The notes beneath the pieces were generated by a model, which did no database searches, had not been told where the DNA came from, and saw only the letters and a program-made list of their open reading frames with translations. The translations under genes were made by a program, and so were the position numbers. Positions 1 to 64,000 of a stretch of 64,000 bases of DNA are shown here, piece by piece. The number at the start of each line of letters is the position of its first letter. The stretch's first letter is position 1. The DNA comes from Schizochytrium sp. TIO01 (Eukaryota; Sar; Bigyra; Thraustochytrida; Thraustochytriidae), in contig SMSO01000036.1 in assembly GCA_004764695.1 (NCBI GenBank), positions 82,001 to 146,000 of the forward strand, written 5' to 3'.

Positions 1-102
1 CTGTTACCCAGCATTAGGTCTTTTACATTACATTGCAGCAAGAAGAAGGAGAAAATGAGAGAGAAGATTAGTAAAAAAGGCCTATTGATCCTTAATTGAA
101 AG

Positions 103-2230
103 ATGAGCTCTGGCCAGCCAGCCTGCCATAGCAGAGCTTGTATGCCGAGCACGATCTCCGCGCTAGGCCGACGTACTCTCGCTGGTTTGCGCAAGAAGAT
201 GTCTTCCGTTCAGGTCGACCTGGGTGACCGCAGGTAAGTAATATTTCGGCATCGCCGTGTCCTTCAGAACCGGGGTTTCTTTTGAGAGAGGTTCATCTAG
301 AATAGTGCAAGTTGCTTTGTTTTGCTTTGCTTTACTTCAGCGTGCATCGCCACGGTAGGCAACTTTGTTTTAGAGTGGAGGAGTTCCGATCGTTTGACTT
401 CTACAACACGTTGTCGTGAGCTCTCGCCCGTCTATCTCTTTTGCGCAGCCTCTTTCTGCTCTAAGTGCAGACAGAGGTGAGGCGAGAGTGCTATAGCATA
501 TAGCACTTCACGTGTCCAAAGATAGATCGATGTCTTGGCGTCCTGTGCCGGCCACTTTAAAGTTATCGTTTGTTGCTTGCTCGTGCACGGAAGAATTTAT
601 CGAGTCACCAGCGGCAAAACAATTAATCTTTTCTTGACAAGAAGTATTTGAGGCGATTCTTGTAAGGGGAGTCCAATATTTTGTTGGAAATGATATATTA
701 TTTCTATGCTCCGACAATGAGAATATGCCAGAGAAAGACCAAAATCGTAGTGCTGTCATTGGCTTCTGAGTATTCGTTTGATGCCTGAATAGGGGTGTAT
801 GGCATGGATATAAAGAAAGGAATGAGAAGGTGGTGCGCAACAAAATAAACTCAAATCTTTTATTGGAATGGAATAAACAATCACTGTGCCGATATAAACA
901 GGATGATATGAAGATGGAGGGCTAACGTGTCAATTTTTTCAATGATTTATGCAGTTACCCTATCGAGTTCAAGCCTCTGCAGGAGCTCGGTAGCACTCTC
1001 GCCGGTCTCCTTAAGCCGGGAAGCTGTGTCATTGTGACCAACGATGTGGTGGGCCCGATTTACGGTGAGAAGGTAAAGGCAAGTCTTACCGCTGCTGGAT
1101 TCAAACCTGCCTACATTGAGCTTGAAGATGGCGAGGCCAAGAAGACTCCCGAGACCTACGTTGCACTTGTGAACAAGCTCTTGGAGCTTCAGGTGGACCG
1201 CAAGACCCCAATCGTTGCTGTTGGTGGTGGTGTGACCACGGATATTGCTGGGTTTGCAGCTGCCACTGTGATGCGCGGCGTTCCTTTCGCCAACGTTCCG
1301 ACGACCCTTCTCGCTCAGGTCGATGCCTCTGTTGGTGGCAAGACTGGTGTGAACACCACACACGGCAAGAACCTCCTGGGTGCGTTTTGGCAACCTTTTC
1401 TCGTCCATGTCGCAGTGGATACCCTTGAGACACTCTCTGATCCCGAGTTTCGCTGCGGTCTTGGCGAAGTCGTCAAGCACGCTGTTCTTGAGGAGGTACA
1501 GGATGCTTCAGGTAAGTGGGTGCCGAGCACAGCCTTCTTTGAGTGGCTCGAGGCCAACTCTGAGAAGCTCGTGGCCCGGGACACAGATGCATTGAACTAC
1601 ACTGTGCGTCGCTGCTGCGAAATTAAGGCTGCAGTCGTGAGCCAGGACGAGCGCGAGTCAGGCAAACGCGCTCTCCTTAACTTGGGCCACACTGTGGGCC
1701 ATGCAGTAGAGGCTGTTGTTGGCTATGGAGGCCTTCGTCATGGCGAAGCTGTTGCTATGGGCACTGTAGCGGAAACCCACCTAGCTGTGCTCCGTGGATA
1801 TTGCGATAAGGCCTTGCCGGAGCGGATCAGTGCTCTGCTCCGTAAGCTTCACCTTCCCACTGGCCTTGAGGGTCTCAATGTGGATGACCTTGTGAAGGCT
1901 TCTCTCATGGACAAGAAACGTGAGCAGTCGCACATCTCAGTGACCATGCCTTACGCGATCGGTGATGTTCGTCTTGAGAAGATTCTCCCTGAAGAGCTCA
2001 TTCCCGCCTTCGAGTCACTCACCACTAGTGTCGCTGTGCCCCAGGCCAATGGTGATGGTGGTGCTTCTGGTGCTGCTGCCAGCTCGCCTCTCCCTGTCGC
2101 TGAGGCCCCCCCCAGCGCTAACTCTTTCGCCAATGCTGCTCACCAAAATTCCCAGAATTTTATGACCGGTAGGCCCACCACCCGCGTGAAGCAGCCTCCT
2201 GGCGGAGCCTCTTCCATCATCTTTGGCTAA
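103..2230 (+). CDS. aroB: 3-dehydroquinate synthase (AroB family), two exons
   Basis: Converts DAHP to 3-dehydroquinate, the second step of the shikimate pathway. I read it as exon 1 (103..233) and exon 2 (955..2230), 468 aa. The donor at 234 is GTAAGT, the acceptor is TTTATGCAG ending at 954, and a CTAAC branch-like site lies at 922-926. Joining them gives VDLGDRSYPI, the usual start of the family's first strand. Family motifs follow: GGGVTTDIAGF (NAD site), VDASVGGKTGVN, GKNLLGAF, the metal-ligand regions GLGEVVKH and LNLGHTVGHAVE, then HGEAVAMG. In-frame ATGs at 103, 142 and 199 are all possible. The first has A at -3 and would give an Arg-rich, targeting-like leader; 199 would give a leaderless enzyme. 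A Ser/Ala/Pro-rich tail of about 70 residues ends in RPTTRVKQPPGGASSIIFG, which resembles Jupiter/HN1 microtubule-associated peptides. The enzyme is free-standing rather than part of a pentafunctional AROM protein. Confidence 0.9.
234..954 (+). other. Spliceosomal intron of the dehydroquinate synthase gene
   Basis: 721 bp between AG|GTAAGT and TTATGCAG|T. It is T-rich toward the 3' end with CTAAC about 30 nt before the acceptor. The phase-2 junction restores an AGT (Ser) codon in the VDLGDRSYPI motif, which is the main support. No stable coding content is seen inside. Confidence 0.85.
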
Positions 2231-3105
2231 ATTACTTTCACGATCATGGTATCTATTTTGCTGTACGTTTCGTATCTTGCACTGCCTGAATTCAACCAAG
2301 ACGCCTCTCCACAAATGACCTGCCTCCACATGCATATTCTAAACTTCTTCAAGTCGCTCTAAACCCTGGCTGCTTGTGCACAACAGCTAACACTTACATT
2401 ACTTTGAGCCTAAGCCATATTCTTGTCGCATCGCACATACTTATGATTTGGAAGAAATCATTAGCTACTGCTGCAGAGTGCATCTTAAACATTTTACCAT
2501 TGTCTGATCCAAGAAAGCTCCTGAGTCAGATAGACAAAATGCACCCTAAGTGTCGGCTTGTTGCTGAAGAATCAAATCCTTGCCACCGATTGTCAAACCC
2601 TAACTCCTAATTTCTCCTCTCAAGGTTATAAGACAAACTTCCATGATATATCTGCTGCGACTTTATTCAACCTTCTCACGCGCGTCTTCATCGTTTAGAG
2701 GAATCAATATGAATCTCTATCTGCCATGTGCTCAGTAATTCCTGCAGACTTGTTTTCATGCTCTCTTGAATACAATTAGGTATCATTATAATTCTCATGA
2801 GCGCTCCATACATTAAAAAAATAAAAACGGGAAAAAGAAATTACCTAGGTGACAAATACCTATGCAGGTAGTAAGCAGGTTCGTTCATTTTTCATTTTTC
2901 CAAAATTACTTTTGTTTCTTTCTCATTTACACTAGTACACACGTTTGACCATCTTAGGGGAAATATATATACATATAATATGTCTAGGATTTTTGCAATG
3001 CCTAAAACTAAGAGCGCCCAGACACGAGACGCGAGAAACTAAGCACCAAACACTAAGCACCAAACACCAAACACCTAATACCAAACGTTTGTCAACATTA
3101 GAAAC
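2231..3105. other. Intergenic, 3' region of aroB and upstream of the orphan gene
   Basis: No gene seen. AT-rich, with short ORFs only. Near 3018-3088 there is an imperfect tandem of CCAAACAC/CTAAGCA-type units directly upstream of the next start codon, so it probably lies in that gene's 5' UTR or promoter. Confidence 0.5.
3044..3087 (+). repeat. Short CCAAACACyTAAGCA-type tandem
   Basis: Four to five imperfect copies of a 9-16 nt unit (CACCAAACACTAAG, CACCAAACACCAAACACC, TACCAAACG) sit 20-60 nt before the ATG at 3106. Visible by eye; function unknown. Confidence 0.6.
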
Positions 3106-3693
3106 ATGAAGACTGATAAGGAGATGGTGGAGTACACCATGAAGAAGTGCCAAGAATATCTGACCAAGATTCAAATTGCCGAGGAGATGGGCGATGCATA
3201 CTGGATTGAGCAAAAAACGGCCATGCACAAGTCAAGTGCTGAAGAACGGGGTGAGGAGTTCTTTTGTATTCCAGATAATGAAAAGGCCTCATTCTTTCAC
3301 TACCTGGCTATTCCCTTAGACAAGTCCAAAACAAGCGCAAACCAGTTCTACAAAGACAACGAAGGTGACATCACCTTACTCGAGGCCATGCTCGACAAGC
3401 TCAAGGTTTTCTTCCGCTTATGGTATCTCAATGATGCAACTGAGGATGAAAAGCACAACATCGAGTACGTGTATTTTGGGTTTTATCTCCCTCCGCATAA
3501 CTCACACCCCCGAGCAATTTTTCACGCCTTGACCACGCCCCTCAACGACAAGCCCGAGAACCTCGACACGGATCACACTGACGAGTGGAAAGATATGCCG
3601 GTTTTTATAGATATCCTCAAGGGCAAACCTATAAACCCGAACGAGCCCTATACCAAGTACACTGTGGAGGAGCTCATAGTACTTCCTCAATAA
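3106..3693 (+). CDS. Orphan protein, 195 aa
   Basis: Not recognised. ATG with A at -3 (AAACATGAAG), uninterrupted reading frame and codon use like the neighbouring genes support a real single-exon gene. The product is soluble and acidic, with no signal peptide or membrane segment. The first ~30 residues (MKTDKEMVEYTMKKCQEYLT onward) look like an amphipathic helix. The middle is rich in aromatics (FFRLWYL, YVYFGFYLPP), and the C-terminal third is rich in Pro/Asp/Glu. No catalytic motif was identified. It lies downstream of and parallel to the dehydroquinate synthase, with 875 bp between them and no sign of co-transcription. Confidence 0.65.
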   Translation: MKTDKEMVEYTMKKCQEYLTKIQIAEEMGDAYWIEQKTAMHKSSAEERGEEFFCIPDNEKASFFHYLAIPLDKSKTSANQFYKDNEGDITLLEAMLDKLKVFFRLWYLNDATEDEKHNIEYVYFGFYLPPHNSHPRAIFHALTTPLNDKPENLDTDHTDEWKDMPVFIDILKGKPINPNEPYTKYTVEELIVLPQ

Positions 3694-4480
3694 ATAACCA
3701 CTCTCACCGGCCTGAGGCTTTGCCTTTCCATCTTTTTATTTGGGTAAAAATCCATTATCAAAGCGATAGCACGTTGTACCTTATTTATGAGATCACCAGA
3801 AAACGTCTTTGCTTTTGACTAATCTTTCCTCGTTTCCTGCATTGGGAAGCTGGATGGCAATTAAAAAGTACTTTCGGTGACAGGCTCTGCGAAGCACAGG
3901 TTCGATGTGGGCTATATGTCATATGCTTGGAGCTGCTGCATAGGTCCGCATGATTCAAACGAAAAACACTCATGAACTTTGTTTGTCCCTTTGGTCCACG
4001 CGCCTTGATTTCTGCATCATGTCCTGGCAAAGACAATCGTTGTAACTCAGAATTACAGTTCCACCTTGGTGATTCCTTTTATCAGCGTGTAATCCAGCTC
4101 CAACTAAGACATTGAAACAGCCAACTTGCAAATGTATGAATATTTGCGTGCAGGCAGATTCTCCAAACTTGTTTCTGATGAGGGATGAGTCCAGTCAGCC
4201 AAAGGTCGACTATGAATACGGAGGCAAAAAACTAGAAAGAGGCTCGAAGAAGGCTTAGGAAGATCTGATAAACTTTGGCTTAAAGGGTTCACGATCTGCT
4301 GTCTTTGGAATTAAATTCCAGGGCGTGCTAATTTATATCATAATAGGGGGGTCAGACTATACTAGAAATATTGAATAAAATAACTTAGGTTAACTTGTTT
4401 CTCTAACCATCAACTTAGGTTTGATCATTCTTATTTCTTTTAAATACGTATGCGCAGTTTCAATTCTTAAATTTCCTTGA
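3694..4480. other. Intergenic, no gene seen
   Basis: Contains only short, low-quality ORFs. Base composition becomes clearly AT-rich after about 4320, on approaching the repeat array beside the IS607-type element. Confidence 0.5.
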
Positions 4481-4499
4481 CTTCTCAACCAAGTATCTG

Positions 4500-4790
4500 A
4501 TTGCTTAGTTTTTAATAAATAAATAGCTGATAACTAGTTCCGACTAGAGTTTTAATAAGTAGTTATCTGACAATTCGTTCTGACTGGGGTTTAAGCTTTA
4601 AATAGCTGATAATTAGTTGCGATTGGACTTTAATAAGGAGCAAATAGCTGATAATTAGTTGCGATTGGGATTTAATAAGCAAATAACTGATAATTAGTCC
4701 CGAGTGGGGTTTAAGAGTTAGAGTTAGCTGACGATTAGTTCCAGTGGAGTTTACGAATGGATTAGCTGACAATTATTTCCCATTGAGTGA
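4500..4790. repeat. Array of about seven diverged ~40 bp repeats
   Basis: A unit of the form TAGCTGATAATTAGTTGCGA followed by TTGGGNTTTAATAAGCAAA recurs about every 40 nt. Copies start near 4525, 4568, 4603, 4647, 4684, 4725 and 4763. The two central copies are nearly identical over about 30 nt; the outer ones are more diverged. The array lies 0.55 kb beyond the nuclease stop codon, on the side where an IS607 element would have its right end. Whether it belongs to the element, to its target or to a separate minisatellite cannot be told from sequence alone. Confidence 0.8.
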
Positions 4791-5116
4791 CTTATTATGG
4801 GTTCAGTGATTCATCAGAGACTATTGATAATACTTCTGTAAGTATATCAGAGGATGATCTTATGCTTACCATTGTGAGAGCTGATGTGAGTGAAGACCTA
4901 TCGAGTACGACGCTCAGTCAGCTTTTCTTCGGTGAAACACATTTTCCTTGTTGTGGTGATAACGTCGACAGTAGCACTGCATCGACTGAAGATCTAGTAC
5001 GCGTCCCGATGTCATGTAGTCTAAGATTGGCAAATAACACATACATCCCTGTAGCTATTTTTTGGTACATCGAGAGTGATACCTTGTATTTTATATTATT
5101 TAAACTTGATACATAA
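4787..5116 (+). other. Possible coding fragment of 109 codons
   Basis: An open frame begins right after the ~40 bp repeats with a GTG; the first ATG is at 4862, leaving about 84 residues. The conceptual product is Ser/Thr/Asp-rich at first (SDSSETIDNTSVSISEDD) and hydrophobic at the end (VAIFWYIESDTLYFILF). It has no recognised domain. It could be a remnant of a gene next to the transposon, or chance. Low confidence. Confidence 0.25.
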
Positions 5117-5269
5117 GATACACAAGTCGTACTTTGTTTATATCATGAAAGGTCCATCTCACTTTTACGTGTACATAGAATTGCCTTTTTAAAATAATTA
5201 AATAACAAGGATTCAGCTTTATTGTCTTTAATGTTACTCTTAGATTTTAAACTATAAAATTTGCAAAAC

Positions 5270-5360
5270 TTGCATTTCATAGAAGGAGCTAAGACTCCAT
5301 CACGAGCTAGTTAGACTAACCCGCGACTCAATGAAATGATTTTTTTAAATCATGTCCTTG
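5270..5360 (-). ncRNA. Candidate guide-RNA scaffold / right end of the IS607-type element
   Basis: Directly at and after the nuclease stop codon (- strand) there are three inverted repeats. ATGATTT/AAATCAT (5336..5353, 4-nt loop) overlaps the stop; GTTAG-t-CTAAC lies at 5310..5320; and GGAG/CTCC with a 6-nt loop lies at 5285..5298. Between them is TTGAGTCGCGGGTTAG. In TnpB and Fanzor systems the guide RNA covers the 3' end of the nuclease gene and the transposon's right end, with the guide taken from flanking DNA. Position and fold fit that, but the exact boundary and expression are inference. Confidence 0.45.
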
Positions 5361-6793
5361 GATAGGTAGCGTAAAAGGATGCCTCTTGCGGCATGGACAT
5401 CACGGTCTGCTACATGGTTGCACTTGGGATTAGGGCATTGGAAAATCTTGGATGCCCCGAGGTTATGGTGGAGGGTACCACACTCATTGCATGTTTTGGA
5501 AGTGTAACTTTCTTGGCAAAGAACAAGCTTGCACCACGGGAACATCTCAGCCTTATGAATGAGAGCCTGGCGGAACCCAAAATGGGACCAACGACACATC
5601 ATTCGAATAGACTTCTTGGAGATCCGTCGCTCCATCCTCCTGCTCATCTTAGAGGTTTCGAATTTGGGCAGGAGAATAACACGATAGTTTTCACAAAGCC
5701 AAAGCGCGAGCTTGCGGTGAATCTCAGTGATCTTGTTCTTGATCTTGAGTTGGGCGCGATAGAAGGCGCGCTTCAAGGGGGTGTTGAAATTGTCTTTATC
5801 ACTGGATGCAGTTTTCTTTTTATCAATGCTGCTTTGGATCTTATCAACGCGGCGACAGAGATAGAATATGGTTCTAAAATCTTTCCCTGTGCCCCATTCA
5901 ATGGCGCGGCCATCGGCGTCATACATCGTCTGAAACGAGCGAACACCCGGGTCTAGAGCAATGACACCATGGTGCGCCTTGGGTGCCTGGTCCATTGGAC
6001 GCTTTTTTTCTTCTCGTAAGAAGCAGAAGTAGACATGCCCAAGGCGATTCATTTGCACACGCATGGCGTTCGAAATCTGGTCGGGGAACTTTTCTTTACG
6101 TATTCGGAATTCTTTTAGAAAGTTGGAGGTCTTTGATTTCTTCGCATTCCAGGTACGTGCATTCACTTCGAAAATCTGTGATTCGTCACGCTTGGTCCGA
6201 AACTTATAGAAAGATCGCTCATGGACTTTCTTTTGTACAGCGAGTTCTTCGTTTTTGGCTCGTCCCGAGTTAAGAGCCTTGAAGAAATCCCGAATCCCGG
6301 AATCACGGATAGCCTGTGGGACCTCGACAACCCATTTAGGAGGATCATGTCTTTCTTTATATCGGACGGCATTCAGTTCTCCACCAAGGGCCATATGTGT
6401 TTTTGGATTCCCATCTTCATCTACCAAAACCTGCTTCGTCTTACGATCCTTTTTGATGCACGCTTCTTGATGCAATTTGATGGCTTCTTTCTCGCCCTTC
6501 GCCATGTCTCGGTGAAACGCAACGCCAATATTGTAGGCTCTTCTAGTGACACCAAACCATTTAAGCAACTGTGTACGTTGATCTTTAGTAGGATATACCC
6601 TAACCTTTCTGGCACGGACAAGGTTATATTCTTTCTTGATGGTCTTGCGCGCCTTCGTGCGAGCTCGCTTCTTCCTCGCTGCGTCGTCGCCGTCTATTTT
6701 GCGCTGCTCGTTTTCCGTGATGCGATGCCACAAAGACGGTGATGATTCCGAGGAGGTCTTTGGTGAAGGTGTCTGAGTCTCCGGCATGTGCAT
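5345..6793 (-). CDS. tnpB: TnpB/Fanzor-type RNA-guided nuclease
   Basis: An intact 482-aa product from the ATG at 6793. The frame is open back to 7282, but the upstream part is antisense-like overlap with tnpA. Order of features: a basic, NLS-like tract (KKRARTKARK, about residues 40-54); the typical TnpB start VRARKVRVYPT then WFGVTRRAYN; RuvC-I IALDPGVRSF (Asp 281); RuvC-II ILLPKFETSKM (Glu 379); a CxxC...CxxxxC zinc ribbon (Cys 435, 438, 453, 458); and RuvC-III ADRDVHAARGI (Asp 465). All three acidic residues and four cysteines are present, so nuclease activity is plausible. Relatives use a guide RNA from the element's right end to cut DNA at the donor site and favour element retention. 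Pairing with an IS607-type TnpA fits the Fanzor2 group. Its stop codon lies in a hairpin that may belong to the guide RNA. Confidence 0.88.
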   Translation of the reverse strand: MHMPETQTPSPKTSSESSPSLWHRITENEQRKIDGDDAARKKRARTKARKTIKKEYNLVRARKVRVYPTKDQRTQLLKWFGVTRRAYNIGVAFHRDMAKGEKEAIKLHQEACIKKDRKTKQVLVDEDGNPKTHMALGGELNAVRYKERHDPPKWVVEVPQAIRDSGIRDFFKALNSGRAKNEELAVQKKVHERSFYKFRTKRDESQIFEVNARTWNAKKSKTSNFLKEFRIRKEKFPDQISNAMRVQMNRLGHVYFCFLREEKKRPMDQAPKAHHGVIALDPGVRSFQTMYDADGRAIEWGTGKDFRTIFYLCRRVDKIQSSIDKKKTASSDKDNFNTPLKRAFYRAQLKIKNKITEIHRKLALWLCENYRVILLPKFETSKMSRRMERRISKKSIRMMCRWSHFGFRQALIHKAEMFPWCKLVLCQESYTSKTCNECGTLHHNLGASKIFQCPNPKCNHVADRDVHAARGILLRYLSKDMI

Positions 6794-7322
6794 CTTGGCC
6801 GTGTACCACGAGTTTGACATTTTTTCTTTCGAAAAGGTGTTCCAAGAGGTCGACTGCGATTCGCGCAAGTCGGTCGCGGTGCATGACCACAACTTGGCCG
6901 ATTCCGCCGCGGTCACAGGCGTCCAGTAGGGAGCACAGACCTTGGCGTTTGAAATTGACCCCGCTACCGATGTCTTTGTAGACGGCGGAAGCATCTGGGT
7001 AGGCGCGCTGGAGATCGCCAACCTGGCGTTCGAGGTCCTCCTTTTGCTTGACCGAGGACACTCTGGCGTAGATAACGGTACATCCAGAGCTGCGTTGCTC
7101 GCGGCCGGTGGAACCGCAATCAAAGATGCGCTCAACATCGTCGCTGGCATAGATGCGCTTGCCTCCGGGGAAGCGCGCGAAGCGCACGCGTCCGCCATCG
7201 GCCCAGCCCCGAAGGGCGCTTGCCGAGACCCCAAACTTCCGGTGAAAGAACTTTGCTGGTTTGTATTCGAGGTTTGCTCCACTTGCAGTGTTTGGAGCTT
7301 GTCGGTTCCTCGGCCTCCCCAT
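6624..7322 (-). CDS. tnpA: IS607-type serine recombinase / transposase TnpA
   Basis: 232 aa with a good start (AAAATGGGG). Residues ~19-68 form the MerR-like helix-turn-helix typical of IS607 TnpA (YKPAKFFHRKFGVSASALRG ... GGKRIYASDDVERIF). Residues ~83-205 form the small serine-recombinase domain. The nucleophile is Ser89 in VIYARVSS, followed by DIGSGVNFKRQGL, the Arg-bearing VVVMHRDRLAR (about 145-154) and the C-terminal helix LLGIITVFVASHHGKR. The protein would excise and insert the element through a Ser-DNA covalent intermediate. After HHGKR it has an unusual ~27-residue tail with NRRRRRSEEE, resembling a nuclear-localisation signal. The last ~170 nt overlap the nuclease frame. No frameshift or missing residue is visible, so the element may be autonomous. 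Confidence 0.9.
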   Translation of the reverse strand: MGRPRNRQAPNTASGANLEYKPAKFFHRKFGVSASALRGWADGGRVRFARFPGGKRIYASDDVERIFDCGSTGREQRSSGCTVIYARVSSVKQKEDLERQVGDLQRAYPDASAVYKDIGSGVNFKRQGLCSLLDACDRGGIGQVVVMHRDRLARIAVDLLEHLFERKNVKLVVHGQDAHAGDSDTFTKDLLGIITVFVASHHGKRAAQNRRRRRSEEEASSHEGAQDHQERI

Positions 7323-7512
7323 TTTCTTATCTAACCTCTACTTCTTATCAATAACCTAACTAAACATAATATATGGTTAATATGAAACAATCACATCGAA
7401 ATATAAGTTATCGAACTTTTACGTTTTTTGATCCTGTTAATTTTCGTACATGACGAAACAAAAGCACCACAATAATAAAAAGCCTCATTCAAAAAACAAA
7501 ACTGATCAGAGA

Positions 7513-7760
7513 ATGAGCTACAAAACAAAAAGAACACTCGCATTTGTCGCACTTTTACTGGTATTAATAAGAGGTGTCACGGGAGTGTTGTAGTTTCTAA
7601 CTCATCAAACACAATGACGGAAACTTCGCCAAGTAGCACCTCGTCATCGAAGTCTTCTGATACATCAACAGTATCAGACTCCTCTGCTTACTCCTCAGAT
7701 GATTTTACAACAGAAACTTCATACAGCAGCGGCAGCAGCAGCGGCACTACTGATGACTAA
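7513..7760 (+). other. Possible small secreted Ser-rich protein gene (two short frames)
   Basis: ATG at 7513 opens a 26-codon frame reading like a signal peptide (MSYKTKRTLAFVALLLVLIR, then GVTGVL, stop 7591-7593). ATG at 7614 opens a 48-codon frame in another phase, 7614..7760, almost entirely Ser/Thr/Asp (MTETSPSSTSSSKSSDTSTV onward). TTTCTAAC between them looks like a branch site. The pair could be one gene with a very short intron, one gene with a frameshift, or chance. It lies upstream of and divergent to tnpA, so it may be cargo or disrupted host sequence. Confidence 0.3.
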
Positions 7761-9450
7761 GCTCTTCGTTATTTTGAAATGAGCCCATCTCGAAAAGTAA
7801 GCCAGGGGGCATATCGGGAAGTTCACTGGTTCGTTTCAGGACTTGCACAGGCGAGGCTGTCAGATCATCTCCCCTAAACATATGTTTAGCTTTGGAACGA
7901 GTACACATGTCCTCTTGTTAATAATTAGAGTTGTTGCGCTGCGAAGCGAAGACTTTTCAGGAAATTTCTCTGTAAGATTGTATTGCGTAGCCATCATGTA
8001 GCCCGGAGATTGGCATAGGCTAGAATCCCAACTTAATGTGAGACCCTGAGCAATCGTGTTTATGTTCTGGCAAACCAAGATTTATGGAACACGGCTTCAA
8101 TATCAAATAGCTGCTTGCGTGGGTCTTGATGTAGCTTCACACATTCCTCTAGCTCTGCATAGCCTGAGTGTCCAAGAAACATACTCTGTGCCTAGATAAT
8201 CCGGCGTTTGGTAAACAGATCTGTCGCGTAAATCGCATACTGAGAAATGTCCTTTAGCCAGTTGGTGCTAGATAGCTAGCTTCTCAATAACGATCTTGAT
8301 CTCCCACGGGACGATTCGACTCCAGGGAGTCTCCGTCACAAATCTCTATCATCCTCCTAACCTTCCCATGGCAGCGCTTCTTCAGTGCCCCTAGCTGCTT
8401 CGAGCTTCGAGGTCTCAACGGCTTCAGCCAACTGCCCACTTGATCGAATCAGTAAACCTATGAGTTTGCTGATCGCACTCCTTTTCGAATCGAAGCTGGG
8501 CAGTTCTACAGCTCTTGAAAGGCAACGAGATCTTCAATTCTTGCCATCTCATCTGTAGAGCATGAGTATTATGAGTATGCATGGAGTTATAGCAAGTGTG
8601 CACTAACAATGCGGTGACACCAATGCCACGCAGGGTTAGGAGATAGCGGTAGGTGGAGTTAGCGGCTGCCATCTAGCGCCGTGGTGGTCTTCTTACAAGA
8701 CACGCGACGAGCAGCATCGTCCTGGAGAGGGCTGGAGGCGCACTTCTCTTTACTCAATTCGGAGTTTGGAGTTCAATAGTTATGCCCTTTCGCGTTATTC
8801 ATCGCTGCACGGTATCCGCAACAGCAGCGTAGGTTCCGCCCTGGATGATCACAAACGCATCGTTCGATCCATCTGCTGCAATCCGAGTCCATCTCGTTCC
8901 TTGGTCACAGTTTTCCTCGAGCGAACGAACCCCAAACCATTCGAGGCATCTTTTTCTCTCCAAAAGAATGAATGAAAGAAAGAAATAAAATAAAATAAAA
9001 TAGAATAAGCAAAGTCCGCCTGCCACGCATTATTGTTCTAAGCTCATGTCTGAGCTGAGCTCTCTCCACGATGCCCGGAGCGTGCGACTCTTTCGCTTTC
9101 GCTTCGTCTGATGGGTCCAACGTTGGATTTCCAATGCCCTGTTCTCGTGGCAGCTTTGCTTCAACGTGGATCGATTGCTGTTGCGGCGGAGCTCTTGCAA
9201 ACCCGTGAGACTCCCGATTTCGCGACAGGCGGAATGATTTGTGAATCACTCACTCACTGTGAAGCCGTTGACTCGATCGCTTAGCCTCTACCGGGCGCTA
9301 GTCGATGCCTAGCTAGGTCGTACTGAGGTGCCTCGATTATCGACTCCCTCTTCTTTGAGGCCTTCCTCTCTCCACCTTTCAGAGCGTGCTGTTGTGAAGG
9401 AAGGTTTTGCCATTCCAGTCAGATTTTGACTCGACACGAAGAACTTGAAG

Positions 9451-9692
9451 ATTGGTTGATTGATTGTATTGATGTATGGATTGTATTGATTGTATTGATT
9501 GATGTATGGATTGATTGATTGTATTGATGTATGGATTGTATTGATTGTATTGATTGATTGTATTGGTTGATTGATTGGATTGATTGGTTAGATTGATTGT
9601 ATTGATTGATTGATTGATTGATGATAGTATTGGTTCATTGATTGTATTGATGCGATTGATATATTGATTGATGTATTGATTGATTGATTAGT
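9451..9692. repeat. TGAT / TTGTATTGAT microsatellite
   Basis: About 240 bp built of TTGAT, TGTAT and TGGAT variants, for example TTGATTGTATTGATGTATGG repeated. It is the longest compound simple repeat in the first half of the window and belongs to the same TTGA family as the tracts near 37485 and 50270. Confidence 0.9.
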
Positions 9693-10166
9693 TGAGCGAG
9701 TGAGTTCGTTCTTCGTCCTCGGCGCCTTCACTTTTCTTCAGGTTAGGGTACGGCAGCAGTGCTAGGCTAAGCGGTAGCAGGACCTTACCAGGAGGCGCAC
9801 AGTGTGATAGCCTCCAAGGCACGCGAAGTCGTGACTCCCATGTCCCCACAGCGCCCTTGCTGTGAACGCTTCGAAGCATACAAAAACCATACGCGGGTTC
9901 CCCATTGCTATGAAGGTGCTTCTGGTGCGGGGGCCTTGGCTTTGCTACATAACGCAATAAGCTGCGCATCTTCCCACAGTAAGGGGCTAGTAGCTTCTCA
10001 GAGGCACCAGCTGTGGGCTTGCGGCTAGTTTTTCGTTCTCCACGAAACGCCGCAAACTAGAGCGACTCCGCCCGCACGCGCCGAGTCCGCTAAGTTGGCC
10101 CACTCGTCCTACAGTTTAGCGTATACACCCCATAGGGTTGTTTTCTCGCGGTTGCTTTTCCGCTTT

Positions 10167-10228
10167 GTGTGCGCAAAAGAAAAGAAAAGAAAAGAAATGA
10201 AAGAGAGAGAAAAAAAAGGGAGACGAAA
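10167..10228. repeat. Purine-rich A/G tract
   Basis: (AAAAG)n followed by GAGAGAGAAAAAAAAGGGAG on the + strand. Low complexity; the long open frames crossing it are not evidence of a gene. Confidence 0.7.
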
Positions 10229-11210
10229 GCAAGTTGAAGAAAACAAGTCAAACCAAACAAACTCAAACCAGTCCAAAGCAAGCAAACCAGCAAAAACAAA
10301 ACCAAGCAAGCCCTCCCGGAGCCAAAGCGCAGGGCCCACCTGCACAGGCGTCGCCCAGCTCAGCTTCTGAGCGAGCCCAGCAGCCGGCAGCTTCTGCCCG
10401 CTCTCCTGTGCCTGCCTTTTCCCGGCGGAACTGGCGAGGAGCTCGCCTCGTCTCGTCTTGTTGGTCGCCGCCCCGGTCCTGCCGGTGCTTCAATAGGCGC
10501 AAGCAGGACGCCCTGCGCAACGACTCTGTCTACGGAGTGAGTTTTCGAGGTCGGTGCGGAAGCAAGAAGACGTTGCGCGGAAAGACTCAACTTCCTGGGC
10601 GTTCGTTGGCGAGGCGGCTATCAGACGGTCTGAGAGCTGCTGGTGGTTTTGGTTGGCATAAAACCAGAACTGGAATTGGTTCCCTTCCGGCTGACGAGGA
10701 GGCAAATTTGCAAAAGCGTACAACTTGGTGTAACAAGACACCGTCGCACTCGCTGGGGACAACGGCGGCCTGCCATTACTCGCTCGGAGACGGCGCAAGT
10801 GGAAGCAGGGGCTTCAAGCGTGTGCTTTTACTACTTCCGCTCGCAAGGATTCCTAGCTCTTGATTCACCCAGCTAGTTGACCGACGAGTGGCTGATTGTA
10901 GGAGACATACTAAGAGTGCCTCTAGGAACAGGAACGATAGCTCTCAAGAGTCGTTCATTCGCGTATCGTAGCGGGTGCTCGCATAGGGATTGGTGAATCA
11001 TAACCTTGGCGCAAACTCACAGCAAGCACCTTCATCGGTTTGAAGTTGGTAGTCTTGACAACTTCATACTACCAGCCAGGCAAGGTGCAGTGATAAGGCA
11101 TTAGGTAAAAGAGAACATCGACCAACCTCCTCCTGCATTGATTTGTATTGCGCTGTTTGAATTGGCAGCAAAACCTGAATCAACACAAGGTCCCGCCCCA
11201 TCGGCAAATC

Positions 11211-11969
11211 ATGTCCGAGCGGGGTAACGTCTCTGTGCTGACGAGGACAGACCACCGGCATCAGATCAACATGGGGTTCCCGATGCGCATTCCGGGCACG
11301 TCCTTGGAGAGAACCGTCCACTCACGCTCCAACAACATCATATCTATCAGTGGAACCAAGACACCTCCGCCCAAGCCGACTCGAGTCAACGGAAGTCGTC
11401 CGTTCCAGACTACGGCTCCATTCTCGGCTCCTCGCGTCAACACCGCGCGCACAAACTCCAAGCCTGGCGCTTTACATTTCAGCGAAGATGATGTTATCCG
11501 CAGCTTCGCTGCTTCGCTTTGGACCTTGGCTTGCCAGCAGGACGATGGCAAAGAACACCGTTTTTCCGTGGGCACTGTTCCCAAGCGAGCCTTGGATAAG
11601 TATGTGCTTAAGATTGTGGAATTTCTCAACGATAACCATGATGGTGAGAAGACCACGTCTGGTGTCTCTCCTGGTCTTGTCGCTGTAGTGATGGCTGGAA
11701 TGTTCATTAATCGGCTCATGGAGCGCCATCCAGACTTTCGCATCTGCAAGAGCAATGTTCACCGCTTGCTGCTTACCGCCATCATGTTGGCAGCAAAAAC
11801 TTGGCGTGACGCTGCTATTCCCATGAAGTTCATGGCTGCTGTGGGCGGAATTCCACTTGATCAGCTTCTTACTTTTGAAATCGATTTCTGTAAGATGGTT
11901 GGCTTTGATTTCTCGACCGACACAAGTGCCTTCTGGCGTTCCCTTTCACTTCTCGTCATGCAGATTTGA
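11211..11969 (+). CDS. Pho80-like (P/U-type) cyclin
   Basis: 252 aa from the ATG at 11211. The first ~100 residues are a basic, Pro/Ser/Thr-rich, probably disordered region (PPPKPTRVNGSRPFQTTAPF). The cyclin box follows at about residues 120-245: VAVVMAGMFINRLMERHPDF, then ICKSNVHRLLLTAIMLAAK, VGGIPLDQLLTFEIDFCKMV and GFDFSTDTSAFWRSL. NVHRLLLTAIMLAAK together with VGGI..L..LE.DF is the signature of the PHO80/cyclin-P branch, which partners Pho85/CDK5-like kinases in nutrient and cell-cycle signalling. The usual short family length after the N-terminal extension fits. The partner kinase is not in this window. The reading frame is also open upstream of 11211, but without an ATG. Confidence 0.88.
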   Translation: MSERGNVSVLTRTDHRHQINMGFPMRIPGTSLERTVHSRSNNIISISGTKTPPPKPTRVNGSRPFQTTAPFSAPRVNTARTNSKPGALHFSEDDVIRSFAASLWTLACQQDDGKEHRFSVGTVPKRALDKYVLKIVEFLNDNHDGEKTTSGVSPGLVAVVMAGMFINRLMERHPDFRICKSNVHRLLLTAIMLAAKTWRDAAIPMKFMAAVGGIPLDQLLTFEIDFCKMVGFDFSTDTSAFWRSLSLLVMQI

Positions 11970-12746
11970 GTGTTTAAATGTACAACCTGACCCCACTCTT
12001 TTCATGCGAAAAATTAGGTTTCTTTGCAATTCTTTGCTGGTGCCTTATACTAATTTGACACATTCACTTTCTCATGTGTACTCTTTTGGTTTACTTTGTC
12101 ATTACCTAATATATGTATTTTACCCTCCCTGAATGAATAACTCTTATGAATGCAATTGATATTATACAATCTGTACTTTTTCTCTCCCCTTCTCCCCCAA
12201 CCCCCTAAAACAAAATGAAGAAAAACCGTTTTCGCTTTGAGAGTGTTGCAGCTAGCCCGCTCAAAAGCTCAAGTTTCTCACTTCAGCTATCAGGAAATGT
12301 ACCACATTATCAGCTATCTTGACTCTTTATAAAGAGCAATAAACGAGAATTCGTTTACAGATTCTAAAAATATTTCTTTGAGCACTCTGTTTTTCGATCC
12401 AGGGAATCGTTTCTTCATACCGTGTATGGATGGCTGTCCTGAAGGTCACGCTTTTGTTGTTGGGTTCCTATAACATATTTTGGAAGAACATGATTTTGCA
12501 ACAAAGTTTACAAAGCAGTTTGATCGTTTGACATTAGAATCTGAATTAAATTGGGGTCTCCCAGCAAATTCAATAAGAAGCTACAGAATTAAACAAATAT
12601 CATCATGTACAAAATTTACGAAAATTAATATTTATTTTTTCTTTAAATTTCAGAAATACATCAATCGACCAGCAGTTTCCCAACTCAGTTTTCGATAGAT
12701 AGATACAGTACCTCGGTCAACATTAAGTTGGTCATGCTGAAACATG
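11970..12746. other. Convergent intergenic region
   Basis: 3' flanks of the cyclin (+) and the FCP1-like gene (-). AT-rich, no supported ORF, no clear repeat. Confidence 0.5.
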
Positions 12747-14204
12747 CTAGAGTTTTTTCCTTTTACGCACAGGGTGCGAAGGCAAGTCCTTCATACCTTC
12801 GAGAACAGGCAATCTTTTCATTTTGGTTGGCCGAGCTTGGGCAGTTTTTGGTGCCGAGACAATTTTTGCACTAGGTTTCGGTTGAATCACCCTTGTCTCA
12901 GAAGAAGACGCCTGGGGAGTATTATTAGTTGCTACTGCTTTCCGTAATCTATCAACATACTCTGGGATGAAGCGATCATCAGACAAGGACTCCCAACAAT
13001 AAAGACACTCAATTAACCATTCAGCTGTATACACAAGGATGTTATCTCTTCGCAAAGCAAGCTCTACTGCTGCCGTTGCAGTCGGCCTCACGGTGACGAT
13101 GTGTGTTGTAGATTCATCAATCTCAGTTTGAAGAATGGCACCAGCATCCCGGCATTCATTTGCAAGTTCATGGCTTTCAAAGCCATCCAGAAAAATGCGC
13201 ATCCCGCCAAAAATTTCTCGGCGCACCAGACGAAGGCCTGGAAACAAATCTCCATTCATTGTTCCAAGTGACCTGTGCCAAGCTTCAACCACAATATCAC
13301 CAATACGGTCGAGGTACAGGAATGTTTTATCATCAAACTCCATGTTCGTGTATATTCTCGATGGGATGCCCTTAAGTGTCCACACGCGGCGATATGCGTC
13401 TTCGCGTTTGTACCCAGAGAACCATACATAGGGTTTAACGCGGATGATGCGCATCCGAGTTGCTTCGTCATTCAGCCCTCGCCACACATCAGTACGATCA
13501 TCCAGAACCAAGACTCGTTTAGGATCTACACCAACAAAGGCAGCTACTCCATCAATGGTTTTAACTGGGCGTTCTATTGAGCAATCCTGAGCCGCGATTA
13601 GGCGCTCCCCGAAAAGTGACCCTGTAGGGTCGAGAACACGTAGCAATTGTTTGGCATAAGTTGCTGTACCCTGCGTACAAGCAACTAGGGTGAAATTCAT
13701 GCGGCAAAGTTTTGTCAAGAGCGAGCGAGCACCAGGACGAACCTTGACCCAGTATTCACGAGGCTCATTTGGCCTGTGAAGACATCCATTTGCGTATATA
13801 AGCCACCAAAACAAAGGAAGCAATAATTCAAAACGAACGCCATTGATTAGTTTGCCTTTGTCCATCAACTATTGAAGTCAAATAGGTATGTATACATTGT
13901 TTCTTAATCGATACTTTTTGTGAAGTTTTCGAATAATTTTACAAATCAAATACGATATAGAGTTCTTTGGCCTGGTGGACACATGTTTCTGTACCGTCTT
14001 CTTTTTGAGCGTAACTTACGAGATATCAATACGAAAGACATCCATTTGGTCATACTCCGAGTCACGATTCTCGGAGAGTTCCGCATGGCTGGGTACATCA
14101 TTGGTTGCATGGACAAGGGTGTGGTCGAGGTCCACTGCAATCACCGGAAGCACCGAGGACTTCATCAGGGTTGTGGATTTCGGGTTGGGCTTCTTGCCAA
14201 CCAT
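12747..14204 (-). CDS. FCP1-type RNA polymerase II CTD phosphatase, two exons
   Basis: Dephosphorylates the RNA polymerase II C-terminal domain in the nucleus. Exon 1 is 14204..14020 and exon 2 is 13773..12747, 403 aa in total. The intron has donor GTAAGT at 14019 and acceptor TCTTCACAG ending at 13774. This is the acceptor that keeps the phase and joins FRIDIS to PNEPREYWVKVRPG. ATG at 14204 has a strong context (GACCATGG). Exon 1 carries the catalytic aspartates (VIAVDLDHTLVHAT). Exon 2 continues the FCPH fold (CTQGTATYAKQLL, RVLVLDDRTDVW), then a BRCT domain (IFGGMRIFLDGFES through YTAEWLIECLYCWESL, about residues 255-340). The C-terminus is basic (HPVRKRKKL), a likely NLS. It is shorter than many FCP1 proteins but has both defining domains. 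Confidence 0.9.
13774..14019 (-). other. Intron of the FCP1-like gene
   Basis: 246 nt, GTAAGT...TCTTCACAG. A nearer acceptor (CAATAG before 13868) would put a stop codon into the joined frame, so the acceptor at 13774 is preferred; it also restores the conserved spacing between the DLDHT motif and YWVKVRPG. Confidence 0.8.
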
Positions 14205-16516
14205 GGTCGTCGTTAGACAGGCGCCCACAAACGACGCAACTTCTTCTGCAGCAAGCTATGTGTTACAGTAGTCCTGTATCAAAGCGGAGCTGGCTGCGAG
14301 TGGTGCGCCCTGCAGCCAGCCTCCTGGCGAAGGGATCTGCCGTTCCTCTCGCTAATCGAAAGGATAGCGCGGCCTCATTCAAAAAAAGGGAAGCGACTTT
14401 TGCTAGTGAGTGCTCTCATCTCATCTCACGAAAAGGGAAAACAGGGTAAGATAGCATACTAATACACATTGATCATTCCTAGATAAAATACGCCGATGCC
14501 TGTCTTTTATTTTCGTCGTTTATTCCTCTTTCGTGTAGGCCATTTTAGGTAGTAGTAGCAACCTAGATTATTGTGAATATCATATCATTCTCTGGAATTG
14601 GCCTCCTTGGATTCGTGTGGGAGTAACTAGCTAAAGTACATGAAGTTGTGATGCTTGCAGGACGTAGACTCGGACCCCCTGCCATGCCACGAAACCTTGC
14701 ACATCGTTGACTTTTAGCTACTTAGGTAGGCACCTACCTACTGTTTACAGGATTTTGGGAGGGAGTAACTGCTTGCTTCGTAATTTGAGTACAAGGTGAC
14801 AGAGGATTATCGTGCAGTTTGCAAGATCGCCGATTTTCCGCGCCGACTGTTATGAATGGACAATACCAAAAATGTTATGGCCAAGGCCAAAGAGACTTCA
14901 AACGGGTTGTCTAGCTAGGTAGGTATCTCATGAAGAATATCTCCCTCACACGTTCCCAGCTCATGTAAGATCGCACTTCACTTACTTGACGAAACGACTT
15001 TGTTCTCCAACGAGCGTATTATGAGCTCCTCGTGGATCGCCTGGACCAGTCCTTACTTTGCTTGTTATCTTGGTTGTCGAAAAGAACATCACTTCTGGTA
15101 CTTTGCCTGATCGATGGTGCTGCACCTTTCGATGGCTCAGCGGCTTTGGTGGTTGTGTCCAGAGTCTCTTCAGTCCAGCTTGATTATGGCTCATGCATTA
15201 TGATCAACCACATAAGTTGCTGTGTACCTACTCGATACTTATTTCAAGTGTTGATCCCTCGTGTTAAAAGAAGAAGAAGAAGAAGGGAAAAGCTCCTTTT
15301 GGCCATGACTACTAGCAGCCTAGGTAGTAATAGATATGTAGCTTTGGTAATAATAGTCGACGTTTCATTCGTTTTCGGTGTTTTCTGAGTATACTGTAGG
15401 TACTTTGGCAACTCTTGTTAAAATCTCGCAAACTGCTGCCTGGATTTTTTGGCTAGTTCGGGCAATCATCGCTCTACGAAAAACCATCGAGTTAGTTGTA
15501 AAACACCTTCATGGACGATATCCCGGATCCTTTCCAGTTGAGCGCGTTCACCTTCGCTTCACACAGATTTGCACCTCTTTTTCGCAGTCTGCGCAAGAGT
15601 GTATCGCGATTCTGCAAATTGTACTAGAAGTTCTACCTAGTGGCTAGGTGTTCGTGTACCTACCATTAGCTAAACCTTCTCTCATGCCTTCCAGATGTAT
15701 GTGGAGCTTGAAGCTAATTTGGTGTTGACCAGCAGGCCAGTGGATTGTCACCCTCTCTCGACAGGTAGTTTTCACGCACTCGCCTTGAGCCATGCCTTTG
15801 TGCTGGATTACAAGATCACTCCAGGTTGCAACGAACTACCCACGATGGGAGATACCAACTCGTTTCTTCCGAGTCAACTTTTTTTTCACATTCATGATTT
15901 ATAATCAATAACCCCTATATTACTCCCTCTACTTAGATTAGCAGCTACCTACTGTGAATTGACTTTTTTGAGACTCGCGACAAGGAAGAGGAAGAGGAAG
16001 AAGGTGACAATAATTGCCGATACACAACATCTATGATTGTCGTCAAGTTGATCTTCTAATGCCTTCTTTGCGCGGGCAGGAGTTCAAGTATCAAGAATAA
16101 TACCAGGAGTTTTATTATTAGTTCTTTACCCTAAATAAAAAAGGATCTTGTTTTATAATTATTAAAAAAGAATGAGATGCACCTCGCTTTTTTCTCTCTT
16201 TTTTTTTGCATAATGATGCCCCTGGAGAGACGCAAAAACTCCACAGCTCGAAACCATGAAACCAGCAAACACCAAAACCAAGTGCAACCAACCACCCAGA
16301 ACAGGTGTTCGTAGAGAGAAGCAATCAGCCGCCAGAACAGGTTTCTGTGAAGAAGTCCTTCTGACTGTTGTGCTCGCTACTGATTAGAAAGGCTTGTTTT
16401 CTGCACTGTAGACGTAAACCCAGGCGGGCTGGCTTAGCTGTGTCAAGGGCTGTTCGGTCAAAAAGGGCCGAAGGTTAGGAAATCTAGCGAAGAAAAGAGG
16501 TGCGCTAAAGGACATC
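14205..16516. other. Divergent intergenic region, no gene seen
   Basis: 2.3 kb between the FCP1-like gene and the SDR gene. It contains an inverted repeat TAGGTAGG-CA-CCTACCTA at 14723..14740, a TAGGTAGG at 14915-14925 and a short (AGA)n at about 15268..15285. ORFs here lack ATG starts, domains or convincing composition. Confidence 0.5.
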
Positions 16517-17446
16517 ATGGAGTACATGTCGAACCATGCAAACCTGATCCGGTTTTTCATGGCCGCGGCAGCGTTCAAGGCACTTCATATGTTTGTTTTC
16601 CGTAAGAGAAAGTCTGTCTCTGGCAAACTCACGCTCGTGACCGGAGCTGCTTCAGGCGTAGGACGCGGTCTTGCGCTTGAACTTGCTAAAAAGGGAGCCA
16701 AGCTTGTGCTATGGGACGTCCAAGCTGATCAGCTTGAGGTCACCAAGAATATGATCTTGAAAAAGTATCCTCATGCTCAGGTACAAACTGACTATGTAAA
16801 CCTGGCAAATCGGGATGATGTCAGCGCGGCCGCTTCTCGTGTGCAAGGAGATTTAGACATTCTTATCAACAACGCAGGACTTGTTTCAGGAAACGCTTAC
16901 TTCGTTGATGCTGATTTAGACCGCGTTGAGCTAACTATGCGAGTGAACCTCTTTGCCCACTTTTACACTGTGAAAGAATTCCTTCCCCGAATGATTGAGC
17001 GCAATAGTGGCCACATTGTGTCTATGGCATCTATTGCAGCGTTCTTAGGAGCCCCTGGTATGGTGGATTATGCCGCAAGCAAGGCTGGAGCACGTATGTT
17101 TGCGGAAGGTATTTCTGCGGAACTTCACAGCCTTAAATCGAACGTAAAGGTGTCTTGCATTTGCCCTTCGCATATTGACACTGCTCTCTTCAAGGGCTTC
17201 CATCACCCCATCAGCCCGACCATTTCCATCAAGGATGCAGTTGATGGGACAATCTACGCTATTGAGCACGAGCTTGAAATTGTATGTTTGCCTGATTGGC
17301 TTAAATACCTTGCTCTCATTGCATCGGGATTCACAAGAAGTTTTACTTACGAGATTGCTACAAAGCTTCCTATCCCTAACCCCATGCTTGGCCACAATGA
17401 TACCCATGCTTCCAAGGTAGTGAGTGCCATGAAGAGCAAACAGTAA
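16517..17446 (+). CDS. Short-chain dehydrogenase, SDR16C / RDH10-17beta-HSD11-like
   Basis: 309 aa, ATG at 16517. A hydrophobic N-terminal segment (residues ~11-28) probably anchors the protein to the ER membrane or lipid droplets. The classical SDR motifs are TGAASGVG (42-49, cofactor site), NNAG (118-121), Asn143, Ser172, and YAASK with Tyr185 and Lys189. The substrate cannot be fixed from sequence. The nearest pattern (membrane segment, NNAGLVSG, VNLFAHF, SGHIVSMASIAAF) is that of retinol and hydroxysteroid dehydrogenases acting on lipid alcohols or ketones. A second hydrophobic stretch (WLKYLALIASGF, about 261-272) may also touch the membrane. Confidence 0.88.
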   Translation: MEYMSNHANLIRFFMAAAAFKALHMFVFRKRKSVSGKLTLVTGAASGVGRGLALELAKKGAKLVLWDVQADQLEVTKNMILKKYPHAQVQTDYVNLANRDDVSAAASRVQGDLDILINNAGLVSGNAYFVDADLDRVELTMRVNLFAHFYTVKEFLPRMIERNSGHIVSMASIAAFLGAPGMVDYAASKAGARMFAEGISAELHSLKSNVKVSCICPSHIDTALFKGFHHPISPTISIKDAVDGTIYAIEHELEIVCLPDWLKYLALIASGFTRSFTYEIATKLPIPNPMLGHNDTHASKVVSAMKSKQ

Positions 17447-18303
17447 TTAAAATTACTCTCGCCAGAGGGCCGTGTGGTTCCTTGATTCTTTGGCACCATG
17501 AAGTAGATAAAGTGATCCAAAAGTTTAAATTGTTTTTCATTTGATCCAAATCATACCACTGTGCGAGATACATACAGGTTTATCAAGATGATAAATAAGC
17601 CAATTTATACTCTTCTTAGCTGGAAATGCTATTGCTAGCTCATTTTTATCTCAAGGTAATAACGATTTCAGAAATCTTAACTCATCATTTACGTTTGGAA
17701 TTTTGCTCACTATTGCAGAATAGCTTGTGCTGTGAAGCGTGGAGAGGTAGTTTGACAAGGATGACGAACTCAGGAGAAAGCGAAAGAGGATGATATATGA
17801 GTTATTGGGGTTTCGGGTCTGCACACAGGCAAGGATGAATGTGTGGACAGGAAAGCTTGATTAGGTTAGGTTAGGTTAGGCAGTAAATGTATATTACTTC
17901 AATACTCACCAATCAAGGTACAAGCAAAGCGAAATTGCCCTCCCAAATGCATATTTATGGAACACATTAGCAGTGTAATCTTTGTTTTCTTCGGTACGGC
18001 TCAAGTATTTCCTCCAACCTCCAAAAGTCATTTGATTTATTTCTATAATAGAGCACAAACTTAGATCCTCTTCTTATCTCTCTTAAACTCCTATACTCAA
18101 GCTGGATATAGCAAACAGAGGTCCCGGCGCTATCATCGCGTGTGGGTCAAAGTTGACCCTAAATGCATTATATAAAACTCTACTAGTAGTCTTACCTCAA
18201 CGGTTCTTTAAGACCAAAAAATAAGAGCGCCAAACCCAATCCAAGTTTTTGCATTACTTTAACTTCGCGCGTACACAACGTTGCGTGGTGCTAATTAGTC
18301 CCC
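17447..18303. other. Intergenic region with a TTAGG run
   Basis: No gene seen. Contains four tandem TTAGG units at 17861..17880. The last ~200 nt are the likely promoter and 5' UTR of the TPR gene. Confidence 0.5.
17861..17880 (+). repeat. (TTAGG)4 telomere-like microsatellite
   Basis: GATTAGGTTAGGTTAGGTTAGG. The unit equals the arthropod telomere repeat but is too short and isolated to be a telomere; it is treated as an interstitial simple repeat. Confidence 0.8.
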
Positions 18304-19392
18304 ATGCATTCCCCTAGTGTAGTACCGAGGTCCTTGACCAGCACGGACAATTCTGGCAGTATTGACGCGGTGTCTTTCGACAAAGCAAAGTCTCTCAATG
18401 TCAGCAGCTCCAACTCATCCATCCTGCGAGACGAGAACTCTGGCGCAAGCAACCACTGTATACAGGATGATGCCATGGAATGGCTGCAGGATCGTAAGGC
18501 CTTGTATCAGAATGCTGCGGGAGATGGAGAGCTCGCTGCTGTGCAAGAGCAAATGAAAGAGCCGGGCCATGACGGCTTTGTTTCTGCAACATATTTGGTA
18601 GACAGAATCAACACCAGCTTGCAAGCAGCAGGTGGTGGGTCTGTAGAGATTCGACGCTGCAATCGGGAGACAGGGGAGATTTTTGAAAGTATGGACGATC
18701 AAAAAGCACTCTCCCGGATGGATTTTCAGATGCGGGCAGGCCAATTGGGTCGCCTAATTCAAGTTCTGACACCCGAAGAAAAGCTTGAGTGGGCGATGGC
18801 ACGTAAAGAAGAAGGTAACAATCACTTTACTAAAATGGAGACCGATGAAGCTATTCAACGCTACTTGGATGCCACAGTAGGCCTGGACTTTGGTAGTACA
18901 CAGGAGCATGAGCAAAAGACACGTGAGCTTGTCCAAATTCCTGTTCTTACAAATCTTGCTGCGTGTTATGCGCGAAAGCGAGAGTGGGGTAAGGTTGTTC
19001 AGTTTTGTGATCAAGCACTTGAGCTTGATCCACATCATATCAAGGCGCTTGTTCGTCGCGGCCGGGCGCGCATTGAAATGGACAACCTTCGCGAAGCGAG
19101 GGAAGACCTGCTGCGAGCTCGCGAGCTGGTACCAAGCTGCGCACAAGCAGAGATGCAGCTCTTGCGGAAAGCCATGGCAGCAGAGAAACAAAATCAAGAG
19201 CTAAGACGGCAGCTTGCTCAACGAATGTTATCTCGTCCTGTAAACGAAAGCTGTGACGCAGATCAAACACCAGAGCAGGCTCCTGCACTTGAGACTGGTA
19301 AGGATGATACTCGTTCTTGCTGGGAAGTTCTACAACTTAGAATACGATGTTTTCTCATGTTTCGTGTGGATCCTCCTGTGAAGTTTGAGTAA
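18304..19392 (+). CDS. TPR protein, co-chaperone-like
   Basis: 362 aa, ATG at 18304. The first ~55 residues are Ser-rich and likely disordered. Residues ~56-155 are a helical region without a recognised enzyme domain. Residues ~160-285 hold three TPR units (WAMARKEEGNNHFTKMETDE, VLTNLAACYARKREWGKVVQ, HHIKALVRRGRARIEMDNLR). Lys168, Asn172, Asn217, Lys247 and Arg251 match the dicarboxylate-clamp pattern used by Hsp70/Hsp90 co-chaperones to grip EEVD tails. The arrangement (TPR near the C-terminus, then a charged helix) resembles FKBP/AIP-type immunophilins, but no PPIase motif is seen in the N-terminal part. The C-terminus ends with a hydrophobic CWEVLQLRIRCFLMF segment. Exact orthology is unknown. 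Confidence 0.8.
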   Translation: MHSPSVVPRSLTSTDNSGSIDAVSFDKAKSLNVSSSNSSILRDENSGASNHCIQDDAMEWLQDRKALYQNAAGDGELAAVQEQMKEPGHDGFVSATYLVDRINTSLQAAGGGSVEIRRCNRETGEIFESMDDQKALSRMDFQMRAGQLGRLIQVLTPEEKLEWAMARKEEGNNHFTKMETDEAIQRYLDATVGLDFGSTQEHEQKTRELVQIPVLTNLAACYARKREWGKVVQFCDQALELDPHHIKALVRRGRARIEMDNLREAREDLLRARELVPSCAQAEMQLLRKAMAAEKQNQELRRQLAQRMLSRPVNESCDADQTPEQAPALETGKDDTRSCWEVLQLRIRCFLMFRVDPPVKFE

Positions 19393-20930
19393 TCTCTTTA
19401 TTATAATGGAGCATCTCAGCTATGATAAAGGTGTTTTGAGTCGGAACATCAATCAAGATGATTGGACAAGGCCAATCGTTAGTAAGTCCTGCGTACTAGC
19501 CTTTCTTCCTTTCTTGTGTAAAATATCCATGAGAGCTAGACATTATAAAAAGATATATATTGATTTTAACCAAAATCAGATTCATTTGCAGTTTTTGTTT
19601 TGTTTTGTTTTTTTGCAGTTGGGAGACATGGTCGTCACTTGATAGTAAGATCATGAAAGACAGCTACCTCGCTTATCACACAAATTTACAAGTTCTATTT
19701 ACAAGAGTATTTGCGCGTGATAGATGGATCTGCAAAGCTCAAAAGGTCGTACTTGGGAGTTTCAATTTATGAATAATATCCTATAAATAGATCAGAACCA
19801 TTTTTGCTCACCAGAGGCGTCTCCTATCAATCCACCCTCGTGAGTAATTCTATTACAAGTGTTTTCGAATGTCTTGAATTCGTGCAGAAGACTATCGAGC
19901 AAGGTAGTGTGGGTATTATGATTTGTTTGATTCACTTTCAAGACGCAAATTTACATTTTAAAGTTTATAAAACACAGTGGAGCAACTATCTATCATTGTA
20001 GGCAATTGAAAGATGATATAGAAACAACATTTTTTTTTCTTGTCCCAGTAGTATTTGCATCTTCGAACATCAACCAAGAGCCTTTTGGTTTGAGAACATA
20101 ATTTCAAGAATTGAGTTGTAAACACTGACCTACAGCTAAACTTAATATCTCGAAGCAGAAGTGGTATGTTTGATAATAGTGCCACAGAGTATATTGTTGG
20201 TTTTGTGTATCTCAACCGAATCATTTTAAATTCTTTTGAAGAATAAAAGCAAAAACCAAAGGTAATCCTCACAACTACTACTTTAAAAAGGCTATGAAAT
20301 AGTAGATAACGAGTAAATTACGAAACACTTTCATTGAATGATCAAGAGCAACAACAAAACAAGAGCACTAGATTAAGGCTAAACATTGAAGCGAGGCGGA
20401 AACTTGTACAGTAAGTAGTATGCAGAGGACTAGGGAGAAAAATCAGATTGAACAAATCATTCTTTTATAAAATATATAAATGTTTTCACATAAAAATCTG
20501 CCAAAAGAAATAAATCCCACTTTCTCAATATTACAATATTATGACCAGAAGATATGTGTAAGGTAATCAACTCAAGTTCCCAGATAGACGACCATTGTGG
20601 CTAACATTGGTTGAGTCTTGCGTGTTACTGGGTAGGTAGCACTTCCATGGATCTCAAGAATTGTATCGCAACCTTCCTGGTAGAATGTGATCAACATAGG
20701 ACATAAAAATAATGGAAGCCCTCCTGCTTCGCTGCCTGAATATGAGTACCATCTGCTTTTTCACTATGGTAATTTATCTAGAATTCGAAGGTCGCTCCTA
20801 TTTGATTTACCGATAGAACGAATGGCTAGTATGATTTCATTTCATTGGCGTATGATTGGAGAAGCAGAAGCAGAGAATGCACACGTCTTGTTTCGCCAAG
20901 TGTGTTTTGTTCGGCTTCAGAATATTGCCG

Positions 20931-20951
20931 TGACTGACTGACTGACTGACA
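20931..20951. repeat. (TGAC)5 microsatellite
   Basis: Five tandem TGAC units. Simple repeat. Confidence 0.85.
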
Positions 20952-21639
20952 GAGGGGTGTGGCGTGATGATGGTTGTTCCTACTTGAGACACGGCCGTGG
21001 CTACGTGTTGAATTTAGAAAGATTTCTAGAAATTATACAATAGTTCTTTAGAACGAATTTGAACTATTTGAGGGTGGTGAACTATCCCCTGGTTAAGGAT
21101 TTGCATTTTCAGGTTTCGCGAGGTTTGGGAGTTGCTGTGCCAAGACTACTAAACTTGAAAATGACGCGAAGCTAGAGAGGCGCACACTGTCTCACCATGT
21201 TAGTACTTCTGGTGGTATCGCCGTCTTGGATGGTTCACGGCGGCACAGGTAGAAAATAGCTAACTTCCGATGGCTTTTGGTACCCTGGTGCGGACGACTT
21301 TGTCAAGATGGGAAGGATACCTTCTTAGCGGGATGCAGAGTCGCTCCTTGCAGGTTGGGCCCACTAGTGACTGGTTGGTGGGTAGAGTCTCAGTTACATG
21401 CTAACGAAGCATGAATACACGAATGAGAAATCTATGTGGTTTTTATAACATTATAAAACATTTTATTATAAGAGTAAAGAGGAAGCCTTTCCTCAAAGAT
21501 CGTTTCTTATCCTTCTTCCATTTTTTTTAATCTTAAAAAACAAAAAAACTTTTTTTTTTTCATAATACTAATCAAATTAACCAAAAGAAAAAGGATGGGC
21601 TTTTAAATGAAAAAATATATAGATATTAAAAGTTATACA

Positions 21640-21728
21640 CAATAAATTATTATAAGTATATATATACATTAAAAAAATCCTTATAAAAAATAAAAAAATA
21701 AAAAAATTCCTTATAAAAAATTAAAAGG
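21640..21728. repeat. AT-rich low-complexity block with CCTTATAAAAAAT units
   Basis: ATCCTTATAAAAAATAAAA recurs twice (21676- and 21708-) inside a stretch of A/T homopolymers that begins near 21520. Confidence 0.6.
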
Positions 21729-22100
21729 TCTTGCAACAAAAGGAAATGAGGGGAGTCTCATCCCAAAGATGGGTTGTCATCAAAGTCACCAAGACGATCT
21801 AGGTACCTTCATTGGCTGGTGTATAATGAACATCTCGCAGCCGTAAAGGTTTGAGCAATTTCAATAGCCGAATTGCAATTTATACCAGGCATTCAAATTG
21901 TTCTTCTTAACAACCCGTGGTTGAGATTGTCCAAGGCAAATTTTCCATTTTAGGCTACAAGATGACATGATGCCCGCGCGAGAGAATCTCCCGAGCAAGT
22001 CTGAACTCTTTCATGCCCAGCCTCTTTAAGCTCTGTTTGTATTATGCATGCAGTCAGGCATATGTGAGGTGTAATTGAGACCTTTATTAAATCGAGTCTC

Positions 22101-23114
22101 TTATTTAGACCCCTTGTGGTCAAGGGTGAAGCCAAGATCGCCAAACAGATGACCACCGCCATCTACAACAATGATAGATCCGTTCGTGTAGGCTCCAGCA
22201 GGAGAACATAGATACAGGAGGGTTCCTGCCATGTCAGAGGTGCGTCCCACACGGCCAAGAGGGTTGCTTGCAGCCGAGGCCTCGCTACCAGATTCTGATG
22301 CGAGCATAAACTTAGTCATCTGACTGGGAAAGACACCAGGGCACACACAGTTTACGGTGGTCTTGTACGGTACCATAGCTCTTGAGAGCGCTTTAGTGAG
22401 GTGCACTACAGCGCCCTTGGATGTAGTGTAAGCAAATGCAGCAGTTGGCCCAGCAGTCTGGGTAGCCCGCACACCGTCCACACTGGCGATGTTGACTACG
22501 CGCGCCGGATCCCCAGGCTGACCAGCATTGCCGAGCAGAGGAGCACATTTTTGAGTGAGGTTAAACAGGTGACGCACATTGAGATCCATGACCTTTTGCC
22601 ATGCCTCATCAGGATACTTCTCAAAGGGAGCACCCCAAGTGGCTCCAGCGTTGTTCACAAGAACATGAAGTTTGGTTTCAAGTTCGGCAAGGCGCTTGGC
22701 CACGGCTTCGACTCCCTCAAGGCTAGATAAATCTCCGGGGAGGGATACGGCTGAGCCGCCGGAGTTGAACTCTTTGGCTTCCTCGTTTAGTTCCTTGGCT
22801 ACTTGATCACAAAGGTCCGCCTTACGAGAGCAAATGTAGACCTTTGCGCCATTAGCCACAAATCCGCTCGAGATCATGCGTCCAATACCCTTGCTTCCTC
22901 CTGTCACCAGTGCTACCTTGCCACGCATGGAGAAAAGGTTGGCGGCATCGAGCTTGACAGCGTCTCGGCCCTTGTCTTGAAAGACATTCCCTGCAGTCTC
23001 GGCAATCTGCACATGCTGCTGCGTAAGCTCTCCAGACTTCGTTCCCTCGCAGGCCTCAAGTTCCTGGCCCTGCTGGGCCGAGAGGTGCTGGGTGAGTTTA
23101 GAGACGCGGTGCAT
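22101..23114 (-). CDS. Short-chain dehydrogenase, RhlG-like
   Basis: 337 aa, ATG at 23114. About 60 residues of Gln/Glu-rich N-terminal extension precede the Rossmann fold. Motifs: VTGGSKGIGR (70-79, TGxxxGxG), NNAG (154-157), Ser211 in VNIASVDG, and YTTSK with Tyr229 and Lys233. The C-terminal PGVFPSQMTKFM, NPLGRVGRTSDMAG and AGAYTNGSIIVVDGGGHL closely follow the RhlG branch, NADPH-dependent beta-ketoacyl reductases originally linked to rhamnolipid precursors. The physiological substrate here is unknown and rhamnolipid synthesis is not implied. No membrane segment is visible; probably cytosolic. Confidence 0.88.
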   Translation of the reverse strand: MHRVSKLTQHLSAQQGQELEACEGTKSGELTQQHVQIAETAGNVFQDKGRDAVKLDAANLFSMRGKVALVTGGSKGIGRMISSGFVANGAKVYICSRKADLCDQVAKELNEEAKEFNSGGSAVSLPGDLSSLEGVEAVAKRLAELETKLHVLVNNAGATWGAPFEKYPDEAWQKVMDLNVRHLFNLTQKCAPLLGNAGQPGDPARVVNIASVDGVRATQTAGPTAAFAYTTSKGAVVHLTKALSRAMVPYKTTVNCVCPGVFPSQMTKFMLASESGSEASAASNPLGRVGRTSDMAGTLLYLCSPAGAYTNGSIIVVDGGGHLFGDLGFTLDHKGSK

Positions 23115-26100
23115 CTTTGGCTGTTACCTGCGTCGAGCTAGCAGAAGAGTTGTTGCTAGGAGGATTCGGGTTATCGTAAGAACTTGGCACTATTGCAGTC
23201 TACTGGTAGTTTAATTTGATTTGTTTTTATTTTGTTCCATATAGTTTGTTTCCCACTTTTACATGAGTTGTTAGTCACTATTTAGCCTCCTTTTTTAATT
23301 TCAAAAATTAAAAAAACAAAAAACAAAAAAGTGAGTATAAATAAGGCTCTCTTCTTTTCAGGCAGGAAAGGATCTTGAAAGAAGAGACCGTACTACTGAG
23401 GTTTCTCTCATGGAAGAGGGAAGTGACTAACGGGGAGCAACGGCGCTGCAAAAATGCAGCAAGGATGTGGGCTATTTCATGCTGCTCATTTCGAGTAAGC
23501 ACGAATCCAAAGACGCGTTTCTCCTGCACTAATTTGCTTCATCTCACTCGCAAATGAATTTATTCCAATGAATCCAACTAACCCTCTTGCCGCACCTCCA
23601 AATATGATGGGCATGCATATCACAAATAGACTTACATCTCTTCTTCTAATCGAAACGTGCCCGTGTGTTGCTGTTCCGCGGTGGTTCCAAAAAAGTTAGT
23701 TTCTTTTACTTCGTCTGCAAATTGTATTTTGTGTTGCTTCGGCGTAATTTCCATTTCTCTCTCCACTCTCGATGTACATCAATCTCCGCCCTTGTTTCAC
23801 TTTCCAACCAAGAACTGCACCCATTGATTTGTTTCGCCGTGGCTCCTCACTCATTGACCTCGACATACTCTTATATCTCGCTGCCGAAAAACAATACCAC
23901 CTGAAATCGGAAGCATCCACCGTATCCTTTGTACTCTTATCAGGGCAAAGCGAGTGCGATAAATGTTTGCGCCGGCGTGACAAAAGATCGCAGTTATCTG
24001 GCATCTGCAGAACACTACGCAGCACTTGCGATATCAAGTGCGCCCTCTATGAACGAGAAGCTGCATATAGATACCACTGAGAGACCAGATGTAAAATCCT
24101 CGGCCTGGAAAAGACAAGAAATCAATCGTTGTTCGATGACCTTCAGATGAAGGCATGAATCCAGTAGCTCGTTTTCACGCGCTAGACAAAAAGCAGTGCT
24201 TCTGCGCTCGGCGAGTTCGGCTGTCGAGAGCGAGGGAGACCTTTCGAATGTGGGCCTAGACCAGACTTTACGATCAATACTAAAGGTCAAGCCCCCAACA
24301 AAGACCAAACAACAAGCGTCTCGAGCGTCGAGACCATTCATCGTAGCAGATATCAGCGCAGCCTGTGAGCGCTATTCCCTCGCTCGGTCTCACAGATCAG
24401 CTTCATTTCCCAATTTACCCAAGAAGCGCCAAGCACCGACTTGGTCTCTCTCATTCTCTTCCTGCGACGAAAAAGACACTCTCGGCGTGGTCTCTTGGAA
24501 GCCCATTCTCCCCATATTCTCTTTCTTTTACAGCACTTGCAAACAAACAATTCTATTCACGTGCTTTTCTTTTTCTTCTTCTCTTTCGTTTACTTTGCTA
24601 AAAGTTATTTTAAAAGAAAAAGAAAACAAGAGAAAATAAGCGGCTTTGCTCTGCCTTTATCTAATCGGGGCCTAGAAAGTACTATATGCTTGTGCCTTTC
24701 CAACCAAAGTGAAAGATCTCCTTCGAACCTCCTTCAATCCCCATCCATCCCCCTTAAACTACTCTCCAGAATTAAGGTCGTTTCGTACTTTCTTTTCAAG
24801 TTCTTCTTTCGACGTTCCAGGTGTTCCATATAGACCAGCACGGACAAAAATCTAAGCAAGCCAGAAGATGAGCTTGCGCCAGGCTTTGGATCAAACTCAG
24901 GCTTTGCGCAAAGGATCCCTTCGCTGCTGCGCAAGGCTCACTGGGCCTCTCTGCGTCTCCCTGGCGCACCGTCACTCAGGACCAAGCCTCCACCGGTCAG
25001 TTCAACAGTTCCTGCGCCGGGAAGCAGCGGCAGCCAACTCCGGTTCGCTCAATATTCTTTCTCTCCTTCTTTCCCGCTTTGGCCCAGTTCTTACTATCCA
25101 CAGATAACCAACTCCTACATTAAGGGGTCCTAGCGATTACTTACTCTGCGGCGTACTGGCCCTATTTCAGGTCTGCCGTGCAGCTCTCTCTAGTCTACTC
25201 CTCCTTGGAGGCGGCTTGTAGGGCTTTGTATAACTTAAACAGTAGTATACGCTCTCTAGCGAGTCCTTCTCAGAAGTCCTTCCGGCCTTCCAAGGAGGCG
25301 GACGGGATATGGAGGGGGCAGGGAAGGAGTGTTAGAGGTTCTATTGCAATTCCCTAGGCACCTGAATGAGGAGGTTTGGGGCTGGAGGAGTGGGGAGTTG
25401 CTACATAACCCACTTAGAAAGGGGGTAGAGAGGGAACTTTTGCATCATTTCACCACCGAATCATGTTGGCATTGTTCTAGGGTGTTGAAAAAAACGAGGC
25501 TGAAAGACATCTAGACTACTCCCAGGATGCCGGCCACCCTGCATAAGAAGCGCACACCCTTGAGAAGATAGAAGCGATCAGAAACAGCTTTAGTAGATAG
25601 GTACCTACCTACTTAGCTAGTAATCAATCGCCACAAAGATGATGGATTTACGTACAGATAAAGGAGAAGGAGGACCTGCTGCGGAAATGCACCTGGGAAG
25701 TCCCACGGCCAATTCTAGGCTTAATGCAGATTACTGGCTGGTTTCTAAAGGATGAGGAGCATCAAATAAAGCATCTTATACTATTTACGTGGTTTATTTT
25801 GGAGGGATAGTATCTTGTGGGATCATCATCAGCATCATTATCATAATGACGCTGTGTATCTCCAATCCCGTACATAATACAGACTCTAGCAGGTACTACA
25901 GTGTGCTTCCAGTTTCCCTGGAAACAACGAAGGCGAACAATGAGATTGTAGTACCTATACAACTTTCAAGAAGAATGGAATTGATAGTCTCATTGATATG
26001 AGATGACGCAGGGTTAGTTCGGGGGTTCTCTACCCACAAAGAATACACGCCTTGACAAATAGAAAATAGTGGCTGTGATTGAGCTAAACCAGGAGGAAGT

Positions 26101-28580
26101 TTGTTGCAGAGATTGGCTTATTAGACATCATGGCACCTTTCTTCGATCAAACTTAAAGATCCAAGGAGGTTCTCTGATTGTTGTTCTTTCCTGACTGATG
26201 TGACATGCATTTGCAACTTAAATGAATGCCTTGGATGTCTTTAACAACTCGGTGGGTGCATTGTAGTAGGTACGATATAGTTTTTGATCACTCTCTTATC
26301 AGATAGTAGAACTTGAAGGGAAAACCAGAAGAAGTTCCTGTTGTACTAGGAGTGACTGCTGTTGGGTTAGAATGGCGTAGCAACGAATGCAAGATTTGAG
26401 AGCGCGAAAGGCATGCATAACTAAAGCTTACCCCATCTCCTTACAAAGAGAGAATATTGTAAAGCTGAAACGGATAAAAGGTGTAGCCCATATGATCGTG
26501 GAAGAGATATTAAACATTATAAAGACCTGTACAGGCTTGCTATTCTTGACTAAAACCAACGGTAGTCGAGGATGGAGTGGGCTAGATGTGCCTCCTCCCA
26601 GGGAGGGCTGCCTCACTGCATGCATTCCATAATTACTGATTTTTTGAGCAATAATTGATGGAGAGTTGTATGTCGAAAAAGCTTGTTGACATTCCTGTGA
26701 GGTTCTGGTCCCAATCAGCGCTTGGAAACTCTTCAATAGGACAAGATCCAAAAACTAAAATTGCGTGTTTGAAATTCTAAAAGCAACAGAAGTGACAAGC
26801 ATAAAAATTCATTTATAAAGTTCTCATAGCATGCTGATGCTGGTCTTGAGCATCTGGGAGAAAAAGGGAGTTCTAGAGTGTAATAAACTCCTTGCTAGGG
26901 CGAGTCAGTCCTTTGTTTTTAATAACTTGGAGGCTATGTTATTTGGATAGTTGCGATAGAGAATCAATGTCGGGCAGATTACAGTGCTCGTTTCAATCAT
27001 TTTGCAGCCTCGGCAATATTTTTCATCGGCAACTGAAGAAGAACTACTATTCATGGATTTGGCAGAGAATAGAAACATACGTGCTGAGGCTACATTTTGT
27101 GGTGTGGAGATTACTTTTACTTTCAAAGTGCTTGGACCTGGCTAATGTTTATGAAGCCAGGAAAAGTAACGAGTTATTGCAATTCAGGCACCAACCCTTC
27201 TTATAGACTATGCATTCTGGGTGAGAGAACATCGTGCCATCAGGGAGGAGCAAATTTCGGAATGCTTGTAGGCTAAGTCTATGCTCGAGTGCAGATACTG
27301 CGACGATTCAGAAATGAACGCCCATTAAACTTGTTCCCCTGCATGCTCCACGATGGCGGTGGAAAACATAAAAAGAAATCAATGTGTGTGCTTTGAGTAT
27401 TACCACCGTTGCTGCCGCCTCGATCGTGTCCTAGGTTCACAATTAAAATAATGGAACTGACATTCTGGCAACTTTAGTCGAGGACTTTAAAAATAAAGTG
27501 TAGAATTCAAAACAGAAAGGAGGACATTTTCAGACGAGGTAAGGCTTTTGGGGTCGGCGTAGCTGCTCAGATTCAATCAAATGCCATTTTTATAGCTCAG
27601 ATGATTTGTTCATTCGTTGTTTAGTTCATCAGAAGTATATTGTAGACTCTATTATTTTTGCGCCGAGCAACTTGCAGTAAAAAATATAAAAAGATTGGCA
27701 TGGTGCACACCTTCACACTTTTGTCTGCTTTTGTTTTTTTCAAAACAAAGGTTTGCTTTGAGTGATTTTCAGTTTGGACTGAAACTTGAACAACGGACTT
27801 CAGAGTTGCAAAGCAACGGAGGTTTTGTAGGCACTGGACAGGATGCGGAGAAGAATTAAAGGTTCAGCTGTCCTGTTTTGCTGATTACGCTGCTGCTGAT
27901 GCGTCTTTGCAGAACCAAACTTGCTCTGAAAGCTGAGAATATTTGGTTATTTTTCTCATCTTCTTCATATATCCCGGTTATTTGAAAGCGTATAGTTATT
28001 CTTTCTTATTTTTGTTCTCTAAATTTTCCCCGTAGAATAGATAATTACGAAATTACAATTTTCCGAATAGAACTGCGAAATCTTTAATGCTATATTTTAT
28101 TTAAAAAAAAAAAATAACTGTGAGGGAAAATATTACATTTGTTCCACTTGCCTTTCCAGTTTATGTCAATGATGGGACCGACGATTACTTTGAGCCGCTC
28201 CACGTCCCACATCACAAGCACATACTAACGCTCTTCAACTCATGATGTCAAAACTATACCCGCAAGCTCGGCCACTCGGTATGTCTACTGACTTTACAGA
28301 CTGAGCTCCATTGTCAGATATCGCAAATAATAACAACCTTCATTCGATGGGTGTTCAAGAGTTATTCTGAAATGTTACATGTTACTTTCTATAATAGAGA
28401 TCTCATTATTTAATAAAAGTTATACTATGTCATATATAATAGGTATTACCATAAAACACTTCTTAAGAATAAAAACTTTCCTCATTTTGTTTTAAAACTA
28501 AGATTATTATTACGATATGAATACTAATATAGAAAAATAAAATAAAAAATAAGATGACAGTAGAAGCGTCTTTAAAAGAA
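23115..28580. other. Gene-poor region, first part
   Basis: No complete gene. At 23900..24340 a few frames have ordinary protein-like composition (for example GKASAINVCAGVTKDRSYLA on + near 23935), but with no ATG, domain or clear splice sites. 24868..25107 is an ATG-initiated 79-codon frame with a basic, targeting-like N-terminus (MSLRQALDQTQALRKGSLRC). A TAGGTACCTA palindrome lies at 25598..25607. The rest is AT-rich. Confidence 0.5.
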
Positions 28581-28581
28581 G

Positions 28582-28975
28582 AGTGCTTAGCTAGTTAGTT
28601 GCCCGTGCCCAGCTTCTTCTTGACGCGGGAGGAGGCCACATTGCCGCACTTCGCACCGCTGCCGCTGAGCCGGGCAGGCGCGCAGGCTGCTCGCTAGAGG
28701 CGGGCGTGTCTAGCTTATTACCTTCTTTAGAGCCTGTTTTTCAGCCTGCCAGTCTGGGGTCTTGAACTCTCCGTCGCCGGTCGTCTAAATTTTTGCATTG
28801 CTGATGATGGTTTCGCATTCTCATCTTTTCTTTGAACTAATTATCTAATCTTCTTTGTCGTCAGCGTTGTTGCCAGCAACAACCTTGCGGTCTTGAACGT
28901 TGTTGTTTCTCTTGTGATTCTCAGGTACCTCGAAGGGAGTACTCGGAGAGACCTCGGCGCAGGAGGATAAGGCAA
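28582..28975 (-). other. Exon-like fragments on the - strand
   Basis: Three blocks read like protein with host-like codons. About 28962..28851: pyrimidine tract plus CAAG, then SLALSSCAEVSPSTPFEVPE continuing to VVAGNNADDKED and a stop. About 28785..28723: AAATTTAG, then TTGDGEFKTPDWQAEKQALK, then AAG|GTAATA. About 28675..28588: GSGAKCGNVASSRVKKKLGT, then GN and a stop. No combination of visible splice sites joins them in one phase without a stop or a very short intron. They may be exons of a multi-exon gene, alternative 3' ends or a decayed gene. No family recognised. Confidence 0.3.
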
Positions 28976-31212
28976 GGGAACTTGAAAAGAAAGAGGAAGG
29001 CGATAACACTAGTGTTCTTATACTAGCATTGGAAATGAAAATAAGCGCACGTGAATTATGTTGAAAGGCCCTGGCACGTGAATTCAAGAAAGGACCAAAC
29101 CTTCAAGTTTTATTGGGGGGGAATGCGCTTGGTTGCTTGGTTGCTTGGATGGGGTACTTGATTAACTATTACTTTTCAGAACTGGTTGCGAGGAATTGTA
29201 CAGAACTGGGCATGCTGCTATGTTGCTATGATGGAATGAGGGAAGTGGCAAGGCTACGGCTGCTCGGAGACCATGGCACACCTGGGCTCGTGCCGGGAAG
29301 GCTTTCAAAAAGGAGAGACTGGTGGTACTCACCCGCACGGAGCTTCGAGCAGTCAGTCAGCGGACATGTAGGCAGTCAGCGGGCATGGAAGCAGTTAGCA
29401 TGACTATCGCCCTAGCGCGTTGTCTTCTATCTTCGCAGGATGGGCTAGAATATATAAGTCATGATTCGATCATTTGCCCGTCAGGGTTCTCTGAAAAGCA
29501 AGATATAAGGGTATAGTAATGAAGCACTATCTTTCGGTTCTGAATAAGTCGCGGGGCTTCTTTATTCATAGGCGGTATGGCCACGGCCTACAAAGCTTAG
29601 CCCATGTTTGTGTCACAAGCAAGCTCTGGCGTATTGCATTCTTAATTTTCTATGCAACCAATTTTTTCTCTGGTTCGAAGATGCTGAGGTTAACTCTTCT
29701 CAATTATCCTTTTGCTAAGTTCAAAACTTATCGTTATTAATGAATTAAAACTACCTTTTAAATTAAAAACGTTTTTAATCCCATGAAAATAAATGAATAA
29801 ATGAAAATAAAAAGTCCAGAAGAACCAAGAAATTCACTAACCTCGAGCTTATAAATGGCTGAAACTACTAACATGACTATCTCAACCACGTGATAACGAC
29901 AGTCTACTTTGTAGCCTGTGCCTTGTTTTATCTGGTGCGTTTGAATTCGGAGCAATCTCGACGAGTCTCTACCTTCTGAACTTACCTGCTTCCTTATGAA
30001 TTATATTTACAACTTTTATGATTAATGAATCAAAAGATTTAATTTAAACAGACGAAAAGTTTTCAGATCGTGATTCAATTTATTATTTATGAAGTGCGTA
30101 TTTTGAATTCTTGAGATAATTTTGAATTCTTCGAGCAGCACGTGCACAGAGTGTATGATAATCGCAGCACGTGAAAATCGCAATCATATCGTTTCACAGC
30201 AAAAATTCTTCAACTTCGTGCTCAAACTATAAAAGCCACCTACCATGTAATATACATCAGGTTTTCACGAAGAGATGTTCATCATTCTGGCTTGGTAGGC
30301 AAGAACTATGCTTCAATTTCTCATGATGAGTTCTCCTGCCTGGCCGATCTGTCTTTAAGAGTTCACCGTCTGTTTCTTTGAAATGACTCTTTCTGAATGA
30401 CTTGCGCCCTCCTCCCAAGCGCAACTCCTGACGATATCCAGATAGGCGTTAAGAGGGCTCGCGCCATGTCAAGATCGCCGCTCGCCGCCCACCGCCGCTC
30501 ATTCGTGTCCCCTTCTTGGCTGCACTTGCCAGCAAGAGCTCAGGTAAACGCCAAGGTCTCGCTCACGCTCATGTCGCTCATGTCGCTGCTCTCCTTCGTG
30601 AGCGCCTCTAGCTAGTTGACGGCAGACTGGCTGACTTTAATCAAAGTCCTTCTAGGTACTGCTACTAATCATGGCTTGGCATCGTTCCTGTACGTTCATT
30701 GCTGTTGATTTGCATGTCCAAGCAAAGTTGACAAAGAGCAAGTGCGAGGGGTACTTGCTAGGTGAACTTTATTTGGTCTTAGAAGGTCTCCACGGTGAGG
30801 GAGGAGCCTGAGGAGGAGGAGGCCAGGGAGCGCTTCCAGACCTTCTGCGCCCGTCTCTCTCGCGGGAACTTTGAACAAACGAGACGTAGGTACGTACCTA
30901 CTGATTTGGATCGATTTTCGAACGAGCTTTGTCTCGAAGTCCATTCAGTTGTCGATGATTTTAATGAAAAAGTCACTCGAAGAATCATCGATTGCGGCTG
31001 GTAACCTGCTTCACTTAATAACTATGATCAACCTTCAATAATTATCACATCGTACGGAGGCTGTGAAGATGTTAAGTTCAAGGTTGATGAAGAGTTTATA
31101 GCGAGAGAAACTGACAAATGCCGATGTCCTTTGGCGCTGTGGTCTTCTTGCTTGACGAACGTATAGAAATATACCTTGAATTTTGGAAATAATCTTTGTC
31201 TTACATCTTTGA

Positions 31213-31239
31213 TACCTACCTACCTACCTACCTACCTAT
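31213..31239. repeat. (TACC)n microsatellite
   Basis: GATACCTACCTACCTACCTACC onward, about six TACC units. The same TACC/GGTA core recurs singly across the window's intergenic DNA. Confidence 0.9.
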
Positions 31240-34200
31240 CCTACTGCAATGGTGGAATATGAAATATATATGTATATTAAAATAAAAATTAAAATTGTTT
31301 ATCATTAAAAAATAGTAGAAAGCTTATGAAACTAAGTTTTAGTGGTTTATAAATTTTCGGAGATCAGCCTGAGCAAATAGAGAGAATCAGGAAGAGCAAA
31401 GGTTTCGAGGAACGAGAGACCTGCTCGCAGACTGCCGCCCTTGTTCCATCGCCACCCTGCCGCAGGTTTCGTCAGCTCGCTATGGCTGTCGCCGCCACCA
31501 CGGCTCCCGCGAGACGATCAAGGTCCGCCCTGGGAATCTAAAAGGTCCGCTGTCGCCGCGCCACTGCCGTACTGACCCGAAGTTGTCGGAGATCGCTCGC
31601 TGCTGTCGATGTACTCCGAGCGATGGTTTTCGCGACACACTCACTCACGCTTAGCATACTCGAGGTTTGTGGCACAAGGTACGGGCACAGTCGTGCAGAG
31701 TGATCTCGAACCAGCGTGGCCTGTGATGGTCTGCTGAAGATTACATGGCAATGGGCGGCTGCGCGAAGAAGAAGCTGGTCGCGATCTCCGAGCAGCTGTG
31801 CCTCCTCCCACGAGAGGCGGTTCTCTTCCCTCTTCAAATGTTAGTGCTGGTGCACATACAAGAGAAGAACAAAAAGGCATCAAGAAATAACAGTACGTAG
31901 ATGGAGAGTAGTAAAAAAAACAAAACAATCAAAAACAAACCCGGTAAACCAGCTGGCCAGACAATGTTAACTTAACAACAGCAACGAAAGAATGTCCGAG
32001 GCGAGGCAGGAAGAACCCGAAAGGAAGGCCTTGATAAGAAGCCTGAGGGATAATCAGCAAGGGGGAGACATTGCCTATAATAATGCACGGTAGGTAATAC
32101 AACAGTGGCAAAATGGAATTATATATGGTAATTTCTTGTTTAGGGCGGCGATATTTTCCAAGAATTACAAATTGAAAAGAGTACTAACTTTTAAAAGATT
32201 TACTGAGAAGGTTTTAAAAATAAGTTTCTAACTTTACTTGTTAATTTTACTTGAAAAAGAAGAATGGAAAAACGGCGGGTCGAAGTAAAACATATCGTTG
32301 AATGAACTGCACTATTTTGCCAGTCGCGCAACGTGTTTGTGAGATGAGCATGTTGCAAAGACTTACTCGCATTCGCTTTGCATGGAATTGATAACTGTAT
32401 TGCAAAAGTTTTATTGACAGCAGCAGGAGGACTGTATCACGAAAAGGGCATGACTACTCATTATCACCGGCACCAATACATTCTGTGGAATTTCTCGCAG
32501 ACCGTGACAGCCGCAGTGAAGGGATTGCTGCTTTTGAAGAACATTATGTTTTCTTCGTATTTTAATAAAAATACCAAAAAAGAACTCCTTTCGAGCAAAG
32601 CGTGCACGTGCTGTCATCAATGTGATCCCAACAACCGTGAATGCCAAAGAAGGCTAGAGATGAGCTCGAAGTAATTAGTAAATAAGTTAAAACAGTCTTC
32701 CCTATGCGTGCTAGCTAGTACCTAGTACTCATTGTCTTTATAGCAACAACAAAACAAAACATAGGGGCCTTCCACTATGCTCGATAAAGGTGGCGGAAGA
32801 TGTAAAAGGTAAATTAGGAATTTGAAAACTGCAACTACCTGTTTTTATCTCCAGTGCGCACCACGTTTCGTGTTGCAACAAAAAAAGGACAGGAGCCCTT
32901 TCAAGTTGCGACCCGCTCACCTGAAAGTTTAAATCAAAACAGCCCCAAAACTCCGGGCTAGAAGTGAGATGCTTCATCGCAAGGTCGGTAGGTAAATCGT
33001 TGTATCTTTTCCTCGAGAAAAACGAATGAATTGATGTTTCAAGGACTCATGTTGCAAGTCAGAACAAAACAACAATGTGAGGCGTACGATAGTTAGTTGC
33101 CTACTAGCGCTGACTGCATATCACAGTGGGGGCTTCCGATTATAATTCCATTAGATCTAATTCGCCTTCTTTTTGATTCACGACAACCAGATGGCAACTG
33201 TCAAAGTATCGCTTTATGGAAATTGTGTGACTTCCGCCGCCGCCAGCATGATCCTATTTATTAACTTGGAATAATGGTTATTATTAGTAGTATTTCTTTT
33301 AATCCAAGAAGAGGTAGTAAATAGTTCAAAGTAGCACTTTTCCAAATTCTAGAATGAAAATGAGATCTTCTTCTACCACCTTTGCAAACGTCGAAGCAAC
33401 AGTACAAAAAGAGAAGAAATCGTTGCCTACTACCTCGGCACCTAACCTGAGTAAGAGCAGCTTCGGAGCAGTTTTAAAAAATACAAATTATTAGGCATTG
33501 TTTCTTTTTCAGTTAAAAATGTGTTTACTGCGCAATAGGTAGTAGGCCTGTGATTTAGATTCATATGGGATAGAGCAGTTGGTTCAATTGAGGTAGGTAG
33601 CGATTCTCCCGTCTCAATAGCGAGGGCCTAAAGGCGATCTCAATCATGAAACGAAACTAAGTTTGCCCGCAAGAGAAGTAGTTCAAATTTACAAGAAGAA
33701 AAATGAAACCTACTTTTCAAAATATTTTATTCTTTTATAGTTTTTTTTTCACTTTAAAAGAAAAGAAAAAAAGCGTAAATATTTCGTATGTTATGAAAGA
33801 AAATCTCTCAATACGCTACATTAGGCATTTAAACTCATGCACTAGCATGGTAAGCAGTTGCTTGACTTAAACAGCCGTGCGTAATCTGCTCGACTTTAGC
33901 CAGGAATATCAAATGACACAGACCTCAACGCCTGAATTTCGGTTGCCCGCTCAGCTTCGTCAGAGGGTTCTGAGAAGGAGGATCCCACTTCCCGCCTGAA
34001 CACGTTCTTTGCACTAGAAGAAATATTATCCCTGCCTACGGACATATAAGAAGAAGAAAAAAGGTAATTTATTCACAAAAAAAATAGCAATGCTAAAGTA
34101 TATGGTATTCACTCTTCCAGGAAACAATACACTTTTTTTTATTTTTAAAATAAATAAAATTAAAAAGTATTAAATATAAAACTTCGAATAATGAGATGCC

Positions 34201-35000
34201 CTTTTCGCACCCGTAGTACATTTCTGATGGGACCTTCTCCCAGGCTGTGCAGCAACAAAATTAATCCATGGTATCTATCAGAATCTCGAGAAACGCAGCA
34301 CGTATACGTCTTCTTCCCTAGGGTCACGCAAAGCATACTTTCTCTTGCCGATGATTGCGGTTCTGTAGTTCTCTCTTCCCCCTCTGGTTGTCTCCCCTTG
34401 CATCCTGTTCGTTATCTTGTAAATAAAAAGTAAATAAACATTTGGTACCTAAGCATTGTAGAAGGTGTCGAAGAAGAGACAAAAGAAGAAAGCGGAGCCT
34501 GAGGAGGAAAACCTCTTCTTCCCTGACTCCTCCTTGACGGCTGCCTCCTCCCACTTCTGCGTACAAGTCAGCTACTTGCGCTACGCAGTCATCTGCACTT
34601 CCTTTTTCAGTTGCTCTTGTTTCCCCTTGCAGGTGCCGTTCTTTGCGCTACCTAGTACCAAACCAAGTTCCTCTCAGCGCATTAATTAGTGTTCTTCATC
34701 TTTCATCCTTTGTTTCACTCTCATTCATTCATTTAAAAAAAGTAAATAATAAAAAAAAATCGTACTCTCTCACTTACCTGCAAGTGCTCTCCCGCCAAAA
34801 GAGAGATTTATTTATTTATTTACTGAATGAGCGAACAAGAGAGAGATAAAAAGTACAACCAATCCCCAAGCAGCCTTTCGCCACGCAGTCCTCTCGTGCG
34901 CCAGAGAGCAAGGTCGCTTCTCAGTCAGCATTTCGCCCCCCGTTCACCGCCATTGTGACCTCTTCAGCATCAATAACGACGCCACTAAGAGCACCAAAGA

Positions 35001-35015
35001 AACAAACAAACAAAC

Positions 35016-35046
<31 letters not shown>

Positions 35047-35051
35047 GAGAG
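35001..35051. repeat. (AAAC)n / (AAAG)n microsatellite
   Basis: AACAAACAAACAAACAAAG followed by AAAGAAAGAAAGAAAC units. Simple repeat. Confidence 0.85.
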
Positions 35052-35158
35052 CGACTTGAAAACAAGAAAAAAGAATTCTTCCTTCTAATTTTGTTCCCCT
35101 TCTCTCAGGAAAGAGAAGAGGTCATTCTATCTCCCATCTACTAAAAGCACAATCATTA

Positions 35159-35192
35159 CATCTATACATCTATACATACATACATCTATACA

Positions 35193-35225
<33 letters not shown>

Positions 35226-35226
35226 G
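35159..35226. repeat. (CATA)n / CATCTATA microsatellite
   Basis: CATCTATACAT units followed by about nine CATA units. Simple repeat. Confidence 0.9.
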
Positions 35227-35417
35227 TGCGTCCGTCTTTAACACTTGAAGCGGCGGACCCGAAGTCGATCGAAAGCAAATCCCAAACGTAGAGTCGCAGC
35301 AGTCCCGCTCGCGACAAATCTCAAAGCTCTTGCTTTCAAGCGACACACGCGGTAAGTTATCAACCGGAGGCGATCCCTCTCGATCGCGCATCCATCACAA
35401 GCGGCCTCGAATCACAC

Positions 35418-35419
<2 letters not shown>

Positions 35420-35480
<61 letters not shown>
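35420..35480 (+). repeat. (AGC)20 trinucleotide repeat
   Basis: An uninterrupted run of about 20 AGC/GCA triplets. It could encode poly-Ser, poly-Gln or poly-Ala, but the surrounding frames have no other sign of being a gene, so it is treated as a microsatellite. Confidence 0.9.
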
Positions 35481-35482
<2 letters not shown>

Positions 35483-35629
35483 GACACCACCAACAGCAGC
35501 AGCACGAAAGAACCAGCGAGATTGAATTCATTCACGCGCATGGAGAGAGAACAAATAAACGACTAGGCAACGAGACCACGGAGTCTTGGCCAGGCTAGAA
35601 AGACGACTCCGGCTTGACTCCGCTCGGGT

Positions 35630-35657
35630 GGGCAGGGCAGGGCAGGGCAGGGCAGAG
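35630..35657. repeat. (GGGCA)5 tandem
   Basis: GTGGGCAGGGCAGGGCAGGG, five pentamer units, in a GC-rich island. Confidence 0.85.
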
Positions 35658-35727
35658 CAGCGCTCGCACGACTGCCGTGTGGCGGAGTCGCGCGATATCC
35701 TCGCGGAGAGATGGCTTTGGCTGCGCA

Positions 35728-35802
35728 TTTTTTGAATTTTCGAAATTTTCGAATTTTCGAAATTTCGAAATTTTCGAATTTTTTGAATTTTTCGAATTTC
35801 TC
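35728..35802. repeat. TTCGAA-rich palindromic repeat tract
   Basis: Repeated (TT)TTCGAA(TT/A) units: TTTTTTGAATTTTCGAAATT, TTCGAATTTTCGAAATTTCG and so on. Each unit is self-complementary, so the tract can fold in many registers. Confidence 0.85.
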
Positions 35803-36008
35803 GCTGAGCTGTAAATCCTCTCCGCTCCAGCGCCCGCGGCACCTGCCCTTGCTTGGCCTCTCGCGCTGAGTTTCGCTTCAGGCCGGCGACCTCCTCTCCC
35901 ATTCTCCCGCTCCGCTCTCGCCTCCGGGCCCGCGCGCCCTCGACCTCGCGGCCAATTCTCGCTGCATCGCTCCGACTTACACGGGCGCAGAAGGCAGGCA
36001 CTACAGCG

Positions 36009-36026
36009 GTGTGTGTGTGTGTGTGT
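36009..36026. repeat. (GT)n dinucleotide repeat
   Basis: Nine GT units. Simple repeat. Confidence 0.9.
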
Positions 36027-36252
36027 TTATGTGTTTATCCCTGGTCTCTTCTTTCTTTACCTTCTCGGCAGAGGCTTACCGACGCTCAGGCCGCGCGGCC
36101 AGAGAGACGCTCACCGCTCGAAGCCGTACGATCTCTCTGCCGCGGCCGCTCGTCTCCATCGATCGCCTGCGAGGCTCACTCGGCTCATGAGACTCCTTCG
36201 CTCGCAGCGTTGGCCTCCTTGGGCGCCTTGACATGCAAAGAACGAACGGCTA

Positions 36253-36296
36253 GAGAACAGAACAGCTGTTCTCCCGTACTAGAAGAACGGGAGAAC
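36253..36296. other. Two overlapping, mutually exclusive hairpins
   Basis: The arm CTGTTCTCCCGT (36266..36277) can pair with GAGAACAG on its left (36253..36260, 8 bp) or with ACGGGAGAAC on its right (36287..36296, 10 bp, 9-nt loop). The two structures exclude each other. Seen directly in sequence; function unknown. Confidence 0.6.
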
Positions 36297-37484
36297 GCCG
36301 GAACAGCCCGACTTCTCAGAGAGGTCCTAACCACGGTAAGGTCTTCTTACGCGACCCTCGACTCTCCGTCTGTGTCTCCTTCGCTCGAGGCCCCCAGAGG
36401 GGCTCTGTAGGAGGAGACTCCTATGTTGGGTCTACCGTAAGGGGTGCTATCATAGGACTAGCAAAAACACCGCAGTCAAGGAGAGAAAGGAGGGTGAAAC
36501 TCTGCACCCTATGAATGCACCGGACACGGTGTGGTGGACCCGCCTGTGACTATGGGTCTGGCTAAGGCGCAGTAGGGTTGGGTAGCGGCGAGCTAAGGTC
36601 GACCAGGAGTATGTGCAGACAATATAGGAACGGAGTAGTGATTCGTATACAGGGGCTGTCGAGTCAGTTTGGCACTCTACTGAGCAGGGCCTCGGTGACG
36701 TTCATTCATTTCGCTAGAAACTGCTGACAAATGGAGGCGTGGCATCATTCACATCTCCGCTGCACAAAGTACGCGCCCAGGTACGGCTCTCCTTTCCTCA
36801 TACGGGGCTTCGGAGTGCTCATACCTTCTGGCATCTTCGTGCTCGCTCACTCTGCTGTTGTAATATTGTGCAAGTACTTTCTTTGGTCGGTCTCTTAGAA
36901 GGAATCGCGGCTTACTTACCTCGTGGATTAATGAAGTACCTCCTCTCGCGTTGCTTTCCTTGAGGAGGAGGAGGACTTCACCGCCGGGGCGAGATGAAAC
37001 AAGGCAACAACGGCACTGTGCGACGCAGGTGTCGAGACGGTGGAGACCGCCAGCTGGCCGGCACACGTTCTCTCGCAGCAGCAAAGTATATGTATGAGGG
37101 TCGTCGGTTGTATCGTTGCTTTGTCTATACTTACCCCCTGGTATCGAGTGAGTCTTGACTGGATTGGGAACAGGTGAAAGGTAGATGGACACAAGTCCAT
37201 CCTGGGCATCGCGAGCGGTGCCGAGCACACGCTAAAGTTAACTCATCTTCAGCAAAATGATGGCGATGTCTAGAGCAATCAAAGCTTCCTCCTCCGCCTT
37301 CAAGGAAATGAATGCAGCATCTATTTCTTCAACGATGGTCTTCGTTTCCATTCCTCACGGTTCTCGCCTCGTCTCGCGGGTCCCGTGTCCCTTTTCTCCG
37401 TGCCACCCTTTTCTTTCTCTTTCTTTTTTCACTTCCTTATCATAATAAGCCCATTGATCAATGGATTAATGAGTGAGTGACAGA

Positions 37485-37502
37485 GTGATTGATTGATTGA
37501 TT
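37485..37502. repeat. Short (TTGA)n tract
   Basis: GATTGATTGATTGATTCA. Same family as the longer tracts at 9451 and 50270. Confidence 0.8.
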
Positions 37503-38257
37503 CAAGATTAATGAATACGTGGTGTGTCCTGAGCCTCTCTCTTCCGGTCTCTCGGAGATCTTTGCTGTTGTAATAAGTTCTTCTTCCTCATCTCCGCTCC
37601 ACGTGTCACTCACTCCTTCTGGGCCGTGTTCTTCTCCTGCTGTAGATAGTCTGCCTCACAACGCTCAGAAAGCAGGCTCTCGCTGGCTCCCGAGACTCTA
37701 CTCTGCTCGATTCGATTCCTTTCGCTGCTGCTCCACGCCTCAATTCTACCTTCGTGATTCCACCTTCGTGATCGACTGAAGCGCTCGGTCCACTTTGATT
37801 CTTGAAGAACAATCTGACTAACTTTCCTTTGCCCCTTATTGTAACCCGTATGAAACCTTCCCACGCACGCATGACTCATGCTTGATAACCTCTACCCACC
37901 GAATTATTCCCTTTATTCCCCCATTTATCCTGCCTATGTTTCTGCGCATTTTACGACACTATTTTCACTACGGGGTCACTAATGTACTTCTACCAGCAGC
38001 CTCCAGCCCTCTTCTTCCCTTCCCCTTCTTTCCTTTCTTTTCCGGAACAGGCATCCCGCGGAGGGTAAGGTACTCGAGCGAGCCAGCAGCGCTCGCTCCC
38101 AGGCACGATTTCTGTCCGCAGCTTCCTCTCGAACGCCGCGCATTGGCGCCGGCACCTGAGCTTGCGCCGTGAGCGAGAACGCAAAGCGCAGGTGACGGAA
38201 TCTCGCTCCCGTTCATCCGCGCAGTCCGCGTCTGCCTCGAGCTCTGGCAGTGCTGAG

Positions 38258-39412
38258 ATGGGCGCTGATGTCGTTGACCAGGCCATCCGTGGCGCCCAAG
38301 CCGCCGTGCCCGGATGGGCTGCCTTGCCTCAAGATGGCTTTGACTCTGAGGTTGTTACCGGTGGCTTGACCAACCGCCTCATGCTCATCACCATCAGCAG
38401 TGATACTGAGGTGCCTGAGGAGGCTCTCGTCGCCGCATCCGAGGCTGAGGCTACCGGTGGCATTGACGGCGACGGCGACGGCTTCTCAACCATGGCTTTG
38501 ATACGTATCTTCGGTGAGGGTACCGACGACTTCATCGACCGTGCTGTTGAAATGGAGGTCTGCGATGTCGTTGCTGAGGCTGGTATTGCTCCCCGTGTGC
38601 TTGGCCACTTTTATGGAGGCCGTGCGGAAGAGTTCATCACGAATGCCCACTCGCTCGTTAACAAGGAGTTGCACCAGGATGACATTCTGGCCGCCACTGC
38701 CAGCCTCATGGCCCAGATGCACTCTATTCATATCTCTGAGCAGTCTGCAGAGATCCTCGTGCCGGAGCCCACAACCCCGCAGATTCTAGCCAAGCTCTAC
38801 GCGGCTGCGAAGGAAACATCCTTCGACCCTGCGACCCACCCCTATAAAGCAGCGAAGCTTGCCTGCTTTGAAGTCGATAAGCTTGCAGATGAGGTCCGCT
38901 GGCTTGAGGATCAAATGGCTGCTTCGGGCATGGGCGTGGTGCTCTGCCACAGAGACTTGCAGTCAGGCAACGTCATGATCCGTCAGAATGAGGATGGAGA
39001 GCTCGAGCGGGCTTACCTCATTGACTTCGAGTACGGTGGCATGGACTACTGCGGTTTCGACTTTGGCAACACCTTCAACGAGATGTCAATCAACAACTTT
39101 AGCACCAAGTTTCCGGGCTTCAACTTGGACGTCGATATGTACCCGACGCCAGAGCAGCAGCACCTCTTCTTTGAGAGCTACCTCGACTCCTTCCCTGACC
39201 CGGAGAGGCTCTTCGCGGATGGCGATGTACCAGACACCCGCGAGGGCATGATCGAGCGCCTTATTGAGTTTGCTCGTATTGGAACTCTTGCATCACACCT
39301 GCAGTGGATTTTGTGGGGTATTGCACAGGCTGGCGCCTCCACTATCGAGTTTGGACACCTTGAGTACTCGATGTGTCGCTACGACCAATACCGTGTCCTT
39401 CGCGGACTCTAA
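38258..39412 (+). CDS. Choline/ethanolamine kinase
   Basis: 384 aa from the ATG at 38258 (GAGATGGGC). Phosphorylates ethanolamine and/or choline with ATP, the first step of the CDP-ethanolamine/CDP-choline (Kennedy) pathway; cytosolic. Family features: VVTGGLTNRLMLI (N-lobe), RAEEFITNAHSL (the usual EQFI.SR.L position), the Brenner motif LCHRDLQSGNVM (about 229-240, catalytic Asp233), the choline-kinase motif YLIDFEYGGMDYCGFDFGN (metal-binding Asp256), and the C-terminal HLQWILWGIAQAGASTIEFG and EYSMCRYDQYR. HRDL replaces the more usual HNDL of this family. An acidic Gly/Asp insert (TGGIDGDGDG) sits in the N-lobe. The frame is open upstream to 38162 without an ATG, so a longer N-terminus from an upstream exon is possible. 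Choline versus ethanolamine preference cannot be told. Confidence 0.92.
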   Translation: MGADVVDQAIRGAQAAVPGWAALPQDGFDSEVVTGGLTNRLMLITISSDTEVPEEALVAASEAEATGGIDGDGDGFSTMALIRIFGEGTDDFIDRAVEMEVCDVVAEAGIAPRVLGHFYGGRAEEFITNAHSLVNKELHQDDILAATASLMAQMHSIHISEQSAEILVPEPTTPQILAKLYAAAKETSFDPATHPYKAAKLACFEVDKLADEVRWLEDQMAASGMGVVLCHRDLQSGNVMIRQNEDGELERAYLIDFEYGGMDYCGFDFGNTFNEMSINNFSTKFPGFNLDVDMYPTPEQQHLFFESYLDSFPDPERLFADGDVPDTREGMIERLIEFARIGTLASHLQWILWGIAQAGASTIEFGHLEYSMCRYDQYRVLRGL

Positions 39413-42400
39413 GTGACCGCGTAGCCACACCCAGACAGCCAGAATCCCACAACATCCGTCACACACTCAGTCCGTGAGGGTCAACAAACAGCAAATTATC
39501 AACTTCCTTCTCGCGGGTCTCTCTTATGACATAAAGGCAATAAGTAGCCGGTTAGCCGGCCAGTTACTTTGCCAATTGAAGGTCCCGCTCGAAGAAGCAT
39601 TTGATGTCTGTGTGACTTTTCACTTGTTTGTTTCAGCAAACAAACAAATTCGAGGTTATCCCCTGTACTACACATCATTTGATTGATTTATTCATTCGCT
39701 GTTGTTGGTGTCGTAGGACTTATGTACTCCTCTTTTTGTTGTGATTTCATGTGTGGAGTCTGGAATCTGAGTCTTAGATTCTCCACGTCGTCGTCATCGT
39801 CGGCGTCGTTGTTTTATGCACATAACAGGCTGACAACACCAGCGCCTCTATTACTCACATCCGTTCTAGTGTTATTACGTCTCCGTCCCATAAGAGTAGA
39901 TTGATTGTTTACACTTGTGTTGCTCTGCGCCTCTGCCAACATCAACATCAATAACAATTTCTACAATTGCCTCTCTGCAACATCTTCTACGGCCATCCCA
40001 AAAGAGCCCGTCCCACCCATACTACTTTTTTTTTACATGCCAATGCATTCTTTCATTCCTCTCAATTATCCATCCTTTTTTACACATAACTAAAAATCAA
40101 GTGAAAAATTGCCGTTTCTTTCTACTTCTAGTGGCCCACCACCCTTTGTTTTTAGCTTCCCCTAACCCCGAATTCCTGGCTCTTGAGTACAATACACCCG
40201 CGAGTCATTGACTCCCGGAGTCATACGAGTTGCTTGCCCCCCACACACAAGTTCTTCAGCTCCTTCTGATCAGTGTGTATTACCTGTTCGTTCCGTTACA
40301 CCTGGCGGTCTTTCTTCTTTCGTTCCTTCCTCTTGCCTGCTGCAGTGTGCCGTAACCTGCATGTCTACTCACTCGCCCACTGAGCTCAATTTCCTCAGCA
40401 TTTCCACCAGGGCTATGCGGGCATCAATTTGTAACGATTCCGCATAAAATTGCATGAGGTTTGGTTCCCGCCTACATATACTATGCATGATGAGTGTTTC
40501 TGTCCCTTAATGAAGATGCCACAGAATTAGACGCAGCGCTTAACATTCCGAGACGATCGCGTACGCTAGACTTCCAGGATCCCACACAAAAGCCCACGTG
40601 CCACGACATGGTCTCGCCAGCTCAGCGCTCCCAGCCGGGACGAGCTCCCAGAAACGGCCCAGCCCGTGCCTTTTGGTTGGCCTTCTGTCACCTTTCAAGG
40701 TGCGCACGGGAACCCCTTGAGTTTTGCGCAAACGGTCCCACAGAACAAACGCCAAGGTTTACAATTAAATTAGTAGTAGACAATTGCTAACACAGCACAC
40801 TGTTGATAGGAAGGATAAACACGTGCGATTCGCCATGATATAGACCCCGCTCTTTACAAGGTAGCTAGCTGCTTCCTGCCCCGGAGTGACATGAAGATTC
40901 CTCCGAGTGGATGTATCTGATCAGCAGCAGTGGCTTGACCTCTTCTTTGTCTCTTTATCTTCTCTCAAATTCAAGATTTTTTTTTTAAATTTAATATTAA
41001 TATATACATATAGATATTTAATTAATAAATACTAGTTTTGGGAAATGAATTGGATGAATGGCATCTTTGACAAGAATCTCTTTTCCTGTTTCATAGCACC
41101 CGTTCAAAATCATCTCCTTGTAGATTATCATGCTATTGATAATGCTCCATTCTGAAGGACGCTGGTGACTCTACGCGAATGGAGACCAGCATATCGACGA
41201 AAAGGAGTGCTTGCTCTACTGCTTCCAAGTCATGCTGTGGTTTCACGACCAAGGCATTTGTTTATTCTAGCCCGCCCGCAACGATGTGAAGGGTGTCTTG
41301 GATTGAGAAACTACCGTCTTAAGTAAATCCAAGCATTCTCTCTAGTCTTATAGCGAGAGAACCTCTGCGAATAGGACAACTTAACTTTGGTGTTCAGCAC
41401 TTTATCCTGCCATCGCAATCAAAAGTCGTCACAGATCACAACAGTCAGAATTCGATCTCAGCAAAAGACCCATAGGGTAGTTTGTAGTGCCTTTGCTTTG
41501 ATCTTGCGATCCCATATAGCCTCATGAATGCGACTGGGTCGAACACTTTGCCGACCTGAGAGAGTCTCCGCTACAAAGATGTTCCTGTATGGGTTGCATG
41601 GATATTCTAATTACTACATACACTTTGAGCGTGGTTCAAATGATTCCTTCAACGTGTGATGTTCTGGGCGCCCTACTTCCTGCAAATAATGGTACGGGGG
41701 CAATATTATTATAATTTAACTATATTATATGCATCACAGCGTAGATAAGCTATTAGTGATCCTATCATAAGCAACATCAATATGAAAGAGTATACCATCC
41801 TAAATATTCCAAGGCTCTGCATCTAATATGAGGTCCTGGAAAAAGTCTTCAATTGTTGTTCCCGGTCAGAGGTAGCAAGCTAAAATCTTTAGCTTGGTTA
41901 AAAATACAAGCCAAAATAATAGTATTTTCCGCAGCTTCACGAAAGGACAGGTCCGTGCTAGAATTGAGGGGTTTCAATTGAAACCACCTTTTGAGTAGTT
42001 AACCATAGGTGGAGTTCTGACAAAAGAACCCCAGGAAATTGATTATTGCATTTTAAAAACGTACACATATTTTCTGTTTCATTTTATCTGCTTAGCTCTG
42101 TAAGTGTGCTGGATGTTTTTGTGATACATTTGACTTCCTAAAAATCATCAGTTGGCTTGTGAAACTTTAAAAAGGAGAAAAGAAAGACCCCAATGTGGTG
42201 TACTTGTTTTGAACAGAAGTCAAGGTCTTTTAAAAAGGACAAGCAGAGACAGGCGAGATCCTTCACAAAGTAAACGAATTGAACGTTTCTCTGGAGGAGT
42301 CGGGTGCGTTGAGTTTAGAAATTGTGGAGAAACGAAATGATAGGTTAATGTACTCCAGGAAGACGCTTTTGTTTTCAAGAAACGCAATAATAGTTAGAGT

Positions 42401-42904
42401 TCTCGAAAACAAAACGTCTTCCCGAACTATGTTGATAATTCGATGAATATCTAGAAAGGTTATGAGAGAAAAAGATTATATATATTTTACTTCATCGACC
42501 GACCGAGGATAGAGAGTCTTTTCAGAGTGCAATTTAAGGGAAAGGAAGATCTTATATTGAATGCTTCCGTGACATCTATGCATATAAAAAGAAAAGATAC
42601 CCATCATGACTGCAGTTCGATGCAAACTTTAGGCATCAATGTAAAAAAGAGCATTGACGAAACACTGTAAACCAAGGAATAATCCTACAATAAAATTCGG
42701 CCCGCTTGCACTAATATGCTCTGCGTGAGAACCTAGTGAATACAGCAGCTATGCCACTTATTAAATTAACTCCTCAAAGGTGCCTTCTTGCAGAGTTTTG
42801 TTGTGTCTGTTTATCGTGCAATGGCATCGAACAATGCCCTAGGTGCAGGAGCACAGTAGTTGATGATGCCATGCATATTATACATCAGGATGGTCATCAC
42901 AAAC
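39413..42904. other. Convergent intergenic region, no gene seen
   Basis: 3.5 kb between convergent genes. Contains ordinary AT-rich sequence and short ORFs without domains. A T/A-rich block lies near 40977..41035. Confidence 0.55.
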
Positions 42905-45281
42905 TTAGCAGGGTACGTTGTGGTGTTGTGGATCATAGGGGTTGCAGTCAGACTCAAAAACTTCTGGAACATCGAATCCATCGAAAATGACAGGCAACTC
43001 CGATGACTCTTGGTCGTCAAAGGTCTGAGAAAGGAGAGGGAACAGCTTGCGCATGCGCAAGATGTAAAGAGTAAAGGTAGAGAATGGGCTTCCCAAGAAC
43101 TTGAGAGAATATGAACATACAAGCTGTTCGAGAATTCCCAAAATATCAAAGTACATGGTCGATGGGTATCGTGCAAGGAAAGAATTCAGCTTAACCTGAT
43201 CAAAGTCATGATAAGTGAATATCTCATAACCCATCTCACGAAGTGGGTCAAAATAGGATTGATTGCGTTCATCAGAAGCCACGTATATTTTGTTGGTGAT
43301 TGGCAAGAGATGTTTGAAGCGAGTTCCAAAGTAGTTGGGGTCACGAGCAATATCATCAAAAGCGGCCTCATGGCGTTTGTCACCACGGCGAAGATGAATA
43401 GCGTTATAATTTCCACCCAAAGAGTCCACAAGTTGCATTGCTTGTTCTTTCAATGTATCTGTAAATGTTAGATGATCTTTAACCTCAAGATACTGTGTGC
43501 TGTGCATCAGCAGGTCTACTGTGCGCCACATGGAAAAGTTTGCAAAGAAAAGAAACCGGGAGGGGTCGTTGCTGAACCACTTTTTGATGTCATTATCATG
43601 CCAAATGTTTCCAGCACTCATCTTCCGCGCATCACGCATCACGACACGCCATCCAGTCTCTGATGTGTCTGTAGTGAGGCCTGTACCTGTGAAAATATAA
43701 GGCGTAGCCCCGATGCTGTCGATCCAGCCAAGCAGTGAGAGTTCTTCGGGGATTGTGCGAACTTTGACAACCTCGGAAAGACGGTTGAGGTTGAAAATCC
43801 GCTGCATGCTTACCATCTTACGTGGGTGATGCATATTGTAACGAAAGTAAAAATTGGTATGTTGGCCGATGGGTGGCAGGATGCAAGTGCGGTTAAGAAG
43901 CTTGCAAATGACCAAAGCAGTCTCAAGCTGAATGCGCTGGTTATTGATTCCTCCCGAGGGTTGGTACACGAAGTATCGTTCATCAGACGAAAGATCGTTG
44001 ACAAAGTCGAATTCATTATTGTACTCGGGTAAGGTTTTGGGGAGGACTGGATACGACACATCAGCATCGAGAGCACAACTCGTTTGTTCGGTTTCCGGCT
44101 CAAACAGCCATGTACAGCTTGGGCGTTGGGTACAGGCAGACCAGGTCTCAATATTGTTACACATTTCACGAGGAGTTTTGAGTGGCATAAGCAGAGCCAT
44201 TTTATCGTCAAAAGACATAGTCAAAGAGTTAGGTAACATGTCCTCCTTGCCAAATTCTCGCAGCTGCACAAGATCAAGATCCTTCATGAGACGCCGGGTC
44301 TCAGCAATAAGGTGCATCATCCGAAAACATGATTGGCGTGCAGGCATGTCACGCACCCAAGCACATTCACGACGAATGACGTCATAGGTGCGAAAATTAA
44401 CCAAGTGGGTCGCGTTGATTTTCATATCGAGACGTAAATGTACGATGTTACCCCGATGACCCACAACATGGGATGAAATTGGGATGAATTCCTGCTGAGC
44501 AACCTGCAGCCAGTTTGCAGTAGCCCCTGACTTTTTAATTTGTTCAGTCTTGATGCCCAAAACACGATCTCCTCGATGCACATGGCGGACAAAACTAGGG
44601 TTCTTGGCAGCGCTCATGCCAAGCTCTACTGTGGGTACAATCTGACGATACACGGGAAGCTCTAGAGACTCAACAGAGTAGAATAACAGATGGGTTTTGA
44701 TGCCAAAGACAGCAAGTTCTTCAGGAGTCACGGGCACAGGTTCGAATTCTGTTGAGGACTTGTAGTCATTTAATTGAGCAATTAAGGTAGTAAAGTCCAT
44801 CATGCGAGAAGACGTATTGAAGGCCGCGCCACCTTGAGCAGAGAGATCCCAGGCCTCCTTGGGAGATGTAAGCTCAGAGATCTCCCCTACACTGTCGTAA
44901 AGTGGGTACGATCCACCTTTAGTGAAAACAGGCTGCGCAAGATTCTCCAAGAGCTTGTAACGGGTGCCACCAGAGGGGTTTTTGCTACGACGTGGAGGTA
45001 TAATCTGTTTCTCGGGGTCGGACGCATTGGCATCTTCTGCGCGGGAATTTATGTTGATGAGCTCTTCAGAAGCCTGGAAAGGTCGATTCAAGCTTTTGTT
45101 CGCCTTTTCACCGGATTCAAGCTTGACAACCTCTTGCTGTGATATGTTGTCAAGAAGAGGACCACGCAGCTTTTTCGCCTGCGCCAAAGATTCAGAAACA
45201 GCATTTTTATCTCCATAATATCTTTCTGAACCTGAATCCACGGGCCTTTGTAGTTGGGGTTCATTATCGCTGCTGTATTTC

Positions 45282-45312
<31 letters not shown>

Positions 45313-45847
45313 GAGCATGCTGCTGCTGGTGGTAGAGTTGGTGCCGCTGAGGAAGTCCGAAGCTGTCGTACAAGCTTCCCTGCTGAGCAACGTTGTGCAT
45401 CTGAGAGGATGCTGAGTCAGCTGATGATTCCTTTGCTAGGTAGTGGATTTTATTTGAGTCAGAGGCGGGAATGTACTCTTTCAGGGCGATTAACTCTACA
45501 TTCTGGCCATTTGAAGGTTGATACACGTAGACCAGATCGCCCCACATGGTCGGTTTGGGTACGTACATGATAATCTGCAAGTAGGAGAGTCCGAGCCACA
45601 GGAGAACTGATGTGAAGAAGATCGCTAGCAGCACCAATGAGGAAAGGCTACGAAGCCCGGCTTTGGGCTGGCCGCCTCGGTAGCTCCCTGCGGTACTGTA
45701 TGATGGTGTCTTGACCATATTCGTACCTAGAGCTACGCCTGTTGGAGATGTGACGTTGCCAATGTTTTGTTGGTTTTGCAGGAGCTGTTGCTGCTTGCTC
45801 TCCGACTGAGCCGCATTTTGCCGCCTTCCCACCGAAGACCAGCTCAT
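42905..45847 (-). CDS. O-fucosyltransferase-family (PF10250-like) type II membrane protein
   Basis: 980 aa from the ATG at 45847; the frame is open further upstream but only from a non-ATG codon. A short cytosolic tail is followed by one membrane segment (LSSLVLLAIFFTSVLLWLGL, about 68-95), typical of a Golgi/ER type II glycosyltransferase. The stem is long and low-complexity, with a poly-Gln run (about 11 residues, encoded by (TTG)n on +) and acidic Ser-rich stretches. The catalytic region is in the C-terminal ~400 residues: PSGGINNQRIQLETALVICK plus LLNRTCILPP (near residue 630) and the nucleotide-sugar motif AIHLRRGDKR (near 815), then IYVASDERNQSYF and FDILGILEQLVCSYSLKFLG. These match GDP-fucose protein O-fucosyltransferase families. 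The acceptor is unknown. It is far longer than ordinary family members because of the stem and a middle region (about 350-620) I do not recognise. Confidence 0.82.
45282..45313. repeat. (TTG)n triplet repeat, coding for poly-Gln
   Basis: About eleven TTG triplets on +, read as CAA (Gln) in the fucosyltransferase-like gene. Likely length-variable. Confidence 0.9.
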
Positions 45848-48800
45848 GGTCTCGCCGCGACGCTTGCCTGTGTAGCTCAAATGCAATGCATAGACAAAGA
45901 AGAAGTTCTGTCAGTAAAGTCTGTCACGGCAACTTTTCCGCACCAAATAGCGAATGAATGAATCACTTAAGCAAAAAGTATGACGGGCTGGAAATTTGAT
46001 CCTTCACACAACAACTATACACCCCGCTTTCAGACCTCCTCTTAACTCTCTAACCCAACCGGTTTCTCAAATGATACTCGCGAAGACCCCAGGGCAGCGT
46101 ACTCAGCTTGTTGCTTGCTTGCTTGCTATGCCGCTTCTTTGAAGGCCCTAAGCAAAAGAAGAAAGAAAACACTTGACGTCTGGCTGCTGTGCCTTTCAAC
46201 CTGGACTTGGCTCCAGGACTAGCTAGCGAGACCTTGAACCGTTGGACGTCTCGACGCGTCGTCGAGCGCAAGAACCAACAAATCAAGACTTGGTGGCGCT
46301 TGCGAACGACCTCGGGGCTCCTGAGCCCGTGCCAACTAAAAGATGCCGATGCTGATGCCTCTCGCTATGCTTGTGCCAGTGAACTCCTGCAGCCTTTCTG
46401 GTGAACCCCGCGATATCCCTGCGACCTCCTGCGCTTCCCGCCTTCCTGTGCTCGCCACGCCACTTCTGCCTTGCACGCACCTGCTGAGCGATTGGTTGAT
46501 TGAATGTTTGAATGTTTGATCGTCAGTTGATTATTGAAGTTGTTGGCATTTTCAAAGTGCCTTTCAATTGTTGCTTTTTCATCCCTCAATCATCGACTGT
46601 GAATTTCCCATAAGAGTAACCTAATCCTAATGTACTGCCCTTAATCCATTATAACAATTCTTTTTCATCTCTCTTTCCACTTTTCCTTCTTCTTCTTCAC
46701 AGTCGCGGTTCTTAGCAGAGACTAACACTTCGTCAAAGATGGACTCTTAAGAACAAAACCATTTTCCTTCAACTTTAACAATCATGTACCGCCACTCAAC
46801 TTAATGTTGATCATTTCGTTATGATTTTATTAAAAACAATTTATCATTTGTGTTTACACAGAGAGAAAAAAGAAAGAATGAGAGTCCGCCTTTACCCGAA
46901 ACCTCTAGTAGTCATAAGCGTTCTTTTCTTCATTCTTCTCAACTGATCAAACTTTCAAAGAGTGAAAGGGTCTTTTTGGTACTCCTGATTTATTATTTTT
47001 AATTTTTATTTTTATTTCACAACTTAAAAGAAGGGCCTTTTCTCCTTCCTTACAAAACTGTCTTCGCGTGACTGAGATTTATTCATTCATTCACGAAGCA
47101 ACAAGAAAGAAAGCATCACTGCGTGAGTGCGTGCGTGTTGGTTTCAGTCCCCGTCTCGAAGCCTTTCGAGGCGTTCCTGGAGCCTCCTTCCGCACAGCTG
47201 TTTTCGCAGCTCCTGTCCTTCTTCTATCCATCGTCTCAGGAACTTGAAAGACTCCTCCTTTCGCAAGTGAGTGAGTGAGTCGAAGAAAGAACACCAATTA
47301 TCGCCCTTTATACCCTTTATAGCGCGAGGAATTAACTTCTTCGCACATTACATTACTTTGCGTTCTTATGCTGTTCCTCCCAATCAGAGATGACTGAGCG
47401 ACCTTTGTAAATCCAGCTTTGTAAATCCGGCTCGAGCTGCTGCTTCGGCCTCTCCGGGTGCGGTCAAATAAGATCAGACCAATCAGATCGAACCCGGTCA
47501 GGTACGTTATCTTGCTGTAGTTTTTGGCCAACAGAGGCCGTCTTCGTGTCTTCAATCTGGTGCGTTCGAGAGATCAACTTGAAGAACTCCAAACAAACTA
47601 GGCACCGGTCAGCCTAGTCCTCCATAGCCAACTGCTAGCGCGAGAAAGAACTGTGGCATGAGCCACAGACACACATACATACATACACACACAGAGAGAG
47701 AATCAAGGCCAGGAAGAAGAGCTTGATAAAGAAAACCATCGTGGCCTTCTTCGACGAACGCCTTCAATCAATGTCTTCGAAGCATCGATTGCTGTGCAGT
47801 TTGCAAGCTCCTCGTGCAAGTTATTCCTGAGGAGGAGAACGTAGCAGCTCTGGAACCTCAAACAGCCTCGAAATCTGAATTTCAACAAGCGTGCGCCATC
47901 GTTTCTGCATTCTGTGGCTTCTTTTCCAATCAGTGTCCATGCTAGTTCCCCCTTTTCAATCAAGCTCGTACTTACTCGGTACACACCTATAGTTTGGAAA
48001 AGAACGAATCACTACAAGTGTTTACCTGCCTACACCCCCTCTACTGTAAACGTTGAATAGGCTCTACCAGGTACCTATGTATGTACAATGTGCGTATGTA
48101 TGCATGTGTTTACACAAGAGGCAAAGTGTTCCAAAGGCGCTGGAACAATAATAATGCTGCACGTTTTCCTCAGACCTGCGTCGAGATCTCAAAGTGAAAT
48201 AGTCAGAGACTGTTCACCCCAAAGACGAGCCACCGAACGTCTAATGGCGAGCTGGTGCTTGTGTCGAAGAGCATTTTATTTGTCAATGACGGCAGAGCAC
48301 ATCGCCGTGCCATCATGGTGTTCTCTGCACTTTTCTTTATGAACATGGAAGTACTGATATCACAAATAAATAAATAGATAAATGATTGATTGATTTAGAA
48401 AATCACACTGCTAAAGAAACTGATAGCTGAGATACTAGCTAGGTACCTAGCAGGAAGTGGCACGGGAGTGAAACTTTTTTCCTTCTCTTTGGTGTTCTGT
48501 TTCGTTAACTTTGAGCAAGGGAAGAACGGTGCCGAAGTCAAGCTCGCTTGAAATTGCAAGATACGAGAGATTTGAAGAGCGTCAGGGGCTTGTTTAATCA
48601 AGAAAGATTGAGTTCGTGGCTTTACAGAATTACTTGTACAGCCCATACATCGGAACCTCCATTGCTTCGACATGTCAGTCGAAGGTCACGATGGGATCAT
48701 TCTCATCCTCCTGACACCTCACTTTTGGTTTTTCTCAAAGTTTTTTCATGACTTTTTAATAACTTATTCTATATATATACCCTTTTTTTAAAATAAAATA

Positions 48801-48850
48801 AAATAGTTCCCCACTATCATGTTTAGTTAATTTTAATTATTAAAAACGAT

Positions 48851-48870
48851 AAATATATATATATATATAT
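48851..48870. repeat. (AT)n dinucleotide repeat
   Basis: AAATATATATATATATATAT. Simple repeat. Confidence 0.85.
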
Positions 48871-49392
48871 TCAATACCTGGTGACCTTCTTTCGTGCGTC
48901 CCATGACAAACCCGGCACAATGAAGGACCACAAACCTCTCAAATCTATGGAAGGGCACTATAATTGGCTTCTATTCCTTTTGTTGCGGCGTCACCGTCAC
49001 TCAATGCGGATTTCCTCTTTCCTGTTTCAACCAATAGAAACCACAACCATCGAAAGAAGAAAGAAAAAGAAGTGCGACTGTCGTTTCATCACCTCATCGA
49101 TGCTTTCCACTTTGAAGCCAATAGATAGAAACTATATACAGATAGATATACATACATACATTCCTATGTTCCAGGGCGGCCCTGATCCATTCCCGTTCCT
49201 GTTCTTTTATGGCTACCGCTTACTATAGGCCTGTTAAGAGGTGAGTGCCTCACTTTTTCACTTTTCATCGATTTTCAAAGTATCATTTAAAATAAAGTTA
49301 AAATTAAAGTTAAAATTAAATACATTGAAATAACATTCCTTCGCGCAAAAGTAAATCATTCAAGATGAGGCCAAATGGAATGAATCTCACGA

Positions 49393-49412
49393 TCGATCGG
49401 TCGACCGATCGA
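49393..49412. other. 20-bp perfect palindrome
   Basis: TCGATCGGTCGACCGATCGA is fully self-complementary. It lies in an otherwise AT-rich segment. Confidence 0.8.
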
Positions 49413-49827
49413 ATTCCTGTTTCATCAGCTCTTATGCTGCTCACGCGTCAGTATCTTCGCTTTCTTCGTTCCGTTTCAAGCAAAGCTGTGCCAGTCTCTG
49501 GTACGATCTGCGTTTTACTGGAGAGGATCAAGATTAACGAGGCAAGAGGTGAAGGGTTAAGAACAAACATCCACGTTGTGAAGAACTTGAGGGCCGTTCT
49601 CTTTTCCCAATACCTAAAAGAACGAAGAGCAGCAAAGAACAACTTTCTTTATATTTCATTTCATTTCTCCATGTCGTCAAAAATTTCAGCCTTAAGTAAC
49701 TTTGGAGCTTCAACTTCGAACACTGTATTCGACGAGCTTAATTAAAGCCACGGGAAAACACGAACCTTCGAAAGAGGCGCGAGTCGAATCAATTTAATTA
49801 TATTATCTATTCTGTTCGCCGCCGTTC

Positions 49828-49857
49828 ACTTCATTCATTCATTCATTCATTCATTCT
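49828..49857. repeat. (CATT)n microsatellite
   Basis: CTTCATTCATTCATTCATTC onward, about seven units. Confidence 0.9.
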
Positions 49858-50017
49858 TTAACTCATTCATTTACACATTCTTTTACTCATTCATTCGTTA
49901 TTTTGCGAACTTGAAGCCCATCGAATCCTCGACCTCCCGAAACCCATGAACAGATGAGTCCTCGACCGCTCAGACCCGACTCTTCAGCGGCAGACTCTCT
50001 CGCGCCATACGCAGCGC

Positions 50018-50112
50018 AGTGCAAAGCAACGCAAAGCAACGCAAAGCAACACAAAGCAACGCAAAGCAACGCAAAGTGACGCAAAGCAGTCAGTCAGTCA
50101 GTCAGTCAGTTA
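50018..50112. repeat. GCAAAGCAAC decamer array followed by (TCAG)n
   Basis: Six to seven copies of the decamer GCAAAGCAAC with few changes (50018..50085), followed at once by about six CAGT units (50086..50112). Confidence 0.9.
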
Positions 50113-50221
50113 GCCAGTCTATCCAATGGTACATCTGTGAACGACTACTGCTACTCATACGTTAGGCAGCTAAGACCATGCGCTCCTTAACTATTGCTGT
50201 GTTCTGTTTGTTCCATTCGTT

Positions 50222-50468
50222 TATTCATTCATTCATTTTCACTTTCATTGATTCATTGATTCATTCCTTCATTGATTGATTGATTGATTGATTGATTCTT
50301 ACTTTCATTGATTGATTGATTGATTGATTGATTCATTCATTCATTCATTCTTACTTTCATTGATTGATTGATTGATTGATTCTTACTTTCATTGATTGAT
50401 TGATTGATTGATTGATTCACTCATTCACTCACTCACTCATTCACTCATTCATTCACTCATTCATTCAT
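50222..50468. repeat. Alternating (CATT)n and (TTGA)n blocks
   Basis: A higher-order pattern: blocks of TTGATTGATTGATTGATTC separated by TTACTTTCA spacers (spacers near 50299, 50351 and 50385), ending in CATT/CACT units. The TTACTTTCATTGA spacer recurs almost exactly. Confidence 0.9.
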
Positions 50469-51570
50469 TACGCATAATCGCATAATAGATGAATGAAGCA
50501 AGAGAGTCACTGGGACAGAAGCGGAGAGGAGCAGTAGTTAACGCAGCTCTTTCTGGCCTTTTCTAACTCTGTGGGCGAACCGTCAAATTGGTTCCGATTG
50601 GCGTTGAAGGTCGAAGCGTTCTGCTCCAAAGCCTATCGAGATCAAGTCCACTTCTCCGTACGAAGCAGTATCTATCCATCTGTCCATCAGCCACTGCGAT
50701 GGAAGAGAATTCGAGGTGCTCCGTCCGAATTTCCCACGAAAGGCTTCGAGAGTTGGAACCGCCATCCTCCTTGAGGCTTCGAGTCCCATCATATGCGTAT
50801 GTATGTATGTATACCTATGATGATAAGCATTCGTTCTCGAACCACAATCATCAAATCATCAGAGTGGAACTCGCCAACGGAAGGAGATGAGGATGAAGAT
50901 GAAGATGAAGATGAAGATCATGAGCATGAGCATGAGCACGGGGCCTTCGTGGAGCCAACGCAAGTCTTGGCCTCTGCAGGTCCGCAGACTTCAAACCCTT
51001 CGCTCATTTCTGCGAACTCCAACAGAATGAATGAATGAATGAGTGAATGAATGAATGGGCGTCCATCTTGGATCCTACACTTACCGGACGGCGAAGCCCC
51101 ATCTTGGATTTGGGTCCACTCCTACCGTTTGTGATATTCAGCGCTAGGCGGGCTCGCGGCGGTTGATGAGTCAGTCGTCGCACATTACTGGGTCGCTTCG
51201 CTTCGAGGCCGTCCATTATCGTCAACTGCCGCCGCGAAGACCTCTGTCTGAGTGCTTGCCGGCACTTCCCACCTCTTCTTCAACTGCCGTAAAATGGAGC
51301 TGCGCTGTGCGTGTAAATGACCGCGTTACAGCAGCGGCTTTAACGGCAGAGGAGGTTCGGGTTCGACGTTGAAGTTTTGACTTTTGTTGTATGCATGTGT
51401 ACTATCCTTACCCATGACCGTTCCAATCGTTCCTTTCGCAGCGCAGGCTTTTGATGCTTTTTATAAGGAAGGTTTTAAGTGAGGAACGTTCTGTTTCATA
51501 CTTTGCCAGAATTAAAAACCTTTTCTTATTTTAATTTTTATTTTAAACAAGCAAGCAAACGATCACAGCA

Positions 51571-51603
51571 ATTTAATTTAATTTAATTTAATTTAATTTA
51601 AAT
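51571..51603. repeat. (TTTAA)n microsatellite
   Basis: AATTTAATTTAATTTAATTT onward, about six units. Confidence 0.85.
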
Positions 51604-53856
51604 TTTTGTTTTTATTTTTTTAATATATCCAGAACACGAAAAGAACGGCAGAAAAACGGGGAAAAGAAAAGAGAAAGCAAAAACAGCAAAAGAGACAGAA
51701 AAGAGCTTCTGCTCTCACGAGATTTCCTGTCTGACTGTGGGTACCATTGTCCGTAGAAACCCCCAAAGACCCCAAAGCCCAGGCCGTAAACCCTAGGACT
51801 CACAGGGGGTGTCTTAGGCGCGCGCCTCTGACTAGCTTTCTGCAAAAGTGTTTTGAGAGCCGAATTGAATTCCCACGACTCGGATACAGGAACTCATAGT
51901 GTCTATAATAGAGATTAACAGTCGCTAGGATACCAAAACTAGTAGCTGTTCTGTTCTATTATGTTCTGTTCCAAAGCTGTTCTATTTTGTTTCCATAGCG
52001 GAACGGAGGAACTCGACATGAAGTAAGTAAGAACTTGAACTTTTGCAGTTGATTGATTGCGATGATGATTAGGTATGTCTTCGATGTGGTGATGATAGGG
52101 CGTTGATAGGCGCTCATCTGCAAAGGAGGTCACGCTTAGGCGGAGTTATGAGTTCAGGGAGATGGCTTTTAGCGCGAGAAAATAGTGGAAAAGTGAGGTT
52201 TTTGAGGGATGCTTATCATTGAGAAGAGAAGAAGAGGAAGACTAACGAGTTTGGACTGTAGAAAGCGGTAAATCATAGTGACCAAAGAAAGATCCCAATA
52301 GGTCGCAACTCAAGGATCTTCGCCTGAGCATGATAAGGAAAGGAGAGGCTCAGCAAAAGGGACAGGAACACTAGTTCATTGCTTGCAAAGCTTTTGAAGC
52401 GAACAAGCAATACGTGACTTACATTCACTGCCTCAGACCGACTGAGGGAAGCATGTCACATTATATCTTCATATAAAACGTGAATTAGCAGTGTTCTCTA
52501 CAGCCTCAAACATGGAAAAATGCAAAAAGAAAAACGAACTTTGGGTTTTCGTTGGTGCAAAGATAGAAAGAATCAAGTATGGGTTTGCTCAACGAGTATG
52601 AGGGAGCAAAAGTGTAGTATGAAGATATCACGTCATTAAAGTTGAAAATGAGTGAATCTTTTTATGATTAGCTTTTGCATTCTGAAACTACGTAGCCACA
52701 ATAGTTGCAACCAAGAATCACGCAACTCTGGGAGAAACCAACTTTCTTGAAAAATCAGAAGATCTGATCCCTGTCTTCATCATCGTCAGATCCTTCGGGT
52801 ATACATTTCTAATGTATTGCGGTTGCCAGAGTAACTTTAAGCTCCGATGGCGTGGACATGTGAAATGTAGTGGCGCCAGCAACTTGGGACCATACTAGCC
52901 AAAGGTAGGACTCTGTTTTCACCAAACTAAAAGACCACTCGTGCATAACAGGAGAAAAGGGTTCTAGCTGGCGGGATTAAGAGCAAATCTGGGCTCGCAG
53001 GACGTCCTAGGGACAGAGCTAGTTGAACTTTGCAGGGAATGCAGAGCTCGTCAAGTTGGAATAGTAGTAATTTCATTCTGTTGTTGCGTGGTGTGCTACG
53101 ACATCAAGGAGAGAGAGGCGAAAAGGAGCCCCCTCAAGAATGATAAGATCCAAGATTACAATGGCCTTCGATAATGTGAATTTTGCACTAAGGAATTTAG
53201 ATTATTAAAAAGAGGCGTCGTGTCATCTATATTACAAAGGGTGAAAGCGGTAATAGGCACGCCCGTCAGGAGATAAGATGAGTAAGCATATCGTATCGTT
53301 AAGAGATCTTAGAGTCTGGTCACGTGTTCGAAAGTGTTCTGCTACAAAGAGAACCCCAATATCTCGTAATGGTCATATACAAGGTTCGTTTGTATCATAT
53401 GGAATACCTCACTTTGGCGATCCTTCGTCGTTTTGACGGTTCTTTGCAGGCCAAAGGATAATTGTAAATGAGGCCACTTTCGTTGTGAAGCATGAACCGT
53501 TTCAAAGCAAAATTCATGTGTTCGTGGAGTAAAAAACAAATATTAACGTATACGATGGAAAGAATACCAGCTCTGTACAAGACGGCAAATGATTGGATTT
53601 TTTTTAACTCTATAAAAAAAAGAAAAGGTCTATCAATACTAAAGAGACACCACATCACCCAAACCAAGTTTGAGTTTTGATGACGATGTAAATTGGTTGC
53701 ACAGAGGAAGACACATTAACCTTGTTGCAGCTCCGGATAAAAAAGTCAGCGAAGAGGGACTTTTTATAGGTTCACAATTCAGCAAGAATGTCAACCAATG
53801 TACACGTCAAAAGAACAATTTATTGATGGCATGTAGAAACTGAAGGAAGCTGGCGC

Positions 53857-55755
53857 TTACTCTTCAGGAGCAACCATCTCAACTTCAACATGGTGGTAAG
53901 AATTGTTCATGATTCCACGCAAATTCCACACAGACTCAAGGTGCTCCGGCTGGTGGTTCATTGAGATATCTACGGCACGGCAGCACAGATCAACCTTTGC
54001 GCCAGGCTTGCAGAGCTCAGGAGGAATATCCACCTCAGCTTCCCAAAATGTCCAGGCCCACGCACGGTTTTGGGACTGCTCTGCACCCTGGCCCAGCTCT
54101 GCTGGCTGCCAAGTACGGCCACCATCAGCAGAAACGTCGACACGAATGATATTGCGACCACCGCCGCTCCAAGCCCATCCCTTTAGAGTTATGCTACCTT
54201 CCTCGTAGTCGATCTTGGTCTCTGGACGAGGAGTGCAAATGGCAGAGTTTACAGGCAGTTCCTGCACGGATGGGAGAGTCTCAGGGTCGACATTATCAAA
54301 AGATTTCATGTATGAAGGTGCTCCCTTGTAAGCAATTCCTCGTTGCCAGCCGCTATGAGATTCGCCTTTGGAAGCTGTGATACGATGACACCATTTAACA
54401 CTTCGCGCCGCGAGATGACCAGGTACGATAATGCGTACGGGACCACCATGCTCACGAGGGATTGGCTGTCCATTCATCTCGTATGCTACAAGTACATCAC
54501 CAAATTTGTTTAAAGCCTTTTCAATGGGGATGGATGCATCATAAGGCTTATCAAGGCCCTCGAACTGAATATGCTTCACACCAGCTCGCTCAATCAGAGC
54601 AGACTCGTCACCAAATCCCGTGAACTCAAGCACATCTCGTAAAAGGCAGCCGCCCCAAACAGCCGTACTGATTGCACCGCAATCCCACTCCAGGCCCTGT
54701 ACGGTGTCGACCTTGCCCAGTTCTGTACGCCGGTTACCTGCGCATTGTAGGGTAACTGGAATCTCATGTTTCTTGAAACGCGTGCGAAGATCCTTCGTGG
54801 TGAGTTGCAGAATATTGGCATCTTCGAAAGCAAGCACTAGCCTGTAGTCGTCCTCGTTAGACGAAGGAACAGGATGGTGGTGACGCTTATAATGCATTGG
54901 CACGGGCGTAATGTAGTTGTCTGGGATGAGCTCAATCACAGTCTCCGCGTTGTAAGGTTTCTCACAGCGTACCTTACCCAAATGCACACGAGGCGGATCA
55001 TTCGCGTAGGGGTCATCGAATGCAATCATCGGCTGATCCTCCATTTCGTGTTTGTACAAAGTGCCAATACGTAGAGAGGCAAGGATCTCCAAAACCTGCT
55101 TTGTGCTATGCTGCTGGTACATGGCCCAATATGGGTCAATGGCAGAGCCTGCGGCCAGGAGGATGCGCTCACCTCCAGGGTGGGCAGAGACAAAATCTGT
55201 TACATCGTACACACCATCACGGTACGTCACGTAAATACGGTCTTCTGCGCGTTTGTGCTTGCTCACTTCTTTGCGTGTAAAGTATGGAAACCCTAGCGGG
55301 CACCGCTCCGTGCGGCTTCCTCCAGGAGGCACATCATCAGGAGATGGGTTCCGAGCCTCCGCAAGGTTGACATCGCCTGAAATGTAGACTCCTAAACCAC
55401 TCAAAGCTGCGAGCATTGCAACGGAAGCCATCACAAATTTTCGCTGATCTTTCCATGAATCATCAGCCCCAATAATTGCTGCAACACCCCGCACAGATGA
55501 TGATGTCGCATTAGTTTCGCTTGTTTTCCTTAGAGACTTGTAAAGTACGGACACGGCGGAACTCTTCGTGCGCACAACCTTGTCACCTGGCACAGCGGCA
55601 CGTTCTGCACCTGCCTTACGAACATGGAGGCATCTTCGAGCAGACCTGAGAGCTTGAAGTCCTTGTGAACTAGTTTTGCCAAAGGTCTTCACGACGCCCC
55701 GGCCCGCCATTTGCTCCACACCGGTGGCCAGTTTGAGCAGCTCCCGAGACGTCAT
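53857..55755 (-). CDS. Sulfite oxidase, cytochrome b5-molybdopterin type
   Basis: 632 aa from the ATG at 55755. Oxidises sulfite to sulfate with electrons passed to cytochrome c. The N-terminus is Arg-rich and lacks acidic residues over long stretches, then a hydrophobic segment follows (MASVAMLAALSGLGVYI, about 109-125). This bipartite presequence suggests the mitochondrial intermembrane space, as for the animal enzyme. Next is a cytochrome b5 domain (about 160-235) with haem ligands in AHPGGE (His192) and QQHST (His216). Then the molybdenum-cofactor domain with the ligand Cys338 in LQCAGNRRTE, GVKHIQFEGLD and PREHGGPVRIIVPGHLAARS, and the C-terminal dimerisation domain ending WNLRGIMNNSYHHVEVEM. 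All key residues seem present. It is longer than the mammalian enzyme, mostly in the leader. Confidence 0.93.
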   Translation of the reverse strand: MTSRELLKLATGVEQMAGRGVVKTFGKTSSQGLQALRSARRCLHVRKAGAERAAVPGDKVVRTKSSAVSVLYKSLRKTSETNATSSSVRGVAAIIGADDSWKDQRKFVMASVAMLAALSGLGVYISGDVNLAEARNPSPDDVPPGGSRTERCPLGFPYFTRKEVSKHKRAEDRIYVTYRDGVYDVTDFVSAHPGGERILLAAGSAIDPYWAMYQQHSTKQVLEILASLRIGTLYKHEMEDQPMIAFDDPYANDPPRVHLGKVRCEKPYNAETVIELIPDNYITPVPMHYKRHHHPVPSSNEDDYRLVLAFEDANILQLTTKDLRTRFKKHEIPVTLQCAGNRRTELGKVDTVQGLEWDCGAISTAVWGGCLLRDVLEFTGFGDESALIERAGVKHIQFEGLDKPYDASIPIEKALNKFGDVLVAYEMNGQPIPREHGGPVRIIVPGHLAARSVKWCHRITASKGESHSGWQRGIAYKGAPSYMKSFDNVDPETLPSVQELPVNSAICTPRPETKIDYEEGSITLKGWAWSGGGRNIIRVDVSADGGRTWQPAELGQGAEQSQNRAWAWTFWEAEVDIPPELCKPGAKVDLCCRAVDISMNHQPEHLESVWNLRGIMNNSYHHVEVEMVAPEE

Positions 55756-58350
55756 CCTCAACAACGCCAGGTTGAAGACAAAACAAATTACTACAACCTC
55801 CGCCAGGGACAACCGCAGCGCTTTAGTGCGCCGCAAGTCAACAGTGAGGGACGAGCCCAACGGAAAGTCGTCTCTGCGATTGGGTTTTGGTCGTCCGTGT
55901 CTTGGACGCTTTTATGTGCTGGTGTTTTGATCAGCTCAGAGTACGCTCCACCCCGCGTCACCATGGGTCCCTGAGGTGACCTACCTTGCTTAGCAATCGT
56001 ACTATAAATCAATGTTTCGTTGACGGTGATAATATTCTATACAGAGAGACACAAAAAATCGAGTATCTTCGACTCTTCTTCAACCTCAGGTTTGCGCTTG
56101 GGCAACCTGCCTGCGAAGAGTTTACAAAGCTCAATCTCTGCCTCGAGCGAACTTCGTAGACCTCAGCGTTGTTGCGATCTCGAGCCTTTCTTGGTCTGCG
56201 CTGCGCCGAAGATGGGCCCTGGCCGGCTTCAAAGTAGTGCTTCGCAATAAGTTAGTTATATTATATCTCCTGAAGGCGTCTGCACTTCAGAGGTTTCCTC
56301 GATCAATGCTGATTTCGCTGGCATCGTGCACTCGGCATAGCGGGCCATGATGCGAGCTGTGCTGGCAGACCTCGTGCGACTGCTGAGGCGGGAACGCGCG
56401 GTTTTGCAGCATCTAAGAACTGCAATTCTCAGTCAGTTACAGAGAGAGCCTTAAGAAATTCCGTGCGCCGCCGAATTCTTCAGTTCCGTGGGAAATGAAC
56501 ATTTGCAAGTACCCGTGTTTCATGTGTGTGGAACAACTCGAGCAATCCGCACCGCTTGCTTGAAACGCTTCGACGCAGAAGGACCGAGTCTTGAGGCGTG
56601 CCGAGTCGAGTCAAGCCCAGGCGAGGCACGGCAGAGGTCCCGGCGGGAGGATCTGTGATGAGAAAGGCGATGCAAATCAAGCAATTTGAGGATTTTACTC
56701 GGTAGCATACTTTCGGAGATTTGGGTGTGCGCTGACCATATCGATAGACAGTGTGTACCTAGTACCTGAGTAGGTAGTAACCCTAGTAGCAGGAGTTAGT
56801 AGGTACCTCCTCGCCTCAGGTCACTTAGACTCGGAAACGGAGGAGCCATCATAGATCTTCAGAATAACTCACGGTCAAAGTCGTGATGCAGGCGAGCGTG
56901 AGGAAAAGGCTTCAAGATGCCCAGCTCAAGCCGTGGCAGGGTTTTCTCCGGTGGTTGCCGATAAAGTTTCGGCGTAGCCTTGTAAAAGTGAATGTTAGGA
57001 TGATGGATGTGGGCGTAGCTGAAATCAGGAATCATTGCGCGAACACCACCGCATCGCCCCCTTTTTAACTTTGAAAGAAATCATGGCCGACTTGCCCCAA
57101 AATCTACAAGCGGATCATACCGGGGTGGGGATGGCCCGTGCATCAAGACTCTAAATATGTTTTGCTGTACTAATCCAGTGCGGTTCTTTCCGCGAGCAGA
57201 AACTTGCTCGTCCGTCATGGGTCTTGCTTGGCCAACCCCAAGAGCGTTCGCAACTGGATACCTACTTCTTTCCATGGCACAAAGATGGCTCTCCTCGTCA
57301 AGCTTCAAGGTTTCCGAATTCGAGGGGTCCTTGAAGTTGCGCAGGTTTCGGACTTTTGGTCTCGCAGAATTGCATGGCGTGAGGTGGCAAGATCTCTGGC
57401 AGTTTTCCCATCCACGCGATGGGTTGTACAGAGAAAGTGGGCATGCAGGAGGATTGCGAAATGTCTGAAGATCACGTCTACTTGAAGCCACTATATGCTC
57501 GAAAGCGTTCGATGGTGCATGGGTATTTATTTAACGAGAGGGAGGGAAGGCTGTGCACACGCATGTTTTAGAACATGTTGCAAATAGAGGAAAGCCACAT
57601 CTAAGTACGATGTAGTCACACTCAGTTGAGATTAAAAAGCTGATGAAGCAGAGGAGGTTTGCAGCCCATGGATAAGTGGTATTGCGGCCTTTCATGTTTG
57701 CATGGCATGAGAGGAAGCGAACAGGCTACCTCATCTGACAAAGTGCAAAGTCTTGGATTATATTCAGTTTTTCAGTTTTGTTAGATGCAAAGAAGAGTCT
57801 GACACTTAAATGTTGGCGAAATGCCAAGAGACACCCACCGAGGTTATGGCGAGTAAGCCAAAAGCTTTTTTCTTCTTTCGTGCGATGGTGGTACCAAGAT
57901 AGTCCCTACAATAGATAGTGCGACAAACAGACAAGGCGAAAGAGTGGCTCCAAGTTTCATATGCACTTTTGAGAAAGGGTAGACGCAACGAAAGTCTGTT
58001 GGTTAAAGATCTTGCGAACGGTAAATGGGTGATTTAACAGAGGAAAGTATCTCATCAGAGGTCTTTTGAGGCATCTTGCTGCTTCGCCAATCTTTGTATA
58101 TCGTCACTCGATGGTGGTCTTGATTCATGACACAAGTTAGGTAAAGTAAAAATAATAGATGGTAAAAGTTGAGTGTTATAGCCGGTTTGCTTATTTTTTT
58201 TTCAAAGATATAGATTGATGGGTATATATTATATTTGTCGAGTCTGGCGTCACGACTGGCAAATAGACTCATTATCTCTTTGGTTTGTTATTCAGAATTG
58301 ATAGAAACGAGGACATCATAAGAGAACACACAAGATGACGCATGCGAAAA
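55756..58350. other. Intergenic, no gene seen
   Basis: 2.6 kb. 56745..56812 is a cluster of TACCTAGTACCTGAGTAGGT-type units ending in AGGTACCT. The short frames at 57080..57490 on both strands mirror each other and are not supported as genes. Confidence 0.5.
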
Positions 58351-59439
58351 TTAAGGAGCAGAGCACTTGATGAAAGAGCTCTTAATACGCGACTCATCGC
58401 TCTCAAGGTATCCTTGGTTGGAATAACGCACCACATAGTCTGGGTAAGCAGCGGCAACAAAGTCGCATACCTTTCGGTTGCAATCCTCACAACGGCCATA
58501 GGTACGTGAGTAGCCAAAAATAGAAATAAGGCCTGCCTTCTCTGAGTGCTTAAGGTGATGGCGAGTAATGCGGCCTCCTCCCAACACGGTACCCTGCAGA
58601 CCATATCTGGCAAGTGAGTGACGTACAGTCCGGGCTGCATCAGGGTGCTTGCAAGTCTTGCTCTTGTGAGGGCAACCCTGCACGACATAAGCGCCATCAC
58701 CGTTCTTGTCCTTGGCATGCACAAGCACAAACTTGAAGCTACCAGAAGGAGAGATGTTCACGGTCTTCTTGTTGAGATTAGCAAAGTAAGCGTCAATCGT
58801 GAGACGCTTGTCATCAGGGCCAGAGAAAGTTGGGACCTGCTCGTGGGCAAGTGCAACACGTGCAGCCTCCTCCTCAGCAATCTCTGCAGAACGCTGCTGC
58901 TCAAGGTCAGGCAGGTCATCAAAACCATTTCCTGCATGGAGTGCAGATTCGCTGTCAAGAACTTCCTCAACTTCGTTGTCCACAACCTGCTCGACGCCAT
59001 CCTCTTCATTGTCTACGTCCTGAGCATCAGTCTCACCAGATTCCTCGTCGTCTTCTTCATCTTCCCCGTGATCATTGGGGCTGGACTCGTCCTCATCCTC
59101 GGCGTCTTCGTCTTCAGCATCTTCGTCTTCCTCATCTTCATCGTCTTCATCCGCCAGACGCATAGATCCACGCATGGAGCGTTGCACGTCGGCATCAGAA
59201 TCATCGATGATTCCAGAGAGGCCAGATCCAGCCACAGAGTTGGCTACAGCCGTCTCTTCGCCGCTGCCAAATGCAACGTACACGACGACCAGAGCTAAGA
59301 GCGCCACCACTCCGAGAACGAGGTGTCTAGGCATCTGGGCTTTCTTGCCATCCTTACCATTGGCGTAATGACTCTCACTTGTAGCCCTGCTGCTCGAAGG
59401 CTGCGGAAATTGACGCGGTCTGATGACTCCCTTGCGCAT
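58351..59439 (-). CDS. Membrane-anchored PHPT1/Janus-fold protein (phosphohistidine phosphatase-like)
   Basis: 362 aa, ATG at 59439. A basic N-terminus, one membrane segment (HLVLGVVALLALVVVYVAF, 39-57), a strongly acidic linker (about 97-165, mostly Asp/Glu), then a C-terminal domain (about 226-345) matching the 14-kDa phosphohistidine phosphatase family: GSFKFVLVHAK, LGGGRITR (286-293), ISIFGYSRTYGRCEDC and AAYPDYVVRYSNQGYL. His265 in CKHPDAARTV lies 22 residues before GGGRI, the same spacing as the catalytic His of human PHPT1, so it is probably retained. Known family members are small soluble cytosolic proteins. Here the likely type II topology would place the domain in the secretory lumen or outside, and eight extra cysteines could form disulfides. 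Function in that place is unknown. Confidence 0.8.
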   Translation of the reverse strand: MRKGVIRPRQFPQPSSSRATSESHYANGKDGKKAQMPRHLVLGVVALLALVVVYVAFGSGEETAVANSVAGSGLSGIIDDSDADVQRSMRGSMRLADEDDEDEEDEDAEDEDAEDEDESSPNDHGEDEEDDEESGETDAQDVDNEEDGVEQVVDNEVEEVLDSESALHAGNGFDDLPDLEQQRSAEIAEEEAARVALAHEQVPTFSGPDDKRLTIDAYFANLNKKTVNISPSGSFKFVLVHAKDKNGDGAYVVQGCPHKSKTCKHPDAARTVRHSLARYGLQGTVLGGGRITRHHLKHSEKAGLISIFGYSRTYGRCEDCNRKVCDFVAAAYPDYVVRYSNQGYLESDESRIKSSFIKCSAP

Positions 59440-60519
59440 CTTGAAAGATCAAGGTTCTCGCAAAAATTACAACAACTTTCGACCCCAATTAACAGGTGAT
59501 TGATCAGATGTTCCTCTCTTCCTCTTTGCAGAGCCGAGGGAGGACAGAGCGGTTTCGCGTGTACGATGCCTCGCAGACCGCAAGAGGTTCTTCTTGGACT
59601 TCGCTCCTGAGTCTACGCTGTCGTTATCTTTAGAACGTATGAGTTATAGATCAGAAAGGGGCCAAGCGAGCGAGCCGATGGCGCACGCCAGTCCCGACTC
59701 TTTGGGGTTGCGGTAGTCAGTTCCTTAGCTCGGGGCCGTGAGATGGGAGTTCCAAGACGCTGCAGGAAGGCCACAGCCTTTTCACAACGCCTGGGGATCT
59801 GCGAGGCTGCGAAGGCAGAGCTCGAGCTACGCGCGATCCAAGTTTGTTTGGCAAGTCTGTCTCTTCGTCTCTGTCTCTGTAGCTGCCTGTCTTTCTTTTC
59901 TTTTCTCTCTTTCTTTCTATGGGCCTCTTTGTAATCCTCTATTCTCCATAGTATAACAAACGTTTACTATACAGTATACACGATGTTGTACTTGTGAGTT
60001 TTCACGTATAACTCACTTGCGGCAATGTGGGGTCCGATCACTCTTAGCATTGCGAGCTTAGTAAGACCTAACTACCTTCTAAGCAGGTAAGAGCAGGGTA
60101 GTCGATGGCACAACGTGCATTTGCATGCACACGAGGCCAGCGTGATTTTGGTCTCCAAAGGAATTTCATCGCTCAGACTCGGCTCTAAAGGTTTAATTGA
60201 TTCGATGGCTCACATGCTAAAATAAAAACACAGCTGGTCGGTGCAGCGGAGAAAATGGCTCAAGTATGAAACCTATCTTCCTACATTGGACATTGGAGGC
60301 TGATTGTTGTTCGGATCGTTTTTAATTAAGTCTTCTGTTGCAAAGTAAAATTGATCTTAAATACCAGACAACAAGGAAATTCAGGAATCGAGAGTAGTGG
60401 TATGCATGCACATGGTAGGTGTGAAGCGTTTGCCTATATGAAAGAAGCGAGAAACAGAGATGGCCGGTACAAATAAAAGAAAGGCACCAGGATTATTAAC
60501 AAGACACATGCAGAATATT
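59440..60519. other. Intergenic, no gene seen
   Basis: 1.1 kb between two - strand genes: the 3' flank of the phosphodiesterase gene and the promoter region of the PHPT1-fold gene. No repeats of note. Confidence 0.5.
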
Positions 60520-62622
60520 TTATTGAGTTACAGACTTTGATCGTGAATTTGATGATGGTGGTGGAGTGGGAGGAGAAATGGAACATGTGGGAGACGATGA
60601 AGTGAGAGACGCAGAACTGGCGGGGCTAGGGATCGACACACAAGGCGACGGCCAGGCAAGCTCGTTAATACGACAGTGCTGGTATTCACGGAGTTTGATT
60701 TTGTTTTCCTCGAGGTTAGGGACGAGCATGCGGCCAATTGCTGGACTCCATTGAGCAAGCGTATCAATAAATGATTCAACAACGATGTCAAAAAAGTACG
60801 TTTGCATCTCACATGGAAAACAGACCTCGCGGTCGTATCCTTTAGCGACCTCCAAGCCAAGACTGCGTTCCTGATCACCCTGGTCAAAGAATTCCTGGAA
60901 AACCAGAGGAATCCATTGGCGATAGATGTTCCAGGACTTGGCAGTGTTGCCGACATCAGCGACATGGACGATAGAGCACATGATGATGTTGAGGTCAGCC
61001 TCGAGCACGGTTTGCATATTTGCAGAAGGGTCATTGAGAACCTCGGGAGGAATGGTATCTGGCAGACAAGCACGGGATAATGGACGGGTACTGTTGACCA
61101 ACTCTTTGAGCATTTCCATGTGCTCAATGTGCACAGCCAGGTCAGTACCAAGAACCATGAGAATTACACGCTCGCGGAAAAGAGCCCAATCGGCATTGTT
61201 GACGTCCTCCATGAAGTTAAGTTCAGGCTGGCGCAAAAATCCAAAAGCCACAGCTAAGTGGTGATGCTCTAAAACAGAGCGATCGCTATACACGATGGCC
61301 AAATCACTTTGCGTCTTCACCAAGAAACTCTGGTTGCGACCAGGGTGAGCGACATCATGAATGGCCGCACTAAAGAGAATAGCAAATGTGGACAGATCAC
61401 GGTAGAGCAAGCTGCCTCGAACCTCATCAGCGCTCAACAGAGCCACACATGACTGCAAGACATCGGTGGCATGCCAGCTATTATGATAGGCAACTTGATC
61501 CCGGGGCAGATAACTGCGCTCAATCTTGTCCATGAATTGAATCATTTTGCGTTGCGACTCGTCATTGTCAAGGCCGAGCTCGGTGGCACAGTCAAACATC
61601 ATGACCGCTTCCATAAAAGTGGTTGTCAGCGGCTGTACACCGAAGCAACGAGGCATCATAGGATCCTTGAGACGAGCGAAGAATCCACCCGGACCAAAGT
61701 CCCATTCCTGCATATATCTACGCATATACATGGAATTCTTGTTGCTAAGGCCCCAGCGTTGCATAGACTGCAAGCGGAGACGGCCATTCTTGTCTACAGA
61801 GACGTCTTCCTTGGTTTTACCACTGCACATCACCATGCCAAATTTGGATGGTGGAGCTGGCAAGGGCGATCCGATAGAACCCGATCCGGCGGCCGATGCA
61901 GCAGCCATAGCACATGCACCAGAAGTTGTTGCATCGCGCCAAGACCAGCTATTTCCACTGCATGTTGTGTGAAGCGCAGTCTTGGAGGTTCCTGAATTAT
62001 GGCGCGAAAGACCGTTGAATTTGGAGAGTCCACTGCTGCTTCGGTGGTTATTGTTAGCACTCGCATTGCCATTCATCATCATGTACTCCTCGTCATGGTG
62101 TTCAGGTTCCGAGTGTTTAGCTGGGCACGATGCATTGGAGGACGCACCTCCGGAGGAAATGCGTTTACCTTCGAACTGGTTTGAGGTTGTGCAGTCAAGA
62201 GAACTTCCTCGTTTGTTTTTGGTGACAATGTTGTGCGGGTTGTTGCAGTTTGAGCCGGCTCCAGTGACAGCACTACTGCTGATGTGGTCATAGCTGAGCG
62301 ACAAATGTCGGCTGAGACGCAGGCCGGGGCGTCCCAATATCCTCCGTCTCGCTCTCGCTTTGCTTCGAGTCTGGTGGTTGCTCAGATTCACTAGAGGAGC
62401 CACGCTCAGAGCGTTGAAAATCAGAAGAAAAGATCGTGCGGTCATGCTTGCCAATCTCATAAGTGCCATCGCCAGTCGCAGAAGCTGACGTACCCGTTTC
62501 GCTCTGGTCCGACGTGTCTGCCTCGTCTGCAGATTGAAGGCAATGAGAGTCCTCAAATTCAAATTCTCCTCCAAGTGATCCACGATGTGAAAGCTCAGTT
62601 TCTTCGGACCCCTCCGTTGCAT
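60520..62622 (-). CDS. Class I cyclic-nucleotide phosphodiesterase, catalytic part
   Basis: Open frame of 700 codons. The convincing coding part begins about 62340 (SLSYDHISSSAVTG); upstream of that the frame overlaps the membrane-protein frame and is Arg-rich shadow. A Ser/Asn-rich linker leads to the PDEase domain: AYHNSWHATDVLQS (HNxxHAxD), AAIHDVAHPGRNQSF (HDxxHPGxxN), LEHHHLAVAF, IVHVADVGNTAKSW (HxADxxN) and EFFDQGDQERSLGLEVAKGY. Metal-binding His and Asp residues are all present. The product hydrolyses cAMP and/or cGMP to 5'-nucleotides; specificity cannot be told. The membrane frame directly upstream is offset by +1 and probably encodes the N-terminal half of the same protein. ATG at 62622 could start a soluble form, but its first ~90 residues look non-coding. 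Confidence 0.88.
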   Translation of the reverse strand: MQRRGPKKLSFHIVDHLEENLNLRTLIAFNLQTRQTRRTRAKRVRQLLRLAMALMRLASMTARSFLLIFNALSVAPLVNLSNHQTRSKARARRRILGRPGLRLSRHLSLSYDHISSSAVTGAGSNCNNPHNIVTKNKRGSSLDCTTSNQFEGKRISSGGASSNASCPAKHSEPEHHDEEYMMMNGNASANNNHRSSSGLSKFNGLSRHNSGTSKTALHTTCSGNSWSWRDATTSGACAMAAASAAGSGSIGSPLPAPPSKFGMVMCSGKTKEDVSVDKNGRLRLQSMQRWGLSNKNSMYMRRYMQEWDFGPGGFFARLKDPMMPRCFGVQPLTTTFMEAVMMFDCATELGLDNDESQRKMIQFMDKIERSYLPRDQVAYHNSWHATDVLQSCVALLSADEVRGSLLYRDLSTFAILFSAAIHDVAHPGRNQSFLVKTQSDLAIVYSDRSVLEHHHLAVAFGFLRQPELNFMEDVNNADWALFRERVILMVLGTDLAVHIEHMEMLKELVNSTRPLSRACLPDTIPPEVLNDPSANMQTVLEADLNIIMCSIVHVADVGNTAKSWNIYRQWIPLVFQEFFDQGDQERSLGLEVAKGYDREVCFPCEMQTYFFDIVVESFIDTLAQWSPAIGRMLVPNLEENKIKLREYQHCRINELAWPSPCVSIPSPASSASLTSSSPTCSISPPTPPPSSNSRSKSVTQ

Positions 62623-63955
62623 CCGTGCGGGGTGCTGGACTCAAGGGGCGTTCAAAATTATGTGGTGAACTTACTCGAAGAATGCTGTTAAGTACGCTCG
62701 AGTTGAGAATTCCGTCTGAAGGCCGCGAGTAACGTACATTCGAAACCGATTCTCTTCGTCCTGTGCGAAAGCTTCGTTGTTGCCTTAAAAGTAAAAGCTC
62801 ACGACCGCCTGCCATTTCAATCGTAAAGAATCGCATTGCGTGGCTAGGCACTGAGAGGTTTTGTGTAAGGAACTGAATGTGGTTATTTCGCCACGGGTTG
62901 CGCTCAGATGCTCGAGATGTCTCAAGACGCGTGATAATTTGCTCGAGGCGTTTATGCAAATCAGGCATATCCACAGGGTCCAAAACATCCAGGAGGTTCT
63001 TGAGCTCCTCAACTGCAGTTCCTGTACTGGAGTCGTACCGTGGCAGGTTCGTCGACGGATTCCACTGCACCGTACGGCGGTTTGGGCGAGCTTGTGCGCG
63101 GCCGTTCCCATTGGCCTCAGCGAGCTTGCCCGGGGGAGGAGCGAGCGCCTCTCCTGTGACGAATCGCATGATGTCCTCTTTGTTAATGAAGAGCATGTGT
63201 TTACAGGTGCATATTAAGTTCGCACAAAAGACGAGAATTGCGGCGAACAACAGCGCGTTGCTGAGGGCGACCTGGCTATTATATACAAAAACAAGTCCGC
63301 AGAGGGTGTTAATTGAAGTAAGGCTCCAACATGCTGCCAGAGTTGGGAAGAGGCTACTGCGCCCAAACCCAGGGAGCAGACAAAGCCCGAGTGTGCCAAC
63401 GAAGGACAGACACAATTGTCCAAGACGTAGTTGTGCGTTTCGCGGGTTTTGATCTACGAAATCAACATCATCATATTTGTTTCCAAACGCTGTTTGTACT
63501 GGGATAGACACGTCTGCTGAGGTAACAACTGCAGCAGAAGTTGCGCCGGACACAACAATAAGGCTCGTCATGAGCACATCCCCAGAGTATATATCAAGGT
63601 TGCTCCGCCACGAGGTCTGAAGGTAAAGCACGAGGAGGCTTGCGGCAACACTGATTTTACATGCGAGAGCTCCCAAGGCAAGGTGGTTTTGAGGTACACC
63701 AAATGTTGTCTGAATGTTACCCAGAATCTCTAGAATATTCAACAGGAAGAGATACCCGAGCACGTCTACACGCCAGCCCAGGGTTGACCTCCACTGCCGG
63801 ACATCGCGCCCTTTGCAGACGCCCAGCGCATAGAATCCCAATTTGTTGAGGGGCGCAATCACCGTGCGCTTCCACCACGTGTTGGGTCGCTCAAAGTATT
63901 CCTCATCATCCCCTGGGGGGTGTTGACTTGTGATTGTATATGATCGTTTCGGCAT
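62288..63955 (-). CDS. Six-helix membrane part of the phosphodiesterase (upstream frame)
   Basis: 555 codons from the ATG at 63955. About six hydrophobic helices lie in the first 250 residues (VLGYLFLLNILEILGNI, ISVAASLLVLYLQ, DVLMTSLIVVSGATSAAVV, LCLSFVGTLGLCLLPG, LAACWSLTSINTLCGLVFVY, ALLFAAILVFCANLI). A cytosolic helical region and a long acidic Ser-rich linker follow (ETELSHRGSLGGEFEFEDSH). The frame ends at TGA (62290-62288) just where the phosphodiesterase frame becomes convincing. A multi-pass N-terminus followed by a class I phosphodiesterase is known for protist enzymes, for example apicomplexan PDEs, so the two frames most likely belong to one gene. The +1 offset may be a sequencing indel, an unrecognised intron, or recoding. 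Treated separately because the join is not proven. Confidence 0.8.
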   Translation of the reverse strand: MPKRSYTITSQHPPGDDEEYFERPNTWWKRTVIAPLNKLGFYALGVCKGRDVRQWRSTLGWRVDVLGYLFLLNILEILGNIQTTFGVPQNHLALGALACKISVAASLLVLYLQTSWRSNLDIYSGDVLMTSLIVVSGATSAAVVTSADVSIPVQTAFGNKYDDVDFVDQNPRNAQLRLGQLCLSFVGTLGLCLLPGFGRSSLFPTLAACWSLTSINTLCGLVFVYNSQVALSNALLFAAILVFCANLICTCKHMLFINKEDIMRFVTGEALAPPPGKLAEANGNGRAQARPNRRTVQWNPSTNLPRYDSSTGTAVEELKNLLDVLDPVDMPDLHKRLEQIITRLETSRASERNPWRNNHIQFLTQNLSVPSHAMRFFTIEMAGGRELLLLRQQRSFRTGRRESVSNVRYSRPSDGILNSSVLNSILRVSSPHNFERPLSPAPRTDATEGSEETELSHRGSLGGEFEFEDSHCLQSADEADTSDQSETGTSASATGDGTYEIGKHDRTIFSSDFQRSERGSSSESEQPPDSKQSESETEDIGTPRPASQPTFVAQL

Positions 63956-64000
63956 GATGCCTTGAAGAAATTTGCTGTTGGCGATGAGCCGATGTGTGTG

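Follow-up and report, generated by a model that had tools for sequence, protein, structure and literature searches.

The element, its genes and its ends

The 64,000-nucleotide stretch of thraustochytrid DNA analysed here (the window) holds on its minus strand an IS607 element, approximately 7433-5237, that encodes the serine transposase TnpA and a nuclease of the Fanzor2/TnpB kind. Its features are as follows, in window coordinates.

5237..7433, minus strand: IS607/Fanzor2 element, from the left-end tip GAT to the right end ...CTAAG plus core AG; bounded by between-copy homology, read junctions and the empty site of a nested copy
7434..7436, minus strand: left-flank CAG with the crossover dinucleotide AG (7435-7434); predicted target motif and putative TAM
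6624..7322, minus strand: tnpA, IS607 serine recombinase, 232 aa; Ser89 and HRDRLAR; Pfam and structure matches
5345..7198, minus strand: tnpB/Fanzor2 of 617 aa as predicted if translation begins at the earliest tnpB-frame ATG within tnpA; the frame is open from 7330
6624..7198, minus strand: overlap of tnpA with the putative +1-frame N-terminal extension of TnpB; PYW, LW and SWY motifs; stop depletion and codon-phase polymorphism
5345..6622, minus strand: conserved TnpB/Fanzor2 core; RuvC D264 (DPG), E340 and D448; ribbon C418/C421/C436/C441
5237..5365, minus strand: candidate omega/reRNA scaffold comprising the tnpB 3′ end and the 3′ untranslated end; four hairpins, fold z -5.4; host DNA below 5237 would serve as guide
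5237..5238, minus strand: right-end core dinucleotide AG (CTAAG-AG); junctions read; AG in 15/15 family A rows

The initial annotation had placed an IS607 element at 5285..7400. The element is present, with bounds slightly wider than proposed: homology between copies (20 compared) stops at 7430 and 5237, and the AG cores lie at 7435-7434 (left) and 5238-5237 (right).

TnpA matches the Pfam family Resolvase above cut-off (E 1.5e-19, residues 83-216), while its HTH region at 28-66 scores below it; the best matches to solved structures are the IS607-type transposases ISC1904, ISC1926 and IS1535 (best E 3.9e-18). The arrangement of an N-terminal MerR-type HTH and a C-terminal catalytic domain is that of the IS607 family. 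The previously proposed serine recombinase with Ser89 and an Arg-rich loop is borne out, Ser89 being located in YARVSS and R149, R151 and R154 in the loop HRDRLAR.

Counted from 6742, the TnpB frame spans 465 aa and harbors the Pfam domains Cas12f1-like_TNB and HTH_OrfB_IS605. The closest solved relative by sequence is L79 of mimivirus (PDB 9b0l, E 1e-19), which differs in being viral and likewise carries the extension, with an SWY motif; no paper on this structure was found in the literature search. The CxxC/CxxxxC ribbon noted earlier corresponds to C418-x2-C421 and C436-x4-C441, and the RuvC-I motif DPG typical of Fanzor2 to D264-P265-G266. All three acidic residues previously listed for the RuvC site (Asp281, Glu379 and Asp465, here D264, E362 and D448) are present, but E362 is probably not the catalytic one. 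It is only moderately conserved (E in 14/24 rows of alignment A1 and 33/48 rows of alignment A4), whereas E340 is near-invariant (E in 24/24 rows of A1, E or D in 47/48 rows of A4), and therefore the RuvC-II acid is most likely E340, at the "alternative" position described as a trait of the Fanzor lineage (PMC10711439, consulted in part).

At the left end, CAG begins 6-9 nt ahead of the conserved sequence in 15/21 family A copies and is missing from 6/21, which counts against the CAG target model. The family A right ends carry AG in 15/15 aligned rows. In family B, an older subfamily, TG is found at the matching left position in 9/15 readable copies and at the right end in 14/15 aligned rows, the right-end alignment having taken in 30/44 right ends. 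The serine transposase and 2-bp crossover are shared with Helicobacter IS607, which makes no target duplication (PMC4058570 and PMC6188088, both in part) and where the crossover takes place at a specific dinucleotide, GG (PMC4058570, in part). With AG and TG in families A and B, GG is rejected as core of the thraustochytrid element and, on the wording of that source, is taken as element-specific and not as defining the IS607 family. The protist subfamilies illustrate natural variation of the crossover dinucleotide, seen at either end of the element, and supply a predicted TAM (CAG). None of 21 inverted-repeat pairs links the two element ends, as expected for IS607.

A young copy, L021, is nested inside an older family B copy and thereby provides an empty site and the AG crossover dinucleotide. 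Its joined flanks align gaplessly across the junction to the family B left-end profile with 87.2 bits, compared to 63.4 and 4.6 bits for the single flanks, and no target-site duplication is observed there beyond the 2-bp crossover. In 14 copies, the words common to the left and right flank average 5.0 nt versus 3.9 nt after re-pairing (0/300), with 8 nt in three copies; this excess is not predicted by a simple no-duplication model. A joined-flank search, covering 7 of 14 prepared copies wholly or partly, returned one candidate empty site (C6:1538282-1538409, 76%).

The +1 frame of tnpA

The tnpB frame has no ATG between 6787 and 6505 and hence none at the usual TnpB start, a feature that the initial annotation did not mention; instead, the nuclease reading frame continues without a stop through tnpA, in the +1 frame. 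Among 27 tnpA representatives less than 75% identical to each other, the window included, 12 stops are seen in this frame versus 119 expected from synonymous shuffles, and 19/27 are fully open versus 0.13 expected; in the last 120 codons the figures are 0 and 75.3. The +2 frame of the same genes is not depleted (374 versus 357 expected), nor is the +1 frame of 24 tnpB cores (527 versus 479), of 34 other ORFs (410 versus 406) or of 12 canonical IS607 tnpA genes (152 versus 149.6), despite the frequent overlap of the two IS607 ORFs reported in PMC6188088 (consulted in part). Four further DPG-type elements again show 0 stops in the last 120 tnpA codons, with 14.3 expected, and nine tnpA genes unlinked to a DPG-type TnpB carry 84 versus 94.6, no TnpB having been found for seven of the nine. 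Relatives were located in genome contigs by a scan with a bacterial alignment, an earlier scan having given none.

The extension is also encountered apart from a functional tnpA. In 13 scored elements without intact tnpA the TnpB ORF, which is stop-free by definition so that its length is the result, reaches 90-199 codons beyond the core, and the old tnpA frame carries 1-17 stops. The tnpA-less TnpB frames L102 (367 aa), L133 and L171 and the second TnpB frames in L159 and L163 (397 aa) and in L086 lack the extension or are broken, L074 and L120 (tnpA-less) run to contig ends, and in L125 and L129 a stop separates extension from core, which counts against the proposal. The extension is included in a 601-aa ORF of an MMETSP transcript (P0001) and in the predicted proteins P0002-P0011, P0014 and P0016.

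Polymorphism among 13 genome copies, chosen as full length, differs between the two regions. Variable sites in the overlap (38/575) are spread evenly over the codon positions (13/13/12), whereas those in the tnpB core (158/1276) show a third-position excess (44/44/70). Low diversity alone is no proof of overlap, since the first 41 tnpA codons, which are not part of the overlap as counted from its ATG, vary little as well (6/124). Likewise, the excess of amino-acid identity in the +1 frame (z 27) is accompanied by a lesser one in +2 (z 15), and this measure is thus inflated by relatedness.

Comparison shows the +1 frame to be maintained; we infer that it is translated and that initiation takes place inside tnpA. 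An N-terminal extension of some 120-190 residues, overprinted on tnpA, is most likely present in pro-Fanzor and Fanzor2 nucleases. For the window, the preferred reading, at a probability of roughly 0.8, is a resident IS607 transposon at CAG/AG whose tnpA and tnpB overlap, with the nuclease started inside tnpA in a layout ancestral to pro-Fanzor and Fanzor2. It is also fairly probable that the entire lineage possesses an overprinted N-terminal domain (P[FY]W, LW, SW[FY]) that arose in the tnpA +1 frame, has persisted in cyanobacteria, phages, giant viruses and protists, can remain after tnpA decays and is the source of the "disordered" N-termini of Fanzor2.

Initiation of TnpB and copies in the host genome

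All 27 representatives contain an in-frame ATG or GTG 90 or more codons upstream of the tnpA end, and the first ATG after that of tnpA itself is in the tnpB frame in 11/11 protist copies examined. Translation would begin within tnpA, in the protist perhaps by leaky scanning, and the 120-190 residues would form part of the protein; the strong context of the tnpA ATG (AAAATGG) and further ATGs upstream of it argue against simple leaky scanning. No single start codon is conserved across the aligned tnpA genes, with a weak enrichment at a single column close to their start (12 versus 4.3). The lack of a conserved start codon, and the fact that strong constraint, covering the last 120-160 codons, sets in roughly after the TnpA HTH domain, would fit programmed frameshifting during tnpA translation, yielding a TnpB fusion headed by TnpA and perhaps including its HTH domain. 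The ubiquitous internal start codons, the frame of the first ATG and the retention of the extension in elements without intact tnpA speak against such a fusion, which we regard as unlikely.

The 64 Mb genome, searched for other copies as initially suggested, contains 105 stretches matching TnpB including that of the window, far above chance; 14 are full-length and stop-free, many are partial or decayed, and at 8 of the 14 loci tnpA is full-length and stop-free too. The copies are dispersed over many contigs, with different flanks and graded decay. The element thus belongs to a family, known in kind, that resides in a eukaryotic genome and has spread there recently. The earlier proposal of a potentially active autonomous element is in agreement with the spread and the 8 intact loci; present activity and RNA-guided cleavage would be extrapolations. 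A family that spread recently with a nuclease no longer working, kept only by transposition in trans, would account for the short deletion derivatives present in the genome and for five copies at different sites that carry a repeat piece inside tnpA. It appears improbable given a pN/pS of 0.40 in the tnpB core, retention of D264, E340, D448 and the zinc ribbon, and an extended tnpB frame open in 13/13 copies, chosen as full length, of which 5/13 have a stop in tnpA.

With a eukaryotic host and a TnpB lacking an ATG at the usual place, expression from a spliced transcript with the open frame as a by-product might be considered. The same frame is open in phages and cyanobacteria, where spliceosomal introns do not occur, and the MMETSP transcript ORF continues through the extension, leaving little room for splicing. 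An accident of tnpA codon bias is hardly credible: the window alone gives P ~0.005, not overwhelming for a single gene, and one of the 34 control ORFs is also fully open (0.0 expected, which counts against the overlap), but the 27 representatives, the genes of the same loci and the canonical IS607 controls contradict it.

In a midpoint-rooted tree of 60 rows the window TnpB groups with the MMETSP row (support 100/100), this pair with 11 more rows, one of them labelled Durusdinium (95/83), and these within a wider 24-row group (98/88) that holds two fungal, one gammaproteobacterial-MAG and one viral row. The cyanobacterial clade stands apart (100/99). Position in a eukaryotic clade and partnership with an IS607 TnpA are those of Fanzor2. 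The profile and structure matches, the dispersed copies and the tree together confirm the initial assignment, according to which a eukaryotic genome harbors here an IS607 element encoding a Fanzor2-type nuclease, and tree and copies exclude a tight placement in one bacterial genus with no other eukaryotic copies. Bacterial contamination or mis-assembly, suggested by genes of bacterial type on a eukaryotic contig, is practically eliminated by the many decaying, differently flanked copies, by the nested repeat piece common to many other places in the genome and by the separation from cyanobacteria.

Known relatives, 3′ RNA and proposed life cycle

Fanzor2-bearing IS607 elements of eukaryotes and giant viruses (Bao and Jurka 2013, PMC3627910, consulted in part) likewise combine a serine recombinase TnpA with a TnpB-like nuclease and have no inverted repeats; their Fanzor2 N-terminal regions are called highly variable, and the terms "overlap" and "start codon" are absent from the main text of this partly consulted source. 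Cyanobacterial pro-Fanzor TnpBs (Yoon et al. 2023, PMC10711439, in part) share the DPG motif, the alternative RuvC-II acid and the IS607 TnpA partner; the term "overlap" is absent from that main text too, likewise consulted in part. In the present analysis they show the same open +1 frame and share 26-31% identity with the extended window protein (alignment A4). NlovFz2 and MmeFz2, Fanzor2 proteins with RNA-guided cleavage, are described as having disordered N-termini, 96 and 61 aa long (Saito et al. 2023, PMC10432273, in part); the available part states no origin in a tnpA +1 frame, and they are likened here by description only. The literature searched, in which subscription papers were mostly outside coverage, yielded no description of the tnpA/tnpB overlap of this lineage. 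What is new is the open +1 frame across tnpA with the probable N-terminal extension of TnpB, the IS607/Fanzor2 element being already known in kind.

Work to develop Fanzors into editors of eukaryotic genomes has focused on the nuclease core. Should the lineage from which they arose indeed begin its nuclease within the transposase gene, then the N-terminal part is a genuine and conserved stretch that is easy to annotate wrongly, and studies that begin TnpB of pro-Fanzor or Fanzor2 at the core may use a truncated enzyme. The two genes could then not evolve or be recoded independently, and a concrete, testable feature would be at hand for why one IS607 lineage entered eukaryotes. The overlap is a long same-strand overlapping gene pair common to bacteria, viruses and a eukaryote.

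In the proposed cycle TnpA would excise the element, presumably as a circle, which would insert at CAG with exchange over the AG dinucleotide, as the compared ends and one empty site suggest. By analogy to the family, the nuclease would bind the structured 3′ RNA, guided by host DNA past the right end, and cut the reclosed donor site beside CAG, whereupon repair would restore the element. The helices of this RNA, folded from the window sequence, are largely preserved between families A and B, with weak covariation: paired cells amount to 87.6%, barely above the 86.9% in shuffles, and RNAalifold on the right-end alignment A5 gives 7 pairs only. Rfam has no match for 5100-7500 up to E 1.

The piece inserted in tnpA of five copies was rejected as a simple spliceosomal intron, although splicing at GT-AG borders might be imagined. 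The piece is repetitive and resembles a retroelement; it has 36 additional matches, some of them paired 5.2-5.4 kb apart.

The transposon and its relatives in the genome

The two genes of the element adjoin each other and are located as follows.
7322-6624, minus strand: tnpA, 232 aa, adjoining the TnpB frame
end at 5345, minus strand: TnpB frame, adjoining tnpA

TnpA matches the Pfam family Resolvase (E 1.5e-19), MerR-type HTH models below their cut-offs and structures of IS607-family transposases, and Ser89 is its catalytic serine, in agreement with the initial annotation. TnpB matches Cas12f1-like_TNB and HTH_OrfB_IS605, with mimivirus L79 as the best match among solved proteins. Its zinc ribbon is complete as previously described, and among the RuvC acids named there D264 (RuvC-I, D264-P-G) and D448 (RuvC-III) stand, while the proposed RuvC-II glutamate, E362, is probably not the catalytic one: it is glutamate in 14 of 24 relatives in alignment A1 and in 33 of 48 in A4, compared with E340, which is glutamate in 24/24 and glutamate or aspartate in 47/48, respectively. 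This conservation fits at the level of sequence the repositioned RuvC-II glutamate that a section of PMC10711439 describes for pro-Fanzors and Fanzors.

A sulfite oxidase of the host shares 82% identity with one from Hondaea fermentalgiana across 75% of its length, which makes the host a thraustochytrid. The genome holding the window (64.06 Mb, 37 contigs) harbors at least 105 tnpB-matching stretches (91 of 336 candidates scored), in places several per locus, among them 14 full-length, stop-free tnpBs of 90-100% identity including that of the window; the remaining stretches form a long tail, partial or with stops, with identity down to 28%. Stretches matching tnpA number at least 154, and comparison of both lists yields eight loci, among them the window, at which both genes are full length without stops. 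In a midpoint-rooted tree of 60 rows the window groups with an MMETSP protein (support 100/100); the next group adds 11 rows, one labelled Durusdinium (95/83), and a wider group of 24 rows (98/88) includes two fungal rows, one viral row and one row whose label is a gammaproteobacterial MAG. Cyanobacterial rows occupy a clade of their own (100/99), joined there by two viral and three ungrouped rows. Neither the many graded copies in the genome nor this tree position fits bacterial contamination as the source of the element. Two proteins labelled Durusdinium trenchii (P0014, P0244) resemble thraustochytrid proteins (sulfite oxidase, 80%), and the sequences suggest thraustochytrid DNA within that assembly.

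An open +1 frame across tnpA

Eukaryotic IS607 elements with Fanzor2 are already known (PMC3627910); the kind of element is thus not new, and it is the probable overprinted N-terminal extension of TnpB that merits specialist attention. The two ORFs of IS607 often overlap (PMC6188088, in part), and disordered N-terminal regions were noted in two Fanzor2 proteins by Saito et al. (PMC10432273, in part). A statement of a lineage-wide tnpA/tnpB overlap was not found in the partial, mostly open-licence literature searched, which makes this a weak negative.

The tnpB frame is stop-free from 7330 to 5345, spanning all of tnpA, and lacks an ATG from 6787 to 6505, the region in which the core would be expected to start. 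For the window alone the probability of an open frame is 0.0046 (synonymous shuffle), and therefore DNA of relatives was gathered, made up of 6 + 17 IMG/VR loci plus 80 out of 275 confirmed genome loci, each of the 80 with a cyanobacterial title. From 91 tnpA ORFs, 74 were long enough, 73 of these had a tnpB, and 27 representatives, window included, remained at <75% tnpA identity. In these the +1 frame shows 12 stops (in 8 of 27 genes) versus 119.1 expected and is fully open in 19 versus 0.13 expected; the +2 frame shows 374 versus 357.1. Counted from the tnpA end, +1 stops amount to 0 in the final 120 codons (75.3 expected), 1 at codons 120-160 (20.8) and 11 beyond 160 codons (22.8). As controls, the final 350 codons of 24 tnpBs contain 527 stops versus 479 expected, 34 other ORFs 410 versus 406, with one ORF fully open (0.0 expected), and 12 annotated canonical IS607 tnpA genes 152 versus 149.6.

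A second set comprised 15 loci, of which L194 duplicates L070 and L200 falls in neither class. Four new elements with DPG-type TnpB (L195, L196, L175, L193) have 0 stops in the final 120 tnpA codons versus 14.3 expected, and nine tnpA genes without a link to DPG-type TnpB (two with DLG or DVG motifs, seven for which no TnpB was found) have 84 versus 94.6. Since depletion is found in the DPG-type elements and not in the other tnpA genes, the open +1 frame appears, as far as sampled, to follow the pro-Fanzor/Fanzor2 lineage. In Vibrio phage F88 (L177, 1188-2730) a TnpB with LDVG in place of LDPG and an SWF motif near its start adjoins a short tnpA; this element is a possible intermediate. For the Microcoleus phage element (L175, 964-2649) the public annotation lists the extended TnpB alone, and for that of Trichormus (L193) the core TnpB alone, in both cases without tnpA.

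Possible use of the extension as protein and possible start of translation

Fourteen loci without intact tnpA were scored, of which L144 was dropped in the motif search; the remaining 13 correspond to about seven lineages, several being near-duplicates. In these 13 the TnpB ORF reaches 90-199 codons past the core, the former tnpA frame carries 1-17 stops within the final 90-130 of those codons, and P[FY]W is retained in 12 and SW[FY] in 11. Outside this test, the extension is absent from L102 (367 aa), the frames of L133 and L171 are broken, a second TnpB frame of 397 aa is present in both L159 and L163, L086 has further pieces, and L120 and L074 run to contig ends. In L125 and L129 a stop separates extension and core. 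Mimivirus L79 has the extension too.

A comparison of 25 representatives, two partial ones being left out, shows identity in all distant pairs, versus 27-36% expected, for W, S, W and L of the alternative frame, which start in window tnpA residues 133, 171, 172 and 144; the excess sets in at about residue 118. Identity is also in excess in the +2 frame (z 15 versus z 27 in +1), and relatedness therefore inflates this test. Across 13 copies from the protist family, the overlap shows half the variability of the tnpB core. Variable sites by codon position number 13/13/12 in the overlap, with no third-position excess, and 44/44/70 in the core, where there is one (pN/pS 0.40); the first 41 tnpA codons are also little variable (6/124). 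All 13 copies have an open extended frame, and tnpA has a stop in 5/13.

The first ATG in any frame after that of tnpA is a tnpB-frame ATG in 11/11 copies (offset 124 in eight, 172 in three), an arrangement that would suit leaky scanning. The strong context of the tnpA ATG and the one or two further ATGs upstream of it would, however, count against this mode, and the product may instead be a frameshifted TnpA-TnpB. In the representatives, one column close to the beginning of aligned tnpA has an excess of in-frame ATGs (12 versus 4.3), and all ATGs together number 100 versus 80.5. The 601-aa ORF of an MMETSP transcript, 99.2% identical to copy L011, begins at the offset-172 ATG.

Element ends, candidate 3′ RNA and derivative copies

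Homology among 20 fetched copies stops at 7430 and 5237, and the two ends are not linked by any of 21 inverted-repeat pairs. In family A, the young subfamily including the window's copy, CAG starts 6-9 nt ahead of the conserved left sequence in 15/21 copies, and right ends finish CTAAG-AG, with AG in 15/15 family A rows of alignment A5; the first base 3′ of this right core is A or T in the copies inspected by eye. Even near-identical copies differ in the short tip that separates CAG from the conserved left end: these 3-6 nt, 7431-7433 in the window, vary as if from imprecise joining. In the older family B, TG occupies the corresponding left position in 9/15 readable copies (16 found) and the right end in 14/15 rows (A5, with 30 out of 44 right ends in the alignment). 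Such a joint core change at both ends would be expected from a 2-bp serine-recombinase crossover, with putative cores AG (A) and TG (B) in contrast to GG in Helicobacter IS607 (PMC6188088, in part). Copy L021 sits within the left end of a family B element, and its joined flanks GGAGCAG|ACACTA (no tip, single AG) are gap-free at the junction against the family B left-end profile, scoring 87.2 bits versus 63.4 and 4.6 for either side alone. In 14 copies the words common to both 20-nt flanks are longer than those in re-paired flanks (mean 5.0 versus 3.9 nt, 0/300 as high), owing to 8-nt words in L019, L021 and L025; this speaks against a clean picture of the ends.

The last 129 nt of the element fold with -37.9 kcal/mol (z -5.4) and likely contain a reRNA. 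In 30 copies of both families, one of which supplied the folded structure, 87.6% of cells pair, versus 32-46% in slid controls and 86.9% in letter shuffles (6/500 reaching the observed value). Covariation measures are weak: seven pairs are altered on both sides (162/500 shuffles as high), as are 13 cells (11/500), the clearest compensatory change being one helix 6 pair (G-C 13, A-U 7).

The same repeated 294-bp piece lies within tnpA codon 28 of five near-identical copies (L011, L012, L013, L023, L049) at different sites, which therefore spread with broken or altered tnpA, probably mobilised by TnpA of other copies. At six or more loci, paired match rows place tnpA codon 129-138 next to tnpB codon 335-347, as in the two examples below; judged from these fusions, the loci represent a putative non-autonomous deletion derivative.
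C7:537266-537907: tnpA at about codon 135 joined to tnpB at about codon 338
C30:9282901-9283606: the same junction

Directly downstream of the window's element, self-matches reveal tandem-like repeats at 4520-4785, and a 195-aa ORF at 3106-3693 has a weak DcpS_C match slightly under the family cut-off.
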